DNA of 64,000 nucleotides from Clostridia bacterium (GTDB lineage Bacteria > Bacillota > Clostridia > TANB77 > UBA1234). The DNA lies in contig JAFUGE010000014.1 in assembly GCA_017469545.1 (NCBI GenBank), forward strand, positions 1-64,000, read 5' to 3'. The position numbers and the translations under genes were made by a program. The notes beneath the pieces are model-generated. The model worked only from the letters and a program-made list of their open reading frames with translations. It was not told the DNA's origin and made no database searches. Positions 1-64,000 of this stretch are shown here, in pieces; positions within the stretch are counted from its first letter, which is position 1, and every line of letters starts with the position of its first letter.

Positions 1-53
1 CACACACACACATCTGGTTTATTAAACAACAAAATAAAATATATCATGCATAC

Positions 54-94
54 AAGGAGAATTTGATGGGGTAAATCTATCAAGTTCTCCTTTT
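54..94 (+). terminator. Hairpin with short T run, likely terminator of an upstream gene
   Basis: A 14-bp stem with one G:T pair (54-67 with 79-92) is followed by TTTT. It lies just before the RBS of the first gene. It probably ends a transcript entering from the left, but a leader hairpin cannot be excluded. Confidence 0.5.
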
Positions 95-126
95 GTGCGT
101 AAAAATAAAATTTAGGAGAAAAAGAT

Positions 127-1818
127 ATGAAAAGAACAAAGTTGGTATTTGTTTTAATGACGATTAGTTTTGTTATATTTTTGATAAACAATCATGCAGT
201 TTATGCGGATACAAATGTAACAATTTTATTTGGCCAAGAACAGCTATTTGATGCAGTGGTTGAACAATTAGAGGTTGACTTTGAAATTGTAGGCACTAGA
301 CGTATTGGAATTGCGGAAGAGGAATTAGCAAAGGTAAAAAAATTGGATGTAAGTAATCTTACTATCTTAAATATCTCCGGAATAGAGAAATTTACGTCCT
401 TGACAGAATTGAATTTAAGCAATAACAGAATAGTAGATATTAGTTTGCTTTCTAATCTTAAAAATCTAACCAAGTTAGAGATTTATGGTAATTCTATCAC
501 TGATTTATCAGCAATTAGCAAGCTAACGAACCTAACGTATTTGGATGTATCCAGTAACACTTTAGTTGATTCGGATACCTTTACTCCTCAAACAGCAATT
601 ACATATGCGATAAAGGATTTGACGTCATTAAAGTATTTGAATATGGCGCATAATTATATCCAATATACAAATGGACTAACAGCGTTGGTAAACCTGGAGA
701 CACTGAATTTGTACGATAATGGATTGAAGGGCATAGCTGGTTTGAGTGAGCTTACTCATTTAAAATGGCTTAATTTAGGAGAAAATAATGAAAAGAGTAA
801 TAAGACGATTACTAGCCTAAATGCTTTAAAAAATCTTACTAAGCTAGAGTACTTCAATTTTTCGGAGAATAACACACCGGAAATATTGGATTATCTTGGT
901 GATTTAAAGGAGCTTGTCGAGATTAATTTAGAGAGCAATAAAATTAGTGATTTAAGCAAACTTACCCAAAACACAAAGCTAGAAAAAATTAATTTATATA
1001 ATAATAATATTAAAGATATCAGTAGTTTATATGAGTTAGCTAATATCAAGGAATTAGTACTACAGAAAAACAACATTACTTCTTTAAATGGTATGTTAGA
1101 CGACGATAATCAATTAATATGGAAAAATATGAAAAAACTAGATATCTCTTCGAATGGCGCATTAAGATCTGGAGCCACTAATATTAATACGATTAATATT
1201 TTGGCGCAATTATTTAGTAGTAAGGGTTACGAGCTTAATTTCTATATCGTCGATTCTGCCTCAGTACCTCATTTTGATAGCGCAGGAATACCGTATGTCA
1301 CTTACGAAGATTTTGGAGCAAGATGCGATGGAATATATGACGATTTTATTGCTATTAGAAATGCACATGTTTATGCAAATAGTTATTCAGACGCAGAAGG
1401 TAATAAATGCGAAGTGAGGGCTACTGCCGGGAAAACGTACCATATTTTTAAATACAATGGTAGCGGGGTAGCGGTCAATACCAATGTTAACTGGAATAAT
1501 GCGACTTTCATTATTCACGACGAGAACATTGACGAAGTATCAGGAAGATATGAGGATATTTTTATCATTACAAATATCTTAGAAGCTTCGAAAATATTGG
1601 ACAATCCTGATTGGACGATAAATAAGGATACGACGAATATCTATGACTATTTATCCGAAGAACTGAGTGTGCTTAATCAAAAAGGATATCAAAAGTATTA
1701 TTGTAGAGCAACAAATTCTGATAAGAAACAATATGTGCGTTATGGAATGAATGCAAGCTCAGGCTATGATCAATGTGATAATTTTTTGATTGATTCAGAC
1801 CGGAAATATATTAAGTGA
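127..1818 (+). CDS. Secreted leucine-rich-repeat / beta-helix surface protein, 5' part of a frame-broken gene
   Basis: The product starts with a signal peptide (residues 1-27, likely cleavage after VYA). Residues about 70-350 hold roughly ten internalin-like leucine-rich repeats of about 22 residues with the pattern LxxLxLxxNxIxDI. From about residue 390 the text changes to YVTYEDFGA followed by CDG and DD, typical of the start of a pectate-lyase-like right-handed beta-helix domain. The ORF stops inside that fold. The rest, ending in a dockerin, continues one frame over from 1790. Removing one C of the CC at 1800-1801 joins the frames and reads DSDGNIL across the junction. RBS AGGAG lies about 10 nt before the ATG. 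The intact product would be a roughly 990-residue exported protein that binds protein or polysaccharide. Fold assignments come from sequence pattern only; the substrate is unknown. Confidence 0.8.
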   Translation: MKRTKLVFVLMTISFVIFLINNHAVYADTNVTILFGQEQLFDAVVEQLEVDFEIVGTRRIGIAEEELAKVKKLDVSNLTILNISGIEKFTSLTELNLSNNRIVDISLLSNLKNLTKLEIYGNSITDLSAISKLTNLTYLDVSSNTLVDSDTFTPQTAITYAIKDLTSLKYLNMAHNYIQYTNGLTALVNLETLNLYDNGLKGIAGLSELTHLKWLNLGENNEKSNKTITSLNALKNLTKLEYFNFSENNTPEILDYLGDLKELVEINLESNKISDLSKLTQNTKLEKINLYNNNIKDISSLYELANIKELVLQKNNITSLNGMLDDDNQLIWKNMKKLDISSNGALRSGATNINTINILAQLFSSKGYELNFYIVDSASVPHFDSAGIPYVTYEDFGARCDGIYDDFIAIRNAHVYANSYSDAEGNKCEVRATAGKTYHIFKYNGSGVAVNTNVNWNNATFIIHDENIDEVSGRYEDIFIITNILEASKILDNPDWTINKDTTNIYDYLSEELSVLNQKGYQKYYCRATNSDKKQYVRYGMNASSGYDQCDNFLIDSDRKYIK

Positions 1819-3097
1819 TATTACTTGGAATTTTGAGAAGATTACCAGATTTGTGATTTATCCTATTCCAAATGAAAAGACAACAATCAGGGCTGGGAAA
1901 TTTATCACAAATAGCTTAAATACACATAGTGAGGTAACCTATACAAGAGGAAATTCTGGCAAGCCTATTTATTTTAATAGAGAAATACTGATTTCTCGTT
2001 CTGGAAATATTGATATTTCTGGGATTACACATACATTAAGTGATATGGCAAATGAAAAGCTTAGTGGTTCCTATTATGGTTTTATTAGAATAAGTGGTTC
2101 TGCAGACATCCTTCTAGAAAAATGTAATCTTTACACTAGAAAATACAACAAATCAGGTAGGAGTACCTACGATTTGGCAATATCAAATGTGGTTGATGGA
2201 ACTTTTAAAAATATTTCGTCAAATGACATATATGATAGTTGGCGTTGGGGAATTGTGATAACCGATTACTCAAAAAATCTTGTTTTTGAAGGTTGCACAT
2301 TAAATAGAATTGATGCACATACAGGAATTACTAATTTGACTGTAAAAGATTGTGAGATTGGTTCTAAAGGACTGACAATGACAGGAAGTGGTCTCCTTAA
2401 TGTAATTAATACAGAAATTACCGCAAATACATTTATTACATTAAGAGCGGATTATGGATCTACCTGGAGTGGAAAAATGAATATTGTTGATTGTACGTAT
2501 AAACCACTTGCCGGTTCTGAGCCAAAGTTATTTATGTGTGAATTTTTTTATGATAACGATATCATTCATGATTTTGGATATGATTGTAAGTTTCCAGAAG
2601 CATACATTGAAAATTTAACAATAGATAATAGTAGCAACACCAAATACGAATTAGTGTACATTATTTATGATAATAATAAGACTTTGCAAGATCCTGTTCC
2701 TCTGGAATATTGGCCGAGCGAAATTACGATCAATGGATATCAGTTTATGAATAGTGAAAATTTATCTAACCCACATTTCGAACTGATTTATTCAGGCGCT
2801 AATGTGAGTGTAAGTGGTTTTGATGGGGAAAAAGATGGGGAATATACTGCAAATCTCCAATATGACGAGAAAGCCACAGATATTGTGGTAAATATTAATG
2901 CAGAAACGATTCAGCAAGAAAAATTGCTTGGAGATTTAGATAACGATAATAAAATAACAATATTAGATGTGAGACTTTTATTAGATGTTATTATTAATCA
3001 TTCTGAAATAGACCTAGAAGTTATGGATATGAATAATGACAACAAAGTAGATATTTTGGATTTAAGGCTTCTATTAGATGTTGTTATCAATCAGTAA
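1790..3097 (+). CDS. Beta-helix / dockerin protein, 3' part of the frame-broken gene
   Basis: This frame opens just after a TGA at 1787-1789 and overlaps the end of the previous ORF. It has no RBS or signal peptide, so it is read here as the continuation of the gene starting at 127. Residues 1-230 are short N/G/D-rich beta-strand repeats consistent with a right-handed beta-helix. The C-terminal about 55 residues are a type I dockerin: two copies of a calcium loop (DLDNDNKI and DMNNDNKV), each followed by LDxRLLLDVxIN. Dockerins bind cohesins, and the next gene encodes a cohesin-like domain on an SLH-anchored protein. The protein may therefore be held on the cell surface by its neighbour. Dockerin call is strong; beta-helix call is moderate. 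Confidence 0.8.
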   Translation: MIQTGNILSDITWNFEKITRFVIYPIPNEKTTIRAGKFITNSLNTHSEVTYTRGNSGKPIYFNREILISRSGNIDISGITHTLSDMANEKLSGSYYGFIRISGSADILLEKCNLYTRKYNKSGRSTYDLAISNVVDGTFKNISSNDIYDSWRWGIVITDYSKNLVFEGCTLNRIDAHTGITNLTVKDCEIGSKGLTMTGSGLLNVINTEITANTFITLRADYGSTWSGKMNIVDCTYKPLAGSEPKLFMCEFFYDNDIIHDFGYDCKFPEAYIENLTIDNSSNTKYELVYIIYDNNKTLQDPVPLEYWPSEITINGYQFMNSENLSNPHFELIYSGANVSVSGFDGEKDGEYTANLQYDEKATDIVVNINAETIQQEKLLGDLDNDNKITILDVRLLLDVIINHSEIDLEVMDMNNDNKVDILDLRLLLDVVINQ

Positions 3098-3135
3098 TAT
3101 AGAGATAAATTTTATTTTGTAAAGGGGAGAGAAAT

Positions 3136-6100
3136 ATGAGAAAAAAATTAATGTTGATTGGTACGTTGATATTTGTTGTAACGCTTACAATTATATCAGC
3201 TATTGTTTTTGCGGCAGACCAAACAACCATTAGTTTAGAAATTGAAGAGGAAAAGACAACTTTTGAAGTTGGCGATACAGTTACTGTTGATGTAATTCTA
3301 GAAACACCGGATAGTAATTTAGGGGTTGTCTATGGGGCTATGACGTTTGACGAAGAAAAACTAGAATTAACGGATTGCGGTGGACTTGAGGTTTTTAAGG
3401 ACGGCCGAAAATCAGTTACACCAAAGGTATTTGACCAGAGTGCTACATACTCGAATCAAATTTCGTTTTGGCTTGAATACAGTGATAAGCCTTTGCAAGC
3501 GGGGATAATTGGCTACGTTGAATTTAAAGTGAAAGATGGTGCAACCGGGACAGCTGATTTTGGATTTGTTGGTGTTACAGCGACAAGTTATGATACTACA
3601 ACAAATGTATATACAGCAAATTTGAATACTGCATCAATAACAATCGGACATACACATACATTGGTAAAGACAGACGAAGTTGCAGCAACGTGTACAGAAG
3701 ATGGCACGAAAGCATATTGGACATGCTCTGTATGCCAGAAGATGTTTAGTGACGAAAATGGCACAAATGAAATTACAGAAGTAGAGGTAATTACAAAACT
3801 AGGCCATACGCTAGTAAAAACAGACGAGATTGCAGCAACATGCACAGAAGATGGCACAAAGGCTTACTGGACATGCTCAGTATGCCAGAAGATGTTTAGT
3901 GACGAGAATGGCACAAACGAAATTACTGAACCAGAAACAATTGCAAAACTAGGCCATACATTAGTAAAGACAGACGAAGTTGCAGCAACGTGCACAGAAG
4001 ATGGCACGAAAGCTTACTGGACCTGCTCAGTATGCCAGAAGATGTTTAGTGACGAGGATGGCACAAACGAAATTACTGAAGTAGAAACAATTAACAAGTT
4101 AGGTCATACATTAGTGAAGACAGACGAGATTGCAGCAACATGTACAGAGGATGGCACAAAGGCCAACTGGACATGCTCTGTATGTCAGAAGATGTTTAGT
4201 GACGAAGCAGGAGAAAACGAAATAACAGAGCCTGAGACAATTACGAAACTAGGACATACATTAGTAAAAACAGACGAAGTTGCGGCAACGTGTACGGAAG
4301 ATGGTGCGAAAGCATATTGGACATGCTCTGTATGCCAGAAGAAGTTTAGCGACGAAGCTGGAGCAAACGAGATTACAGAAGTAGAAGTGATTACAAAACT
4401 AGGCCATACGCTAGTAAAGACAGGCGAAGTTGCAGCAACATGTACCGAGGATGGCACGAAAGCATATTGGACATGTAGCACTTGCGGAAAGAAATTTAGT
4501 GACGAAGCTGGAGAAAACGAAATTACTGAAGTAGAGACAATTACAAAACTAGGTCATACATTAGTCAAGACTGAAGAAGTCGCAGCAACATGCACCGAAG
4601 ATGGCACGAAAGCATATTGGACATGTTCTGTATGCCAGAAGATGTTTAGTGACGAAAATGGCACAAACGAAATAACCGAGCCTGAAACAATTACAAAACT
4701 AGGACATGCACTAGTGAAGACAGACGAAGTTGCGGCAACATGTACTGAGGATGGCACAAAAGCATATTGGACATGTTCCGTATGCCAGAAGAAGTTTAGT
4801 GACGAAAATGGCACAAACGAAATTACTGAACCAGAAACAATTGCAAAACTAGGACACACATTAGTGAAGACAGACGAGATTGCAGCAACGTGTACAGAAG
4901 ATGGCACAAAAGCTTACTGGACATGCAGCACTTGCGGAAAGAAATTTAGTGACGAAGCAGGAGAAAACGAAATAACAGAGCCTGAGACAATTGCAAAACT
5001 AGGCCATACATTAGTAAAGACAGACGAAGTTGCAGCAACGTGTACCGAAGATGGCACAAAGGCTTACTGGACATGTAGCACATGTGGAAAGAAATTTAGT
5101 GACGAGAATGGCACTACTGAAATTGCAGAAGTAGAAGTAATTACAAAGTTAGGCCATACATTAGTAAAGACAGACGAAGTTGCAGCAACGTGTACCGAGG
5201 ATGGCACAAAGGCCTACTGGACATGCTCTGTATGTCAGAAGATGTTTAGTGACGAGAATGGCACAAACGAAATAACCGAGCCTGAGACAATTACAAAGTT
5301 AGGCCATACACTAGTAAAGACAGACGAAGTCGCAGCAACGTGCACAGAAGATGGCACGAAAGCTTATTGGACATGTTCCGTATGCCAGAAGATGTTTAGT
5401 GACGAAGCAGGAACAAACGAAATTACAGAAGTAGAAGTAATTGCAAAACTAGGACACACATTAGTAAAGACTGAGGAAGTTGCAGCAACATGTACCGAGG
5501 ATGGAACAAAGGCTTATTGGACATGTAGCACTTGTGGTAAGAACTTTAGTGACGAAAATGGCACAAACGAAATTACTGAAGTAGAAGTAATTACAAAATT
5601 AGGACACACATTAGTAAAAACAGACGAAGTGCCAGCGACTACGACATCAGAAGGAACCAAAGCTTATTGGACATGTTCTGTATGTAATAAGATGTTTAGC
5701 GATAAGGCTGGTAAAAATGAAATAACTGAACCTATTAAAATCCCTAAGAAAACTATTTTAGCAGGTGGCGGAGGAGGTAGCTCTACTGTATCGTACAAGA
5801 TAACAACGAAGGCAGGCGAAGGCGGAACAATTACTCCAAGCAACCCAAGTGTAGACAAAAATGATAGCCAGAAATTTACGATTAAAGTAAATGAGGGATA
5901 TGAAATCGAAGACGTCCTTGTGGATGGCGAATCGGTTGGTAAAGTGAAAACCTATACACTAGAAAAAGTAACTGAAAAACATACTATTGAAGTGAAATTT
6001 GCTAAGAAGGCGGAGGATACTGTGCCTAGCGAAAGCGGAAAGCCAGCAGATAAGTTTATTGATGTCAATGAGAATAATTGGTTTTATGATAATGTAAATT

Positions 6101-6600
6101 ATGTGGTAGAAAAAGGCTTATTTAATGGAATGACTGATACGGAATTTGCACCAGATAACCAATTGACAAGAGGCATGTTAGTAACAGTACTATATAGGCT
6201 TTCTGGTGAAGTGGAAACAGATAAAGCTACGTTTAATGACGTACCTAAGCAAGCATATTATTCAGAAGCGGTTGCATGGGCAAGTAAGAATGGAATTGTC
6301 AATGGTGTAGGAAATAGTAATTTTGCACCAGACAATAATATTACAAGACAGGATTTAGCAACGATGGTTTATCGTTACGTTCAAAAGCAAGGAAAAGGCT
6401 TCACGGGCAATTGGATGTTTTTACTACAATACGAGGATAGAGACTCAATTTCAGAGTATGCTTATGAGGCAATTTGTTGGTGTACTATGAATGGAATACT
6501 TAATGGTCGAGGAGGAAATGATGTTGATCCAATTGGTTTAGCAACACGTGCGGAAACAGCAGCCATTATGCAAAGATTAGACAATGCTTTAAATCAATAA
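3136..6600 (+). CDS. SLH-anchored surface protein with cohesin-like domain and 14 Cys-containing repeats
   Basis: Architecture of the 1154-residue product: signal peptide (1-27); cohesin-like domain (about 29-170, with VGDTVTVDV, MTFDEEKLEL and GYVEFKVKDGATG blocks); 14 tandem 50-residue repeats (about 171-872), each with HTLVKT, TCTEDG and WTCSxC; a GGGGGSS linker; an InlB-B/Big-like repeat (about 884-955); and three SLH domains (about 970-1154) that bind secondary cell-wall polymer. It resembles a small anchoring scaffoldin, and the gene before it encodes a dockerin. Each repeat has three Cys, with CxxC in the second half, so metal or disulfide stabilisation is possible but unproven. RBS GGGGAG precedes the ATG and a terminator follows at once. 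The SLH call is near certain; cohesin is probable; repeat function is unknown. Confidence 0.88.
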   Translation: MRKKLMLIGTLIFVVTLTIISAIVFAADQTTISLEIEEEKTTFEVGDTVTVDVILETPDSNLGVVYGAMTFDEEKLELTDCGGLEVFKDGRKSVTPKVFDQSATYSNQISFWLEYSDKPLQAGIIGYVEFKVKDGATGTADFGFVGVTATSYDTTTNVYTANLNTASITIGHTHTLVKTDEVAATCTEDGTKAYWTCSVCQKMFSDENGTNEITEVEVITKLGHTLVKTDEIAATCTEDGTKAYWTCSVCQKMFSDENGTNEITEPETIAKLGHTLVKTDEVAATCTEDGTKAYWTCSVCQKMFSDEDGTNEITEVETINKLGHTLVKTDEIAATCTEDGTKANWTCSVCQKMFSDEAGENEITEPETITKLGHTLVKTDEVAATCTEDGAKAYWTCSVCQKKFSDEAGANEITEVEVITKLGHTLVKTGEVAATCTEDGTKAYWTCSTCGKKFSDEAGENEITEVETITKLGHTLVKTEEVAATCTEDGTKAYWTCSVCQKMFSDENGTNEITEPETITKLGHALVKTDEVAATCTEDGTKAYWTCSVCQKKFSDENGTNEITEPETIAKLGHTLVKTDEIAATCTEDGTKAYWTCSTCGKKFSDEAGENEITEPETIAKLGHTLVKTDEVAATCTEDGTKAYWTCSTCGKKFSDENGTTEIAEVEVITKLGHTLVKTDEVAATCTEDGTKAYWTCSVCQKMFSDENGTNEITEPETITKLGHTLVKTDEVAATCTEDGTKAYWTCSVCQKMFSDEAGTNEITEVEVIAKLGHTLVKTEEVAATCTEDGTKAYWTCSTCGKNFSDENGTNEITEVEVITKLGHTLVKTDEVPATTTSEGTKAYWTCSVCNKMFSDKAGKNEITEPIKIPKKTILAGGGGGSSTVSYKITTKAGEGGTITPSNPSVDKNDSQKFTIKVNEGYEIEDVLVDGESVGKVKTYTLEKVTEKHTIEVKFAKKAEDTVPSESGKPADKFIDVNENNWFYDNVNYVVEKGLFNGMTDTEFAPDNQLTRGMLVTVLYRLSGEVETDKATFNDVPKQAYYSEAVAWASKNGIVNGVGNSNFAPDNNITRQDLATMVYRYVQKQGKGFTGNWMFLLQYEDRDSISEYAYEAICWCTMNGILNGRGGNDVDPIGLATRAETAAIMQRLDNALNQ
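3646..5751 (+). repeat. 14 tandem 150-bp coding repeats
   Basis: Units start at about 3652, 3802, 3952 and then every 150 bp to 5602. The reading frame is kept throughout. Units differ by synonymous changes and by swaps such as CSVCQKMF against CSTCGKKF and EVEVITKL against EPETIAKL. The last unit is degenerate and has lost one Cys (TTTSEG instead of TCTEDG). Confidence 0.95.
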
Positions 6601-6604
6601 ATGA

Positions 6605-6637
6605 GAAAAAGAGCTATGGTAATATAGCTCTTTTTTT
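6605..6637 (+). terminator. Rho-independent terminator of the scaffoldin-like gene
   Basis: A stem AAAGAGCTA / TAGCTCTTT with a short AT loop is followed by a T run, directly after the stop codon at 6600. Confidence 0.85.
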
Positions 6638-6684
6638 ATGTTGAAAGTTTGATCTCACCAAATTCCTCCGTCCCCAGTGGGGAG

Positions 6685-7218
6685 TTATTTTGTTAACATT
6701 TCTATCATTTCTGGGTATAGCTCGTTGGCGTGCTTTTTCCAATTGTCGGCAATCACGCGGGCCTGGTCTTGGGAGGCACAGTAGATGTTTAGCTCGAATA
6801 GGGTTTTGTGCGCTTCGGAAATTTTGCATTTTGTGATGTATTCGTTGTCGTTTTCCGGAATGTATTCTGCCGTGATGGCGACTTCATTTTGAACGGTTTG
6901 GAGCAGATTTTTAGTAACCATATCTAGTTTGTGCTTGACAATTCCTGGTAGCATATTTTCTGTTAGCGCTAGGATTTCTTTGCCTTCTGGCGTGATTTCG
7001 TAAAGCCATTCTTCTTCTTGCTGATAGTGAATCACATATTTTTTCTCAACCAAATCGGATAGAATATGCTGGAAATAGTAGTAGTTGAAGCCATCAAAGT
7101 CGTATAAAAGTTTTTGTATTTGCAAATTGGTAAGCGTGCAATTGGCAATATTTAGCAAATACAGAATAATCAACTTGTTTTCTGCTTTTGTTTCGTTATT
7201 TCCTACTATTTCTTTCAT
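6685..7218 (-). CDS. DUF4364 family protein (winged-helix-like regulator)
   Basis: The 177-residue product has the DUF4364 layout: an N-terminal helical DNA-binding-like part (LTNLQIQKLLYDF, then a QHILSDLVEK recognition-like segment and YEITPEGKEIL wing) and a C-terminal alpha/beta part. The family is common in Clostridia and is predicted to regulate transcription; targets are unknown. ATG at 7218 is preceded by AGGTGG on the minus strand. A sigma-A-like promoter at 7243-7270 faces it, back to back with the promoter of the sigma-factor gene. Confidence 0.8.
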   Translation of the reverse strand: MKEIVGNNETKAENKLIILYLLNIANCTLTNLQIQKLLYDFDGFNYYYFQHILSDLVEKKYVIHYQQEEEWLYEITPEGKEILALTENMLPGIVKHKLDMVTKNLLQTVQNEVAITAEYIPENDNEYITKCKISEAHKTLFELNIYCASQDQARVIADNWKKHANELYPEMIEMLTK

Positions 7219-7242
7219 AAAACCACCTCAATCATTAGCCTC

Positions 7243-7270
7243 ATTATATCATGATAAAAATATTTTTCAA
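7243..7270 (-). promoter_or_regulatory. Sigma-A-like promoter of the DUF4364 gene
   Basis: Reading the minus strand, TTGAAA (7270-7265) and TATAAT (7248-7243) are separated by 16 bp, just upstream of the ATG at 7218. Confidence 0.6.
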
Positions 7271-7279
7271 TATAAATGA

Positions 7280-7307
7280 TTGATATTGTTGGGAAATATG
7301 GTATAAT
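7280..7307 (+). promoter_or_regulatory. Sigma-A-like promoter of the ECF sigma gene
   Basis: TTGATA and TATAAT are separated by 16 bp, 35 bp upstream of the ATG at 7342. Confidence 0.6.
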
Positions 7308-7341
7308 ATGTCTGAAAATGAGAAAGAAAGGTGGTGTAGAA

Positions 7342-7929
7342 ATGATTGACGAAAAAGAGCTAGTAAGACGTGCCAAAGATGGTGATTTAAAGGCATACGA
7401 AGAGATTATTAGCCTTTATGAAAAGAAAGTTTTTAGTACGATTTATTATATGGTTAAAAACGACAATGAGATTGAAGATATTGCACAAGAAGTGTTTATT
7501 AAAATATATAAAAATCTAGGCAATTTTAAGGAAGAGTCAACTTTGTACACCTGGATATACCGCATTACGATTAATGTTTGTATTGACGAGATTAAAAAGC
7601 GCAAGAAAGTGGTCTATTTGGACGAAACGATAGATACTGAGGACGGCGAAATGGAATTGCAGCTTCCGGACGAGTCAAAGTCGCCTAGCGAAATTGTAGA
7701 AGAAAATGATTTAAAAGAAAGACTAGAAAGATGTATTAGAAAACTGCCGGAAAACCAGAGAATTATGATTGTTCTAAGAGATATTAAGGGTTTTACGTAT
7801 ATGGAAATTGCGGAAATGCTGAAAATGAATTTGGGCACAGTAAAATCAAAGATAAATAGGGCAAGGGCGTCACTAAAAGAATTGCTGGACGAGGATGGAA
7901 CTTTTTTAGAATATGACGAGTCTATATAA
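7342..7929 (+). CDS. ECF-type RNA polymerase sigma-70 factor
   Basis: The 195-residue product has sigma region 2 (residues about 10-75, including EIEDIAQEVFIKIYKNL and TLYTWIYRITINVC) and region 4 (about 120-180, LPENQRIMIVLRDIKGFTY followed by a helix-turn-helix ending in TVKSKINRAR). This is the SigW/RpoE class, which directs polymerase to stress or envelope promoters. ATG at 7342 is chosen because AGGTGG lies 8 bp before it and the promoter at 7280-7307 precludes the longer upstream reading. The next gene, 33 bp downstream, encodes a one-TM protein that fits an anti-sigma factor. Regulon unknown. Confidence 0.9.
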   Translation: MIDEKELVRRAKDGDLKAYEEIISLYEKKVFSTIYYMVKNDNEIEDIAQEVFIKIYKNLGNFKEESTLYTWIYRITINVCIDEIKKRKKVVYLDETIDTEDGEMELQLPDESKSPSEIVEENDLKERLERCIRKLPENQRIMIVLRDIKGFTYMEIAEMLKMNLGTVKSKINRARASLKELLDEDGTFLEYDESI

Positions 7930-7962
7930 GTGTAAAATGAGTAGAAAGGTGGGTGATAATAT

Positions 7963-8535
7963 ATGAAGAAGATGTTAGAAGAATTAAGAGAATTGAATAA
8001 CGAAGAGGAGTACGAAGTTCCTGCTGGTTTTAGAGATAAAGTTATCAGCAGCATTACAGAAGAACGTAAATCGAGCAAGATAAAATATATTATCCCTGCG
8101 TGCTTTGTGGCGGCAGTGGCCCTTGTGACTGTTGTTGTTGCTGGTAATCCAAATGTGAGGACGAAGTATCACAATACTGATATGAAGGAAAATCAATTAT
8201 ATGCAACAAATGACGCCAATGGTTTGGAGGAATATGCACTAGAAAGTGACTTAGAAAGAATGCTAACGGCAGATATGTCGTCGGCGACGAATACGGCAAT
8301 GGCTGGGGATTCGTATAAGTATAATGAGTTTGAAGCAATGAAAGCAGTATCTCCTACAGAGTATTATAATGAGATTTTAGATATGCTAAAAATTAACAAT
8401 GTTGAGGCAGAAAAGATAGATGATGGCGTGAGAGCGAAGGGCAAAAAAGAAGAGATAGAAATGATTTTATATTATTTCGAAGGCGAAGTAGAAATTACGC
8501 AAGAGGGCGGGTATGTCGTGATCAAAGAAAAATAA
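7963..8535 (+). CDS. Single-pass membrane protein, probable anti-sigma factor
   Basis: The 190-residue product has a charged N-terminal cytoplasmic part (about 1-45, with VPAGFRDKVISSI, a pattern common at the start of ECF anti-sigma factors), one transmembrane helix (about 46-66, IPACFVAAVALVTVVVAG), and an extracytoplasmic part ending in a small alpha/beta domain (EYYNEILDMLKINNVEAEK). It is cotranscribed with the sigma gene and has RBS AGGTGGG. No Cys/His zinc motif is visible, so it is not a zinc-type anti-sigma factor. The anti-sigma role rests mainly on topology and position. Confidence 0.6.
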   Translation: MKKMLEELRELNNEEEYEVPAGFRDKVISSITEERKSSKIKYIIPACFVAAVALVTVVVAGNPNVRTKYHNTDMKENQLYATNDANGLEEYALESDLERMLTADMSSATNTAMAGDSYKYNEFEAMKAVSPTEYYNEILDMLKINNVEAEKIDDGVRAKGKKEEIEMILYYFEGEVEITQEGGYVVIKEK

Positions 8536-8573
8536 TTCACATTAATCATATTTCATATGGTAAATGTATGGAT

Positions 8574-8600
8574 GTAGGGGCAGCGTACCACGCTGCCCGC
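8574..8600 (+). repeat. GTAG-headed REP-like palindrome (family 1)
   Basis: 27 bp: GTAG, then arms GGGCAGCGT / ACGCTGCCC around a 3-nt loop, ending GC. It lies between the anti-sigma gene and recN. Confidence 0.9.
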
Positions 8601-8619
8601 CTGAATTAGGAGGAATTTT

Positions 8620-10221
8620 ATGCTTGGACAATTGCATATCAAAAATATAGGAATTATTGACGATGTTACAGTGAACTTTGAAGATGGAGTAAATATATTA
8701 ACAGGCGAAACTGGTGCCGGAAAGTCGCTTATCATTGATTCTATTAGTGCGATTACGGGAAGTAGAATTTCCAAAGAATTAATTAAGAGCGGCAGCGATA
8801 TGGCACTGATTGAAGCCTGTTTTTTTACGGACAGTGATAACATTATTTTGTCTCGTGAGATTTATCAAAATGGGAGAAACATTTGCAAAATCAATGGAAA
8901 AATGACGACGCTAAATGAATTAAAAACACTAGGAGAAGAGCTAATTGATATCCACGGCCAGCACGATAATCAGTCTCTTTTAGATGTGAAGACGCATATC
9001 AATTTGCTTGATAATTTTGCGGGCGAAGAATTGCAGAAATTAAAGCAACAGTATATAGAGCTTTTCACAAAGCACAAAGAGATGGAAGCGCAAATCAAGA
9101 AAAAATATGGCGACGAGCAAGAGAGAGCAAGAAGAATTGATTTATTAAAATATCAAAAGGACGAAATCGAAGCGGCAAATTTGAAATTGGGCGAAGAAGA
9201 GAGTTTAATAGAGCGTAGAAAATTACTCATGAATGCGGAAAGAATAGCAAAGTCGCTCGATAGCACCTACAACATTTTAAACGAAGTGGTTTTGGAGGCC
9301 TTGGGAGAAGCGACGAAAGAGATGTCTGGTATATCTGAGTTAGACGAGAAATATCAAAGTATATTAACAACACTAAATGACGCATACTATGCTTTGCAGG
9401 ATTCTTCAAGTGATGCGATGGGAGAAATCCAGAAGATTAATTTTGATCAAACAGAGCAGACTGAAATCGAGGAAAGATTGGATTTGATTTTTAGTCTGAA
9501 GAGGAAATATGGCAATACAATAGAGGATGTTTTAAAGTACTACGACGATATGGCAAAAGAACTTGATTTCTTGGAAAATTCGGAAGAAATCACCAATCAA
9601 ATGAAAGAAGAGCTTTCGCTATTGGATAAGGATTTAGTGAAACTTGCAAAGAAAATTAGAAAGATTAGAATGGATACGGCAAAAACGATTGAAGAAAAAA
9701 TTAATTCTCAGCTTCAAGATTTGGAAATGAAAAAAGCATATATCAAATTTCATTTTGAAGAGCTAGATACGTACCGTGACGATGGAATGGACAATGTAGA
9801 ATTACTGATTTGCACGAATGCGGGCGAGGAGCTAAAGCCGCTGGCCAAAATCGCGTCAGGAGGCGAAATTTCAAGAGTGATGTTGGCAATAAAGACAGTT
9901 CTTTGTGAGTATGATAATGTGGCGACTATGATATTCGACGAGATAGATACGGGAATTAGTGGCCAGGCAGGAAAAGCCGTCGCAGAGAAAATGAAGATTA
10001 TTGGCAAGACACATCAAATTATTTGCGTAACGCATTTGCCGGCAATAGCTGCTATTGGAAATACGAATTATTTCATTCAAAAATTGCCGGAGGGCGAAAA
10101 AGTCGTGACGAAAATAAAACGACTAAAGGAAGACGAAACCATTCGAGAGATTGCAAGAATATTAGCCGGCGACGACATTACAGAAGCGGCATTGATGCAC
10201 GCAAGAGAACTAAGAAAATAA
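8620..10221 (+). CDS. recN: DNA repair ATPase RecN
   Basis: RecN is an SMC-like ATPase that acts early in recombinational repair of double-strand breaks. The 533-residue product has the Walker A motif GETGAGKS near residue 30, a DIHGQHDNQSLL block, a long coiled coil (about 150-360), and the C-terminal ABC signature ASGGEISRVMLAIK followed by the Walker B/D-loop IFDEIDTGISGQAG and the H-loop VTHLPAIA. Length is close to that of the usual family member (about 550). RBS AGGAGG precedes the ATG. A lipoprotein gene follows 14 bp later and may share the transcript. Confidence 0.96.
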   Translation: MLGQLHIKNIGIIDDVTVNFEDGVNILTGETGAGKSLIIDSISAITGSRISKELIKSGSDMALIEACFFTDSDNIILSREIYQNGRNICKINGKMTTLNELKTLGEELIDIHGQHDNQSLLDVKTHINLLDNFAGEELQKLKQQYIELFTKHKEMEAQIKKKYGDEQERARRIDLLKYQKDEIEAANLKLGEEESLIERRKLLMNAERIAKSLDSTYNILNEVVLEALGEATKEMSGISELDEKYQSILTTLNDAYYALQDSSSDAMGEIQKINFDQTEQTEIEERLDLIFSLKRKYGNTIEDVLKYYDDMAKELDFLENSEEITNQMKEELSLLDKDLVKLAKKIRKIRMDTAKTIEEKINSQLQDLEMKKAYIKFHFEELDTYRDDGMDNVELLICTNAGEELKPLAKIASGGEISRVMLAIKTVLCEYDNVATMIFDEIDTGISGQAGKAVAEKMKIIGKTHQIICVTHLPAIAAIGNTNYFIQKLPEGEKVVTKIKRLKEDETIREIARILAGDDITEAALMHARELRK

Positions 10222-10235
10222 AGGAGGAAATGTTT

Positions 10236-10985
10236 ATGAAAAAATGGATATTAGGAGTGGTAGCATTGGCTACTGTGCTTTCTTTGGCAGCTTGTGCCAA
10301 CAAGCCAGAGGAGAATTACAACGAAAAATTAGAAGAAAACAATCCGTCTTTTGAGACGAAAGTAGAGTTATCAGAAAATGACAATAGCTTAATAGAAAGT
10401 GTTTATGCTGACGCGATTGACATTGCGCTTTCAAGTTCTGAGAAAAGAGAAATTGTGAATAATCTTTTGGTAGATATTGACCATGATGGCGAAAATGAAT
10501 TGATAAAGCCAACTTATGAATATATGGAAAACCATCTTCACGTTTATCAATTAGTGGATGGAAATGCTGTAGAACTAGAAAATTCTGACTATGTTGCATA
10601 CATTCTTTCACTATATGTGACAGAGGATGGCGTTTATGCAGCAACCATTGATGCTGACGGATTGTGTTATCAAAATTGTAGTCTTGTGAAACTTACCATA
10701 GAAAATGGCAAAGTAGTGGTACAAGAAATTTTGAACGCTACTTGCAATCAAGAAGTGGAAGAGCAGAAGAGAACGGAAATTAATGCGAGATTTGAAAATG
10801 GTGAAATCACAGAAGATGAAGCATTTATAGAATCTGTGGATGCGCATACTTTAGAATATAAAGTAAATGGAGCCATTGCATCTAGAGAAGAATTTAATCA
10901 GGCAATTGCAGAATTAAATAGCAAGAAAGTAATTAGAAGAATTGCCTATACTAACGACTTATTTGAAAATCTTTGGACAAAATAA
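10236..10985 (+). CDS. Putative lipoprotein
   Basis: The 249-residue product starts with a lipoprotein signal (KKWILGVVALATVLSLAAC; lipobox LAAC, Cys near residue 20). The mature part is acidic, has an EF-hand-like stretch DIDHDGENEL (about 85-95) and no transmembrane helix. I do not recognise the family. ATG at 10236 fits the AGGAGG 8 bp upstream better than the ATG at 10230. It sits directly after recN. It contains GATGA (10815), a pentamer rare in neighbouring housekeeping genes. Function unknown. Confidence 0.75.
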   Translation: MKKWILGVVALATVLSLAACANKPEENYNEKLEENNPSFETKVELSENDNSLIESVYADAIDIALSSSEKREIVNNLLVDIDHDGENELIKPTYEYMENHLHVYQLVDGNAVELENSDYVAYILSLYVTEDGVYAATIDADGLCYQNCSLVKLTIENGKVVVQEILNATCNQEVEEQKRTEINARFENGEITEDEAFIESVDAHTLEYKVNGAIASREEFNQAIAELNSKKVIRRIAYTNDLFENLWTK

Positions 10986-10994
10986 TTTATGTTA

Positions 10995-11030
10995 GAGAGC
11001 GTCTATTATCAAGATGCTCTTAATTTTTGT
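10995..11030 (+). terminator. Terminator after the lipoprotein gene
   Basis: An imperfect stem AGAGCGTCT / AGATGCTCT is followed by TAATTTTT shortly after the stop at 10985. Confidence 0.6.
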
Positions 11031-11047
11031 GTTGAAAATGGATAATA

Positions 11048-11944
11048 ATGGAAGCAAAAATGCTATTGACAAAATCAAAAAGATATGATAGTAATAGTAT
11101 AACATTTAAGTTTTGTTTACCTTATTTCTATGAGAGTGACAATCGTTACTTTTATTTTCCAAACATAAACAGAGAAAGGACGTATGAAATGAATTTAGAT
11201 GGCCCAAGAAATTTAATCAATGAAGGCTATAATAGGCAGGAAATAAATAATATTAGTTTTGGCATTAATGTTTTGAATTTAAGTAATTCTATACTTAGCG
11301 GCAATTATCATAGTCATGGTGAAATGCTAGTTGATCAGATTGGTAATTCATTTATTTTATCAGAAAGAGAACTTGAAAGAAAATGGAATTTAGATAAATA
11401 TACTTTTAACCTTGAAGATTCAGAAAATTCGAAGGCTGTTTTTTCAAAACTGTATGATAATATTGGCGATAGGTTTGACGCCGCGGTTAGTATGGACTTC
11501 TTAAAAGATCAAGAAATGTTGCAGGAAAATAAGAATTATATTATAGAAGCGTTTCATGAAGAGATTGAGCAATTAAGAGAGAAAAATGTGTTCTCAGATA
11601 AAGAACTTTTACAAATGAAAAATGATGCTAAAGATTTTGTTAACAAAAATTTTGATAAAACAATAGAAAGAGTACTTAAAAATGATGCTGGAGAAAAGAT
11701 ATTAGAATTATGTGACGAATGGAACGATGCCTATAATGCCGGTAATTTTCAAGAAATGGACCATCTATATGACGAATTATACAGACATTATACAAAAAAG
11801 TATATTTACAGGGGAGAGGATATAGCAAAAGAGGCAGAGAAAACACTGCTAATGCATAAATACATAGAGGGAAAGGTGGATAGAGACGAAGGAGACAGAT
11901 TGACAGATATTGAACAAGAAGTCTTTAATGCTATGTTTAGATAG
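11048..11944 (+). CDS. Hypothetical protein upstream of the Septu pair
   Basis: I do not recognise this 298-residue protein. It is hydrophilic with no signal peptide or membrane helix. The N-terminal half (1-125) looks alpha/beta; the C-terminal half (about 130-298) is strongly helical and acidic (EEIEQLREKNVFSDKELL, DEWNDAYNAGNFQEMDHL). The region is AT-rich. No clear RBS precedes the ATG at 11048, so the start is uncertain. It lies between a terminator and a promoter-like site, so it may be a separate unit from ptuAB. Position alone hints at an accessory defence role; it is not a reverse transcriptase, so this is not a retron. Confidence 0.6.
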   Translation: MEAKMLLTKSKRYDSNSITFKFCLPYFYESDNRYFYFPNINRERTYEMNLDGPRNLINEGYNRQEINNISFGINVLNLSNSILSGNYHSHGEMLVDQIGNSFILSERELERKWNLDKYTFNLEDSENSKAVFSKLYDNIGDRFDAAVSMDFLKDQEMLQENKNYIIEAFHEEIEQLREKNVFSDKELLQMKNDAKDFVNKNFDKTIERVLKNDAGEKILELCDEWNDAYNAGNFQEMDHLYDELYRHYTKKYIYRGEDIAKEAEKTLLMHKYIEGKVDRDEGDRLTDIEQEVFNAMFR

Positions 11945-11969
11945 AAAAAAATTAAATTAACGGCAATGA

Positions 11970-11997
11970 TTGAATTTTAACAGCAATATGATATACT
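11970..11997 (+). promoter_or_regulatory. Sigma-A-like promoter before ptuA
   Basis: TTGAAT and TATACT are separated by 16 bp. Transcription would begin near 12004, which supports translation start at 12031 rather than the ATG at 12004. Confidence 0.5.
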
Positions 11998-12030
11998 TAA
12001 TGTATGAAAAAGAAGGGCGGAGGTAAAATT

Positions 12031-13188
12031 ATGTCAAACGCAAAAGTTAAAAAATTGTTCATAGAACAATTTAAAGGTTTTAGAAATTTTAATATATCAT
12101 TTGAGGACGATGTGAATGTTTTAGTTGGAGAGAATGGAACGGGAAAGACAACTTTGTTTGAAATTATATATAATGGGCTTTCTGGAAATAAAGATTACTT
12201 TAAGGACGAAAGTTTAACAAAAATAGAAATTATAGTCCATCTTGATGGAAACGACAGAACGATTTCTATTATTAATGATAATGAAAAAATTAGATTATTA
12301 ATAGATAATACAGAAACAGATAGCGGTAACGACTTCTTTGAAAAACAAAAGGTTTTATACTTTCCGGCTGATTTAGCTTTTAGACCTTATATTGTTAATG
12401 GCCCTACTAGGATGGAAGAAGAGGAAAAAGATATAAAACTGAATTCGGACAAAATAAGTAAGGACTTAAAGCAATATATAGTAAATAGTAGATTCCTTGA
12501 TTTAAATGATAAAGACGAAAACAAGGAAGGAAATAGAATTGGGCACTTAAAAACAATATTTAATAGCTTTTTTGACGATAAAGAGTTTGTAAACATTGAT
12601 GCAATGACATTTGAGCCGACATTTAGATTAAAAGAGACAAATGAAATAATAACGCTTGACGAATTAAGCTTAGGAGAAAAGCAGATATTCTATAAAGGAT
12701 GTTCACTGGTTCAATATACAGAAAATAAAGGAATCATTATTCTTGTAGATGAGCCAGAAGCAAGTCTTCACCCAGAGTGGCAGCAAAAAATTTTGGATTT
12801 GTACAAAAACATTAATCATAATAATCAATATTTATTTGCAACACATTCACCTCATATTGTTTCTTGCTGCGGCAAAGAGAAAATAAGACTCATTGAGAAA
12901 GAGGAGAATATTTTAAGACTAAGAGAGGACATAGGCGAAACATATGGAGCAACGAATGAGGATTTGTTATATGATGTGTTTAATTTAAACTCTGTTAGAA
13001 ATATTGAAGTGCAAGAAAACATCGATAGATATAGGGATTTGTACTACAGGAGAGATTTTATTTCAGCAGAAGAGAGAGAAGAGTTAGAACAATTAAGAGA
13101 AAAATTGCTTGCAATGAAAAGTCTCCCTAAAGATTTTATACCATTGTTAGAATTAGAAGTAAGCACGCAAAAGTTAAGTGAAATTTAA
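12031..13188 (+). CDS. ptuA: Septu-type AAA/ABC ATPase PtuA
   Basis: PtuA is the ATPase of Septu anti-phage defence, where it assembles with the PtuB nuclease. The 385-residue product has Walker A GENGTGKT (residues 33-40), the ABC signature LSLGEKQIF, Walker B IIILVDEPEASLHPEWQQK and H-loop ATHSPHIV, the OLD/RecF-like layout of this family. RBS GGAGG lies 7 bp before the ATG at 12031. The HNH gene starts 20 bp downstream, as expected for a two-gene operon. AAA-HNH pairs also occur with retrons, but no reverse transcriptase is present. The C-terminal helical tail (about 330-385) is typical of the family. Low GC and use of GAT-GA codon pairs suggest acquisition. Confidence 0.85.
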   Translation: MSNAKVKKLFIEQFKGFRNFNISFEDDVNVLVGENGTGKTTLFEIIYNGLSGNKDYFKDESLTKIEIIVHLDGNDRTISIINDNEKIRLLIDNTETDSGNDFFEKQKVLYFPADLAFRPYIVNGPTRMEEEEKDIKLNSDKISKDLKQYIVNSRFLDLNDKDENKEGNRIGHLKTIFNSFFDDKEFVNIDAMTFEPTFRLKETNEIITLDELSLGEKQIFYKGCSLVQYTENKGIIILVDEPEASLHPEWQQKILDLYKNINHNNQYLFATHSPHIVSCCGKEKIRLIEKEENILRLREDIGETYGATNEDLLYDVFNLNSVRNIEVQENIDRYRDLYYRRDFISAEEREELEQLREKLLAMKSLPKDFIPLLELEVSTQKLSEI

Positions 13189-13208
13189 AACGTTGAAAAG
13201 AGGTTAGA

Positions 13209-13916
13209 ATGCATAAAGTAGAAAGGAATCAAGCACCAGAAAGCTTAATACGTAAGAATGAAAAATATTTATCAAATTTAGATAACGGTAAAAATATGAA
13301 TAAGCCATGGGATAGTTTATCTGATAAAAACAGAAAAGAAGTATTGCAAAGTCTTGAAGAAATGTATCATGGTTGTTGTGCATATTGCGAAAGTGATGTT
13401 GAGGCTGTTAGCAATCCTCATATAGATCATTTTAGACCAAAATCATTATTTCCTAGGTTAGTTTTTGAATATAGTAATTTGAATTATGCTTGTCAAAAGT
13501 GCAATCAATATAAATTGGACAAATGGGACGAGTCATTCTTTAGTCCAACAGACGAAGACCCAGAAGAACATATTAGATTTGTGAGAGAGGCTGCTATTCC
13601 CTTGGATGAACGAGGAAATAAAATGATCGAAGTTTTAAAATTGAATCGTGAAAAAGTGATTGCAAGAAGAAGAGAAAAGTACAACACTATGGCTGAAAGT
13701 ATAAGAGTAGCAAATGAACAATTTAATGAAATAGATTATACAAATCAAGTAACATTAAAATTTTTCATAAAATTATTTGATATTGCATATAATAAATTTC
13801 TTGAGTGTAGTAGTGTGGAGATGCCATATAGTACAATGGTAAAACATAATTTCTCGCAAGAAATTGAGAAGTTATTGCTGAAGAGAGACAAAGTTTGTTC
13901 ATATTTGAATCAATAA
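13209..13916 (+). CDS. ptuB: Septu-type HNH endonuclease PtuB
   Basis: PtuB is the nuclease effector of Septu. The 235-residue product has a TIGR02646-like HNH core: CAYC near residue 58-61, then HIDHFRPKS, then YSNLNYACQKCN with a second CxxC. The four Cys probably bind structural zinc, and the HIDHF His residues supply the catalytic metal site. The C-terminal helical region (about 130-235) probably contacts PtuA. It follows ptuA by 20 bp and is closed by a terminator at 13922-13956. No truncation is visible. Confidence 0.85.
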   Translation: MHKVERNQAPESLIRKNEKYLSNLDNGKNMNKPWDSLSDKNRKEVLQSLEEMYHGCCAYCESDVEAVSNPHIDHFRPKSLFPRLVFEYSNLNYACQKCNQYKLDKWDESFFSPTDEDPEEHIRFVREAAIPLDERGNKMIEVLKLNREKVIARRREKYNTMAESIRVANEQFNEIDYTNQVTLKFFIKLFDIAYNKFLECSSVEMPYSTMVKHNFSQEIEKLLLKRDKVCSYLNQ

Positions 13917-13921
13917 ATTTT

Positions 13922-13956
13922 AAGAGTGTTTCATTATTGAAATGCTCTTATTTTTA
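13922..13956 (+). terminator. Terminator of the ptuAB unit
   Basis: A 12-bp stem with mismatches (AAGAGTGTTTCA / TGAAATGCTCTT) and TTAT loop is followed by ATTTTT. Confidence 0.8.
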
Positions 13957-14019
13957 CGGTAGAGAAAAAAGATGTAGTCTCTTTTCTTTACTTTTTATAT
14001 GAAATAAGAAAAATTTACT

Positions 14020-14055
14020 ATTACCTTAATTTTAGCATTAAGGTAATTTTTTTTT
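14020..14055 (+). terminator. Second terminator-like hairpin before spoIVB
   Basis: A perfect 10-bp stem ATTACCTTAA / TTAAGGTAAT is followed by at least nine T. It isolates spoIVB from the defence genes. Confidence 0.7.
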
Positions 14056-14120
14056 GCCTCATAAGTTTTTCCGATTTTGGACAAGTTAAGTTTGAAGTTG
14101 AGAGGAAGGGGCAAAACAAA

Positions 14121-15164
14121 ATGAGACAAAAAAAGATTTTTTTTCTAATTGTATTATTTGCATTTTTTGCAATTTATATAACAAGTATTTATACAAATTA
14201 TGATGTATATGTCAGCGCGGTTCCGAATATTTTAGTGATTCCAGCTGGCAATGCAGTGGGAGTGAAGATTTATTCGGAGGGAGTGCTTGTGATTGGTTCG
14301 TCCGTTGTGGAGGGTGTTGATGGCGGAAGTTATGAGCCGTGCAAGAACACGAAGATTAGGGCAGGCGATGTTCTTCTGAAAATCAATAACCGCTCTGTCG
14401 AGGATATCACAGAGCTAGTAGAAGCGGTTAATAGCGCTGCCGGGCAAGAAGTAGAAGTCACTTATAAACGAGAGGAAAAGATTTACACAGACACTGTGAG
14501 GCCTGTAAAGTCCTTGGACGATGGGAATTATAAGCTGGGACTTTGGGTGAGAGACGGAACGACGGGAATTGGTACTCTTACCTTTTATGCGCCAGAGTTA
14601 AAGAGTTATGGAGCATTAGGGCACGGCATTTCTGATATTGATGTCAAAACGTTGTTGCCCTTAGAAGAGGGCACTTTGAATGAGGCCTCTGTACTTTCTA
14701 TTACCAAAGGCGCCAAGTCTGCGCCGGGAGAGATAAGGGGTATTATTAATTCGAGTTATACACTTGGAAATGTGCTAAAAAATAATGAGTTTGGGATTTA
14801 TGGAAGATTGTTAAACGAGAGTTATTTCTCGCCTGATAAGGAGGCAATTCCGGTGGCTAGCAGAATGGAGGTAAGGCCAGGAAAAGCGACCATTCTTTGC
14901 ACGGTGGAGGGAAGTATTCCAAAAGAGTATGAAATTGAAATTCAGAAAATCTATAATCTTAGCGGAAAGAGCACGAAAAGCATGATTGTGAAAATCACGG
15001 ACGCAGAGCTGCTTAGCAAAACAGGAGGAATTGTGCAGGGAATGAGTGGCAGCCCTATCATACAAAATGGAAAGTTTGTAGGGGCAATCACACACGTCTT
15101 TGTCAACGACCCAACCAGAGGCTATGCCGTCTTTGCAGACACCATGATAGAGCAAATCATGTGA
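14121..15164 (+). CDS. spoIVB: SpoIVB sporulation serine peptidase (S55)
   Basis: SpoIVB is secreted from the forespore and triggers the sigma-K checkpoint. The 347-residue product has an N-terminal signal anchor (about 5-27), a PDZ domain (about 60-130, KIRAGDVLLKINNRSVEDI) and the S55 peptidase domain with the catalytic His in ALGHGISDID and Ser in GGIVQGMSGSPIIQNGK, followed by GAITHVFVNDPTRGY. Only a 90-bp gap separates it from a PdaA-like deacetylase gene. The presence of intact catalytic motifs suggests the organism or a recent ancestor makes endospores. Confidence 0.95.
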   Translation: MRQKKIFFLIVLFAFFAIYITSIYTNYDVYVSAVPNILVIPAGNAVGVKIYSEGVLVIGSSVVEGVDGGSYEPCKNTKIRAGDVLLKINNRSVEDITELVEAVNSAAGQEVEVTYKREEKIYTDTVRPVKSLDDGNYKLGLWVRDGTTGIGTLTFYAPELKSYGALGHGISDIDVKTLLPLEEGTLNEASVLSITKGAKSAPGEIRGIINSSYTLGNVLKNNEFGIYGRLLNESYFSPDKEAIPVASRMEVRPGKATILCTVEGSIPKEYEIEIQKIYNLSGKSTKSMIVKITDAELLSKTGGIVQGMSGSPIIQNGKFVGAITHVFVNDPTRGYAVFADTMIEQIM

Positions 15165-15254
15165 ACCATCCAGGGGCCCCCCTTTTTATCCATTGGATAA
15201 AACAAGAATTTTTTTGACTTTTTTGAATATACATTAACTGCAAAGGAGTGGGTG

Positions 15255-16094
15255 ATGGTGAAGAGATTTGTGGTTGTTTTGGTGCTTCTTTTGGGGCTTT
15301 GTGCTTGCAATAGGGAAGCGGAAAATTTAATGAATTTGAAATTGGAGGAGAGCGCTAATAGTAGAAAGGCGGAAGTGGTAGAAGTAAGTAGTACGCCGCT
15401 TTCTAATCAAACTTTTGCCTGGGGCTTTCGAAGAATGAAAGATGGCGTTCAGCCTGAGTTTACGGCGTCGTATGTGAAAGTGTTGGACGATTATGACGGG
15501 ATTTATGTGGGGAATAAAGAGGAAAAGATTGTGTATCTAACCTTTGACGAGGGCTATGAAAATGGCTATACGGACGATATTTTAGATACTTTGGCTAAAA
15601 AAGGCGTGGAGGCTACCTTTTTTGTGACGATGCCGTATGTGAAACAAAATAAAGAGTTGGTGCAAAGAATGATTGACGAGGGACATATTGTGGGAAATCA
15701 TACCGTGAATCACCCGAGTATGCCTTCGATTACAGACGATAACAAATTAAAGAAAGAAGTAATGGATTTGCACGATTACGTCGAGAAGAATTTTGATTAT
15801 GAAATGACTTTTTTCCGCCCGCCAAAGGGAGAGTATAGCGAGAGGACTGTGAAATTATGCAAGGATTTAGGCTATACGACAGTGCTTTGGAGCTTCGCGT
15901 ATGACGATTGGGATGTGAAGAAACAAGATCGATTAGATTACGCAAGGAATATTATTTATAACAATTTGCATAATGGCGCTGTGATTTTGCTTCACGCCGT
16001 GTCAAAGGATAACGCGGCTTTGTTAGGGGAAATCATTGACGAAATCCAAAATAGAGGATATGAAATTTTGCCGTTGACGGAATTTGAGAGGTGA
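15255..16094 (+). CDS. pdaA: PdaA-like polysaccharide deacetylase
   Basis: PdaA de-N-acetylates muramic acid on the way to the muramic delta-lactam of spore cortex. The 279-residue product has a hydrophobic N-terminus ending in LCAC (possible lipoprotein) and an NodB-homology domain: YLTFDEGYENGYTDDIL (catalytic Asp; metal site), NHTVNHPSM (metal His pair), FFRPPKGEYS and ILLHAVSKDN. These fit the PdaA subfamily rather than general chitin deacetylases. AAGGAG is 7 bp before the ATG at 15255; GTG codons flank it. yqfC starts 6 bp after the stop, so the genes are probably cotranscribed. Confidence 0.88.
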   Translation: MVKRFVVVLVLLLGLCACNREAENLMNLKLEESANSRKAEVVEVSSTPLSNQTFAWGFRRMKDGVQPEFTASYVKVLDDYDGIYVGNKEEKIVYLTFDEGYENGYTDDILDTLAKKGVEATFFVTMPYVKQNKELVQRMIDEGHIVGNHTVNHPSMPSITDDNKLKKEVMDLHDYVEKNFDYEMTFFRPPKGEYSERTVKLCKDLGYTTVLWSFAYDDWDVKKQDRLDYARNIIYNNLHNGAVILLHAVSKDNAALLGEIIDEIQNRGYEILPLTEFER

Positions 16095-16100
16095 TATGAA

Positions 16101-16370
16101 ATGGGAGATAAATCTAAAAATATAAAAGAAAAATTTTCGGATATGATGGAACTTCCGAAAGAGCTTTTGCTAGATATTCCGAGACTGACAATGCTGGGCA
16201 ATGAAGATATCTTGATTGAAAATTATAAAGGAATTGTGGAGTACGAAGAGAATGTGATTAGACTTAGCAACAAGATTAACATTTTCGGAGAAAGACTGAA
16301 TGTAGAGGAAATTACAGATACGGAGATTATGATTACGGGAAAGATTAATAATGTGGAGTTTGAAAATTAG
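16101..16370 (+). CDS. yqfC: Sporulation protein YqfC
   Basis: The 89-residue product matches the YqfC family (FSDMMELPKELLLDIPRLTM near the start, then a beta-rich tail). In spore formers it is encoded just before yqfD, as here (12-bp gap), and is expressed in the mother cell under sigma-E. Biochemical role unknown. Confidence 0.9.
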   Translation: MGDKSKNIKEKFSDMMELPKELLLDIPRLTMLGNEDILIENYKGIVEYEENVIRLSNKINIFGERLNVEEITDTEIMITGKINNVEFEN

Positions 16371-16382
16371 GAGGGAGTAGAC

Positions 16383-17564
16383 TTGGCTTTCGATTGGTAC
16401 AAGAAAATGAATGGCTTTGTGGAAATTCAGATAGAGGGCTATTTTTCAGAGCGACTCATTAATCTTGCTTTGAAAAGAGGAATTACGATATGGGATATTA
16501 GGCGCAAGCCTGACGGAAGAGTTATCGCAAAAGTTGTACCAAAAGAGTTTAAAAAGCTAAGGCCCATTGCTAGGCAAACGAGATGCAGAATCAAAATTTT
16601 GCGTAAGAGGGGAATTCCGTTTTTAGTATGGAGATACCAGAAGAGAAAAATCTTTTTATTGCTTATTTTGGTGATGGGCATCTTTATATACATATATAAC
16701 TCCTATGTTTGGAGAGTGGATATTACAGGAGATTTTGATATTCCAATTGAAGAACTAAGGGCACAATTGGAAGAGGAAAATGTGAAAGTATTGGCGAGAA
16801 AGAAAGAGATTAGCATCGACCAGGCAAAGATTAATATGGCGCTGAAAAGAAATGATTTGGCCTGGATTGGCATTAGCCTTAAGGGAACGAAAGCCATCGT
16901 GGAAATTGTAGAAAAGGTAATGCCGGAAGTGGAGGAATTATCTGGCATTCCATGTAATATTGTGGCGAAAAAAGAGGGGGTTATTACAAGAATATATGCC
17001 AAAGACGGCCTTGCTGTAGTGGAAAAGGACGATTGGGTGCAGGCGGGGCAAGTGCTAATTAGTGGCATTATGACGAGTAAACAAGGCGAGGAAAGATTGG
17101 TGCATGCGGACGGAGAAGTGTATGCGAAAACGTGGTATGCCAGTAAGGCGAAAGTGCCGTATCAGCGTGACGTTGTAGGGAAAACGGGGAATGTCGAAAA
17201 ACGTTATCAAATAAATTTAGGAAAATATGAAATAAATTTTCTAAATTCCGATACAAATTTTGAAAAGTATGATACAATAACCTCGAGCAATCAATTAAAA
17301 ATTTTAGATAGGTTTGTTTTGCCGATAGAAGTGACGGAAGTCATATACGAAGAGCTAGAGGTAGATACGATTGAGCTATCTAGGCAACAAGCGGAAAATA
17401 TTGCGAAAAATGAAGCTATGAATGGGGCCATGCAGATGGTTCCACAGGATGCCGAGAATGTGAATAATGCGATTGTTATCAGGGAGTATGACGAGGGCGT
17501 GGAAGCAGAAGTTACAATTGAATGCATTGAGAAAATCGGAACAAAAGAAAAACTGGGGGGATAA
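16383..17564 (+). CDS. yqfD: Sporulation protein YqfD
   Basis: The 393-residue product has a basic cytoplasmic N-terminal part (1-90), one membrane helix (about 92-108, KIFLLLILVMGIFIYIY) and a large extracytoplasmic part with POTRA-like segments, the layout of YqfD/SpoIV. It starts at a TTG at 16383 with GGAGGG about 7 bp upstream. In most Clostridia phoH follows; here an unrelated gene follows with a 3-bp gap. Confidence 0.9.
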   Translation: MAFDWYKKMNGFVEIQIEGYFSERLINLALKRGITIWDIRRKPDGRVIAKVVPKEFKKLRPIARQTRCRIKILRKRGIPFLVWRYQKRKIFLLLILVMGIFIYIYNSYVWRVDITGDFDIPIEELRAQLEEENVKVLARKKEISIDQAKINMALKRNDLAWIGISLKGTKAIVEIVEKVMPEVEELSGIPCNIVAKKEGVITRIYAKDGLAVVEKDDWVQAGQVLISGIMTSKQGEERLVHADGEVYAKTWYASKAKVPYQRDVVGKTGNVEKRYQINLGKYEINFLNSDTNFEKYDTITSSNQLKILDRFVLPIEVTEVIYEELEVDTIELSRQQAENIAKNEAMNGAMQMVPQDAENVNNAIVIREYDEGVEAEVTIECIEKIGTKEKLGG

Positions 17565-17567
17565 TTG

Positions 17568-18782
17568 ATGGAGGAATTACAATTAAAATTAGCTAAAAAT
17601 ACCAATGATGGAGTGTTTGGCAAGGCTATTTCTAATTTGAATAAAGTTTTATATTCTTCTGGTGGGGGATTTTATAGTCTTATTATTAGAGCTAAGAGAA
17701 ATAGCTTAGTCAAGTTGTTTGAAAGCTATAAAAATGCATCACTAATTGCAGACGAAGCGAAGAGAACGCAAGTGGTTTCCAAGTATGAAAAGGCCTATGA
17801 CAATTACATCAATCTATTAGAAAAATATATTGTGGAAGTAGTTTATAATAGAGTGCAAAAGAGAATTGCTTCTTTGGAAGAAAACAGAGTGATGTCACTT
17901 TACTATGAGGTAAACGGCCTAAAAGGAACAGACCACGACGATTATAAAAATAGAAAGCAGATTTTACTTTTAGATATGGATTGGGAAAATGTGCTTTCTA
18001 CGAAAAATGAAAATTTTACAAAGAAGTATAAAGCCTTTTATCTTTATAACATGGAGCAGCTATATAAGACTAGTATGAGGCATTATGCAGTTTTGTTAAC
18101 GGATATTACTAGCAGTAATATTGACGAGAGATACAATAAGATTTATCAATTAGTTGAGAATTATATCAAGCTTGTACTTCCTTACAGAGACGATTTGGAG
18201 TGCAAGGATAGAGTTTTAGAAATATATAAAAATTTTGTGTTATCTATTGATAATTATTCCAAGAAAAAGAGTGACGAGATAAAGAGAAAGAAAGTCTTAC
18301 TTGAAATTAGCAGAGAATTATTTGCCTATAGTTTGCCAATGATTGCGGCCGAGCAATGCTTTAAGGAGTTGATTGAGGAGACGAGAATCGCTCTTGGAAA
18401 TTCGTTTATCGACGCAGAGCAATATGAGCTTTATAGCTTATTACTTGATTTGATTGAAAGCTATCATATCAATATTCTTTCTCAAAAAGTATATTGGGAT
18501 ACACAAACGGAAAAAGAAGAGCACAAGAAATTGTGGGACGAGTTCAAGAGTTTTGAGCCGCTAGAGAGAATCGATTTTGACGAGTACAAACGCAAGAGAG
18601 AGATTTTGTTTGTGAATTATGAGTTGAAAGAACTTAAAAAGTCAAAGAAGAATTATGAAGATGTGAGAAAATATTATATCGATAGAATGAAGCAGCTTCA
18701 CGCATTGCGCGAGTTTAAGAATGCTCCAAAACATTGGACAGGCAGATGGAAAACGAGAAGAAGAGTCAAGGCAGACGAATAA
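17568..18782 (+). CDS. Hypothetical helical protein in the usual phoH position
   Basis: I do not recognise this 404-residue protein. It is almost entirely helical and charged, with heptad-like stretches near the N-terminus (about 30-110) and C-terminus (about 330-385, ELKELKKSKKNYEDVRKYY). No Walker A motif is present, so it is not PhoH, and no signal peptide or membrane helix is seen. The gene starts at ATG 17568 (an in-frame TTG precedes it), 3 bp after yqfD, behind a GGGGGG RBS, so it is translationally linked to yqfD. Two REP-like repeats separate it from ybeY. Confidence 0.65.
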   Translation: MEELQLKLAKNTNDGVFGKAISNLNKVLYSSGGGFYSLIIRAKRNSLVKLFESYKNASLIADEAKRTQVVSKYEKAYDNYINLLEKYIVEVVYNRVQKRIASLEENRVMSLYYEVNGLKGTDHDDYKNRKQILLLDMDWENVLSTKNENFTKKYKAFYLYNMEQLYKTSMRHYAVLLTDITSSNIDERYNKIYQLVENYIKLVLPYRDDLECKDRVLEIYKNFVLSIDNYSKKKSDEIKRKKVLLEISRELFAYSLPMIAAEQCFKELIEETRIALGNSFIDAEQYELYSLLLDLIESYHINILSQKVYWDTQTEKEEHKKLWDEFKSFEPLERIDFDEYKRKREILFVNYELKELKKSKKNYEDVRKYYIDRMKQLHALREFKNAPKHWTGRWKTRRRVKADE

Positions 18783-18785
18783 TTT

Positions 18786-18813
18786 GTACGGGCAACGTCT
18801 CTGACGCCCACGC
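18786..18813 (+). repeat. Degenerate family-1 REP-like repeat
   Basis: GTACGGGCAACGT pairs with ACGCCC across a longer loop. It is a decayed copy next to the canonical one at 18819. Confidence 0.5.
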
Positions 18814-18818
18814 AAACG

Positions 18819-18845
18819 GTAGGGGCAGCGTATCACGCTGCCCGC
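18819..18845 (+). repeat. GTAG-headed REP-like palindrome (family 1)
   Basis: Canonical 27-bp copy directly upstream of the ybeY RBS. Confidence 0.9.
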
Positions 18846-18863
18846 AATAAATAAGGAGATATT

Positions 18864-19334
18864 ATGATTGAAATTAATTATAATAACATTACAAAAATGC
18901 CAAAAGAAGAAAAACTAATCAAACAAGTAGTGAAAAAAGTGCTAGAGGCAGAAGAGATTAAACATGACGTAGATGTCTATATTACATTGACCAATAACGA
19001 AGAAATTCATAAAATTAACAAAGAGTATCGAGATGTGGACAGGCCTACCGACGTTTTGTCGTTTCCGATGTACGAAAGAGAAGAAATTCCTGGTTTAAAA
19101 GAGGACAAGCAAAGTGACGAAGAAGAAATTCTAGGCGATATTATTGTTTCTGTGGAAAAGGTGAAAGAGCAAGCGGAAGAGTATGGCCATTCTTTTGAGA
19201 GAGAACTTGCTTATTTAGTGACGCACGGAATGCTTCACATTTTGGGATATGACCACATGATTGAAGAAGAAAAGAAAGTGATGCGTGCGAGAGAAGAAGC
19301 AATTCTCAGTGATATGGGAATTTTGAGAGATTAA
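18864..19334 (+). CDS. ybeY: Endoribonuclease / rRNA maturation factor YbeY
   Basis: YbeY is a zinc-dependent RNase needed for 16S rRNA 3' maturation and ribosome quality control. The 156-residue product carries the metal motif HGMLHILGYDH (three His, residues about 124-134) and the upstream RPTDVLSFPM block. AAGGAG lies 8 bp upstream of the ATG. It begins the conserved series ybeY-(DUF3048)-cdd-era-yqzL-recO. Confidence 0.95.
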   Translation: MIEINYNNITKMPKEEKLIKQVVKKVLEAEEIKHDVDVYITLTNNEEIHKINKEYRDVDRPTDVLSFPMYEREEIPGLKEDKQSDEEEILGDIIVSVEKVKEQAEEYGHSFERELAYLVTHGMLHILGYDHMIEEEKKVMRAREEAILSDMGILRD

Positions 19335-19357
19335 AATTTTTTAAGGAGGAAATCCGA

Positions 19358-20446
19358 ATGGAAAAGAAGGATGTTATCATAATCATATCTGCGTTTCTGG
19401 TAATTACGCTTATTTGTGCCGGAGTGGTGTGTGGAGCGTTGTATGTAAAGAATAAGCAAAGTAATGAGAAACCAAATTATGAGGAAGATGTTTTAAGCGT
19501 GACGGACGATAATCATGGCGAGCCAGAAGAAGAAGAGCCACCTGTAGAGGTTGTTGAAGAAGAGCCTTATACGGGGCCAAAGATATTCTCGGGAAATAGC
19601 AGAGAAATTGCAGTTATGATTGATAATGAGACGGCGGTAAAAAGCCATGCAGGACTTAATGATGCATATATGTTGTATGAATTTATCATTGAGGGCGGAG
19701 AGTCGAGAATTATGGCGTTCTTTAAAGGCACAAACCCAGAAAAGATTGGGCCTGTAAGAAGTGCAAGACATTATTTCCTAGATTATGCGCTAGAGCATGA
19801 TGCAATTTTTGTGCATTTTGGCTGGAGCCCAAAAGCACAAAGTGATATTAGTACTTTGAAAATTAATAATATTAATGGAATCTATGACGATTTCTATTGG
19901 AGAGAAGCACCAAAGAGTTCTTACCACAATGCTTTTACAAGTATGGCAAATTTATTAAAGTATGCGGGATATAAGAAATACAGAACGACGTCAGAGCAAG
20001 GCCCGCTTGTAGAATATTACCAAAAGGATACAGAGCTTAATGGTGGCAATAAGGCAAATGAAGTCAAGATTAAATATTCTAATTTGCAAAGCACAAGATA
20101 TGTTTACGACGAGGAGTCGAAAACATATTTGAGATACAAACGTGATTATGAGCATCGAGACAGATTTACAAATGAGCAATTCTATGCGAAAAATATTATT
20201 GCTATTTTCGTGAGAGACGAGTTACTAGCAGACCCGGAAGATAAGGGCAGAAGAGAGCTTTATAATATTGGCTCAGGCAATGGCTATTACATCACCAATG
20301 GAAAGTACATAGAGATTAAGTGGACAAAAACGACGAGAGCTGGCAAGACGATTTATACGGACTTAGAGGGCAATGAGATTAAGCTGAATGATGGGATTAC
20401 GTGGATTCAAATTGTGCCGATTACAGGTAGTATCACCATAAATTAA
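19358..20446 (+). CDS. DUF3048 domain protein (YerB-like), membrane-anchored
   Basis: The 362-residue product has an N-terminal membrane segment (about 5-28), an acidic linker (about 45-70) and a DUF3048 domain with AVMIDNE, ESRIMAFF and GPVRSARHYFLDYA blocks, followed by the C-terminal DUF3048 part ending in WIQIVP. The family occurs on the outer face of Gram-positive membranes; the function is not established. It interrupts the usual ybeY-dgkA-cdd order. Confidence 0.85.
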   Translation: MEKKDVIIIISAFLVITLICAGVVCGALYVKNKQSNEKPNYEEDVLSVTDDNHGEPEEEEPPVEVVEEEPYTGPKIFSGNSREIAVMIDNETAVKSHAGLNDAYMLYEFIIEGGESRIMAFFKGTNPEKIGPVRSARHYFLDYALEHDAIFVHFGWSPKAQSDISTLKINNINGIYDDFYWREAPKSSYHNAFTSMANLLKYAGYKKYRTTSEQGPLVEYYQKDTELNGGNKANEVKIKYSNLQSTRYVYDEESKTYLRYKRDYEHRDRFTNEQFYAKNIIAIFVRDELLADPEDKGRRELYNIGSGNGYYITNGKYIEIKWTKTTRAGKTIYTDLEGNEIKLNDGITWIQIVPITGSITIN

Positions 20447-20452
20447 AATGTT

Positions 20453-20479
20453 GTAGGGGCAGCGTATTACGCTGCCCGC
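20453..20479 (+). repeat. GTAG-headed REP-like palindrome (family 1)
   Basis: Canonical copy in the gap between the DUF3048 gene and cdd. Confidence 0.9.
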
Positions 20480-20529
20480 AAAATCAGCGAATTTCAGAAA
20501 TAAATTTTGTAGAGAAGAGAGAATGGGTT

Positions 20530-20925
20530 ATGAATAACGACGAATTAATAAAACAGGCCATTGAAGCACGCGAGAGAGCGTATGTGCCATATTCGCATTT
20601 TAAGGTTGGCGCTGCATTGCTTAGTGAAAGCGGCAAAGTGTATCAAGGGGCAAATATGGAATGCTCAAGCTTTGGTATGACAGTTTGTGCGGAAAGAGTG
20701 GCACTTTTGAAGGCGCTATATGAGGGCGAAAGAAAGTTTAGCAAAATTGCGATTGTAGGCGGAAAAGAAGAGCTAGAGTATACGTCGCCTTGTGGCGCTT
20801 GTAGACAGTTTTTAGCGGACTTTGGAACAGAGTTAGAAGTTATTTTAGCATATAGAGAAAATGGCGAATTGAAGGAAAAGACATTTCGATTAAAAGAATT
20901 GTTACCAGAAACATTCAATTTATAA
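20530..20925 (+). CDS. cdd: Cytidine deaminase
   Basis: It deaminates (deoxy)cytidine to (deoxy)uridine in pyrimidine salvage. The 131-residue product has PYSHFKVGAAL, the zinc/catalytic motif TVCAERVAL (Cys and Glu) and the second zinc motif SPCGACRQFL. Length fits the homotetrameric class. The usual NIENAS stretch is replaced by NMECSS. It lies just before era. Confidence 0.95.
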   Translation: MNNDELIKQAIEARERAYVPYSHFKVGAALLSESGKVYQGANMECSSFGMTVCAERVALLKALYEGERKFSKIAIVGGKEELEYTSPCGACRQFLADFGTELEVILAYRENGELKEKTFRLKELLPETFNL

Positions 20926-20926
20926 T

Positions 20927-20953
20927 GTAGGGGCAGCGTAATACGCTGCCCGC
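20927..20953 (+). repeat. GTAG-headed REP-like palindrome (family 1)
   Basis: Canonical copy starting 2 bp after the cdd stop codon. Confidence 0.9.
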
Positions 20954-20977
20954 AGACAAAAGACGAGGAGGATAATT

Positions 20978-21862
20978 ATGAAATCAGGATTTGTTACTAT
21001 TATAGGAAGGCCAAATGTAGGAAAATCAACGTTATTAAATCATTTGACGGGTCAAAAAATTGCGATTGTATCAAACAAGCCGCAAACAACAAGAACAGCA
21101 ATTAAAGGTATAATTAATCGTGAAGATGCACAAATTATCTTTACAGACACACCTGGAATTCACAAACCGAAAAATAAATTGGGAGAGAAAATGTCTGAGA
21201 CAATAGACGAAGCCTCTCAGGGTGTTGATCTTGTATTATACTTAATTGAAGCGACTGACAAGGGCATCGGCACAGCAAACGAATTTATCTTAAAGAAAGT
21301 AAAAGAATTAAATCAAAAAACAATTTTAGTAATCAATAAAGTCGACAAAGTGCAGAAGGAACATATTTTAGAGCTAATCAAAATGTATAGTGAAGAATAT
21401 GATTTCAAGGCGATTATTCCAATATCTGCAAGAGAAGACGATGGAATAGAAATTTTGGTAGACGAGATTGTGAAGTTATTACCAGAGGGACCTCTATACT
21501 ATGATAAAGAGGCATTCACGGACCAAACAGAGCGTCAAATTATCGAAGAGACAATCCGTGAAAAAGCATTAAAATTGCTAAGTGACGAAGTTCCACATGG
21601 AATTGCTGTAGAAGTAGAAAGCATGAAGCAGCGCGGAAACAGGGATTTGTACGATATAGAAGCTACCATTTATTGCGAGAAAAAATCGCATAAGGGAATT
21701 GTCATTGGAAAAGATGGCGCAACACTAAAGAGAATCGGCGAAATGGCGCGCGAAGATATGGAGGAAATGCTTGATTGCAAAGTGAACTTGCAGCTTTGGG
21801 TAAAAGTAAAAGAAGGCTGGAGAGATAGCGAGGCGAAATTGAAACAATTAGGTATAAGCTAA
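20978..21862 (+). CDS. era: GTPase Era
   Basis: Era binds the 3' end of 16S rRNA and assists 30S assembly. The 294-residue product has the G1 motif GRPNVGKST (residues 9-17), G2 TTRTAIKG, G3 DTPG, G4 NKVD and a C-terminal KH domain with GKDGATLKRIGEMAREDME. AGGAGG precedes the ATG. yqzL and recO follow closely, as in many Firmicutes. Confidence 0.97.
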   Translation: MKSGFVTIIGRPNVGKSTLLNHLTGQKIAIVSNKPQTTRTAIKGIINREDAQIIFTDTPGIHKPKNKLGEKMSETIDEASQGVDLVLYLIEATDKGIGTANEFILKKVKELNQKTILVINKVDKVQKEHILELIKMYSEEYDFKAIIPISAREDDGIEILVDEIVKLLPEGPLYYDKEAFTDQTERQIIEETIREKALKLLSDEVPHGIAVEVESMKQRGNRDLYDIEATIYCEKKSHKGIVIGKDGATLKRIGEMAREDMEEMLDCKVNLQLWVKVKEGWRDSEAKLKQLGIS

Positions 21863-21880
21863 AACTTAGGAGGTGTTTTC

Positions 21881-22030
21881 ATGACATTAAAAAGAATTGC
21901 TTGGAATCTTTTTGAGAATACTGGAAATGTAGAAGCGTATCTAACAATGAAAGAGCTTGAAGCACAAGAAAAAGACAAATTAAAGAAGTTTAAATTAGAT
22001 GGTGAAATCGATGGGACTAATCAAAACTAA
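21881..22030 (+). CDS. yqzL: YqzL family small protein
   Basis: A 49-residue ORF with RBS AGGAGG 9 bp before the ATG. The N-terminal pattern RIAWNLFENTGNVEAYLTMKE matches the short YqzL family encoded between era and recO in Firmicutes. It overlaps the recO start by 20 bp, suggesting translational coupling. Function unknown. Confidence 0.8.
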   Translation: MTLKRIAWNLFENTGNVEAYLTMKELEAQEKDKLKKFKLDGEIDGTNQN

Positions 22031-22751
22031 AGGTATTGTGATCGCGGCAGCGAATTCTGCTGACAATGATAAAGTGCTAACAATACTGACGGAAGATTTA
22101 GGAAAAATAAGTGTATTCTGCAGGGGCGCTAAGAAAAATAAAAGCGCCCTTTTAAACGTTGCCGAATATCTTTCGTTTAGCGAGTTTATTTTGTTTAAAA
22201 GTCCGAATGATAAGTATTCTTTGAATTCGGCAGAAGTGATACAGCTGTTTTATAACTTGCGCATGGATATCGAAAAATTAAATTATGCGACGGTTATGAC
22301 GAAAATTATTTATGATACCGTACAGGAGAATCAGTACAGCGAAGAGATATTGCAGCTTCTTTTAAATTCGCTTTATGTTTTATCGGAAACGGACAAGGAC
22401 TGTGATTTAGTGCTTTCTATTTTTGAAATCAGAATGTTAGCGCTTTTAGGTTTCACGCCAAGAGTCAATGCTTGCGTCTCTTGTGGGGCGCCAATGCAGG
22501 AGTCAATGGAGGAATTCTACTTTAGTATCAAGGACGATGGCGTGAAATGCGAGGTATGCGATAGATTAGATAAGGGCGCCATCAAGCTAAACAAAACATC
22601 TTTTATGGCATTAATATACATTTTAACGTCAGAGCCGAAAAAACTATTTTCCTTCGAAATACCCGAAGAGTCGATTAACGAGCTAAAACTATTAGCACAG
22701 ATTTATTTGAGTGAGAAGTTGGAGAAAGAGTATAAGGTGATAAAGTACTGA
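22011..22751 (+). CDS. recO: DNA repair protein RecO
   Basis: RecO works with RecR to load RecA on SSB-coated DNA. The 246-residue product has the N-terminal OB fold (about 1-80, KTKGIVIAAANSADNDKVLT, LGKISVFCRGAKK), a helical domain and a zinc finger formed by CVSCG and CEVC (about 152-185). ATG at 22011 is preferred to the ATG at 21999 because MGLIKTKGIV is the usual family N-terminus. Confidence 0.94.
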   Translation: MGLIKTKGIVIAAANSADNDKVLTILTEDLGKISVFCRGAKKNKSALLNVAEYLSFSEFILFKSPNDKYSLNSAEVIQLFYNLRMDIEKLNYATVMTKIIYDTVQENQYSEEILQLLLNSLYVLSETDKDCDLVLSIFEIRMLALLGFTPRVNACVSCGAPMQESMEEFYFSIKDDGVKCEVCDRLDKGAIKLNKTSFMALIYILTSEPKKLFSFEIPEESINELKLLAQIYLSEKLEKEYKVIKY

Positions 22752-22817
22752 GGAGAAGAGAAATGGCGCGTTTTGCGCTGTTATGATAGAAAAAATATTT
22801 CATAGAGAGGTAAGATT

Positions 22818-22981
22818 ATGAAAAAATTGTGTTACTTTTTAATTGTATTTGTTTTAGCTACGATGTTTGTGAGCGTTGAGGCTAAAACTACCAAAGAGAA
22901 ATTAAATGTATTAATTATTGAAATTAATCCTAAGTTAAAAACACAAGATAATATTCGTGCCGCAACCTATGCTCGGCTTTG
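22818..22981 (+). CDS. Signal-peptide fragment of frame-broken SLH protein
   Basis: A 54-residue ORF with RBS-like AGAGAGGT upstream. It encodes a clear signal peptide (KKLCYFLIVFVLATMFVSVEA) and about 30 mature residues, then stops at TGA 22979-22981. The downstream SLH protein has no signal peptide of its own and overlaps in the +1 frame. Skipping one T at CTT-T-GAG reads ARLEEDASLC and joins both parts. It is the 5' end of one gene. Confidence 0.7.
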
Positions 22982-24873
22982 AGGAAGATGCAAGTTTATG
23001 TATTGAAGAAATGATTGAGGATATAGAGTATAGTTCTCATAATACTGTTAGTGTGAATGTTGTTGGACATGAATATTTAGAGGAATTTCCTACTTATCAA
23101 AATGCGGATGCTATGCTTTTGGATGGTACATATTCCAATAGATTTGACGAGGAGACTTGGCTAGATATCTATCAGGATGGTTGGTTTGAAATATGGGATG
23201 ACGAAAGAGTGCAAAACATTGAAGATTATTCTTTTGATTATGAATATTTAATCGATAAATTCGACTTAGTTGATAGAAAAAATGACGACGAATTTGATAT
23301 GGTCTGGCTTGTCAATATTGATCCAATTAATGATTATGAGTCTGTTATGGTTGGAAAAAATGCATATTGGATAAATGGAGAGCCTCAATATGCTAATTGC
23401 GATAATTTTGCCATTATTAATGTTAGCATTAGTAGAAGAGATTCTAATTTTCATTGTATGGGACATTTGGTTGAGAATTTATTAAATAATGTGTTTGAGT
23501 CTGACGAGGATTCTTTTTACCCAATTAACGGTAGAGGCAGAAGCGGAACGGTCAATTATGAGGATTTAAGCTTATGGGAAAAGTTTACTTTAAATAGAGC
23601 GGCATATGCAGAAGAGCAAGAGTTTTACGGAGTTGGCAATGAACATTTTCCAGCAAATGCAGAAAGCGATTATGATTATTCCAATAAAGACTATGTACTT
23701 TCTACGTGGAAGGATTGGGTAAATAATTACCCTAACTTAACAAATGAGACTACTAGAATTAATTCAACGGCATGGACTTCTGGGAATAGTATGGCAGCTG
23801 ACAGAGCGTATACAAGATGGTTTTTCTATGCAATGCCTCATGTGGAGGGCTTAAATGAAGAAGGATATAGCAATAATTGGTGGAAATATATTGTTTCATT
23901 GGACTATGTTGAAAAAGTGGAGACAGTTGGTAATAGCAAAATTTCTTTAGATTTAATTGACGGAAGTCAAAAGTTAAAATTCAAATTGAAGTACGCCTCT
24001 GGTGCACAAAAAGAAATTTCGTTGAATTCAGATTTGGCTATATTTGAAATTGAAAACGAAAAAATAGCTTCTATTAATTCTAAAGGGTATTTGGATTTAA
24101 ATGACGTTGGTAAAACAACACTTTGGTGCTATGTGGACGGAAGAAAGGCAAGCTATCAAATAACCGTTAGAGATGTTGAAGAGGTTGAGGAAGAAGATAA
24201 GAAAAACGAAAGCAAGAAGGACGACGAGAAGGAAGAGAAAAATACAAATGGTGTAAAAGACGATAAAGAGAAAGAAGAGAACACCAAAACAGAGGATGTA
24301 GTGCAACATGAAAATTGGGTTAATACATTTGTTGATGTTGAAAAAAATAGTTGGTATTATGAGTATGTGAAATTTGTTAATCAAAATGCTTTGTTTCAGG
24401 GAGTAACCCCTACAGAATTTGCACCAGATAATAATCTTACACGCGGAATGATTGTCATGGTTCTCTATAGACTAGATAAGGCAAGAGAGACTGAAAAGGC
24501 TACTTTTACTGACGTACCAAGAGATGCCTATTATTCAGAAGCAATTGCGTGGGCATCTAAAAACAATTTGGTTACTGGCGTAGGAGACGGATTATTTGAA
24601 CCAGATAGAAATATTACAAGAGAAGAACTTGCAACGATTATCTATCGCTATGCGTCTGCGAAAGGAAAGGGCTTTGTTGGATACTGGATGCTTCAGATTA
24701 ATTATTGGGACACAGAAGATATTAGCGACTATGCTTTCGAACCTATTTGCTGGTGCTCTGCAAACGGAATATTAAATGGTAAAGATAATAATGCAATAGA
24801 TCCGAGTGGACTAGCAACAAGAGCTGAGGCGGCAGCAATTGTACAAAGACTATTTAATTTGTTAAATCAATAA
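22957..24873 (+). CDS. SLH-domain surface protein, main part of frame-broken gene
   Basis: The readable part of 638 residues has an unrecognised N-terminal domain (1-310) rich in acidic and aromatic residues, with SRRDSNFHCMGHLVENLL that could be a metal site. A bacterial Ig-like domain follows (about 315-405, LDLNDVGKTTLWCYVDGRKA), then an Asp/Glu/Lys-rich linker (about 408-450) and three SLH domains (about 455-638). The SLH block is closely related to that of the protein at 3136-6600. SLH domains hold it on the cell wall. Its true start is the signal-peptide ORF at 22818. A terminator follows. Confidence 0.8.
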   Translation: MPQPMLGFEEDASLCIEEMIEDIEYSSHNTVSVNVVGHEYLEEFPTYQNADAMLLDGTYSNRFDEETWLDIYQDGWFEIWDDERVQNIEDYSFDYEYLIDKFDLVDRKNDDEFDMVWLVNIDPINDYESVMVGKNAYWINGEPQYANCDNFAIINVSISRRDSNFHCMGHLVENLLNNVFESDEDSFYPINGRGRSGTVNYEDLSLWEKFTLNRAAYAEEQEFYGVGNEHFPANAESDYDYSNKDYVLSTWKDWVNNYPNLTNETTRINSTAWTSGNSMAADRAYTRWFFYAMPHVEGLNEEGYSNNWWKYIVSLDYVEKVETVGNSKISLDLIDGSQKLKFKLKYASGAQKEISLNSDLAIFEIENEKIASINSKGYLDLNDVGKTTLWCYVDGRKASYQITVRDVEEVEEEDKKNESKKDDEKEEKNTNGVKDDKEKEENTKTEDVVQHENWVNTFVDVEKNSWYYEYVKFVNQNALFQGVTPTEFAPDNNLTRGMIVMVLYRLDKARETEKATFTDVPRDAYYSEAIAWASKNNLVTGVGDGLFEPDRNITREELATIIYRYASAKGKGFVGYWMLQINYWDTEDISDYAFEPICWCSANGILNGKDNNAIDPSGLATRAEAAAIVQRLFNLLNQ

Positions 24874-24885
24874 TATCGTGAAATG

Positions 24886-24922
24886 AGAGGCAAATCGTGA
24901 TTGAATTGCCTCTATCTTTTTT
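24886..24922 (+). terminator. Terminator of the SLH gene
   Basis: Perfect stem AGAGGCAA / TTGCCTCT followed by ATCTTTTTT. Confidence 0.85.
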
Positions 24923-24932
24923 GCAAAATTTG

Positions 24933-24961
24933 TTGACAAAGTGTGCTTTACATAATATAAT
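24933..24961 (+). promoter_or_regulatory. Consensus sigma-A promoter of the toxin operon
   Basis: Perfect TTGACA and TATAAT with a 17-bp spacer, 58 bp before the toxin ATG. It predicts strong vegetative transcription. Confidence 0.85.
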
Positions 24962-25019
24962 TTAATCGGTTAAATAAATCAAAAATAACCTCAAATCATA
25001 ATTGAAAGGGGAGATTTTA

Positions 25020-27371
25020 ATGAAACGGGCCGTATCTTTTCTCGTGACGCTATGTTTACTGTTCTCGATGTATCCTGTGTCGCTTGCAGAAAGTCCTACA
25101 ACTAGCGAAAGTTCTGTTATCGACACGAATCCTGTGCTCGAAGAAGACATTTTCGGTTGGGACGAGCCGGAAAAAGAAGCAACTCCAAGACCGACGCCAG
25201 CTCCGCAGTTAGAAGAAGCTCCAACAGAAGAACCAACGACTGCTCCTACTGCGGAGCCTACACCAGTACCGACACCTGCACCTACTGAGGAACCAACGCC
25301 GGTGCCGACACCTGCACCTACTGCGGAACCTACTCAGGCACCGACTGCTGCACCTACACAAGAACCAATTGTAGAGGTAACTCCAAAGCCAACGCCGAAC
25401 CCTACGCTAGAGGAAATTCCAGTTGCTACTGCCGAACCAACTTCGGCACCAACACAAGAGCCGGTTGTAGAAGTAATAGCACAGCCTACAACGGAACCTA
25501 CAGCGCGGCCAACGCCTGCGCCACAGTTAAGTGATGCAGTGGAGTCACCTACGTCTACGCCTGGAACGGCGCCACGGCTTGACGACTCTGACGATGGTAA
25601 GTTAGATTTCGAGGATATTCCGACTCCTAAAATTACTCTAACCCCAACTAAAAAGCCGACACGGAAGCCCACGCGTACTCCAAAGGCAACAGAAAAAACG
25701 CAAGTAGAGACTTGTGAGCACAAGCATAAGAAAGAGCTTTATAATCCGGAGTATGAATATACGTATGTTGACGAAACGTATCATACTGTAAAAGTAAAGC
25801 TTTATTATGTTTGCGAAGACTGTGGCAAGGAGATAACGGAAGTCCAGGATACAGGAATGCAGAAGCATTCCAGAGCGAAGGGACCATGTAACTGTGGCTA
25901 TGATAGGTCTGCGCCTCCGCCTGCAACAACTAAGCCATCCAATCCAGCGGTTGAGCCGGAAGAAGAGCCAATTGAGGATCCTACCGAACCAATCGAAGAG
26001 CCCGAAAATCAAGAAGAGAAAGAACATAAGCACGTTCTTGAAGAAAGGCTACAGCACTGGTATGGCGTGTATGAGTACTATAGCGAAACTCAGCACACTA
26101 GACACGATGTTGCATTCAAGGTTTGCATTGAATGTGGTGAGATAGTAAGGCTGTCAAACACTATTCAGTATGTAGACCACGAGTTTGTCAATGGCGTGTG
26201 CAAGCAGTGCAAGTATGTATGTCCTCATACTAATACTTATCGAGTTACTGGAGAAGACATCGTTGGCTACCTTCCTATGGGGCATAAGGGACATTTTAAC
26301 CGTTATAATGTCCAGTATGTCTGTGAAGTGTGTGGGCAAACTGCATCAGAAGACATAATTAGCGGAGAGGAAGTAGTTCCTCATGTATACGTCAATGGCT
26401 TTTGCATACTTTGTCAAGAGAGAGAGCCTCTGTTTTCTTCTGAAGAGTTGCCCACTGGAAATGTCTATAACTGGGAGCTGAATGGACGTCTTGATTACTT
26501 TACGGAAAATATCTCTGGTAGAGGGGCACAAGCAATACTAGAGCAGCTCGTAAAAGAAATCGAGATAATGGAGCGAAGGCACCATAGCAGCCAGGACTAC
26601 ATCACGGCCAAGCAAAATGCCTTATCTTTGATGAACCAATTAAAGATGTCATATGAATATCAGTGTGACGTGAAGATAAGTGATGCATATAAACCTTATC
26701 AAAGTTTCATGAAATTCATTGACACTTTTGGATTATTGAAGTATATTGGCATATATAGTGACGTAGAGGATGATCCCGGATTTAGAAAAGTGGTGGACAT
26801 CGCCATTAATTCCTACGAGATTGACTCTGATACGTTTATTACTTCACTTGAATATGCAAAAGTATTCAATAAGCAAATGACGTATGACTTGCTTGGTGTT
26901 GTTGACATTGGCGTGATGGCTGGGACTGCAACAGAAGTAATGGTGTCTGGGGTAACAACTTCTTCTATGAAGACGGTTGCTGACATAGAAAAGGTTGCTG
27001 CCAAAACGGGGCATTATACTGATAATGCTGTAGAACATATTTTTAGTGGTAATGCGTCAGGTGGGTACCATTATGAAGGGCTACGTAATACTGCTGGGAA
27101 GGTAACCCAAATAACTAAAGCACCTAATGCTTATGGTGTTTATGAGGCCAAAGTGTCAATTAATGGTGCTTCAAAGGTTACAAGATCAACTTTTTTTCCA
27201 AAAAGTTGGACGCCTAAGCAAGTGTTGAGTGCTATTGAAGAAGCGTATCAAGCAACTGTGAGCACATCTGTTCCTTGGGGAGCTGGAGAAGTGACTACTA
27301 GTACAGGTGTGAAAGTACGCGTTATCTATGATGGTCTTATGAACATACGTAATGCGTATCCACTAATGTAA
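25020..27371 (+). CDS. Secreted EndoU-family RNase toxin
   Basis: The 783-residue product has a Sec signal peptide (1-24), a long Pro/Thr/Glu-rich linker (about 35-215), Cys-rich modules with CxxC pairs (about 225-465: CEDCG, CNCG, CIECG, CKQC, CEVCG, CILC), a helical middle (about 480-655) and a C-terminal bacterial EndoU domain (about 665-783). EndoU hallmarks are the two His in VEHIF (His673) and GYHYEG (His684), then PNAYGVYEAKV and STFFPKSWT. EndoU toxins cleave RNA and cap polymorphic toxins used against competitors. Start ATG 25020 has GGGGAG upstream. Candidate immunity genes follow. It has no SLH, LXG or cell-wall anchor, so release or delivery is unclear. Coding GC is higher than around it, suggesting transfer. 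Confidence 0.87.
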   Translation: MKRAVSFLVTLCLLFSMYPVSLAESPTTSESSVIDTNPVLEEDIFGWDEPEKEATPRPTPAPQLEEAPTEEPTTAPTAEPTPVPTPAPTEEPTPVPTPAPTAEPTQAPTAAPTQEPIVEVTPKPTPNPTLEEIPVATAEPTSAPTQEPVVEVIAQPTTEPTARPTPAPQLSDAVESPTSTPGTAPRLDDSDDGKLDFEDIPTPKITLTPTKKPTRKPTRTPKATEKTQVETCEHKHKKELYNPEYEYTYVDETYHTVKVKLYYVCEDCGKEITEVQDTGMQKHSRAKGPCNCGYDRSAPPPATTKPSNPAVEPEEEPIEDPTEPIEEPENQEEKEHKHVLEERLQHWYGVYEYYSETQHTRHDVAFKVCIECGEIVRLSNTIQYVDHEFVNGVCKQCKYVCPHTNTYRVTGEDIVGYLPMGHKGHFNRYNVQYVCEVCGQTASEDIISGEEVVPHVYVNGFCILCQEREPLFSSEELPTGNVYNWELNGRLDYFTENISGRGAQAILEQLVKEIEIMERRHHSSQDYITAKQNALSLMNQLKMSYEYQCDVKISDAYKPYQSFMKFIDTFGLLKYIGIYSDVEDDPGFRKVVDIAINSYEIDSDTFITSLEYAKVFNKQMTYDLLGVVDIGVMAGTATEVMVSGVTTSSMKTVADIEKVAAKTGHYTDNAVEHIFSGNASGGYHYEGLRNTAGKVTQITKAPNAYGVYEAKVSINGASKVTRSTFFPKSWTPKQVLSAIEEAYQATVSTSVPWGAGEVTTSTGVKVRVIYDGLMNIRNAYPLM

Positions 27372-27377
27372 AAACAT

Positions 27378-27406
27378 CCCCACAGGATTGTTTAAATCCT
27401 GTGGGG
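27378..27406 (+). promoter_or_regulatory. Hairpin between toxin and first immunity gene
   Basis: A perfect 11-bp GC-rich stem (CCCCACAGGAT / ATCCTGTGGGG) with a 7-nt loop lies between the toxin stop and the immunity RBS. No T run follows on this strand, so it is not a classical terminator. It may stabilise or separate the two messages. Confidence 0.55.
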
Positions 27407-27420
27407 AAAAGGAGAAAATT

Positions 27421-28050
27421 ATGGAAAATGAAGCTTTAAAATATCATTTTGAGCCAGGAAGGCTTGTAGATGTCAACAATAATGTTGTGTGGACTGATAT
27501 AACAAGATATGACACAATGACGATTGATTCGAGCAATAGTATTGAGGGGGATCCACATAGTATTGAACTATGGCTTATAGCGGATGTGGATATGGATGCG
27601 TACACACCATATCGATACTTACAGTATGCAATAGAAAATGGTAAAAAGTTTGAGTACGTCAATGAACTTGTTATTGCGAGATTTGAAAAGAATCGAGCAG
27701 AATTTGAGCTTGAAAGTACAAAGACGTATATGCCAGTGAATGATCTTATGACACTATTATCGGCCTGGATAGAACACCATAGACAATGTATGGAGAACAG
27801 AGTTTTCTTAAATTTTGAAGACGATGTTAATGGACTATCAGAAACACTTAAGCTTTTATCATATTTATTGGGTTCTCCGGACGAATTTGACGGCACACTT
27901 GTTGGACTTCAGAATTCTGTAGATAAATGTGAGCTTGACTGTATCGTACTGCCAACTAAATCTGTCTTAAGAGAACATGTGGGAAAAGAATGGAAAAAAG
28001 TTTTGAAGGTGCTTAAGACAGCTTCAAAAAGGGGAATAAAAGTCATTTAG
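27421..28050 (+). CDS. Candidate EndoU immunity protein, copy 1
   Basis: The 209-residue product is cytosolic and acidic and shares a pattern with the next two genes: IEGDPHSIELWLIAD, YTPYRYLQYAIENGKKF, a central LLSAWIEH helix and LLSYLLGSPDEF. I do not recognise a named family. It starts 50 bp after the toxin stop with RBS AAGGAG, the usual place for a cognate immunity gene of a polymorphic toxin. Immunity is inferred from position and the paralogue array. It ends before a terminator. Confidence 0.65.
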   Translation: MENEALKYHFEPGRLVDVNNNVVWTDITRYDTMTIDSSNSIEGDPHSIELWLIADVDMDAYTPYRYLQYAIENGKKFEYVNELVIARFEKNRAEFELESTKTYMPVNDLMTLLSAWIEHHRQCMENRVFLNFEDDVNGLSETLKLLSYLLGSPDEFDGTLVGLQNSVDKCELDCIVLPTKSVLREHVGKEWKKVLKVLKTASKRGIKVI

Positions 28051-28067
28051 TATTTAATGAATTTAGA

Positions 28068-28103
28068 CAAGAGCTTGGTAAATTTACCAGGCTCTTGTTT
28101 TTT
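28068..28103 (+). terminator. Terminator after immunity copy 1
   Basis: Stem CAAGAGCTTGGTA / TACCAGGCTCTTG followed by six T. A homologous terminator follows copy 2. Confidence 0.9.
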
Positions 28104-28141
28104 GTGCCTTACAATGCGACGTAGATGTTACATACAATGCC

Positions 28142-28170
28142 TTGACAGTTTTGGGGGAAGTACATATAAT
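28142..28170 (+). promoter_or_regulatory. Promoter of immunity copy 2
   Basis: Perfect TTGACA and TATAAT with a 17-bp spacer. The same cassette precedes copy 3, so each paralogue has its own promoter. Confidence 0.85.
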
Positions 28171-28254
28171 GAGTGTAGTTGGAGCAATTGGTTATGAAGC
28201 TGTAACAAGTGGTGGTATTGTTATTTTCAAGACTTCTTTAGGAGGATAGAGTTT

Positions 28255-28890
28255 ATGAAGTTTTATTTTAAGGAACCTGATACAATTACGAAGGATTCTG
28301 TAATAAAGGGAGCTGTGATAACGAGTATAGATACCTCAAAAATCGACGGCGATCCTAGACTTATTAATCTGTGGCTTAATGCTGATATATATTTGAATGA
28401 ATATGATACGTATAGAAATTTGAAATATGCGGTATGTGAAAATAGGCCTTTTTGTTATTCAGGAGAGGCTGTGGAGGCCGTGAAAGTTGGCGATAAAATA
28501 AAATTTTCATTAAGTGGACAAGAGGCATACATATTATCAAGTGACTTTTTATCTGTCTTTACGGAATGGATGGATTACTTTAATTTTGAGAAGAGAGTTG
28601 CAATATGTGCCGAAGAATTGGAGGACGAAGAAAATTGCATCAGATATCTTCAATATATGTTAGGCCTTCCAACAGAGCATAACTATACCTTAGAAGAGAT
28701 AAAACACGAAATGAAAAATGCAGATGTAACAGAAATTGGCATATATTGTTTGTCTGCAATGCGAGAAAAACTTGGAGAACTGGCAGATAGAATATTTGAT
28801 GCCTTGATAGAAGGAGAGAAATATGGTATCGAAATAAAAAACATGGAACCACCTACAAAGAAAAAGTTTTCTTTTTGGAAGAGAAAGTGA
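28255..28890 (+). CDS. Candidate immunity protein, copy 2
   Basis: The 211-residue product is a diverged paralogue of the gene at 27421 (GDPRLINLWLNADIYLNEY, TYRNLKYAV) and a close one of copy 3. The C-terminal half is nearly identical to copy 3 (YLQYMLGLPTEHNYTLEEIK; EPPTKKKFSFWKRK). The basic tail is absent from copy 1. It has its own promoter and terminator and no adjacent toxin, as in orphan immunity genes that protect against rivals' toxins. RBS AGGAGG-like (TTAGGAGG) lies just upstream. Function inferred. Confidence 0.65.
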   Translation: MKFYFKEPDTITKDSVIKGAVITSIDTSKIDGDPRLINLWLNADIYLNEYDTYRNLKYAVCENRPFCYSGEAVEAVKVGDKIKFSLSGQEAYILSSDFLSVFTEWMDYFNFEKRVAICAEELEDEENCIRYLQYMLGLPTEHNYTLEEIKHEMKNADVTEIGIYCLSAMREKLGELADRIFDALIEGEKYGIEIKNMEPPTKKKFSFWKRK

Positions 28891-28911
28891 AATTTGACAA
28901 ATAATGATTTC

Positions 28912-28946
28912 AGGAGCTTGGTAGATTTACCAGGCTCTTGTTTTTT
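28912..28946 (+). terminator. Terminator after immunity copy 2
   Basis: Stem GAGCTTGGTA / TACCAGGCTC followed by TTGTTTTTT; homologous to the one at 28068. Confidence 0.85.
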
Positions 28947-28995
28947 GAGTTTTACCATATTGAATACATATGAAATACATGTTGTGTGTAGCACC

Positions 28996-29024
28996 TTGAC
29001 AGTTTTTGGCAGAGTACATATAAT
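28996..29024 (+). promoter_or_regulatory. Promoter of immunity copy 3
   Basis: Perfect TTGACA and TATAAT with a 17-bp spacer; duplicate of the cassette at 28142. Confidence 0.85.
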
Positions 29025-29097
29025 GGGTGTAGTTGGAGTCCTTGGTTATGAGGGTGTAACAATCGGTATTTTTTGATTTCTATAGAAGGAGAAATAT

Positions 29098-29715
29098 ATG
29101 GAATATTATTTTAGAGATTATAGAACAGAGAACGGTACATACGTAACTAGCATTGACACTGATAAAGTGGAAGGAATGCCAGAACTAATTGAAATATGGC
29201 TTGGCGCTGACATATATCTGAATGAATACACAGTATACAGACAATATAAGTATGCTGTAAGTGAAGACAAACCATTCTGCCATTTGGCTGAGGCTGTTGA
29301 GGCCACCAAAGTGGGAGATAAAGTGAGATTTGAATTAGATGGTGACGAAACGTACATCTTAGCGAGTGATTTTTTGCGTATCTTTACGGAATGGATGGAT
29401 TACTTTAATTTTGAGAAGAGAGTTGCAATATGTGTCAGCGAGCTGGGAAACGAAGAAAGTTGCATAAGATATCTTCAATATATGTTAGGACTTCCAACAG
29501 AGCATAACTATACCTTAGAAGAGATAAAACAAGGAATGAAAGATGCAGATGTAACAGAAATTGACATATATTGTTTGTCTGCAATGAGAGAAACATTGGG
29601 AGCTCTTGCAGATAACATATTTGATGCATTAAAAGAAGGCGAGAAATATGGTACCGAAATAAAAAATATGGAACCACCTACAAAGAAAAAGTTTTCTTTT
29701 TGGAAGAGAAAGTGA
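29098..29715 (+). CDS. Candidate immunity protein, copy 3
   Basis: The 205-residue product is the closest paralogue of copy 2. Their 3' halves are almost identical in DNA, while the 5' halves differ (VEGMPELIEIWLGADIYLNEY; TVYRQYKYAV), a mosaic pattern pointing to tandem duplication with later divergence or gene conversion. RBS AAGGAGAA precedes the ATG. The terminator that should follow is cut short at about 29751, so transcription may run on into the DUF2019-like genes. Confidence 0.65.
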   Translation: MEYYFRDYRTENGTYVTSIDTDKVEGMPELIEIWLGADIYLNEYTVYRQYKYAVSEDKPFCHLAEAVEATKVGDKVRFELDGDETYILASDFLRIFTEWMDYFNFEKRVAICVSELGNEESCIRYLQYMLGLPTEHNYTLEEIKQGMKDADVTEIDIYCLSAMRETLGALADNIFDALKEGEKYGTEIKNMEPPTKKKFSFWKRK

Positions 29716-29796
29716 AATTTGACAAATAATGATTTCAGGAGCTTGGTAGAATTTGAAATTACTTCAAACTGTGTGGAAATGTAATTGGAGGTAGAA

Positions 29797-30126
29797 ATGG
29801 AAAGTACAATACCAGAATATATTGAACAAGCAACGATATATGGGGAAGAACTTAATGAGGGAAATTCTCAAAAAGCAAATCGCGCAGCTAAAAAGATTGG
29901 ACAAATTAATCATGGAATAATAGAAGATGGAAGTTACAAGCAAGTGGTAGATGCACTAATTACAAGTGAAATTCCTAGTGTATTATACTTAATAAGTTCT
30001 GTTTGTTTGCAGACTGGTTACAGATTAGAAGAAGCCATAGGAATATTGAAAAAAATGAGCGAAGACGAGTCCATTGGAATTATTTCTATGAATGCATATA
30101 TTGCTGTAACTGAATGCGAAAGATGA
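29797..30126 (+). CDS. DUF2019-like small protein, possible immunity factor
   Basis: The 109-residue helical product resembles the DUF2019/HEAT-like family: YIEQATIYGEELNEGNSQKAN near the start and repeated two-helix units. It is related in layout to the gene at 30170. GGAGG is 5 bp before the ATG at 29797. DUF2019-type proteins are often found at immunity loci of polymorphic toxins, so it may be an orphan immunity gene. Family call is moderate and function inferred. Confidence 0.55.
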   Translation: MESTIPEYIEQATIYGEELNEGNSQKANRAAKKIGQINHGIIEDGSYKQVVDALITSEIPSVLYLISSVCLQTGYRLEEAIGILKKMSEDESIGIISMNAYIAVTECER

Positions 30127-30169
30127 GGATTGATAAAGTAAAACCTTTAAAAGGTAGGGTGTGTAAAAA

Positions 30170-30517
30170 ATGGAAGAATTAGTCGTTTCATACATAAGAT
30201 GTGCTTGTGCAAATGTACAAGCAATAGAGGAAGGACACTCAAGAAAAGCAAATTCTGAATATAATCATGCCAAGAAAATTGAGAAAAAAGTACGAGAAAA
30301 TGGAAGTGTTGCGGAATTCGTGGAAGCGGTTTTGAGTAGCTCGAAAGAACTTGGTGCACAATATTGGATTGCGTCATATTCTTTTGAAAATGGATACGAA
30401 GTTGATAGAGCGAAGGCTATCATGAAAGAAATTGCTGCGCAAAGGGAATTTCCCCTTTTAGCTTTTAGTGCATCAACTTGGCTACAGGTTCATAACTATT
30501 TTCCTCCGAGGAGTTGA
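30170..30517 (+). CDS. DUF2019-like small protein, possible immunity factor
   Basis: The 115-residue product has the DUF2019 pattern more clearly: an N-terminal helix (VSYIRCACANVQAIEEG), a KANSEYNHAKKIEKKVRENG segment and a C-terminal AIMKEIAAQREFPLLAFSAS followed by WLQV. It follows the previous gene by 43 bp and looks like a diverged paralogue. It is the last gene of the toxin-immunity island before the T-box of glyQS. Confidence 0.6.
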   Translation: MEELVVSYIRCACANVQAIEEGHSRKANSEYNHAKKIEKKVRENGSVAEFVEAVLSSSKELGAQYWIASYSFENGYEVDRAKAIMKEIAAQREFPLLAFSASTWLQVHNYFPPRS

Positions 30518-30586
30518 AGAAGGAGATTTTAAATTGGGTACATAAGAAATTATTTTAAAACAGAATAAAATTCGTATGTATTCTTC

Positions 30587-30615
30587 TTGACCTTTTAATT
30601 ATTTAGTGATATATT
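30587..30615 (+). promoter_or_regulatory. Promoter of the T-box-glyQS unit
   Basis: TTGACC and TATATT with a 17-bp spacer, placing the start near 30622 at the 5' edge of the T-box leader. Confidence 0.6.
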
Positions 30616-30621
30616 TGATTC

Positions 30622-30821
30622 AAGCAATGAAGAAGAAGAGTAGTTGGTGTTTGCGTTTGTAGAGAGCCTATGATGGTGGAAATTAGGTAATGGCGGCTAA
30701 TGAATGGAACTTTGGAGCGTTTTTAATCAAGGTGAGTGGCTTTGAAGCTACTAACTAGGGTGGAACCGCGGAATAGATTTTTCGTCCCTAGGTGTTATAT
30801 TGGTAACACCTAGGGATTTTT
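30622..30821 (+). promoter_or_regulatory. T-box riboswitch (glycine)
   Basis: The leader upstream of glyQS holds AGAGAG, GATGGTGGAAATTAGG (stem I distal elements), a region with a GGC triplet that could be the glycine specifier, GGAACTTTGGAGC, and the conserved T-box AGGGTGGAACCGCGG at about 30758. A terminator hairpin (TCCCTAGGTGTTA / TAACACCTAGGGA plus T run, about 30785-30821) follows. Uncharged tRNA-Gly would stabilise the antiterminator. Together with the promoter it fills the 325-bp gap between genes. Confidence 0.93.
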
Positions 30822-30842
30822 TATAAGAGAGGAGATTTTTTT

Positions 30843-32231
30843 ATGACAGAGAAAACGATGGATAAGATTGTTAGTTTATGTAAGAGTAGGGGCTTTATTT
30901 ATCCTGGGTCTGAGATATATGGTGGGCTTGCGAATTCTTGGGATTATGGTCCTTTAGGTGCAGAGCTTAAGAAAAATATTAAAGATGCTTGGTGGCAAAA
31001 ATTTATTAGAGAGAATAAGCATAATGTTGGTATTGACGCTGCCATTATTATGAATCCTCAAGTTTGGGTAACAACGGGACACGTTGGTGGTTTTAGCGAT
31101 CCACTAATTGATTGTAGAGCTTGCAAAACAAGACATAGAGCGGATAAGCTAATCGAAGAATGGGCTTTTCAAAATGGAATTGAAGTTTCTGGCCTTGATG
31201 GTTGGTCAAATGAAGAATTGGTGAACTATATTAAAGAGCATCACATTCCTTGCCCAGATTGTGGCAAAACGGATTTTACGGATATTAGAAAGTTTAATTT
31301 GATGTTTAAAACGTTTATGGGCGTAACAGAAGACGCGAAGTCAGAAGTGTATTTAAGGCCTGAAACAGCACAAGGTATGTTTGTTAATTTTAAAAATGTT
31401 TTGAGAACAACGAGAAGAAAAATGCCGATGGGTATTGGTCAAATGGGCCGTTCGTTTAGAAATGAAATTACACCTGGTAACTTTATTTTTAGAACAAGAG
31501 AGTTTGAACAAATGGAATTGGAGTTTTTTTGCAAGCCTGGTACTGATTTGGAATGGTATGAGTATTGGAAAGATACTTGTAAAAAGTTTTTGATTAGTTT
31601 GGGCGCTAGTGAGGAAAACTTAAGAATGAGAGAGCACTCAAAAGAGGAATTGAGCTTCTATAGCAAGGGCACAACAGATATTGAGTATTTATTCCCATTT
31701 GGATGGGGCGAGCTTTGGGGCATTGCAGATAGAACGGATTATGATTTGTCTAGACATATGGAAGCTTCTGGCGAGGATTTGACGTATCTAGATCCAGAGA
31801 CAAATGAGAAATATGTTCCATATTGTGTTGAGCCAGCAGTTGGCGTGGATAGATTGTTCTTGATGTTTTTGTGTGACGCATACAATGAAGAAGAAGTTGG
31901 CGAGGGAGATACGAGAGTTGTTTTAAAATTGCATCCAGCACTTGCGCCTGTGAAAGTGGCAGTTTTGCCATTGTCTAAGAAGTTATCTGAACCAGCTACG
32001 AAGCTTTACGAAGAGCTATCGAGAAAGTTTATGTGTGATTATGACGAGGCAGGAAGCATTGGTAAGCGTTATAGAAGAGAAGACGAGATTGGTACGCCTT
32101 TCTGCGTGACGGTTGATTTTGATACGTTGGAAGATAATTGTGTTACGATTAGAAATAGAGATACCATGGAGCAGGAAAGAATTGCGATTGACAAGGTTGA
32201 GGAGTACATTGCAGAAAAAATTCAATTTTAA
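30843..32231 (+). CDS. glyQS: Glycyl-tRNA synthetase, one-chain (dimeric) type
   Basis: It charges tRNA-Gly. The 462-residue product is the eukaryote/archaea-like class II type, not the alpha2beta2 GlyQ+GlyS type: [20 protein letters not shown] at the start, a CRAC...CPDCG zinc-like insertion (about 99-142), class II motif 2 ([21 protein letters not shown]) and motif 3 with the C-terminal anticodon-binding domain ([10 protein letters not shown]). RBS GAGGAG precedes the ATG. Controlled by the T-box leader. Confidence 0.96.
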
Positions 32232-32234
32232 TCT

Positions 32235-32262
32235 GTAGGGGTCGGCGTCCTCGACGACCCGC
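32235..32262 (+). repeat. Family-1 REP-like repeat, variant arms
   Basis: GTAGGGGTCG...CGACCCGC: both arms differ from the canonical copy but still pair. Confidence 0.75.
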
Positions 32263-32284
32263 AAAATAGACACCAATTAATAAT

Positions 32285-32311
32285 GTAGGGGCAGCGTATC
32301 ACGTTGCCCGC
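32285..32311 (+). repeat. GTAG-headed REP-like palindrome (family 1)
   Basis: Near-canonical copy with one arm change (ACGTTGCCC), directly repeated after the variant at 32235. Confidence 0.85.
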
Positions 32312-32338
32312 AAAAATAATATTTGAAAGGATTAACAA

Positions 32339-33397
32339 ATGGCAAATCCCGTTTATATTGTAAAACGACTTTTTAATATGAACTACAAAGGCTTCTTCGG
32401 GCGAATTGATTCTGTTTCGAGAAAGGCGAATAAAAGTAAGATAGGTACTTTTTGCGATATGGTATGGTGTGGCATACGTTATGGCGCGGGTTACATGGAT
32501 TATGATGTGATTGGTTTTTACAAGCTAAGCACGGAGCAGCGCAAAACGATGCTAACAAGAGGCCTTAACAATAAGTTTGTCAAAGAGCTAAACAAGAAAG
32601 AGTATTGGCATATTTTTAATAATAAAAATGAGTTTAACGAGACTTTTGCGAAGTTTATTACGAGGGACTGGATTTATCCAATCAGTGCACGCAAAGAGGA
32701 GACGCTGTCTTGGATTGAGAAGCATCCTATATTTTTCGCAAAGCCGAATGATGGCCAGTGTGGAAAAGGCATTGAAAAGATAGTGACGTCGGAATGGAAG
32801 AAGGACGAGCTATATAATCATTTGGTTTCTTCTCAGCTAGAACTTTTGGAAGAGCCGATTCAGCAGCACGAGGATATGAATAGACTTAATTCTAGTAGCG
32901 TGAATACGGTGAGAATGGTTACAGTTATGAATGAGAATAGTGACGTCACTATTTTGGCTACGTTTTCTAGGATTGGAAATGGAAAAGTAGTAGATAACTT
33001 TAATAGTGGCGGAATGACGGCGAAAGTCAATCGCGATACGGGAGTGATTGAGGAGGAAGCGGTCAATAAGCTTGGTGAAGTGTTTGAGAAGCATCCGATT
33101 ACAGGAACGACGATTAAAGGATTTCAAATTCCTTGTTGGGAGGAAGCGAGAAAATTAGTGGTAGAGGCCGCGAAGTTAAGTCCTAATGTGAGATATGTGG
33201 GATGGGATGTGGCAATGACAGTCAATGGCCCAACGCTTGTGGAAGGAAATCATTATCCGGGGCACGACATTTATCAAGTGGCAGAAAAAATGGACGAGAA
33301 TTCGATTGGCGTGCTTCCAGAATTTGAAGCAGCTATGAACACAAAACCTGTAGGGGCAGCGTATCACGCTGCCCGCAAGAAAAAACGAAGAATATAA
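32339..33397 (+). CDS. Sugar-transfer-associated ATP-grasp family protein
   Basis: The 352-residue product matches the ATP-grasp group often found with polysaccharide or sugar-transfer genes: FAKPNDGQCGKGIEKI (nucleotide-binding glycine-rich loop), SSVNTVRMVTVMN and the C-terminal metal/ATP motif YVGWDVAMTVNGPTLVEGNH. These enzymes form carboxylate-amine bonds; the substrate is unknown. The last residues (KPVGAAYHAARKKKRRI) are encoded by a REP-like repeat (33350-33376) inside the ORF, so the original C-terminus was probably shorter. AAAGGA lies upstream of ATG 32339. Confidence 0.82.
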   Translation: MANPVYIVKRLFNMNYKGFFGRIDSVSRKANKSKIGTFCDMVWCGIRYGAGYMDYDVIGFYKLSTEQRKTMLTRGLNNKFVKELNKKEYWHIFNNKNEFNETFAKFITRDWIYPISARKEETLSWIEKHPIFFAKPNDGQCGKGIEKIVTSEWKKDELYNHLVSSQLELLEEPIQQHEDMNRLNSSSVNTVRMVTVMNENSDVTILATFSRIGNGKVVDNFNSGGMTAKVNRDTGVIEEEAVNKLGEVFEKHPITGTTIKGFQIPCWEEARKLVVEAAKLSPNVRYVGWDVAMTVNGPTLVEGNHYPGHDIYQVAEKMDENSIGVLPEFEAAMNTKPVGAAYHAARKKKRRI

Positions 33398-34000
33398 CTG
33401 TAGAGGTCGCATACCATGCGACCCACAAGAAAAAACAAAGAACTTAAATGAAAATAGGAGGAACCCCTCCTCAAGTAGCTCTGGTTGCCACTTGGGGAGG
33501 GGTTCGTTTGTGACTGGCAGTGTTCTGACAAAAAGTCCGTCTGCGGGAATGACCAAAATATACAGCTGAGGGCTAAAAATTTTCAGACTGGTTAAGATGG
33601 ATGATCGCCAAAGGGATGGTTTTTGTTCGCATACTAGCAATGTTGGTTCTGCGTACTCGGTGCCTTCCATGTCAATGATGCGCACTAAGTTTTCTTGAAT
33701 CAAAGATGTGGTTTTGTTACAAGAATAGTCATACCAAATGTCATTTCCATTTGGCTTGAATGACATTCCTACGTACTTGTCAACTGCGACAGGAGTGAGC
33801 GAGTGTTTTTCCACAATTTCCACGTCGGAAAGGCCCAAATTCCAGGGAAATGCCAGCGGTAGGGAAGAAACAGTACAAACGAGCGCAACGACAAAAATAC
33901 TACCAGCAATTGTTTTGGCTAATTGTTTCGTGATGGCGCCATAAACTATGGCAATGGCGGCACAGATAACAGACACTACCATTAGGATGTCAAAAAACAT
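33176..34000 (-). CDS. Two-TM membrane protein with read-through tail
   Basis: The product (274 residues from ATG 34000, with AAGGAGG upstream) has two membrane helices (about 3-50), then an extracytoplasmic domain with IWYDYSCNKTTSLIQENLV. It is a paralogue of the gene at 34158-34634, which is only 158 residues. Alignment places the ancestral end near FVRTLP. Beyond that point the ORF runs through its own terminator-like hairpin and two REP repeats and overlaps the convergent ATP-grasp gene by 222 bp, so the last roughly 115 residues are probably not native. GC is higher than in the flanks. Function unknown. Confidence 0.55.
   Translation of the reverse strand: MFFDILMVVSVICAAIAIVYGAITKQLAKTIAGSIFVVALVCTVSSLPLAFPWNLGLSDVEIVEKHSLTPVAVDKYVGMSFKPNGNDIWYDYSCNKTTSLIQENLVRIIDMEGTEYAEPTLLVCEQKPSLWRSSILTSLKIFSPQLYILVIPADGLFVRTLPVTNEPLPKWQPELLEEGFLLFSFKFFVFSCGSHGMRPLQLYSSFFLAGSVIRCPYRFCVHSCFKFWKHANRILVHFFCHLINVVPRIMISFHKRWAIDCHCHIPSHISHIRT
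33350..33376 (+). repeat. GTAG-headed REP-like palindrome inside the ATP-grasp ORF
   Basis: Canonical copy read in frame as VGAAYHAAR at the C-terminus of the ATP-grasp protein. Confidence 0.9.
33400..33426 (+). repeat. Family-1 REP-like repeat, variant arms
   Basis: GTAGAGGTCGCAT pairs with ATGCGACC: the arms differ from the consensus in a compensatory way. Confidence 0.8.
33458..33506 (-). terminator. Terminator-like hairpin within the 3' read-through tail
   Basis: Long GC-rich stem (GAACCCCTCC / GGAGGGGTTC plus AAGT/ACTT). It corresponds to the terminator of the paralogue at 34110-34155 but here lies inside the ORF; only a weak T-rich stretch follows. Confidence 0.5.
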
Positions 34001-34073
34001 TGACAAATCCTCCTTACAAATTATTTTGCCTTAATATTATATGACGGCTTTTAGGTGATGTCAATTGTGATTT

Positions 34074-34100
34074 GTAGGGGCAGCGTACCACGCTGCCCGT
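34074..34100 (+). repeat. GTAG-headed REP-like palindrome (family 1)
   Basis: Canonical copy between the two paralogous minus-strand membrane genes. Confidence 0.9.
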
Positions 34101-34109
34101 AAAAATAAA

Positions 34110-34155
34110 ATTGGCAAAAAATTCCCCGGGCGGCTATTAAGCCACTCGGGGGTTG
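34110..34155 (-). terminator. Terminator of the second membrane-protein gene
   Basis: On the minus strand, CCCCCGAGTGGC pairs with GCCGCCCGGGG and is followed by AATTTTTT, just after the stop at 34158. Confidence 0.8.
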
Positions 34156-34157
34156 GT

Positions 34158-34634
34158 TTACCAGGTCAGTTTGACCACGCTGTCCTGAGGCAAAATCAGG
34201 ACGAACGTGCACTTCTTCCAAAGACTTAGAAGGAGCTGAGAACGCAGAAGCGTTGCTGGCGTGCAACACTTGAGCAGTGCCGGCGCCTTGTAAGGCGTCG
34301 CTTCCATGCTCAGTAGTCTCACATCCCGCGATGCTCTTACCAGGGAATCGGCATCGTCGAAACTCAGCCGATACCAGACATCACCCTCGGGCCACACGTT
34401 TACTTCCGCATAGCTTCCGGGGTTGAGTTCCTCCAGGTAGGACACCTTGCTAGGGTGTACTAACAGTTCTTCTGTCCGAGGAACAGAGTTGTACACAACT
34501 ACAAAACTCCCCAGAAGAGTCAACAGCATAAGAGCAGCTATGACTTTCAGCGAGCCTTTCTTGGAATGCTTCCCTCTGAACAGGCAAAGTAAAAAGAGTA
34601 CAAACAGGGCAACAATAGCAGCGTCAAACAACAT
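34158..34634 (-). CDS. Small two-TM membrane protein, paralogue of the neighbour
   Basis: The 158-residue product has two membrane helices (about 3-20 and 30-50), then a domain with SYAEVNVWPEGDVWYRLSFD and LRSQLLLSLWKKCTFVLILP that aligns with the gene at 33176-34000. AGGAGGT precedes the ATG at 34634. The coding sequence is clearly GC-richer than its AT-rich surroundings and uses different codons, suggesting recent acquisition. I do not recognise the family. Confidence 0.65.
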   Translation of the reverse strand: MLFDAAIVALFVLFLLCLFRGKHSKKGSLKVIAALMLLTLLGSFVVVYNSVPRTEELLVHPSKVSYLEELNPGSYAEVNVWPEGDVWYRLSFDDADSLVRASRDVRLLSMEATPYKAPALLKCCTPATLLRSQLLLSLWKKCTFVLILPQDSVVKLTW

Positions 34635-34728
34635 GGGGAATACCTCCTACAAAATTAATTTACATAATTATTATACAGCACATTTCAAATTATGTCAATT
34701 ACAATCCGCAAAATTTACCATTTAGGTG

Positions 34729-34756
34729 TTGATTTTTTCCCGAAATGGTATATAAT
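34729..34756 (+). promoter_or_regulatory. Promoter of ppdK
   Basis: TTGATT and TATAAT with a 16-bp spacer, about 60 bp before the ATG. Confidence 0.6.
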
Positions 34757-34815
34757 AACAATGTTATGGACATAAAAAATATGACAACAAAAAAAGAAAT
34801 TAAGGAGGAAACAAA

Positions 34816-37443
34816 ATGAGCAAAAAGTATGTTTATCTTTTTAGCGAAGGAAACGCTAACATGAGAGAACTTCTTGGTGGTAAAGGTGCTAACCTTGCAG
34901 AAATGACAAATATTGGATTGCCAGTTCCACAAGGATTCACAATCACTACAGAGGCTTGTACTCAATACTATGAAGATGGTAGAGAAATCAATGACGATAT
35001 CAAAGCCGAGGTAACAGAGTACATCGCAAAATTGGAAGAAATTACTGGTAAGAAATTCGGTGATAAGGAGAATCCACTTCTAGTTTCTGTACGTTCAGGT
35101 GCTAGAGCTTCAATGCCTGGTATGATGGACACAATTTTGAACTTAGGATTAAACGAAGATGTTGTTGATACTTTAGCAACGAAGTCAGGTAACCCAAGAT
35201 GGGCTTGGGACTGCTACAGAAGATTCATTCAAATGTATTCTGATGTAGTTATGGAAGTTGGCAAAAAGTATTTTGAACAATTGATTGATAAAATGAAAGA
35301 GGAAAAAGGCGTTACGCAAGACGTTGAGCTAACGGCCGAAGATTTAAAAGAACTTGCTAGTCAGTTTAAAGCTGAGTACAAGGAAAAGATTGGACAAGAT
35401 TTCCCATCTGACCCAATCGAGCAATTATGGGGCGCTATCAAAGCGGTATTCAGAAGCTGGGATAACCCAAGAGCTAATGTATACAGAAGAGATAATGATA
35501 TCCCATATTCTTGGGGTACTGCTGTAAACGTTCAATCAATGGCATTTGGTAACATGGGCGACGACTGTGGTACTGGTGTTGCTTTCACAAGAGACCCAGC
35601 TACTGGCGCTAAAGGATTATTTGGTGAATTCTTAACAAATGCACAAGGTGAAGACGTTGTTGCTGGTGTTCGTACACCAATGCACATCACAGAGATGGAG
35701 CAAAAATTCCCAGAAGCTTTCGCACAATTCAAACAAGTTTGCGAAACTCTTGAAAAACACTATAGAGATATGCAAGATATGGAATTTACTGTTGAACACG
35801 GTAAATTGTATATGCTTCAAACAAGAAATGGTAAGAGAACAGCACAAGCTTCTATCAAGATTGCTTGCGACTTAGTTGACGAAGGAATGAGAACGGAAAA
35901 AGAGGCAGTTGCTATGATTGATCCTCGTAACTTAGATACATTACTTCACCCAACATTTGATCCAAAAGCTTTGAAAGAAGCTACTCCAATTGGTAAAGCA
36001 TTAGGTGCTTCTCCAGGAGCTGCTTGTGGTAAAGTCGTATTCACAGCTGAAGATGCTGAAGAATGGGCTGCTAGAAAAGAGAAAGTTGTTCTTGTTAGAC
36101 TTGAAACTTCTCCAGAAGATATCGTTGGTATGAAAGCATCTCAAGGTATCTTAACAGTTCGTGGTGGTAGAACATCTCACGCTGCCGTTGTTGCTCGTGG
36201 TATGGGTAAATGCTGCGTATCTGGATGCACAGAGATTAATATGGACGAAGAGAACAAGAAATTCACACTTGGCGGAAAAGAATTCCACGAGGGCGATGTA
36301 ATTTCTATTGACGGTACAACAGGTAACATCTATGAGGGCGCTATTCCAACAGTTGAAGCTACTGTTTCTGGCGATTTCGGCAGAATTATGGCTTGGGCTG
36401 ACAAATATAGAAGATTAAAGGTTAGAACAAACGCTGATACGCCTACAGATGCAGCTAAAGCAAAAGAGCTTGGCGCTGAAGGTATTGGCCTATGCCGTAC
36501 AGAGCATATGTTCTTTGAGCCAGACAGAATTGCTGCTATCAGAGAAATGATTTGTTCTGATACAGTAGAAGAAAGAGAAGCTGCACTTGCTAAATTAGAG
36601 CCAATGCAACAAGGCGACTTCGAGAAATTATATGAAGCTATGGATGGCTATGGCGTAACAATTCGTTACCTAGACCCACCTCTTCACGAGTTCGTTCCTA
36701 CAGAGGAAAAGGACATCGAGGAATTAGCCAGAACACAAGGTAAGACAGTTGAGCAAATCAAAGCAATTATCGCTTCTCTACACGAGTTCAACCCAATGAT
36801 GGGTCACAGAGGATGCAGACTTGCTGTTACTTACCCAGAAATCGCTAAGATGCAAACAAGAGCCGTTATCAAAGCTGCTATTGCTGTATCTAAGAGAACA
36901 GGACACGCAATTGAGCCAGAGATAATGATTCCATTGGTTGGCGAAGTAAAAGAGTTAAAATATGTAAAAGACGTAGTTTGCGAGACAGCTGACGAAGTAA
37001 TTAAGGAAGCTGGCGTAGAAATGAAGTACCACGTTGGTACAATGATCGAAATTCCAAGAGCTGCCTTAACAGCTGACGAAATCGCTAAAGAAGCTGAATT
37101 CTTCTCATTTGGTACAAACGACTTAACACAAATGACATTCGGATTCTCTAGAGACGACGCTGGTAAGTTCTTAGGCGCTTACTACGACAAGAAGATATAT
37201 GAAAACGATCCATTCCAAAAACTAGACCAAGTTGGTGTTGGTAAATTAGTAAAGATGGCAGTAGAGCTTGGAAAACAAACTCGTCCTGACATCCACTTAG
37301 GAATCTGTGGAGAGCACGGTGGAGATCCTTCTACAATCGAGTTCTGCCATAAAGTAGGATTAACATATGTATCTTGCTCACCATACAGAGTTCCAGTAGC
37401 TAGACTTGCTGCTGCACAGGCCGCAATCGCAGACGAGAAATAA
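34816..37443 (+). CDS. ppdK: Pyruvate, phosphate dikinase
   Basis: PPDK interconverts pyruvate + ATP + Pi and phosphoenolpyruvate + AMP + PPi, and serves PPi-linked glycolysis in many anaerobes. The 875-residue product has an N-terminal ATP-grasp domain (LLGGKGANLAEMTNIGLPVP, SVRSGARASMPGMMDT), the swivelling domain with phospho-His in GGRTSHAAVVARGMGK, and the C-terminal TIM barrel (CRTEHMFFE, EIMIPLVGE, GTNDLTQMTFGFSRDDAG, CGEHGG). Codon choice is markedly optimised (for example GGT, GCT, AAC), consistent with high expression. AAGGAGG precedes the ATG and a terminator follows. Confidence 0.98.
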   Translation: MSKKYVYLFSEGNANMRELLGGKGANLAEMTNIGLPVPQGFTITTEACTQYYEDGREINDDIKAEVTEYIAKLEEITGKKFGDKENPLLVSVRSGARASMPGMMDTILNLGLNEDVVDTLATKSGNPRWAWDCYRRFIQMYSDVVMEVGKKYFEQLIDKMKEEKGVTQDVELTAEDLKELASQFKAEYKEKIGQDFPSDPIEQLWGAIKAVFRSWDNPRANVYRRDNDIPYSWGTAVNVQSMAFGNMGDDCGTGVAFTRDPATGAKGLFGEFLTNAQGEDVVAGVRTPMHITEMEQKFPEAFAQFKQVCETLEKHYRDMQDMEFTVEHGKLYMLQTRNGKRTAQASIKIACDLVDEGMRTEKEAVAMIDPRNLDTLLHPTFDPKALKEATPIGKALGASPGAACGKVVFTAEDAEEWAARKEKVVLVRLETSPEDIVGMKASQGILTVRGGRTSHAAVVARGMGKCCVSGCTEINMDEENKKFTLGGKEFHEGDVISIDGTTGNIYEGAIPTVEATVSGDFGRIMAWADKYRRLKVRTNADTPTDAAKAKELGAEGIGLCRTEHMFFEPDRIAAIREMICSDTVEEREAALAKLEPMQQGDFEKLYEAMDGYGVTIRYLDPPLHEFVPTEEKDIEELARTQGKTVEQIKAIIASLHEFNPMMGHRGCRLAVTYPEIAKMQTRAVIKAAIAVSKRTGHAIEPEIMIPLVGEVKELKYVKDVVCETADEVIKEAGVEMKYHVGTMIEIPRAALTADEIAKEAEFFSFGTNDLTQMTFGFSRDDAGKFLGAYYDKKIYENDPFQKLDQVGVGKLVKMAVELGKQTRPDIHLGICGEHGGDPSTIEFCHKVGLTYVSCSPYRVPVARLAAAQAAIADEK

Positions 37444-37444
37444 T

Positions 37445-37476
37445 TGAAACATTCAGGGACATCCCTTCTTGTTTCA
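37445..37476 (+). repeat. RAYT-linked palindrome (family 2, type A)
   Basis: TGAAACATTCAGGGACA to TGTTTCA, one of eight copies around the transposase. Confidence 0.85.
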
Positions 37477-37498
37477 ATATGGTGACATAAATTAAATA

Positions 37499-37543
37499 GG
37501 GGGCAAAATTATTCTGAAATAAGGGTAATTTTGCCCTCTTTTT
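37499..37543 (+). terminator. Terminator of ppdK
   Basis: Stem GGGCAAAATTA / TAATTTTGCCC followed by TCTTTTT. Confidence 0.85.
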
Positions 37544-37549
37544 GCGTTT

Positions 37550-37581
37550 TGAAACATTCAGGGACACCCTTTCGTGTTTCA
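37550..37581 (+). repeat. RAYT-linked palindrome (family 2, type A)
   Basis: Type A copy followed by the tail CCAAGATAACATAA, shared with the copies at 37600 and 39234. Confidence 0.85.
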
Positions 37582-37599
37582 CCAAGATAACATAAAACT

Positions 37600-37686
37600 T
37601 GAAACATTCAGGGACAACCCTTCGTGTTTCACCAAGATAACATAAAATTGAAAATGAAACATTTAAGGATGTCCCTAAATGTTTCA
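37600..37686 (+). repeat. 87-bp composite family-2 element, left copy
   Basis: Type A palindrome (37600-37631), tail CCAAGATAACATAA and type B palindrome (37655-37686). It differs from 39234-39320 at only 4 of 87 positions, and the two bracket the transposase and phosphoesterase genes. Confidence 0.9.
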
Positions 37687-37700
37687 AGAAAGGATGGAAT

Positions 37701-38438
37701 ATGAGAAAACCACGCTTTTATTATGAATCTAATTTTTATCACATTATGGTTCAAGGCGACGAAAAGAAGTATATTTTTAATGAGTATAAGCATAAGAAAA
37801 AATATTTATACTTAATGAGGAGAAATGCATTTAAAAATGATATTGAAATAATATCGTATTGTATCATGGATAATCATGTACATATTTTAGTTTTTTGCCC
37901 AATATTAGAGAGATTATCAAAATTCATGCTAGAGATAAATACAGCATATGCACTTTACTTCAATAAGAAGAGAGAGAAGGTTGGGCACGTTTTTAGAGAA
38001 AGGTATCGCTCAGAAAGCATATATACCAAGGACCACTTGATAAATTGTATTAAGTATATCCATTATAATCCTGTGAAAGCAAAAATATGTGCAAAATGCA
38101 GTCAATATATCTTCTCTAGTTATAATGAATTTCAAAAAGATAGCTATAAAATGAAAGATATTTGTGGTATTTCAGAAGTAGATGTTAAAAATATTTTAAA
38201 CGAAACATGTACAAACACGAATTTTATTGAAGACGAATACTCCAAAGAAGATGTGAAAGACGCATTAAATGAGATTATCAAGGAAACACCGGCGATAAAA
38301 GGCGATACTCATATGATAGGATTAATATATCTACAATTACATAAAAGATGTAAAACGAATGATATAGAAATAGCGGATGCCCTTGGTATTAGCAGAACAA
38401 GCTTATATAGAGCACTCAAAAAGGAGAAAATTAAGTAA
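37701..38438 (+). CDS. REP-associated tyrosine transposase (RAYT, Y1/IS200-like)
   Basis: Single-strand-acting HUH transposase. The 245-residue product has the RAYT start (RKPRFYYESNFYHIMVQGDE), the HUH pair His59/His61 in MDNHVHILV, FRERYRSE, and the Y1 region YIHYNPVKA, whose Tyr is the likely nucleophile. The C-terminal about 60 residues (IEIADALGISRTSLYRAL) form a helix-turn-helix, as in one RAYT group. It is flanked by eight TGAAAC...GTTTCA palindromes, the likely substrates. It appears intact. Such enzymes are usually single-copy and have domesticated behaviour rather than full IS mobility. Confidence 0.9.
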   Translation: MRKPRFYYESNFYHIMVQGDEKKYIFNEYKHKKKYLYLMRRNAFKNDIEIISYCIMDNHVHILVFCPILERLSKFMLEINTAYALYFNKKREKVGHVFRERYRSESIYTKDHLINCIKYIHYNPVKAKICAKCSQYIFSSYNEFQKDSYKMKDICGISEVDVKNILNETCTNTNFIEDEYSKEDVKDALNEIIKETPAIKGDTHMIGLIYLQLHKRCKTNDIEIADALGISRTSLYRALKKEKIK

Positions 38439-38454
38439 ACTAGCTGCAACAAAA

Positions 38455-38476
38455 AAGGATGTCCCTGAATGTTTCA
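38455..38476 (+). repeat. Half copy of the family-2 palindrome
   Basis: Right half of type B (AAGGATGTCCCTGAAT then GTTTCA), 16 bp after the transposase stop. Confidence 0.7.
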
Positions 38477-38531
38477 TTAATGTGCAAAGTATGGTATACT
38501 AAATTTGTTTCAAAGAGAAAGGAGCAAATAA

Positions 38532-39236
38532 ATGAAAGATAAAATAGCGATTGTTGCGGATATACATGCCAATATACATGCATTAAACACATTTTTAGAA
38601 TACATTAAGGAAAATAATATTAATAAAGTTTTAAATTTAGGAGATTTTGTGCAAATTGGTCCAAATCCCAAAGAAGTTACGGAAATTATATTAGGGGATA
38701 GCCGTTTTATTAATATTTTAGGGAATAATGAAATATCATTATTTGATATCGACGAAAACGATACAAGCTCTGAAATTGCTCATAGAGTTTGGACCAAAAA
38801 ACAAATTAACGAATATATGGATGATATAAAAAAGCTTCCAGAAACGAATATTGTTGAAATGAATGGATTAAAACTTTTAATGATTCATTCTAGGAAAGGT
38901 AATGCGAGTGGAAAGCCATTAATATACAAAGAAAGTATGCAAAGTTTTGAAGAGGATTATCAAGAATTTGAAACAAATTTTATCTTATTTGGACATACCC
39001 ATGAGAAAATGTTAATAGAACATCACAATAAAATATATATTAATCCTGGAAGTTTAGGATGTTCTTATAATAAAAATGCAGATTTTGTAATTTTAGAATT
39101 ACAAGATGGACAAATTGAAAAATGTACTTTTGAATCTTTAAAATACGACAAGAATTTGGTTATAAAAGATTATTTAAAAAATGAAGTGCCTGATAGAGAA
39201 TTTATTTTAAAGAATTTTTATGGTTATTCCATTTGA
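38532..39236 (+). CDS. Calcineurin-like metallophosphoesterase (YfcE/MJ0936-like)
   Basis: The 234-residue product has the metal motifs IVADIHANIHAL (D-x-H), NLGDFVQIGPNP (G-D), LGNNE (G-N-N/H-E), LMIHSRKG and FGHTHEKM (G-H-T-H). It hydrolyses phosphoesters; the substrate is unknown. It belongs to the two-gene cassette bracketed by 87-bp repeats. Its TGA stop (39234-39236) is formed by the first three bases of the right repeat, so the native C-terminus may have been altered. Confidence 0.88.
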   Translation: MKDKIAIVADIHANIHALNTFLEYIKENNINKVLNLGDFVQIGPNPKEVTEIILGDSRFINILGNNEISLFDIDENDTSSEIAHRVWTKKQINEYMDDIKKLPETNIVEMNGLKLLMIHSRKGNASGKPLIYKESMQSFEEDYQEFETNFILFGHTHEKMLIEHHNKIYINPGSLGCSYNKNADFVILELQDGQIEKCTFESLKYDKNLVIKDYLKNEVPDREFILKNFYGYSI

Positions 39237-39320
39237 AACATTCAGGGACATCCCTTCGTGTTTCACCAAGATAACATAAGATTGAAACTGAAACATTTAA
39301 GGACGTCCCTAAATGTTTCA
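39234..39320 (+). repeat. 87-bp composite family-2 element, right copy
   Basis: Type A palindrome 39234-39265, tail, and type B palindrome 39289-39320. Its first TGA is the stop of the phosphoesterase, and its last TCA is the stop (TGA on the minus strand) of the convergent acetyltransferase. Confidence 0.92.
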
Positions 39321-39758
39321 TAAAATAAATTCATACGTTTCGTCGTCTATTTTTACAAAGCCAATTGCCTCAAATGTTTTAATGCTTTGCGTGTTAAAAG
39401 GATAGATTTCTGCAAATACTTTTTCAAGACCTTTTTCCTTGGCGATTTCAATCATTTTTACAATACATTTTCTACCGATGTGTCTGTTTTGGTACTCCTT
39501 GCATATCACAATGCAAATTTCACCGTTATCTTTTAGTGTAATATCTCCAACGAGTACACCTTGATATTCTATATAATAAAGTTCGCCGTGTGTATTAAGA
39601 TAGTGATACATTTTGTTTAATTTCTCTATGGAATATGGGTAATCTACATTGTCGACTTGCTTACAAACATCTAAGTCTTGGTACCATTCCAAAGTAATTT
39701 TCTCATTTGGATAGTATGGTATTAATTTTATTTCATTATCTACGATTATCTCTTTCAT
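39318..39758 (-). CDS. GNAT family N-acetyltransferase
   Basis: The 146-residue product has the GNAT fold: YYIEYQGVLVGDITLKD (beta2-beta4), ICIVICKEYQNRHIGRKCI (acetyl-CoA pyrophosphate loop, a Q/R-x-x-G-x-G/R variant) and PFNTQSIKTFEAIGFVKID. It resembles RimJ/RimL-like enzymes that acetylate proteins or small amines; substrate unknown. AGAGGTG precedes the ATG on the minus strand. Its stop codon comes from the family-2 repeat. Confidence 0.85.
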   Translation of the reverse strand: MKEIIVDNEIKLIPYYPNEKITLEWYQDLDVCKQVDNVDYPYSIEKLNKMYHYLNTHGELYYIEYQGVLVGDITLKDNGEICIVICKEYQNRHIGRKCIVKMIEIAKEKGLEKVFAEIYPFNTQSIKTFEAIGFVKIDDETYEFIL

Positions 39759-39866
39759 AATTTCACCTCTTATTTTGATATTATACCACTCAAAAACGCA
39801 AATGCAATATTGCTACATACATAATACTTGTGTTATGATTAATTTAGCGGGAGGATATACTAAATT

Positions 39867-39898
39867 TGAAACATTTAAGGGTGTCCCTGAATGTTTCA
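39867..39898 (+). repeat. RAYT-linked palindrome (family 2, type B)
   Basis: TGAAACATTTAAGGG to TGTTTCA, directly before the RBS of the YARHG gene. Confidence 0.85.
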
Positions 39899-39911
39899 GG
39901 GGGAGGATGGT

Positions 39912-41537
39912 ATGAAAAAGGTTGCAATTTTTTTGATTTGTTTTGCTGTGGTGGCGCTGGCTGCGACAATAGGGCTGGCAAAGTATCAAAGGCAGACAGT
40001 AGAAAATGGAGGACAAGGCCTCACTGATAATGGGAAAGAAAATACTGATAATGTGCAAGTTAATCCATTTGCAGTAAGGCATTTAGGGAATGAGACATAT
40101 TATTTGAATAATCTTGAAATCGAACCAGTTAATTTCCACGAAGGTGATCAAAAAAGTAGCTTAGGCGGCTGGGACGACGACGGAAATGCGTTTTATAATT
40201 ACTATTATCCATATAGATGTGAGTATTTTAAAATAAAAGGGTTAAAGGATAAAGAACTCGAAAATGCCATCAATGATAAAATTGAAAAATATGTATTTGA
40301 TGCCTATGATAAATCAAAAGCAGAAAGAGTGGACGGAGCATATGTAGAAGCTAGGCTAGCGGCCAATTTTTCAAACGTGTTATCCATTTGTATAGGAGAG
40401 AATACCTATTATGATCCGGATTATATTATTAATATCGATCTTACCACGGGGAAAGAAATAGAGCTAAAAGATTATTTTACAGATAATGCGCCAATCAAAA
40501 ATATTTTGGCAAGTCAAATGTACCAGTTGGTTCAGAGCGACCATACGACAGTCGTTTTTGAAGAATCTACTTTTAATGACGAAAGTCGTAAGAATTTTGA
40601 GGAGTTCACGTTTCAGTTTATTAATGAAATTATTAAAGGAAGATACAGATTTTACTTTTCGGAAACAGGGATATATATACTATTTCATAATGATTTTGCC
40701 CAGGGAGTTTATGCAACATATATGTGGGACAACAGCGAGAGATTATATATCAATATCAATGATACCTATCAATATGTGGCAATCTTTAAGCGTTTTGCTG
40801 CGCAGGATTCTATTTTCGAAAAAGAAAATACGGAGGATAATGTAAGGTATATTGGGTTTAATGGTGATAGCATAGTAAAGAAGTATTCTAACAAATACAT
40901 TACGATTGATTCGCCATATAATTATGGCCCAGAAGACTTAATTGAGCCAAGAAAGGATCTTACCCAAAAGTTTGAGTATCAAATGAATTACGATAGGAAA
41001 GTGTACCAAGACAAATCGGAAATTACGTATGTATCTTACGACCCATTAAATCACTGGTATGATTTATATTTAATCAGAATACCAGACCGTTTATTTACAA
41101 ATGATAATGTTGATAGAATTATGAATATTATTGCTAGCGCCGAGTTAACTTATGATATGATGGAGGGAATGACGGTTAGCATCAAAGACGAAGTACAAGC
41201 AATTTTCCCTAATGAAAGTGAGCTTGAAGTCTTTGTTAATAGTTCGCGTATGGCTTCGAGTGACGAAGAGGTAAAGAACAGCAGTAATCAGATTATTACG
41301 GAAAATGAGCAAGTGTGGTATAGAACATATGCGGATATGACGCAATTAAATCGAAACTATAATGAAATTTTTGCGCGTCACGGACACGACTTTGCTACCA
41401 AAGAATTAAGAGATTATTTTACTCCGTTTGTTTGGTACTTGCCAGAGTATGGAAAGAAAGTGTCTTTAGAGGAATTAAATGACATAGAAAGAGAAAACGT
41501 AAGAATATTAAAAGAAATCATAGACTCCAAAAAATAG
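39912..41537 (+). CDS. YARHG-domain membrane-anchored protein
   Basis: The 541-residue product has an N-terminal signal anchor (about 3-24), a long extracytoplasmic part with DUF-like beta-rich blocks (IGENTYYDPDYIINIDLTTG, a PrsW/DUF3298-like pattern, about 90-290), and a C-terminal YARHG domain (about 475-520, YNEIFARHGHDFATKELRDYF). YARHG domains occur in extracellular parts of Firmicutes surface proteins; the ligand is unknown. Start ATG 39912 follows GGGAGG; an upstream in-frame reading would pass through the family-2 repeat. Function unknown. Confidence 0.8.
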   Translation: MKKVAIFLICFAVVALAATIGLAKYQRQTVENGGQGLTDNGKENTDNVQVNPFAVRHLGNETYYLNNLEIEPVNFHEGDQKSSLGGWDDDGNAFYNYYYPYRCEYFKIKGLKDKELENAINDKIEKYVFDAYDKSKAERVDGAYVEARLAANFSNVLSICIGENTYYDPDYIINIDLTTGKEIELKDYFTDNAPIKNILASQMYQLVQSDHTTVVFEESTFNDESRKNFEEFTFQFINEIIKGRYRFYFSETGIYILFHNDFAQGVYATYMWDNSERLYININDTYQYVAIFKRFAAQDSIFEKENTEDNVRYIGFNGDSIVKKYSNKYITIDSPYNYGPEDLIEPRKDLTQKFEYQMNYDRKVYQDKSEITYVSYDPLNHWYDLYLIRIPDRLFTNDNVDRIMNIIASAELTYDMMEGMTVSIKDEVQAIFPNESELEVFVNSSRMASSDEEVKNSSNQIITENEQVWYRTYADMTQLNRNYNEIFARHGHDFATKELRDYFTPFVWYLPEYGKKVSLEELNDIERENVRILKEIIDSKK

Positions 41538-41576
41538 ACACTTGAAAGAATTAATGAATTATGGTAGTATGATTCC

Positions 41577-41603
41577 ATAGGGGCAGCGTACTACGCCGCC
41601 CGA
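41577..41603 (+). repeat. Family-1 REP-like repeat, variant head
   Basis: ATAG replaces GTAG and one arm has C-to-G change (ACGCCGCCC). Confidence 0.8.
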
Positions 41604-41622
41604 ATAATAAGGGGGAAAAATT

Positions 41623-42615
41623 ATGAAGAGATTTTTAGTAGCACTACTTGGCATGATTTTAATTGTTGGGGTTTGTTATGGTGTGTACACGTTTTTAACA
41701 AAAGATGCAGGAGAGACACCAACGCCAAATCCTAACATTAGTGAGCAAGAAAATAATAATCCAAATGGGAATGAGAATCAGGCGTTTGTCATTGGACAGG
41801 CCGAAGCAATATTTACAGAGGAGAATTATCCTAGAATTGATGGCTCTACGGCTACGATTCCGCTTTCAGAAGCGTTTAAGGCAGAGTTTTTGGGAAAAGG
41901 CCTAAATGATGTAAGCGTTGTTCATAACACGACGCATAATGCGTATGTAAATTTAGTGGATGGCAATGCGGATTTGATTTTGGTGACATATCCATCGGAA
42001 GAAGAATTACAATACGCGAAAGATCAAGGCGTTGATCTTGAAATTGTTCCTGTGGTAAACGAAGCATTTGTATTCTATACGAATGAGAAAAATCCTGTGA
42101 AAAGTTTAACTCTAGAACAAATTCAAAAGATTTATACAGGCGAAATCACAAACTGGAGCGAAGTTGGCGGAAATGACGTTGAGATTAAAGCTTATCAAAG
42201 AGAGCCAAATTCAGGAAGTCAGACGGGTATGCTAAAACTTGTTATGAATGGGCTAGAATTGATGGAGCCACCAAAGGAAGATATTATTGAGACGATGGCT
42301 GCGATTATTGGATTGGTTTCTGATTATGAAAATGGCGAGAATGCAATTGGTTATTCTTACTACTACTATGCTACGACAATGTATGATACTATCGACAAAG
42401 AAGTAGCAGATAGAATTCATTTGCTTGGCGTGAACGGAGTGGAGCCAAACAACACAACAATTAAGGACGGTAGCTATCCAATTAGAACGAATTACTATTT
42501 AGTATATAACAAGGCAGAAGCGGAAGACAGCCCTGTGAGAAAGCTTGCGGACGCAATGCTATCTGAAAATGGCCAGAAAGCTGCTGAAGCGGTAGGATAT
42601 GTAGGAGTAAAATAA
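41623..42615 (+). CDS. PstS-like phosphate/anion-binding protein
   Basis: The 330-residue product has an N-terminal membrane anchor (about 3-25), an Asn/Pro-rich linker and a periplasmic-binding-protein fold of the PstS type: RIDGSTATIPLSEAF (anion-binding loop), EIVPVVNEAFVFYTNEKNPV, IYTGEITNWSEVGG and REPNSGSQTGM. pstCAB genes are absent next to it, so it may serve a distant transporter or act in signalling. Family is clear; phosphate specificity is inferred. Confidence 0.85.
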   Translation: MKRFLVALLGMILIVGVCYGVYTFLTKDAGETPTPNPNISEQENNNPNGNENQAFVIGQAEAIFTEENYPRIDGSTATIPLSEAFKAEFLGKGLNDVSVVHNTTHNAYVNLVDGNADLILVTYPSEEELQYAKDQGVDLEIVPVVNEAFVFYTNEKNPVKSLTLEQIQKIYTGEITNWSEVGGNDVEIKAYQREPNSGSQTGMLKLVMNGLELMEPPKEDIIETMAAIIGLVSDYENGENAIGYSYYYYATTMYDTIDKEVADRIHLLGVNGVEPNNTTIKDGSYPIRTNYYLVYNKAEAEDSPVRKLADAMLSENGQKAAEAVGYVGVK

Positions 42616-42624
42616 AGATTCAGA

Positions 42625-42656
42625 GAAAAAATGACTGCGTTTGGTCATTTTTTCTT
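42625..42656 (+). terminator. Terminator after the PstS-like gene
   Basis: AAAAATGAC / GTCATTTTT stem followed by further T. Confidence 0.75.
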
Positions 42657-42723
42657 TTATAGAAAATCATTACATATTCATTTGAGAAATGGTAATACTA
42701 TCCTTAAATAAGGAGGGATAGTC

Positions 42724-43161
42724 ATGCAAGTAAAAGATATTATGACGAAAGATGTTGTGACGGCGGACGTGAATGACACTGTGTTAAAAGTGGCGAAGCT
42801 TATGACGTATCACAATATTGGTTGCATACCGGTTGTGGAAAATGGGCAAAAAGTAATGGGAATGATTACCGATAGAGATATTGTGATTGCGATGGCAAAG
42901 TATAATCGTGACCCAGAAAATACGCTTGCTGTGAATGTAATGACCAGCGGCGTATACAGTGTAAAGCCGGATGCAGAGCTTTCGCAAGCGTTAGCGCTCA
43001 TGAAAAAGCAGCAAATTAGAAGATTGCCAGTCATGGAAAATGAATTATTATTGGGAATGGTAAGCCTTGGAGATGTGGCGGTATATGCTAATCATGCCGA
43101 TACTGAGATAGGCGAAGCGCTAACAGAAATCTCTAGGCCTGCTAAGGCAGAAAATTTATAA
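42724..43161 (+). CDS. Two-CBS-domain protein
   Basis: The 145-residue product consists of a CBS pair: VKDIMTKDVVTADVNDTVLK with GCIPVVENGQKVMGMITDRDI, then VMTSGVYSVKPDAELSQAL with IRRLPVMENELLLGMVSLGD. CBS pairs bind adenine nucleotides and sense energy or ionic state. No catalytic domain is attached. It lies upstream of ktrB, separated by a large inverted repeat. Confidence 0.9.
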   Translation: MQVKDIMTKDVVTADVNDTVLKVAKLMTYHNIGCIPVVENGQKVMGMITDRDIVIAMAKYNRDPENTLAVNVMTSGVYSVKPDAELSQALALMKKQQIRRLPVMENELLLGMVSLGDVAVYANHADTEIGEALTEISRPAKAENL

Positions 43162-43169
43162 AAACTATG

Positions 43170-43294
43170 AAATTCGCGTGAAAATCAGCGATTTGCGTTG
43201 TTGCTTAAATTTTCCAAATCCTCAACGTACCCACGTACGCCTCCGGTTTGAAAAATTTAAGCGCCTAGCAACTCACTAATTTTGACGCGAATTT
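43170..43294. repeat. 125-bp near-perfect inverted repeat
   Basis: AAATTCGCGT pairs with ACGCGAATTT at the ends, and complementarity continues inward through GTTGCTTAAATTTT / AAAATTTAAGC... to ACGTACccacGTACG at the centre. It carries no ORF. It is too long for a normal terminator and may be a mobile MITE-like hairpin or structured RNA. Confidence 0.85.
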
Positions 43295-43316
43295 GCTCTA
43301 TACAATTTTTTTACTA

Positions 43317-43345
43317 TTGATATTATCAGAGGATAATTATATAAT
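43317..43345 (+). promoter_or_regulatory. Promoter of ktrB
   Basis: TTGATA and TATAAT with a 17-bp spacer, 38 bp before the ATG. Confidence 0.65.
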
Positions 43346-43383
43346 AATGTGTAATGACAAAAGGAGTTTTATAGGAGAAAAAA

Positions 43384-44751
43384 ATGAGTACGAAACAAAA
43401 GAATATTACGCCTACGCAAATTATTATCTTAGGCTTTTTAATACCAATTGCTATTGGAACGCTTTTATTAATGCTTCCGGCAGCGAATCAGAGGCCCATT
43501 TCTTTTATGGATGCCGCATTTACTTCTGTGACGGCAACGACAACGACAGGCCTTACGACAGTGACGTTATCGGAACAATTTTCCCTATTTGGCCAGATTA
43601 TCATTTTGCTTTTGATGCAAATTGGTGGATTAGGATTTATGGTTTATGTTTCTATTATCTTAATGGCGCTGGGAAAAAAGATTTCACTGAAAGAAAGAAT
43701 TTTAATTAACCAATCTCTGAATCAAAAATCTTTAAAGGGAATGGTGAAACTAACTCAGAAAGTTTTTGTACATACGTTGATTTTTGAATTAGTGGGAGCA
43801 CTTTTGATGTCAATAGAATTTATTCCGGCCTATGGTTTTGGCAAGGGAATATTTTATTCACTGTTCCACGCGGTCTCTGCGTTTTGCAATGCCGGACTAA
43901 ATATTATGCCGGCCGATATGGGACGAATACAATTTATGAATATTACCTTTATTAGCTTTGCTATCTTTGCATTGTCACTGATTGGGGCGACTGGATTTTT
44001 CGTTTGGGACGATATCGAGACTTGCTTTGCAGAGGGAAGAAAGAAACATTATTCACTTTCTAAAATTATATCGAAATTTTCTGTACAAACCAAAATTGTT
44101 TTGACATTTCAAATTATATTTATGATTTTTGGAACGCTGTTCTTCTTTGGATTAGAGTATGATAATACTTTAGCGAGACTTCCAGTGGGAACTAAAATTT
44201 CAGGCTCTTTCTTGCACGCCATGCAAGCGAGCACATCAGGTATGACAACGATTGATATGCATCAGCTTCGTGCGCCAACAAAGTTATTAGTCATGATTAT
44301 GATGGCAATCGGTGGGGCTCCTGGCAGTACGGCGGGCGGCATTAAGACAGTGACTGTCTTTGTGATTTTTGCGTCTGTTTTCTATTCGCTAATTGGGAAG
44401 AAACACGTCAGAATTTATGGACGTGAAATCCCGAAAGATACAGTGGAAAGGTCGTTTGTGATTTTGACGGTGACACTAGTGACAATTTTGATTTCGGCAG
44501 GGATTATGCTGTCTGTTGAGCCACATTCACCTACGATTGATTTAATGTTTGATTGTGTTTCTGCGTGGGGGACGGTTGGCCTTTCGACTGGTATTCCGGT
44601 GGTTGCAACGGTGCTTACGCAGTGGATATTGATGCTGCTAATGTTCATTGGAAGAGTTGGGACGATAACGATGGCAGTACTATTTGTAGTAGATAAACCT
44701 AAGAATGAAGACCCGATTAGGTATTCGGAGGAAAATGTAATGATAGGATAA
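43384..44751 (+). CDS. ktrB: Potassium uptake channel subunit KtrB (TrkH family)
   Basis: KtrB forms the membrane pore of the Ktr potassium uptake system. The 455-residue product has about eight membrane spans plus four pore loops, whose filter-like motifs are visible: TATTTTGLTT, AFCNAGLN, ASTSGMTT and WGTVGLSTG. The gene for its regulator KtrA follows. GGAG lies just before the ATG. Confidence 0.95.
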   Translation: MSTKQKNITPTQIIILGFLIPIAIGTLLLMLPAANQRPISFMDAAFTSVTATTTTGLTTVTLSEQFSLFGQIIILLLMQIGGLGFMVYVSIILMALGKKISLKERILINQSLNQKSLKGMVKLTQKVFVHTLIFELVGALLMSIEFIPAYGFGKGIFYSLFHAVSAFCNAGLNIMPADMGRIQFMNITFISFAIFALSLIGATGFFVWDDIETCFAEGRKKHYSLSKIISKFSVQTKIVLTFQIIFMIFGTLFFFGLEYDNTLARLPVGTKISGSFLHAMQASTSGMTTIDMHQLRAPTKLLVMIMMAIGGAPGSTAGGIKTVTVFVIFASVFYSLIGKKHVRIYGREIPKDTVERSFVILTVTLVTILISAGIMLSVEPHSPTIDLMFDCVSAWGTVGLSTGIPVVATVLTQWILMLLMFIGRVGTITMAVLFVVDKPKNEDPIRYSEENVMIG

Positions 44752-44772
44752 ATTCAAGAAATAATTGATAAT

Positions 44773-44849
44773 GGGGAGATATAAGCTCCCTGCCTGAAAG
44801 GGCGAAGCGACGGCTGGTCATCTTTGATGACCAACGGACAGGCGGGGAG
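44773..44849 (+). promoter_or_regulatory. Candidate structured RNA between ktrB and ktrA
   Basis: GGGGAG (44773) can pair with CTCCC (44886-44890 numbering not implied; the pairing arm is at 44886 minus 100, that is 44786-44790). The same arm, with TGCCTG, can instead pair with CAGGCGGGGAG (44839-44849), around an inner stem GGTCATC / GATGACC. These exclude each other, as in an attenuator. It does not match the ydaO c-di-AMP consensus I know. Inference only. Confidence 0.35.
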
Positions 44850-44898
44850 AAAAATAATTAAACCTGAGATACGGACAAAGGAAGGGACGAATTATAAA

Positions 44899-45564
44899 AT
44901 GAAAAAAGAGAAAAATGAGATTATTATTATTGGGCTTGGAAAGTTTGGTATGGCTGCGGCTAAGGCTTTGTCAAAGTACGATTGTGATGTGATGGCGATT
45001 GATAAATCTACGAATTTAGTGGACGAGGTTTCGCCATTTGTGACGCACGCGGCGATTGTTAATGCTATTGATAAAGAGGCTTTGACGGAGTTAGGAATTG
45101 GTAATTTTGATACGGCGATTATTGGTATCGGAGACGATTTGGAATCTAGTATTATGATTGCTTTAACATTAAAAGAACTAAATGTTCCTAACATCATTGC
45201 CAAAGCGAGAGACGATATGCATACAAGACTTCTTACAATGATTGGCGTAGACAAGGTGATACAACCGGAAAGGGATATGGCAGTCAGAATGGTTGACTCC
45301 TTAATGCATAAGCATTTGGTTGAAAAAATGGAATTTAGTAAAGACTATAGCATTGTGGAAATGAAGGCGCATAAAAATTGGGTTGGCAAACGATTAAATG
45401 AATTAGCCTTAAGGGCGAAGTATCAAATGAATGTGATTTGTGTGAAGAAGGAATTAACGGATACGACAGTCTTTCCTAATGCGGATTATGTGATTGAAGA
45501 GACAGATAATTTGATGGTCATTGCGCCGAATAAGGAGTTGGATAGGATGTCTAGATGGGAGTAG
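44899..45564 (+). CDS. ktrA: Potassium uptake regulatory subunit KtrA (RCK)
   Basis: KtrA is the cytosolic ring that gates KtrB in response to ATP/ADP or c-di-AMP. The 221-residue product has a Rossmann RCK_N domain (IIIIGLGKFGMAAAKAL; DKS after beta2 as nucleotide-binding acid) and an RCK_C domain (about 140-221, DYSIVEMKAHKNWVGKRLNEL). ATG 44899 is chosen because it gives the family N-terminus; the RBS (GGAAGGG) is weak and distant. Confidence 0.92.
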   Translation: MKKEKNEIIIIGLGKFGMAAAKALSKYDCDVMAIDKSTNLVDEVSPFVTHAAIVNAIDKEALTELGIGNFDTAIIGIGDDLESSIMIALTLKELNVPNIIAKARDDMHTRLLTMIGVDKVIQPERDMAVRMVDSLMHKHLVEKMEFSKDYSIVEMKAHKNWVGKRLNELALRAKYQMNVICVKKELTDTTVFPNADYVIEETDNLMVIAPNKELDRMSRWE

Positions 45565-45570
45565 AAAATT

Positions 45571-46032
45571 ATGAAAATGTATAGAAAAAGATTTATTCCA
45601 GAGGAAATAGTGGACATATCAAGTGACGAAGTCATTCATATGGATGCTGATACGATTATTACGAAGTGGGTTCCCATCAAACCACGATGGGATATTAGTG
45701 GTGGAGTTTCGCTTACGCTTCTAAAGCAGGGAATTAAGGTTAGTAAGTTTCTTGATAAAGATGGGAATTTTGCATATTGGTATTGCGACATTATTGAATA
45801 TTCTTATGATTCTTCAAAAGACGAATATCTTTTTACGGATTTGCTGGTGGATGTAACAGCAGATAAGAATTGGAATTATGAGGTGCTTGACTTAGACGAA
45901 TTGGCTAACGCCCATAAATTAGGGCTAATAACAGCAGAGCAACTATATGATGCTTTGGGAAAATTAAATCGATTATTGGAAATGATCAAGAGTGGAGAGA
46001 TACAAAATATACTAAAGAAATATAATATGTAA
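45571..46032 (+). CDS. DUF402 domain protein (possible nucleoside phosphatase)
   Basis: The 153-residue product matches DUF402: FAYWYCDIIEYSYD, YLFTDLLVDVTADK, YEVLDLDELANAHKLGLIT. Characterised relatives (Ntdp/FomD types) hydrolyse nucleoside di/triphosphates or nucleotidyl conjugates, with the Asp-rich DLLVD/DLDEL residues binding metal. It follows ktrA by 6 bp and may be cotranscribed. Confidence 0.85.
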   Translation: MKMYRKRFIPEEIVDISSDEVIHMDADTIITKWVPIKPRWDISGGVSLTLLKQGIKVSKFLDKDGNFAYWYCDIIEYSYDSSKDEYLFTDLLVDVTADKNWNYEVLDLDELANAHKLGLITAEQLYDALGKLNRLLEMIKSGEIQNILKKYNM

Positions 46033-46042
46033 CATATAATAT

Positions 46043-46069
46043 GTAGGGGCAGCGTAATACGCTGCCCGT
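46043..46069 (+). repeat. GTAG-headed REP-like palindrome (family 1)
   Basis: Canonical copy (last base T) between convergent DUF402 and smpB genes. Confidence 0.9.
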
Positions 46070-46085
46070 GCCGCTGCCCTTGGCA

Positions 46086-46535
46086 TTAATTTTTCATTGC
46101 TTGTTGCATTCTTCTTTCGGCGTCTTTTTTAGCGATGTCTTGACGCTTATCATATAGCTTTTTGCCTCTGGCAATGGCTAGTTCTACTTTCACGTGATTT
46201 CTATCAAAGTAAAGAGAAAGAGGAACTAAGGTAATTCCTTTTTGCTGTATCATTCCTACTATTTTTTGAATTTCTTTTTTGTGTGCTAACAGTTTTCTCG
46301 TACGCATTGGGTCTTTGTTAAAGATATTTCCTTGCTCGTAGGGACTAATGTGCATATTATGTATGAATAATTCGCCATTTTTAATCATTGCGAAACTGTC
46401 TTTCAAATTTACTTTTCCAGCGCGGATGGATTTGACTTCCGTTCCACTAAGTGCAATTCCACATTCTAGCGTATCGTCAATAAAATAGTCGTGTCTGGCC
46501 TTGGGATTATTGGCTATTACTTTTTTCTCTGACAT
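46086..46535 (-). CDS. smpB: SsrA-binding protein SmpB
   Basis: SmpB delivers tmRNA to stalled ribosomes. The 149-residue product has [53 protein letters not shown] and the basic C-terminal tail [25 protein letters not shown] precedes ATG 46535. No ssrA gene is seen beside it. Confidence 0.96.
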
Positions 46536-46597
46536 AGTAACCTCCTAAAATAAGATAGATACATTATAGCACGAAAAGGAACCCTTGGCAATAATTT

Positions 46598-46624
46598 GTA
46601 GGGGCAGCGTAGCACGCTGCCCGC
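46598..46624 (+). repeat. GTAG-headed REP-like palindrome (family 1)
   Basis: Left member of an inverted pair with 46639-46665. Confidence 0.9.
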
Positions 46625-46638
46625 AAACAGACATTAAA

Positions 46639-46665
46639 ACGGGCAGCGTATTACGCTGCCCCTAC
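46639..46665 (-). repeat. GTAG-headed REP-like palindrome (family 1)
   Basis: Right, inverted member of the pair; 14 bp separate them. Confidence 0.9.
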
Positions 46666-46681
46666 AAATAACAAAATGGTA

Positions 46682-47161
46682 TTAATATCTGTCTCTTCTT
46701 CTATTTGTGTCATTGTTGCTTGCAAAATAGTACCAAATAAGACCAATAATAGCAACGGCAGCAATCATAACAACAATCCAAGTGAAAGTATTGTCTGTTG
46801 TACCTGTAGCTGCTGTTCTAGTAGCAGTATAGTCTGCTGTACCAGCTGTTCCAGTTCCTGTTGTATTAGTTGTTCTATTAGCAGTATCCGTTGTAGTGGT
46901 TCTATTGTTTGTCATATCATTGACACCGTTGTTCACAGCGTTTCCTACGTCACTGCCAACGTTACTTGTTGCATTTCCAACGCTTTTTACAGCATCTCCA
47001 GCGCTATTGATTACGCCACCAACGCCATTTCCGATGTCAGTAACAACATTACCAGTGGCACCATTATTTGTATTGGTATTTGTCGTTGTGGCTGCAAAAG
47101 CTACTGTAAATAATGAAAGACAAAGAGTAAACACTAATGTGAAAACTAAGCTTTTATTCAT
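46682..47161 (-). CDS. Thr/Asn-rich secreted protein with C-terminal TM
   Basis: The 159-residue product has a signal peptide (1-24, cleavage after FAA), a low-complexity Thr/Asn/Gly/Ala region (about 25-120) and a membrane helix near the end (about 123-142, FTWIVVMIAAVAIIGLIWYYF) followed by NNDTNRRRDRY. It is a cell-surface spacer-like protein of unknown role. ATG at 47161 is chosen over the in-frame TTG at 47167 because AGGAGG is 9 bp upstream. Confidence 0.7.
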   Translation of the reverse strand: MNKSLVFTLVFTLCLSLFTVAFAATTTNTNTNNGATGNVVTDIGNGVGGVINSAGDAVKSVGNATSNVGSDVGNAVNNGVNDMTNNRTTTTDTANRTTNTTGTGTAGTADYTATRTAATGTTDNTFTWIVVMIAAVAIIGLIWYYFASNNDTNRRRDRY

Positions 47162-47285
47162 ATCCAAAACCTCCTAATAATTTTCAAATTCTATTACGAA
47201 CTCAAGATTAGTATAAATAAAAAGAGAAAAAATATGCGAAAATGCAGAAAGAAAAAAATTCCAATTTGCCCAGATGGTCGATTGG

Positions 47286-47314
47286 TTGAAAATATTCTTT
47301 CAATATGATATGAT
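47286..47314 (+). promoter_or_regulatory. Promoter before the membrane-protein gene at 47342
   Basis: TTGAAA and TATGAT with a 17-bp spacer. Confidence 0.5.
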
Positions 47315-47369
47315 GGTCAAAAAAGAATGGGAGGACTCAACATGAAGTTAAAGAAGCGGATTTTTTATT

Positions 47370-48812
47370 TTGCTAGCTGCCATTGTAATCTTTCAATTTA
47401 GTTTTTTTGGTCTTCGCTATTTTAATGTAGTGGACGACAATAATCAGTTAGGGATTTTTCATTTGTTAAATGATAATATTTCAGAAAATGTCATACATAG
47501 ATATCAGTCTTATAACGTAAGGCCACTTGCATTTATCTCAGACGCTTATATATTCCAGTTGTTTTGGAATCATATGTATTTGTTATTAGCAATTATACTA
47601 GTGTTGCATGTTTGCAATTTGTTTTTTATTGATAAAATTGGAGAAAAAATTGGGATTCATTTAAATGCGTTTTGTCTTGCATTATTTGGCCTTGCGCCAA
47701 TCCTTGTGGAATCACTGTATTGGATTTCAGCATCAACAAGAATCGTATTTAGTATGTTTTTATGCCTTGCTTCCATCTATTTGTTATTGCAATATTTTGA
47801 CGAAGAAAATAAGACGAAAAGAATAGCATTTTTGGCAGGCGCAATTTTATTAAATCTTCTTTGTGTTGGATATTATGAGCAAACAGTAGCACTTAATTTG
47901 TTTTTATTTGTGTTTGTTTTAATACTACTAAAAAAATACAAATATTTATGGATTCCAGTGGTATCAACTACTTGGATTGGCATTTGGTATATTTATTTTA
48001 TGGCAAATGGCCAAATGCAATCAAGAGGAGCTTTGAATTTAAAAGGCATCTTTGGAAATGGAATCCAATTAATTAAGAATGTTCATATTATTTATAAAAA
48101 TGGGTGGAGTAATTTTATTTATTCCTTGGGATTTGGGGGTGATAGCATTTTAAGTACGCCACTTTCTATCCTATTATTTGCATTAATTGCAGGATTTATT
48201 TACTACATTTATAAAAACAAATTTGCTATGGATCAAAATAGTTCTGTATGGAAGAAACTTGCTTTAGGTGCTATCATTTTCGTTGTTCCACTTTTACCAT
48301 TTTTAATATTAGAAACAGGAGCAATTTATGTTAGAAATATGTATTTTTCAACATTGGGCTTAGCGATAATTATTGGCACACTTTTGGATTTGATTTTAAA
48401 ACTGGTGAAAAATGAAACAGTTTGTAACATTATCAAGACGGCATTGATTCTTATTTTTACCGTTCCGTTTGTGATTTCTAATTTGGATGGGGCGAATAAC
48501 TATCGAAAGGTAAATGCACTAGATAATAAAGTGGCAAGTCAAATCATTGAAAATGTAGATTCAAACATCTTTGAAGAGAAAAAATCGATTGCGATTTATT
48601 ATGACGTAGATAGTTTGCCAAAGTATAAAAATCTTTCTAATTACGTGGAAAGCACGATTGAGAGTGATTGGGCGACAGCCGGGAAATTGCAAGTAATGCG
48701 TCAAAATCCAGGCATTGGTAGCATATATATCAATTCGAATGAGGAAATTGCGGACGTTACTGTTTACTTTGACGAAAATATGGATTTGATAAGTGTAATT
48801 TATCATAACTAG
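47370..48812 (+). CDS. Polytopic membrane protein, frame-broken near its start
   Basis: The 480-residue readable product has 10 or more membrane helices, then an extracellular tail (about 395-480). Its topology resembles GT-C-fold glycosyltransferase or O-antigen-type proteins (for example the early VVDDNNQ acidic loop), but I cannot assign a family. The RBS GGGAGG and ATG 47342 are in another frame: that ORF gives KLKKRIF and stops early. Deleting one T of the T6 at 47361-47366 gives KLKKRIFILLAAIVIFQF, a normal first helix. Thus the real gene probably runs 47342-48812 with a one-base insertion or switchable T tract. Confidence 0.7.
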   Translation: MLAAIVIFQFSFFGLRYFNVVDDNNQLGIFHLLNDNISENVIHRYQSYNVRPLAFISDAYIFQLFWNHMYLLLAIILVLHVCNLFFIDKIGEKIGIHLNAFCLALFGLAPILVESLYWISASTRIVFSMFLCLASIYLLLQYFDEENKTKRIAFLAGAILLNLLCVGYYEQTVALNLFLFVFVLILLKKYKYLWIPVVSTTWIGIWYIYFMANGQMQSRGALNLKGIFGNGIQLIKNVHIIYKNGWSNFIYSLGFGGDSILSTPLSILLFALIAGFIYYIYKNKFAMDQNSSVWKKLALGAIIFVVPLLPFLILETGAIYVRNMYFSTLGLAIIIGTLLDLILKLVKNETVCNIIKTALILIFTVPFVISNLDGANNYRKVNALDNKVASQIIENVDSNIFEEKKSIAIYYDVDSLPKYKNLSNYVESTIESDWATAGKLQVMRQNPGIGSIYINSNEEIADVTVYFDENMDLISVIYHN

Positions 48813-48828
48813 AAAGGGGGAAATTAAA

Positions 48829-50511
48829 ATGAACAACAAAGAATACTCGGACATCAGAGAAATTATTTTTGATTGTGCAGCCACATATCCAGAACATAAT
48901 GCCTTTATTATTAAAAATCCTGATATGAAAACATATACGAATATTACTTTTAAAAGATTGAAAGACGATATCCAAAAGCTGGGCACAGCTTTTTTAAAAC
49001 TAGGTTTAAAAGATAAAAGAATTGCGATTATCGGGAAAAATAGGTATGAATGGGCTGTTTGTTATTATGCATCTGTTTGTGGTGTTGGCCTTGTAGTTCC
49101 ACTAGACAAAGGTTTGCCAGAAGACGAAATAGAGAATTCCCTTAGACTTAGCAGGGCGGATGTAATCATATTTGAGAAGAAGTATTATGAGACGATAAGA
49201 GGAATATTAGAGAGAAAAAATACCAGTCTTTCTACACTGATTTGTATGGATAAAATAGATAGTGAGTGCCCTAACTATGGGGATTTAATAAGACAGGGGG
49301 AGGAAGAATTAGCAAAGGGAAATGACAGCTTTGAAAAGATAGAAATTGATAACAAGAAAACAAGTGTTATTTTATTTACTTCTGGAACGACAAGTATTGC
49401 AAAGGCGGTTGAGCTTTCGCACTATAATATTGCTTCGAATGTAAATGGATTAAACAGAACAGAAAAAATATATGACACTGATACGAATATGGCATTTTTG
49501 CCATTCCATCATACATTTGGGGCAACAGGTTTATTGCTATTTTTAAGTAATGGGGCGACAACTGTTTTCTGTGATGGATTAAGGTATGTGCAGAAAAATT
49601 TGAAAGAATATCATGTAAATGTATTTTTCTGTGTTCCACTTATTTTGGAAGCAATGCATAAAAAAATCATACAAACAATTAAGAAACAGAATAAGACAAT
49701 TGCAGTTAAATTGGCTAAAATGGTTAGCAAATTTTTGCTATTATTTAAAATTGATATTAGGAGAAAATTATTTCAGAGCATTATTGACGAACTTGGGGGA
49801 TTAAGATTTGCTATTAGTGGAGCAGCTGCGATTGATAAAAAAGTACAAATGGATTTTAATGATTTTGGTATTTTGACGGTTAGTGGATATGGCCTTACAG
49901 AGACGGCACCGGTTTTAACATGTGAAAATGAAGATTTTTTAAGACCCGGTTCTATCGGAAAAGCGCTTTATGGTGTTGATGTCAAGATTGATTCGCCAGA
50001 CGAAGAAGGCATCGGAGAAATTATCGCAAAAGGGCCTAATGTAATGAACGGTTATTATGAAAATGAAGAAGCAACGAAAGAAGTGCTAAAAGATGGCTGG
50101 TTCCATACAGGCGATTTGGGATATATGGATAAAGACGGTTTTTTCTATATTGCTGGTAGAAAGAAAAATGTGGTTGTTTTAAAGAATGGAAAAAATATTT
50201 ATCCCGAGGAAATTGAAATTTTAGTTGGCAGATTAGAATATGTTGCAGAAAATATTGTGTTTGGCATTCCAAAAGACGACGATTATACTTTGTCTGCCAA
50301 AATTGTATATAATAAAGACTATATGTCGGAAAAATATCCTACATTATCTGCTGAAGAGATAAGAAACAAAATTTGGGAGGATATTAAGGCGATTAATGAG
50401 AAGTTGCCTAATTACAAGCATATCAAAAATATCATTGTAACGGCTGAACCTATGATAAAAACTTCGACAGGCAAAGTGAAGAGGAATGAGGAGATTAAGC
50501 AATACGTATAA
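48829..50511 (+). CDS. AMP-dependent acyl-CoA synthetase/ligase
   Basis: The 560-residue product activates a carboxylic acid as acyl-AMP and then a thioester. It has the P-loop-like VILFTSGTTSIAKAVELSH (A3; the usual PKG is replaced), YGLTETAPVLT (A5), WFHTGDLGYMDKDGFFYI (A7), GRKKNVVVLKNGKNIYPEEIE (A8) and the catalytic Lys in KTSTGKVKR (A10). It is most like long-chain fatty-acid CoA ligases of the FadD15/AAS type. RBS GGGGGA precedes ATG 48829; an Rrf2-type regulator follows. Confidence 0.9.
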   Translation: MNNKEYSDIREIIFDCAATYPEHNAFIIKNPDMKTYTNITFKRLKDDIQKLGTAFLKLGLKDKRIAIIGKNRYEWAVCYYASVCGVGLVVPLDKGLPEDEIENSLRLSRADVIIFEKKYYETIRGILERKNTSLSTLICMDKIDSECPNYGDLIRQGEEELAKGNDSFEKIEIDNKKTSVILFTSGTTSIAKAVELSHYNIASNVNGLNRTEKIYDTDTNMAFLPFHHTFGATGLLLFLSNGATTVFCDGLRYVQKNLKEYHVNVFFCVPLILEAMHKKIIQTIKKQNKTIAVKLAKMVSKFLLLFKIDIRRKLFQSIIDELGGLRFAISGAAAIDKKVQMDFNDFGILTVSGYGLTETAPVLTCENEDFLRPGSIGKALYGVDVKIDSPDEEGIGEIIAKGPNVMNGYYENEEATKEVLKDGWFHTGDLGYMDKDGFFYIAGRKKNVVVLKNGKNIYPEEIEILVGRLEYVAENIVFGIPKDDDYTLSAKIVYNKDYMSEKYPTLSAEEIRNKIWEDIKAINEKLPNYKHIKNIIVTAEPMIKTSTGKVKRNEEIKQYV

Positions 50512-50532
50512 ATATTTGTTTTGGAGGTAAGA

Positions 50533-50932
50533 ATGAAGATTTCAACAAAAGGGCGATATGCCTTGAGAATAATGGTAGATTTAGCTTTAAATGAAGAAGA
50601 TAGATTTATTTCACTAAAGGAAATTGCCGAAAAAGAGGGAATTTCGCAAAAGTATTTAGAGCAAATCATTGCTTTATTAAATAAAGCGGGCTTCTTAGAG
50701 ACGTATAGAGGAAATAACGGTGGGTACAAACTTGCAAAAGCGCCAGGGAAATACATAGTTGGTGATATTTTAAGGGCTACAGAAGGCGATTTAACGCCGA
50801 TATTTTGCATTTCGGAGGAAGGCCGGCTGTGATAGAAAAAATGCTTGCCAGACATATGATTTTTGGAAAGGATTAGACGACGTAGTAACAGAATACATTG
50901 ATAGTAAAACGTTAGCGGATTTGATAGGGTAG
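50533..50932 (+). pseudogene. Rrf2/IscR-type regulator, frame-broken at the Cys cluster
   Basis: Residues 1-95 form the Rrf2 winged helix (KISTKGRYALRIMVDLAL, EISQ-like GISQKYLEQIIALL, YRGNNGGYKLAK). The ORF as sequenced stops at 50832 after CISEEGRL. The following frame continues the family C-terminus from 50828: CDRKNACQTYDFWKGLDDVV to a TAG at 50930-50932. Deleting one C in GGCCGGC (about 50823) restores CISEEGGCDRKNAC, the three-Cys site that holds an Fe-S cluster in IscR/NsrR-like members. It is either a damaged gene or a sequencing error. GGAGG lies 5 bp before ATG 50533. Confidence 0.8.
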
Positions 50933-50942
50933 ATTGCCGGGG

Positions 50943-50971
50943 TTGACAAGGGAAGGACAATAGTGTATAAT
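50943..50971 (+). promoter_or_regulatory. Consensus promoter of the orphan gene at 51024
   Basis: Perfect TTGACA and TATAAT with a 17-bp spacer. Confidence 0.85.
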
Positions 50972-51023
50972 TTGATATGTAAGGTATTTTGTTAACTATT
51001 CAACCCCAATTGAGGAGGAAGTT

Positions 51024-51752
51024 ATGAGAATTACAAGCGTTACTGGTTTATCGAGAAAAGAGATTTATTCTGTTGCCGCGGAATATGCTGGAACTGACGA
51101 GATGTTGGCAGAACGGTATTTTATGAGAAGATACGATATGACCAGCTGGGTATATCGGAATATTCTCAGAAAGGCCGTCGTGGAGTCTGTTGTGCCAGAC
51201 GATATCGTGGAACGCATGGCGCAAAAGGCACAGAGCAATTCTGCAGTAAATGGCGGTTCCGGTGGAGCTGTGCGCTCAAAGATTTACTATGGAAATCTGA
51301 AGTTGAAGCGTGAGACGTTTGAGTTTCCGAAGGGAGAACGGCTGAGTTATGTACGTATCTATCTTAATTCTGACGATACATTGGAAGAAGTAGGGCGGCG
51401 TTACTATATTCAGTCGAACTTGTTACAGCGGACGTTTCAGAGTGCTATCACTGATAGTTTGATTAGTGACGAAGAGCTTAAGCGTCTCGAAGTAAGATTT
51501 ATCGAAGACCCAAGCCCGTTAGCCAAAGTCTTTCAGGAGCATTTTGATTCCATGGTAAACGTAAGGAAAATGAATGCTAAAGCGAAGGCGCGGAAGGAAA
51601 AGAAGGCTGAGTTGCCGAAGCCGGAAATGCCGAAAAAGGCAAAGCCTGTAAAAAACAGTACGCCTGCTAGTGTCGGTGAACAGCTGTCGCTTTTTGCGGA
51701 GCATGGTTGGAATGGGGAAATCAAGAAAGAATTCCTGAATGACGGCCAGTAA
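51024..51752 (+). CDS. Hypothetical protein with strong promoter
   Basis: I do not recognise this 242-residue protein. It is basic and soluble. The middle (about 100-155, RIYLNSDDTLEEVGRRYY then LLQRTFQSAITDSLI) has a helix-turn-helix-like pattern that could bind DNA. A Lys/Ala/Pro-rich linker (about 190-220) leads to VGEQLSLFAEHGWNGEI, reminiscent of short peptide motifs such as the QLSLF beta-clamp-binding motif. GC is higher than in neighbours. It has its own promoter, AGGAGG RBS and terminator, so it is a single-gene unit, perhaps acquired. Confidence 0.6.
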   Translation: MRITSVTGLSRKEIYSVAAEYAGTDEMLAERYFMRRYDMTSWVYRNILRKAVVESVVPDDIVERMAQKAQSNSAVNGGSGGAVRSKIYYGNLKLKRETFEFPKGERLSYVRIYLNSDDTLEEVGRRYYIQSNLLQRTFQSAITDSLISDEELKRLEVRFIEDPSPLAKVFQEHFDSMVNVRKMNAKAKARKEKKAELPKPEMPKKAKPVKNSTPASVGEQLSLFAEHGWNGEIKKEFLNDGQ

Positions 51753-51765
51753 AACTAAGAAAATG

Positions 51766-51797
51766 AAAGCATCTGAAGTAATTTCAGATGCTTTTTT
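51766..51797 (+). terminator. Terminator of the orphan gene
   Basis: Perfect 12-bp stem AAAGCATCTGAA / TTCAGATGCTTT followed by T run. Confidence 0.9.
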
Positions 51798-51921
51798 CGT
51801 TGGAATAAGCTCCAAGGCCTTAGGGAGGCTTTTACATCGATACTATGAATATGAAAAATAGCTAGCAATATTTTTTATGTTGTTGTATAATAAATATATT
51901 GTTGATTTAGGAGGAGAAAAA

Positions 51922-52539
51922 ATGTTATTTTTCAGAAATTTAGTAAAAAATGTCATGAGTATCTATATGCATATTGTGTATCGAATGAAAATAGATGGTC
52001 TTGAGAATATTCCTAAAGAGGGCGGCGCCATATTATGCTCAAATCATATTCACGCGCTAGATTCGATTGCGTATGGGGTTCATATTAAAAGAATGGTTTA
52101 TGCAATGGCGAAAGAAGCGCTTTTCAGGACAAAGTTTAAGAATTGGTTTATGCGTCACATTGGCTGTTTTCCAGTGAAAGCTGGCGCTGCGAGCGAAGAG
52201 GCGATTAATACAGCGATTGACTTATTAAAGCGAGGGGAACTTGTCATGATTTTCCCTGAAGGGACAAGAAATGGAATTGCAAAAGGCGTAAAACCTAAGA
52301 AAGGTGCAGCACTCATTGCAGTAAAGGCGGGTGTACCTATTATTCCAATGGGAATCATGGGTACGTTTAAGCCATTTAGCAAAATAGTAATGCATATTGG
52401 CAAGCCAATTGACACTTCTACATACAGCAGCGAAGAAATAAACCCAAGAGAAGTAGTCAAACTTTCGAGTGAAGTCTGGGACGAAGTGGTAAGACTAACC
52501 GAACTCCCACAAATCAACAAAAAAACAGTTGACAAATAA
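51922..52539 (+). CDS. plsC: 1-acyl-sn-glycerol-3-phosphate acyltransferase (PlsC family)
   Basis: It acylates lysophosphatidic acid to phosphatidic acid at the membrane. The 205-residue product has the catalytic HxxxxD motif in CSNHIHALDSI, IGCFPV, FPEGTRNG (acceptor-binding) and GVPIIPMGI. ATG 51922 follows AGGAGGAG and gives the family-typical N-terminus. In Clostridia plsC often precedes rpsA, as here. Confidence 0.92.
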   Translation: MLFFRNLVKNVMSIYMHIVYRMKIDGLENIPKEGGAILCSNHIHALDSIAYGVHIKRMVYAMAKEALFRTKFKNWFMRHIGCFPVKAGAASEEAINTAIDLLKRGELVMIFPEGTRNGIAKGVKPKKGAALIAVKAGVPIIPMGIMGTFKPFSKIVMHIGKPIDTSTYSSEEINPREVVKLSSEVWDEVVRLTELPQINKKTVDK

Positions 52540-52557
52540 GGCTTTTTGTTGGATAAT
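52529..52557 (+). promoter_or_regulatory. Promoter of rpsA inside the plsC 3' end
   Basis: TTGACA and GATAAT with a 17-bp spacer; it overlaps the plsC stop, so rpsA can be transcribed alone. Confidence 0.65.
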
Positions 52558-52616
52558 ATATAAGGTTATTTCAAAAATAACTAATTAGCAGAAATTGGAA
52601 AGGATTGATTTTAATT

Positions 52617-53720
52617 ATGGCAAAAAATGAAGAACAAAATTTTGCAGAGTTGTATGAAAACTCACTTAAAAAACTAGAGGAAGGAACTGTTGTATCAGGT
52701 ACAATCGTTGACATTGTAGGAGACGAGATATTTGTTGACTTAGGTTACAAGGCAGACGGAATTGTCCCAAGAGAAGAATTCTCTTATGCGGACGAGAAGC
52801 CTGCTGATAAATATAAAGTAGGCGATACAATCGAAGCATACATTCTAAGAATGAATGATGGCAGAGGAAATGTATTGCTTTCCACAAAGAGATTGCAAAC
52901 AAAGCAGCTTAGAGAAGAGTTTGAAAACAGCGTGAAAAACGACGAGCCAGTAAAAGCAAAGGTTACTAACGTTGTTAATGGCGGCGTGATTGCTGAGACT
53001 GTTGGTATTAAGATATTTGTACCACAAACACAATTGGCAAAAAAAGTGACTGATTTGACAGAATATAGAGGAAAGACTTTGGATTTGAAAGTGATTGAAT
53101 ATAATCCAGAAAAGAGAAAAATTGTTGGTTCTGAGAGAAAATTAGTCAATGAAGCTAGAGAAAAGGCTTCAAATGAAATTTGGAACAATATTGAAGTTGG
53201 TAAAGAGTATGATGGAACAGTAAAACAATTGAGCGATTATGGCGCATTTGTTGATATTGGTGGTGTAGACGGATTACTTCATATTTCTGAGATTTCTTGG
53301 AAGCAAATCAAACATCCAAGCGAAGTAATAAGGGTTGGCCAAAATATTAAGGTTCATGTACTTTCTTTTGATAAAGAAAATAAGAAGATTTCTTTAGGAT
53401 ATAGAAAAGCTGAGGATAATCCTTGGTTAAATGTAAAGTATCAAGTTGGTGACATTGTAGAAGCAAAAGTCATTAGCATGAAGCCATTTGGTGCTTTTGT
53501 AGAGCTTGACGATGGACTAGAGGGATTAGTGCATATTTCTAATATTACACATACAAGAATTGCAAAACCTCAAGATGCACTAGAGCTTGGACAAGTAGTA
53601 AGAGCAAAAGTAGTAGAAGTTGACTTAGACAAGAAGAGAATTGAGCTTTCTATTAGAGAGCTAGAGGAGAAGCTTCCGGAGGAAGAAGCAAAGACAGAAG
53701 AGACAGCAAACGAAGAATAA
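52617..53720 (+). CDS. rpsA: S1 RNA-binding protein (ribosomal protein S1-like)
   Basis: The 367-residue product has four S1 domains (about 20-90, 105-170, 190-260, 275-345), including the classical YGAFVDIGGVDGLLHISEISW and FGAFVELDDGLEGLVHISNIT repeats, and an acidic tail. Firmicutes S1-like proteins bind mRNA and may assist initiation. It follows plsC, as in many Clostridia. AAAGGA is about 12 bp before ATG 52617. Confidence 0.92.
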   Translation: MAKNEEQNFAELYENSLKKLEEGTVVSGTIVDIVGDEIFVDLGYKADGIVPREEFSYADEKPADKYKVGDTIEAYILRMNDGRGNVLLSTKRLQTKQLREEFENSVKNDEPVKAKVTNVVNGGVIAETVGIKIFVPQTQLAKKVTDLTEYRGKTLDLKVIEYNPEKRKIVGSERKLVNEAREKASNEIWNNIEVGKEYDGTVKQLSDYGAFVDIGGVDGLLHISEISWKQIKHPSEVIRVGQNIKVHVLSFDKENKKISLGYRKAEDNPWLNVKYQVGDIVEAKVISMKPFGAFVELDDGLEGLVHISNITHTRIAKPQDALELGQVVRAKVVEVDLDKKRIELSIRELEEKLPEEEAKTEETANEE

Positions 53721-53727
53721 TAAATCT

Positions 53728-53754
53728 GTAGGGGCAGCGTATTACGCTGCCCGT
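53728..53754 (+). repeat. GTAG-headed REP-like palindrome (family 1)
   Basis: Canonical copy between rpsA and typA (last base T). Confidence 0.9.
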
Positions 53755-53789
53755 AAAATTGATTTCAAATTATGAAAAGAGGAAACTAT

Positions 53790-55604
53790 ATGGAAATTAG
53801 AAATGTTGCAATCATTGCACACGTTGACCACGGCAAGACGACTTTGGTGGATGCGCTTTTAAAACAATCGGGTACGTTTAGAGCCAACGAGCACGTTGAG
53901 GAGAGAGTGATGGACTCTAATGACCTTGAAAAAGAGAGAGGCATTACGATATTATCGAAAAATACGGCTGTTACGTATGGCGACGTAAAAATTAATATTA
54001 TTGATACGCCTGGCCACGCTGACTTCGGAGGCGAAGTGGAGCGTGTTTTGAAGATGGTTGACGGTGTTATTTTGCTTGTTGACGCGTTCGAGGGCGTTAT
54101 GCCACAAACAAGATTTGTACTTAGAAAAGCGCTTGCGCTTAACTTAAAACCAATCGTGGTATTAAACAAAATTGATAGACCTGGGGCAAGGCCAGACGCC
54201 GTTGTAGACGAAGTAATTGACTTATTCTTTGACTTAGCTGCAACAGACGAGCAATTGGGCTTCCCTGTTATATATGCTTCTGGTAAGCAAGGAGTGGCTT
54301 CCTTAAAGGCAGACGAGCCAGGAACAGATATGAAGCCTTTATTCGATACAATTATTCGCTATGTTAATGCTCCTAACGTAAAGCCAGACGAGCCAATGCA
54401 AATGCTAGTTTCAAGTATCGATTATGATAATTATGTAGGCAGAATTGCGATTGGAAGACTTGAACGTGGCTCTATTAAACAAGGGCAAAACGTGGCTGTA
54501 TGCCGCAAAGATGGCAGAGTGCAGAATTTGAAAATAAGCAAAGTGTATACGTATAGTGGACTTAAGAGAGTAGAAATTGAAGAGGCCTTTGCCGGCGATA
54601 TTATTGCGGTTGTAGGTATTCCTGATATTAATATTGGTGAAACAATTGCAGACCCAGAGCATCCAGAGGCAATTCCTTTTGTAGATATTGACGAGCCAAC
54701 ACTTACAATGACATTTAGCGTAAATAACAGTCCATTCGCAGGAAAAGAGGGCGAATACGTTACTTCTAGGCATTTAAGAGATAGATTAATGAAAGAGCTA
54801 GAGTCAAATGTAAGTTTGCGTGTAGAAGAGACAGAGTCTCCAGATAGCTTTAAAGTTTCTGGTAGAGGCGAGCTTCACTTGTCCGTTTTGATTGAAACAA
54901 TGAGAAGAGAGGGCTTCGAGCTTATGGTTTCTAGGCCATCCGTTATCTTTAAAGAGATTGACGGTGTGAAGTGTGAGCCAATGGAAGAGCTAGTGATTGA
55001 CGTGCCTGACGAATATACGGGTGCAGTCATTGAAAAACTTGGCGTTAGAAAAGCCGAAATGACGAATATGATTGTTGGCGAGCAAGGCTATACAAGATTG
55101 GAGTTTAAGATACCGGCAAGAGGCCTAATTGGTTACAGAAACGAGTTTATGACAGACACGAAGGGTAATGGTATTATGAACCATATCTTCAGTGGCTATG
55201 AGCCATACAAGGGCGAAATGTCTACGAGAACCAAAGGCGTTTTGATTGCTTTTGAAAACGGAAAGTCTTTGACTTATGGTTTGTATAACGCCCAAGAGAG
55301 AGGCACGCTATTTATCGGCCCTGGTACAGAAGTATACCAAGGAATGATTGTAGGAGAAAACGCAAGGCCAGAGGATATGGAAGTCAATGTTTGTAAGGCA
55401 AAGCACTTAACAAACACAAGAGCTTCTGGAAGTGACGATGCCTTAAGACTTACTCCACCAACCGTATTCTCGCTAGAACAAGCGATTGAATACATTGGCG
55501 AAGACGAGCTTGTAGAAGTAACGCCAAAGAACATCAGATTAAGAAAGAAAATCCTAGATCCAACAGCAAGAATTCGTTGGATGAGAGCAAACGGATTGCT
55601 ATAA
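53790..55604 (+). CDS. typA: Translational GTPase TypA/BipA
   Basis: TypA is an EF-G-like GTPase needed for 50S assembly and stress growth. The 604-residue product has G1 AHVDHGKTT, G2 ERGITI, G3 DTPGHADFGGEVERVL, G4 NKIDR, domain II, and the C-terminal BipA-specific block (GTEVYQGMIVGENARPEDM, SGSDDALRLTPP). ATG 53790 follows AGAGG; the in-frame ATG at 53772 would place the RBS inside the gene. Confidence 0.97.
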   Translation: MEIRNVAIIAHVDHGKTTLVDALLKQSGTFRANEHVEERVMDSNDLEKERGITILSKNTAVTYGDVKINIIDTPGHADFGGEVERVLKMVDGVILLVDAFEGVMPQTRFVLRKALALNLKPIVVLNKIDRPGARPDAVVDEVIDLFFDLAATDEQLGFPVIYASGKQGVASLKADEPGTDMKPLFDTIIRYVNAPNVKPDEPMQMLVSSIDYDNYVGRIAIGRLERGSIKQGQNVAVCRKDGRVQNLKISKVYTYSGLKRVEIEEAFAGDIIAVVGIPDINIGETIADPEHPEAIPFVDIDEPTLTMTFSVNNSPFAGKEGEYVTSRHLRDRLMKELESNVSLRVEETESPDSFKVSGRGELHLSVLIETMRREGFELMVSRPSVIFKEIDGVKCEPMEELVIDVPDEYTGAVIEKLGVRKAEMTNMIVGEQGYTRLEFKIPARGLIGYRNEFMTDTKGNGIMNHIFSGYEPYKGEMSTRTKGVLIAFENGKSLTYGLYNAQERGTLFIGPGTEVYQGMIVGENARPEDMEVNVCKAKHLTNTRASGSDDALRLTPPTVFSLEQAIEYIGEDELVEVTPKNIRLRKKILDPTARIRWMRANGLL

Positions 55605-55617
55605 TACAAAGACTCAT

Positions 55618-55650
55618 GAAGAGGTTGCGCAAAATGCAGCCTCTTTTTTC
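55618..55650 (+). terminator. Terminator of typA
   Basis: AAGAGGTTGC / GCAGCCTCTT stem followed by TTTT. Confidence 0.85.
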
Positions 55651-55830
55651 GTGCAAAAGGGGCTAAAAATGCCATTAATATGAAAAAATTTTAAAAAAAT
55701 TTTTTGCCCTTCTATGCCGTACTTCGGTAGTAAGTTACATAAATTATGCTACTTTAAAATCCACCAAACGCCTAAAAATAGCTTGACATAACATTTTATG
55801 GTAAACAAAAGAATAAAAGGAGGGATTTGT

Positions 55831-56508
55831 ATGAAGAACAAAATATTTAGTGTGGAAAGGGTGTTTTTTATGAAAAAGAATTATTTTTGGGTAGTAATGA
55901 TTGTTGGTTGTATGTTATTCTCATTAATTGGATGTTCTGAAACACCTCAGAATGTAGTGGATAATGAGAAAGTAGAAAATGCGATTCATGATATGCAAGA
56001 AGAAGAAAAACAACCAGTTGCTGAGACGAAAGTTGAAGAAGTAATAGAACAAGACCAGAATATGTATACTAATAAGACATCTGGCTTAAAATTTAAAATA
56101 CCAGAGAATATGACTGTGGCTTCGCAATCAGATTTAGATGCTCTTACATCTAGTGATGGAATAATGACGTATGAATTTCAAGGCTCTATTATAAACAATA
56201 CGCAGTTTGCTTTCATTCAAATAAGTACAGCTAGAGATGTACGATTTGCATTAAGTACTGAACAAGATTATCTAGAAGGGATTGTGGAAGGAATATTAGA
56301 GGCCGACCAAGAAGGAAAACTCCTAGGTCAAGGTAAATTAAAAATAGGAAATAGAGACTACTTTTATGCCGATGCAGCCATTAGTTTGGAGGGAATGCCA
56401 GTAAGGGCGAAAGCAATAGTGGGAAGAGACGGTAATGACATTATAATGATTATGTTATTTTATCTTGACGATAGTTCGCTAAATTTATTATTGGATAATT
56501 TACAATAA
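55831..56508 (+). CDS. Putative lipoprotein (PsbP/DUF1795-like fold possible)
   Basis: The product (225 residues from ATG 55831, which has AGGAGGG upstream) has a lipoprotein signal ending in LIGC and, after an acidic linker, a domain starting TSGLKFKIPENMTV with FAFIQISTARDV and a C-terminal LFYLDDSSLNLLLDNL. This beta-sandwich-like pattern recalls DUF1795/PsbP-like lipoproteins; the match is weak. An alternative start at 55870 gives a shorter signal peptide. Function unknown. Confidence 0.65.
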   Translation: MKNKIFSVERVFFMKKNYFWVVMIVGCMLFSLIGCSETPQNVVDNEKVENAIHDMQEEEKQPVAETKVEEVIEQDQNMYTNKTSGLKFKIPENMTVASQSDLDALTSSDGIMTYEFQGSIINNTQFAFIQISTARDVRFALSTEQDYLEGIVEGILEADQEGKLLGQGKLKIGNRDYFYADAAISLEGMPVRAKAIVGRDGNDIIMIMLFYLDDSSLNLLLDNLQ

Positions 56509-56536
56509 AGTTGACTGAATTCACGGGCAATGTATG

Positions 56537-56563
56537 GCGGGCGGCGTGCTACGCCGCCCCTAC
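56537..56563 (-). repeat. Family-1 REP-like repeat, variant arms
   Basis: Inverted copy with GGGCGGCGT / ACGCCGCCC arms (compensatory change). Confidence 0.85.
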
Positions 56564-56599
56564 AAATATACATCAATGAATAGCAAACCTGTAGGAATT

Positions 56600-56626
56600 G
56601 TAGGGGCAGCGTATTACGCTGCCCGA
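56600..56626 (+). repeat. GTAG-headed REP-like palindrome (family 1)
   Basis: Canonical copy forming an inverted pair with 56537 (last base A). Confidence 0.9.
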
Positions 56627-56657
56627 TACGTTGTCCGATTTTTATGCATTTTTTGTG

Positions 56658-56686
56658 TTTACAGTTTCCATAAATTATGATAAAAT
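56658..56686 (+). promoter_or_regulatory. Promoter of queA
   Basis: TTTACA and TAAAAT with a 17-bp spacer, 34 bp before the ATG. Confidence 0.55.
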
Positions 56687-56719
56687 AGAGGCGAAATTTA
56701 GGTAAAAGAGGGACTTTGA

Positions 56720-57745
56720 ATGAAATTATCAGATTTTTATTATGATTTGCCGCCAGAGCTTATTGCGCAGCATCCATCGGAAAAGCGCGACGAATCAAGA
56801 CTATTGGTTTTGGATAGAAAAACGGGCAAAGTAGAACATAGAGTTTTTAAAGAAATTATCGAGTATTTAGCACCAGGTGACTGCCTCGTGATTAATGAAA
56901 CAAGAGTCATTCCTGCTAGGCTTTATGGCAAAAGAGAGACAGGAGAGGGCGTTATTGAGATTTTGCTATTAAAAGATTTGGGCGATAAAAGATGGGAAGT
57001 GCTTGTTAAGCCTGGTAAAAAGTGCAAAATTGGTACGAGAATTGTGTTTGGCGAAGGCAAGTTAGTGGCAGAAGTGCAGGAGATTTTAGAAGACGGCAAT
57101 CGCATTGTGAAATTAGAATATGACGGAATTTTAAACGAAATTCTAGACGAAATTGGCGTGATGCCACTTCCACCATATATTCACGAAAAACTGAAAGAAA
57201 AAGAGAGATACCAGACGGTTTATAGCAAAATCGAGGGTTCTAGTGCGGCGCCTACGGCCGGACTTCATTTTACGCCTGAGCTTTTAAAGCAAATTGAAGA
57301 TAAAGGTGTGAAGATTGCTAGAGTTTTATTGCATGTAGGACTTGGGACTTTTAGGCCTGTCAAAGAGGAAAACATTGAGGATCACAAAATGCATTCTGAG
57401 TATTACGAGATTAGTCAGGAAGCTTGTGATATAATCAATAGTACCAAGCAAAACGGCGGAAAAGTTTTCTGCGTGGGTACGACATCTTGCAGAACCGTAG
57501 AGAGTGCGGCGGACGAAAATGGCCATTTGGAGCCACAAAGTGGCAACACAGAAATCTTTATTTATCCAGGATATAAATTTAAATTGTTAGATAACTTGAT
57601 TACGAATTTTCACTTGCCGGAGAGCACACTACTAATGCTAATTTCGGCGTTGGCAGGGCGCGAATTGATTATGGATACGTATAAAATTGCTGTAGAAGAA
57701 AGGTATCGTTTCTTTAGCTTTGGTGACGCAATGTTAATTAAATAA
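56720..57745 (+). CDS. queA: S-adenosylmethionine:tRNA ribosyltransferase-isomerase QueA
   Basis: QueA makes epoxyqueuosine in tRNA by transferring ribose from SAM to preQ1. The 341-residue product has [58 protein letters not shown] and [16 protein letters not shown]. tgt, which inserts preQ1, follows after a REP pair, so the two enzymes form a queuosine module. GAGGGA precedes the ATG. Confidence 0.97.
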
Positions 57746-57746
57746 T

Positions 57747-57773
57747 GTAGGGGCAGCGTATTACGCTGCCCGT
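57747..57773 (+). repeat. GTAG-headed REP-like palindrome (family 1)
   Basis: Canonical copy (last base T), left member of a pair between queA and tgt. Confidence 0.9.
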
Positions 57774-57794
57774 GGATGGTATAATGCGTTGCCA

Positions 57795-58965
<1,171 letters not shown>

Positions 58966-58973
58966 GGAGTATA

Positions 58974-59000
58974 CGGGCGGCGTAATACGCCGCACCCTAC
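58974..59000 (-). repeat. Family-1 REP-like repeat, variant arms
   Basis: Inverted copy with GGGCGGCGT arms and one A insertion in the distal arm. Confidence 0.75.
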
Positions 59001-59016
59001 AAAAATGCAACGATAT

Positions 59017-59043
59017 GTAGGGGCAGCGTATTACGCTGCCCGA
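59017..59043 (+). repeat. GTAG-headed REP-like palindrome (family 1)
   Basis: Canonical copy (last base A), paired with 58974, just before the lepA RBS. Confidence 0.9.
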
Positions 59044-59067
59044 AAAATAATTAGGAGGCTAATTAAC

Positions 59068-60876
59068 TTGAACAATCAAGACAAAATTAGAAACTTTTGC
59101 ATTATTGCACATATTGACCACGGCAAGTCAACGCTTGCCGATAGACTGATTGAACTTACAGGTGTGCTTACCAAAAGAGAAATGCAAGACCAGGTTTTAG
59201 ATAATATGGATTTGGAACGCGAGAGAGGCATTACGATTAAGCTTCAGTCTGTCAGAACAGTGTATAAATCAAAAGATGGAGAAGAATATATTTTAAACTT
59301 AATAGATACGCCGGGGCACGTTGACTTTAATTACGAAGTGTCAAGAAGCCTTGCCGCCTGCGAGGGAGCAGTGCTTGTAGTGGATGCTTCGCAAGGCGTG
59401 GAGGCGCAAACCTTGGCCAATGTGTATTTGGCATTGGATAACAACTTAGAGATTTTGCCTGTAATTAATAAAATTGATTTGCCAAATGCGATGCCGGAAA
59501 TGGTGATCGACGAAATAGAAAATGTGATTGGCGTGGAGGCGCATGATGCCCCAAGGATTTCGGCCAAGACGGGACTGAACGTGGAAGATGTTTTGGAAAT
59601 GATTGTGAAAGAAGTTCCACCTCCAAGTGGCGACGAGAATGCGCCAACGAAAGCGCTTATTTTTGATTCTTATTACGATAATTATAAAGGCGCTGTGGCT
59701 TATGTAAGAGTGAAAGACGGCTCGATTAAAGTAGGCGACGAGATTGTGTTTATGGCGACGAATAAATCGTATATCGTAACGGAATTAGGTTATTTTGGGG
59801 CTGGTACATACATTCCGTCGCAAGAGTTAAAAACGGGCGAAGTTGGTTATGTGGCAGCTAGCATTAAGAATGTTTCCGACATTCACGTGGGTGATACGAT
59901 TACAATAAAAAATAACCAAGCATTAGAGGCACTTCCAGGATATCGAAAAGTGACACCAATGGTGTATTGTGGAATTTATCCTGCGGATGGCAGTGAGTAT
60001 GAGGAACTAAAAGCGGCACTGGAAAAATTATCATTAAATGATGCCTCGTTATTCTACGAGCCAGAAACTTCTATTGCGCTGGGCTTTGGATTTCGTTGTG
60101 GATTCTTGGGCCTACTTCATATGGAAATCATTCAAGAGAGAATTGATAGAGAATATGACTTAAACGTGATTACTACTGCGCCAAGCGTTATTTATAAAGT
60201 TAATAAAACAGATGGCACTTCGTTTGATTTGTACAATCCAGTAGATTTGCCACCAGTGCAAGAAATTTCGAGTATGGAAGAGCCGATAGTTAGTGCACAA
60301 ATTATGCTTCCGAAAGAATATGTGGGAAACATTATGACGCTATGCCAAGATAGACGTGGCATATACAAAGATATGAAATATATGGACGAAAACAGAGTCA
60401 TTTTAAGTTACGAAATGCCACTGAATGAAATTATTTATGATTTCTTTGATGCATTAAAATCACGTTCTAAAGGGTATGCATCTTTTGACTATGAAATCAT
60501 TGGATATCGCGAGTCGGATTTGGTAAAATTAGATATCTTGCTAAATGGCGATATTATCGATGCTTTCTCGCTAATCGTGCATAAAGATAAAGCGTATGCA
60601 AGAGGCAGAAAAATGGCGGAGAAATTGAAGACGACGATTCCAAGGCAGATGTTTGAAATTCCAATTCAAGCAGCAATTGGCGGCAAAATTATTGCAAGAG
60701 AAACAATCTCTGCTATGCGTAAAGATGTGCTTGCGAAATGTTATGGCGGCGATATTACGAGAAAGAAGAAGCTGTTAGAAAAGCAAAAAGAGGGCAAGAA
60801 AAAGATGCGACAATTGGGAACGGTGGATGTGCCGCAAGAGGCGTTTATGGCGATTTTGAAATTAGACGAAGAATAA
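59068..60876 (+). CDS. lepA: Translation elongation factor 4 (LepA)
   Basis: LepA is a ribosome-associated GTPase that back-translocates stalled ribosomes or aids initiation. The 602-residue product has G1 [10 protein letters not shown]2 ERGITIK, G3 DTPGHVDF, G4 NKIDLP and the LepA-specific C-terminus ([20 protein letters not shown]). TTG 59068 is chosen: AGGAGG lies 9 bp upstream and [18 protein letters not shown] is the family start. An in-frame ATG at 59005 would read through the REP repeat. Confidence 0.97.
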
Positions 60877-60890
60877 TATGGAAATATATT

Positions 60891-60917
60891 GTAGGGGCAG
60901 CGTATCACGCTGCCTGC
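60891..60917 (+). repeat. GTAG-headed REP-like palindrome (family 1)
   Basis: Near-canonical copy (one arm change, GCCTGC end) between lepA and rlmB. Confidence 0.88.
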
Positions 60918-60937
60918 AAGAGAAAGGAAACAAATCA

Positions 60938-61684
60938 ATGAACGAATTTAAAATTGAAGGTAGAAATGCGGTAATAGCATTGCTAAAATCGGACAAGCCA
61001 ATTAATAAAATCATGATTGCGAAAGGCGATAGACAAGGATCGATATTTGAAATTATAAAGCTTGCGAAAGAAAGAAGAGTGATTATTTCAGAAGTGGATA
61101 AAAACAAATTAGATTCTCTTTCTGAAACAGGTCACCATCAAGGCGTTATCGCCTTTGTATCACCAATTGAATATAAAGAAGTGGACGATTTATTGGAAAT
61201 CGCAAAAGAAAAAGGCGAGGCTCCATTCTTGCTTATCGCGGACGAAATCGAAGACCCACACAATTTAGGGGCATTAATTAGAAGTGCGGAAATTGCTGGC
61301 TGTCACGGTATCATTATTCCAAAAAGAAGAGCAGCATTAGTGACAGAAGTAGTAGTGAAAGTTTCTTGCGGAGCGACAGAGTATTTGCCGATTGCAAGAG
61401 TTAATAATATCAATGAAACAATCAGAGAACTAAAAGAAAAGGGTGTATGGATTGTAGGGACAGACGGCAATGCGGAGACGTTATACTACGACCAAGACTT
61501 TACTGGCCCGATTGCCATTATTATTGGCAGTGAGGGAAGAGGTATGAACAAACTAACAATGCAGAATTGCGACTTTCTAGTAAAAATCCCAATGTACGGC
61601 CATATTACGTCGCTTAATGCGAGTGTGAGCGGGGGAATTGTACTATTTGAGGCTGTTAAACAAAGGCATTCAGTTGGAAAATAA
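60938..61684 (+). CDS. rlmB: 23S rRNA 2'-O-methyltransferase RlmB (SpoU family)
   Basis: It methylates a guanosine ribose in 23S rRNA (G2251 in E. coli numbering). The 248-residue product has the N-terminal substrate-binding domain (FKIEGRNAVIALLKS) and the SpoU knot: ADEIEDPHNLGALIRSAE, IIIGSEGRGMNKL and MYGHITSLNASVSGGIVLFEA. Start ATG 60938 follows AAAGGA. A TrmH-type relative with other targets cannot be excluded. Confidence 0.92.
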   Translation: MNEFKIEGRNAVIALLKSDKPINKIMIAKGDRQGSIFEIIKLAKERRVIISEVDKNKLDSLSETGHHQGVIAFVSPIEYKEVDDLLEIAKEKGEAPFLLIADEIEDPHNLGALIRSAEIAGCHGIIIPKRRAALVTEVVVKVSCGATEYLPIARVNNINETIRELKEKGVWIVGTDGNAETLYYDQDFTGPIAIIIGSEGRGMNKLTMQNCDFLVKIPMYGHITSLNASVSGGIVLFEAVKQRHSVGK

Positions 61685-61701
61685 TTTGGCAATTTAAAAT
61701 T

Positions 61702-61728
61702 GTAGGGGACGCGTAGTACGCGGCCCGC
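61702..61728 (+). repeat. Family-1 REP-like repeat, variant arms
   Basis: GTAGGGGACGCGT...ACGCGGCCC: changed arms that still pair. Confidence 0.75.
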
Positions 61729-61753
61729 GGGTTGCGTGATACGCAACCCCTAC
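61727..61753 (-). repeat. Family-1 REP-like repeat, variant arms
   Basis: Inverted copy with GGGTTGCGT / ACGCAACCC arms, sharing 2 bp with the copy at 61702. Confidence 0.8.
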
Positions 61754-61781
61754 ACATATTTTTATGTGGAGGAAGAATATT

Positions 61782-63302
61782 ATGACGAAGTTATTTAAGA
61801 TGCTGTTTAGCCGTATGGTAATTAGCTTTTTGCTGGTGGTGCTGCAGTTAGCAGTTTTCGTGTCGGCGGCTAGTTGGCTGAGAGATTATTCGATTTACAT
61901 ACAAATATTTTTTATGATTTTAAGTGCGATTGTGATTATTCAAATTATTGCAAGTAAGTCAGAAACGCTGCAAATCAAATTGCCGTGGATTGTGCTGATT
62001 GCGATGTTTCCTGTTTTCGGTATTCTTTGGTATTATTTTTATAGCGAAAACAGAATGAGAAAGAAATACATGAAAAACTTAAGCAAGCAAACCTATACCA
62101 TTAAAGAGGCAACAGGAAATGTAAGTGATATTGATGGGCTAGAGGATAATCAAAAAGCTTATCGACAATCAGAATACATTTTAAAATCTTGTGATATGCC
62201 AGTGTATCAGCACACCGGGACAACGTATTTTGAGATTGGCGAAAAATATTATGAAGCGCTACTTCAGGATTTGCGAGATGCCAAAAAGTTTATTTTTATT
62301 GAATCCTTTATTGTGTCGCAGGGCGTGATGTGGGATACGATTTTAGAAATCCTAAAACAAAAAGTGCAGGAGAAAGTGGAAGTCAGAGTGATGTTTGACG
62401 ATTGGGGAACGATTGAAACATTGCCGTATCGATACAATAAAAAGCTTGAGTCATACGGCATTCAATGTGTTGTTTTTAATCCTATTGTACCGATTTTATC
62501 TTTCAGACACAATAACAGAGACCATAAAAAAATTATTGTGATTGATGGCAATATTGCCTATACGGGCGGTATTAATTTAGCTGACGAATACATCAATCAA
62601 AAATTAAGATTTGGCCATTGGAAAGATAGTGGGCTAAAAATTCAAGGAAATGCAGTGAAGAATTTTACTTTTATGTTCTTAGAGTCTTGGCATTATTATA
62701 GGAATAGAGAAGAAGATTACAGGCGCTATATGCCTACGATGGAGGCAGAGACAGATGGCTATGTGCAACCATATATTGATAATCCGATGGACGAAGAACT
62801 TGTCGCAAGAAATGTGTATGTGAATATTTTAAATGATGCAACAAACTACGTATATATTACAACGCCATATTTAATTATGGATATTGAGCTTACGAATGCC
62901 ATTCTTTCGGCGGCGAAGAGAGGTGTCGATGTAGAAATAATCACACCACACATTCCGGATAAGTGGTATGTACACGCGGTCACGAGATCGTTTTATGGAC
63001 AACTAATCAAAGCAGGAGTGAAAATTTTTGAGTATACGCCAGGATTTATTCACGCGAAAAATGTGATATGTGACGATACCATTGCGACTGTGGGTACAGT
63101 TAATTTTGACTACCGAAGCTTGTATCACAATTATGAATGTGGGGCATGGATGTATGAGACGCACGTGATACGAAATATGAAAAAAGATTTTGTAAGTACG
63201 AGGGAAATTTCATTAGAGATTACACAGGCGCTTGTGGATAAGACACCATTTTTAGAAAGAGTGATGCAAGAGACTTTGAAATTCTTTTCACCAATGCTAT
63301 GA
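61782..63302 (+). CDS. cls: Cardiolipin synthase (phospholipase D family)
   Basis: Cls joins two phosphatidylglycerols into cardiolipin in the membrane. The 506-residue product has two N-terminal membrane helices (about 10-32 and 35-57), a PLDc_N segment and two HKD motifs: HNNRDHKKIIVIDGNIAYTG and HAKNVICDDTIATVGTVNFD. ATG 61782 follows GGAGGAAG; the in-frame ATG at 61764 lies upstream of that RBS. Confidence 0.94.
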   Translation: MTKLFKMLFSRMVISFLLVVLQLAVFVSAASWLRDYSIYIQIFFMILSAIVIIQIIASKSETLQIKLPWIVLIAMFPVFGILWYYFYSENRMRKKYMKNLSKQTYTIKEATGNVSDIDGLEDNQKAYRQSEYILKSCDMPVYQHTGTTYFEIGEKYYEALLQDLRDAKKFIFIESFIVSQGVMWDTILEILKQKVQEKVEVRVMFDDWGTIETLPYRYNKKLESYGIQCVVFNPIVPILSFRHNNRDHKKIIVIDGNIAYTGGINLADEYINQKLRFGHWKDSGLKIQGNAVKNFTFMFLESWHYYRNREEDYRRYMPTMEAETDGYVQPYIDNPMDEELVARNVYVNILNDATNYVYITTPYLIMDIELTNAILSAAKRGVDVEIITPHIPDKWYVHAVTRSFYGQLIKAGVKIFEYTPGFIHAKNVICDDTIATVGTVNFDYRSLYHNYECGAWMYETHVIRNMKKDFVSTREISLEITQALVDKTPFLERVMQETLKFFSPML

Positions 63303-63330
63303 TAAATAAACGAATGACGATACAAATTAT

Positions 63331-63357
63331 GTAGGGGCAGCGTACCACGCTGCCCGC
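63331..63357 (+). repeat. GTAG-headed REP-like palindrome (family 1)
   Basis: Canonical copy between cls and argS. Confidence 0.9.
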
Positions 63358-63374
63358 AATAGAGGGAGGAAAAT

Positions 63375-64000
63375 ATGCTAAATTATAAACAAGAATTAGC
63401 GAAAAAAATCAGTGAGATAACTAATATTGATACCAGCGAATTAATTTCATACATAGAAATCCCGCCAAATCCAAGCTTGGGAGATTATTCTTTTCCGTGT
63501 TTTCGATTGGCCAAGGAAATGAAGAAAGCGCCTCCAGTCATTGCAAATGAGATAAAAGAACAAATGCTGGACGAAGACTGGATAGAAAAGATTGACGTTG
63601 TAGGAGGCTATTTAAATATCTTCACGAATAAAAAAATATTGGTAGAAAATGTTTTAGGTGAAGTAATCAGTAAGCAAGAAGATTACGGCAAGTCAGATGT
63701 AGGAAATGGAAAGACAGTCGTGATTGATTATTCCGCGCCTAACATTGCAAAACCTTTTCATATTGGGCATTTGCGTTCTACTGTGATTGGTGGAGCACTA
63801 TATAAGATGTATCAGTTCTTAGGATACAAAGTGATTGGCATTAACCATCTTGGCGATTGGGGAATGGGCATTTGCAGAACGATGGCCGGTTATCGAATGT
63901 GGAAAGACGAATATGATTTTACAGAAAATCCTATCAATTCTGTTTTGGCTATTTATGTTAGATATAACAAAATTGAAAAAGAGGACCCTGATTTCAAAAA
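63375..64000 (+). CDS. argS: Arginyl-tRNA synthetase, 5' part (runs off the window)
   Basis: The 208 visible residues match class I ArgRS: the N-terminal Add-1 domain with IEIPPNPSLGDYSFPCFRLA, then the catalytic core DYSAPNIAKPFHIGHLRST (HIGH signature) and NHLGDWGMG. AGGGAGGA precedes the ATG. The KMSK-equivalent and anticodon-binding parts are beyond the window, so integrity is unchecked. Confidence 0.95.
   Translation, partial: MLNYKQELAKKISEITNIDTSELISYIEIPPNPSLGDYSFPCFRLAKEMKKAPPVIANEIKEQMLDEDWIEKIDVVGGYLNIFTNKKILVENVLGEVISKQEDYGKSDVGNGKTVVIDYSAPNIAKPFHIGHLRSTVIGGALYKMYQFLGYKVIGINHLGDWGMGICRTMAGYRMWKDEYDFTENPINSVLAIYVRYNKIEKEDPDFK

Follow-up and report, generated by a model that had tools for sequence, protein, structure and literature searches.

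A TIRtron-like RAYT locus in a Clostridia bacterium and the association of its palindrome arms with the transposase helix-turn-helix

In the 64,000-nucleotide stretch of a Clostridia bacterium genome that was analysed (the window), a RAYT-type tyrosine transposase gene is bounded by inverted copies of a 32-nt palindrome. The locus is probably a TIRtron-like unit, in which the C-terminal helix-turn-helix (HTH) of the enzyme would read the arms of the palindrome, the HuH domain would act on its core or hairpin, and inverted doublets of the palindrome would be non-autonomous copies. Across relatives of the enzyme, the core, its strand orientation and its dyad geometry are constant features of the terminal inverted repeats (TIRs), the arms depend on the enzyme, and REPIN-like doublets are present elsewhere in the query genome.

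The transposase locus and its palindromes

An earlier note on this DNA reported eight palindrome copies near a RAYT transposase, and all eight 32-nt sites are present. Within the window, the pattern TGAAACA-N18-TGTTTCA with at most two mismatches has eight matches, a number reached by 0 of 100 dinucleotide shuffles (shuffle mean 0.70). The features of the locus are as follows.

37445..37476, + strand: TIR element copy 1, starting 1 nt past the ppdK stop codon
37485..37490, + strand: ACATAA box of copy 1, at +8 nt from the hairpin; a box is also found at the syntenic loci L018 and L114
37499..37543, + strand: terminator-like hairpin after copy 1 and before the RAYT gene; similar leader hairpins occur in nine relatives
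37550..37581, + strand: TIR element copy 2
37590..37595, + strand: ACATAA box of copy 2
37600..37631, + strand: TIR element copy 3, left half of an inverted doublet
37640..37645, + strand: ACATAA box of copy 3
37655..37686, - strand: TIR element copy 4 ("type B"), right half of the doublet with copy 3
37701..38438, + strand: RAYT/TIRYT transposase, 245 aa, with a Y1 HuH domain and a C-terminal HTH
38307..38423, + strand: C-terminal trihelical HTH, residues 203-241 (recognition helix 232-241), the proposed arm reader (AF2 model, weak Pfam matches, arm association)
38445..38476, - strand: TIR element copy 5, the right terminal repeat, directly 3' of the RAYT stop codon; one arm is degenerate (TGCAACA as the left arm in the window)
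39234..39265, + strand: TIR element copy 6, left half of the second inverted doublet; ORF 38532-39236 ends in the TGA of this copy
39274..39279, + strand: ACATAA box of copy 6
39289..39320, - strand: TIR element copy 7 ("type B"), right half of that doublet; the GNAT ORF 39318-39758(-) likewise ends in the TGA of this copy
39867..39898, - strand: TIR element copy 8, solitary, without an ACATAA box

The RAYT ORF lies downstream of ppdK (34816-37443) and is the sole Y1 gene found in the query genome, which is 99.6% complete. Its product matches Pfam Y1_Tnp (2.9e-12) and scores 69.9 bits against NF047646, for which the cut-off is 80. The HuH motif is H59-V-H61 and the catalytic motif is Y119-x3-N123-P124 (YIHYNP at 119-124), the class-2 form Y-x3-NP; H59, H61, Y119, N123 and P124 are all invariant in 31 aligned sequences. 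The AF2 model built with 31 sequences (pLDDT 88.2) consists of a HuH core and a C-terminal trihelical unit with helices at 203-217, 221-228 and 232-241, and Pfam HTH_8/7/23/28 matches at the C-terminus are weak and below their cut-offs. The nearest PDB fold is 4er8, the structure of TnpA_REP with a REP hairpin, which also ranks first by sequence search.

The plan of each element is TGAAACA, a variable segment, AGGGACA, a second variable segment and TGTTTCA. In an alignment of 15 copies from the query genome, the arms and core are near-invariant, and an ACATAA-like box lies about 8 nt past the hairpin in most copies. The core motif reads AGGGACAY, AGGGACAA or AGGGACGT at the query elements; compared with GGGGWSAS, its first G is replaced, and the last S is present in some copies. 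Two element types in the order A, tail, B had been described earlier. Type B indeed has a longer perfect arm (11 nt) than type A and no ACATAA box, but its reverse complement is TGAAACATTTAGGGACATCCTTAAATGTTTCA, the same element on the opposite strand. Since type B is mainly type A on the other strand, the described order is an inverted doublet (37600/37655 and 39234/39289), and two independent element types were rejected because orientation accounts for most of the difference in the 15-copy alignment.

The RAYT gene is bounded by terminal inverted repeats, with copies 1-3 on the + strand and copy 5 on the - strand. In three of the copies, the TGA of the element serves as the stop codon of an adjoining ORF, a hint of mobility. 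No Rfam family was found at positions 34000-42000 of the window. A promoter role for the element was not supported, as the GGGACA/CATAAT spacing, judged by eye, fits genome G010 and not the query genome.

Dispersed copies and the GTAG repeats

The earlier note had proposed a genome-wide search for both repeat families of this DNA. Screening the 1,242,278 bases of the query genome with a 48-nt model built from the 15 copies revealed 20 distinct copies of the RAYT element. The claim that the palindromes occur only within 2.5 kb of the transposase did not survive: 12 copies lie outside the window, on seven other contigs (two each on C3, C5, C7, C13 and C24, and one each on C12 and C21). With the exact pattern alone, the whole genome has matches on four other contigs, and the match on a fifth, C1, looks like chance. 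The spread is not random and unconnected with the gene either, since eight of the 20 copies are at the gene and five of the seven other sites (C3, C5, C7, C13 and C24) are structured, REPIN-like inverted doublets; two further doublets stand at the RAYT locus. The linkers of the five dispersed doublets contain two inward-facing ACATAA-like boxes, and the C3 doublet folds into one 108-nt hairpin (-47.9 kcal/mol, z -16.6). The copies on C12 and C21 are single. The C21 copy is embedded centrally in a further GGGACGGAGG palindrome, whose arms read TATCCA. Among 17 relatives, the 48-nt model gave two weak single matches, in G009 (0.0037) and G005 (0.006), and the G009 site reads as a TGAAAC-armed palindrome; viral contigs gave 0 matches to the exact pattern.

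The GTAG family has 204 and 161 matches on the two strands of the query genome at three mismatches or fewer (about 365, of which a few near-palindromic sites may count twice), and the same stem was found in none of the 17 relatives. GTAG stems show compensatory change (10 cells; 0 of 500 shuffles). Among the 15 query-genome copies of the RAYT element, one arm base is changed in each of two copies and the arms are otherwise invariant, so that none of the seven arm pairs shows a two-sided change. The lack of two-sided arm change while GTAG stems compensate favours reading of the arm bases themselves.

Within the stretch read, no GTAG element flanks the RAYT gene, and no constant GTAG tag was found beside the 15 aligned element copies (the element and its 3' side were aligned, and the 5' side was read for the window copies). 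The congener G001 has a different Y1 protein, of 149 aa, flanked by GTAG repeats with another stem. Given only one Y1 gene in the query genome and this other Y1 gene with GTAG repeats in G001, the GTAG family reads as transposase-less here. The GTAG repeats are a system separate from the RAYT palindromes, and they look like a canonical REP family without a transposase in the query assembly. The earlier proposal of a RAYT-type gene with its own palindrome family is upheld, and stem and tag differ between the families. Its suggestion of two REP systems is right as to two repeat systems; the one at the RAYT gene is not canonical REP but of the TIRYT/TIRtron kind, with a C-terminal HTH and GGGAC-cored TIRs.

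Core, arms and protein regions among relatives

Relatives of the query enzyme comprised 155 unique proteins, with a first set of 95 unique loci. A GGGAC core inside exact complementary arms of at least 6 bp was found in 56 of these 95 loci, compared with 67 of 1900 sets of shuffled flanks and 11 of 107 control regions at a distance of 2 kb; under a looser rule, 125 of 148 loci have an armed element, 86 of them on both sides of the gene. The orientation is consistent in 92 of 98 elements of the first set (53 upstream on + and 39 downstream on -, with 4 and 2 the opposite way). A class-wide search provided a validation set of 107 loci with 103 new unique proteins, 95 of them full length, in which 87 of 96 elements point the same way (49 and 38 versus 4 and 5).

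For the association tests, only loci with clean arms were kept (79 discovery loci and 39 of 95 validation loci) and the others were dropped; these read GGGAC by construction of the search, many of them GGGGAC. The dyad centre coincides exactly with the base that follows GGGAC in 54 of the 79 and 35 of the 39 loci, versus 2 of 24 shuffled, and half a base to the left of that position in the query element. One group of relatives has GGGGTCAGG repeats with no clear arm dyad, and a few loci (L154, L157 and L136) have repeats lacking GGGAC. Of 113 decided elements, 91 (58/77 and 33/36) have the better fold on the GGGAC strand, by only 0.3-0.4 kcal/mol, and the window element that was tried folds slightly better on the other strand; this preference is a weak hint of strand choice. 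A terminator-like hairpin is present within 150 nt upstream of 45 of 228 RAYTs, some of the matches being TIR elements themselves; among shuffles 1 of 684 has such a hairpin, and among control regions 7 of 219. At one locus (L321, genome G005), both TIRs, the leader and the two RAYT gene ends are kept and the middle is missing, a hint of mobility.

Arms follow the enzyme. The rules for arm sharing (longest shared word of at least 6, then 5) and a cleaner arm calling were tuned on the discovery set, the cleaner calling replacing a noisy first one that had produced artefacts at L016, L033, L118 and L161. Among the 79 discovery loci, arms are shared by all 14 pairs of proteins above 70% identity, by 95% of 22 pairs at 60-70%, by 51% of 45 pairs at 50-60%, and by 1-5% of pairs below 40%. 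Paralogues within one genome differ in their arms in 19 of 20 scorable pairs and share them in one. A RAYT gene is present at the ppdK junction in G000, G010 and G012. Between G012 and the query, ppdK is 96% identical and the RAYT 56%; at this same junction, CGTCAAA-type arms stand in place of TGAAACA, and the core, ACATAA box and terminator-like hairpin are retained. In the congener G001, the stretch read after ppdK has neither a RAYT gene nor an armed element, and it is not a clean empty site.

We compared four protein regions as predictors of the arms. Over the 2926 discovery pairs, the partial rank correlation with arms is 0.194 for the HTH, 0.116 for the pre-HTH region, 0.066 for the middle region and -0.010 for the catalytic region. 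In pairs with catalytic identity below 45%, HTH identity is 0.295 in 50 arm-sharing pairs and 0.207 in 1462 others, a difference reached by 0 of 2000 label permutations, and pre-HTH identity is 0.177 in arm-sharing and non-sharing pairs alike. Pairs between the validation and discovery sets give 0.175 for the HTH (0 of 300 permutations). Within the validation set only, the HTH value is 0.088 (18 of 300) versus 0.091 for the middle region (22 of 300), and HTH identity in distant pairs is 0.265 for arm-sharing pairs versus 0.272 for others. All 6903 pairs together give 0.170 for the HTH (0 of 300) and at most 0.046 for the other regions. Because pairs are not independent, disjoint pairs from both sets combined were also used. 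One set of 51 such pairs gives 0.335 for the HTH (9 of 1000 permutations), 0.252 for the middle region (44 of 1000), 0.177 for the catalytic region and 0.163 for the pre-HTH region. Over three identity ranges (n = 51, 52 and 43), the HTH values are 0.335, 0.380 and 0.409. Of 1000 permutations, 9, 3 and 4 reach these values, compared with 24-181 for the values of the other regions. The middle region too carries some signal in independent pairs. Taken as a whole, these comparisons suggest that arm identity follows the HTH better than other protein regions, weakly so inside the validation set alone.

Motif groups of helices and arms were read by eye and are not a fitted code. TGTCAA arms accompany RETVRK-like helices in Clostridia, in an Atribacteria MAG and at a new locus, L212, and the catalytic domains of the Clostridia and Atribacteria MAG loci are about 40% identical. 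TGCCA arms accompany REx(L/I)R, and TGAGACA accompanies SRATLYRK, near the query pair of TGAAACA and SRTSLYRA.

Related systems and alternative readings

TIRYTs are described as RAYT-like tyrosine transposases lying between terminal inverted repeats, with GGGGWSAS in many, in TIRtrons whose repeats are in some cases self-complementary and form families of moderate abundance that include dimers (Di Nocera et al. 2013, PMC3733652). The query locus likewise has a RAYT-like tyrosine transposase with flanking TIRs. A term search of the PMC3733652 text found neither "Firmicutes" nor "Clostridi-", and in the open-licence literature searched, "TIRYT" and "TIRtron" occur only in that paper and PMC6006769. 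Beyond TIRYTs/TIRtrons as published are the GGGAC dyad geometry, the enzyme-private arms, the arm-HTH association, the ACATAA box and the arm replacement at one locus. TIRYTs with GGGGWSAS repeats are already published (PMC3733652), and the rule linking arms and HTH appears new, since dyad geometry, private arms and an arm-HTH link were not found in the open-licence literature searched.

Quentin et al. (2018, PMC6006769) describe TnpA_REP subclass 2.1, especially 2.1.2, as long class 2 proteins (Y-x3-NP) with a C-terminal HTH, tie TIRYTs to this subclass, and report no REP-like sequences near its genes. The query RAYT has features of TIRYTs and this subclass (Y1 HuH domain with Y-x3-NP, C-terminal HTH, flanking TIRs), and subclass 2.1 proteins are probably TIRYTs. 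According to the same authors, the C-terminal domain may have no role in recognising the target, or it may have acquired a new one (PMC6006769). Contrary to that doubt, the comparison of sequences leads us to favour a part for the C-terminal HTH in target recognition.

Canonical RAYT/REP and REPIN systems (PMC2817692, PMC3116915, PMC8266576) are described as short palindromes near the gene and as dispersed inverted doublets. The query system resembles them in having palindromes near the gene, dispersed doublets and a protein fold close to 4er8, but it has no GTAG tag, has 20 copies as against about 365 GTAG matches, and appears to carry specificity in the arms rather than in tag and bulge. RAYT groups are reportedly the subject of Bertels et al. 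2017. IS200/IS605 elements have a Y1 HuH domain and, in IS200, a leader hairpin before the gene. The query shares both, but its hairpins stand in inverted orientation on either side of the gene, not on one strand, and it has an extra HTH and one gene copy.

The mechanism that we propose involves a Y1 (HuH) single-strand transposase with a C-terminal HTH, whose gene would lie between inverted copies of the element that the enzyme recognises: the arm TGAAACA, a GGGAC core beside the dyad centre and the complementary arm TGTTTCA, usually followed by the ACATAA/TTATGT box, a candidate tag only. The HTH would read the arm bases, as a hairpin stem or as two half-sites, which would give each enzyme a private target. 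The HuH domain may act on the exposed strand, at its core or hairpin, and the doublets may be non-autonomous copies.

Alternatively, arms could matter by pairing only: a GGGAC tip on any stem would be recognised, arms would drift with compensation, and the HTH association would reflect shared ancestry and a common clock. Consistent with this, arms track overall protein identity, from all 14 pairs above 70% to 1-5% of pairs below 40%, the HTH signal is weak in the validation set alone, and the E. coli enzyme is described as tolerating upper-stem swaps (PMC8266576). We nevertheless consider this reading unlikely, as compensatory arm changes number 0 in the 15 query-genome copies though GTAG stems compensate, as the middle and pre-HTH regions, which change just as fast, are poorer predictors of the arms in the discovery, cross and combined sets, and as TGTCAA recurs with a RETVRK-like helix in Clostridia and an Atribacteria MAG across catalytic domains that are about 40% identical.

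It is quite unlikely, in our judgement, that the dyads are operators through whose HTH contacts the RAYT represses itself and its neighbours, with repeats that are regulatory and not transposition sites. The HuH and Y motifs are retained and invariant in the 31 aligned sequences, elements lie on both sides of the gene in fixed inverted orientation, and the dispersed doublets and the internally deleted L321 with both TIRs look like mobile DNA. In favour of operators are an HTH combined with inverted half-sites, which is the usual repressor plan, elements adjoining RAYT starts, and the excess of terminator-like hairpins before RAYTs over shuffles and controls. A single system, in which the RAYT also mobilises the GTAG repeats as the only other palindrome family in the window, would account for a lone Y1 gene in a genome that is 99.6% complete and has about 365 GTAG matches. 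One RAYT serving both families was not supported and is very improbable, given that GTAG elements do not flank the gene within the stretch read, that their stem and tag are unlike those of the element, and that GTAG repeats in G001 flank its different 149-aa Y1 gene.

Returning to arm reading by the HTH, the comparison of relatives may point to an exchangeable targeting module in TIRYT-type RAYTs, a broader proposal that we regard as evenly poised. Here the HTH would read the arms of its own palindrome and the HuH domain would work on the constant GGGAC, whose distance from the dyad centre is fixed; the arms would change together with the recognition helix, even in place at one locus, and each enzyme with its REPIN-like copies would form an orthogonal ssDNA system with a readable and reprogrammable helix-to-arm code (RETVRK/TGTCAA, SRATLYRK/TGAGACA, SRTSLYRA/TGAAACA). 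The comparison ties REPIN-like repeats to TIRYT/subclass 2.1 enzymes and yields a concrete, testable specificity rule. The same rule might account for the presence of several such enzymes in one genome with no targets in common, and, if the proposal is true, the helix-to-arm code could be read and reprogrammed.

Leader hairpin and a deleted copy of RAYT

Between the upstream TGAAAC palindrome (TIR) and the start of the Y1 transposase gene RAYT, a terminator-like hairpin with a T run was found at window 37499-37543, and such a hairpin, T run included, lies at a similar place in relatives L016-L019, L021, L024, L026, L114 and L116. IS200 carries a leader terminator, which this hairpin resembles. 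A RAYT copy with an internal deletion was detected at locus L321 (G005:C60, about 735-1080); it lacks the middle of the gene and keeps the two TIRs, the leader, the start and the final codons. This copy is MITE-like.

TGAAAC elements at gene ends and in or beside other repeats

The first TGA of a TGAAAC element forms the stop codon of three adjoining ORFs:

38532-39236, ORF, stop TGA at window 39234-39236
39318-39758, - strand, ORF, stop TGA at window 39318-39320
L002 1162-1503, ORF, stop TGA at L002:1501-1503

Candidate readings of these three overlaps are that elements may insert at gene ends or may supply stop codons.

At L193/L196 (G000:C21:24234), a second palindrome, GGGGGACGGAGG with TATCCA arms, holds a TGAAAC element at its middle; this palindrome may be what remains of a second GGGAC family whose gene is absent. 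A single element at L005 (G000:C12:37205-37252) is directly adjoined by a GTAG repeat, between genes that look pgk-like and tpiA-like from their sequences.

GTAG-REP and other repeat families

Around relatives at L139 (G048:C12), L072, L080 and L082, other core types occur, with GGGGTCGG arrays and GGGGTCAGG repeats that have no clear arm dyad. A long array of 150-nt repeats at window 3589-5838 (14 overlapping 300-nt copies) is probably coding.

The separate GTAG-REP palindromes gave ~365 matches in the whole G000 genome, and their stems include variants with compensatory changes. Example copies in the window are:

33399-33425, GTAG-REP
61701-61727, GTAG-REP
61726-61752, GTAG-REP

No cognate Y1 gene for GTAG-REP was found in the G000 assembly; the congener G001 has a Y1 gene for its GTAG repeats, whose stem differs from that in G000.
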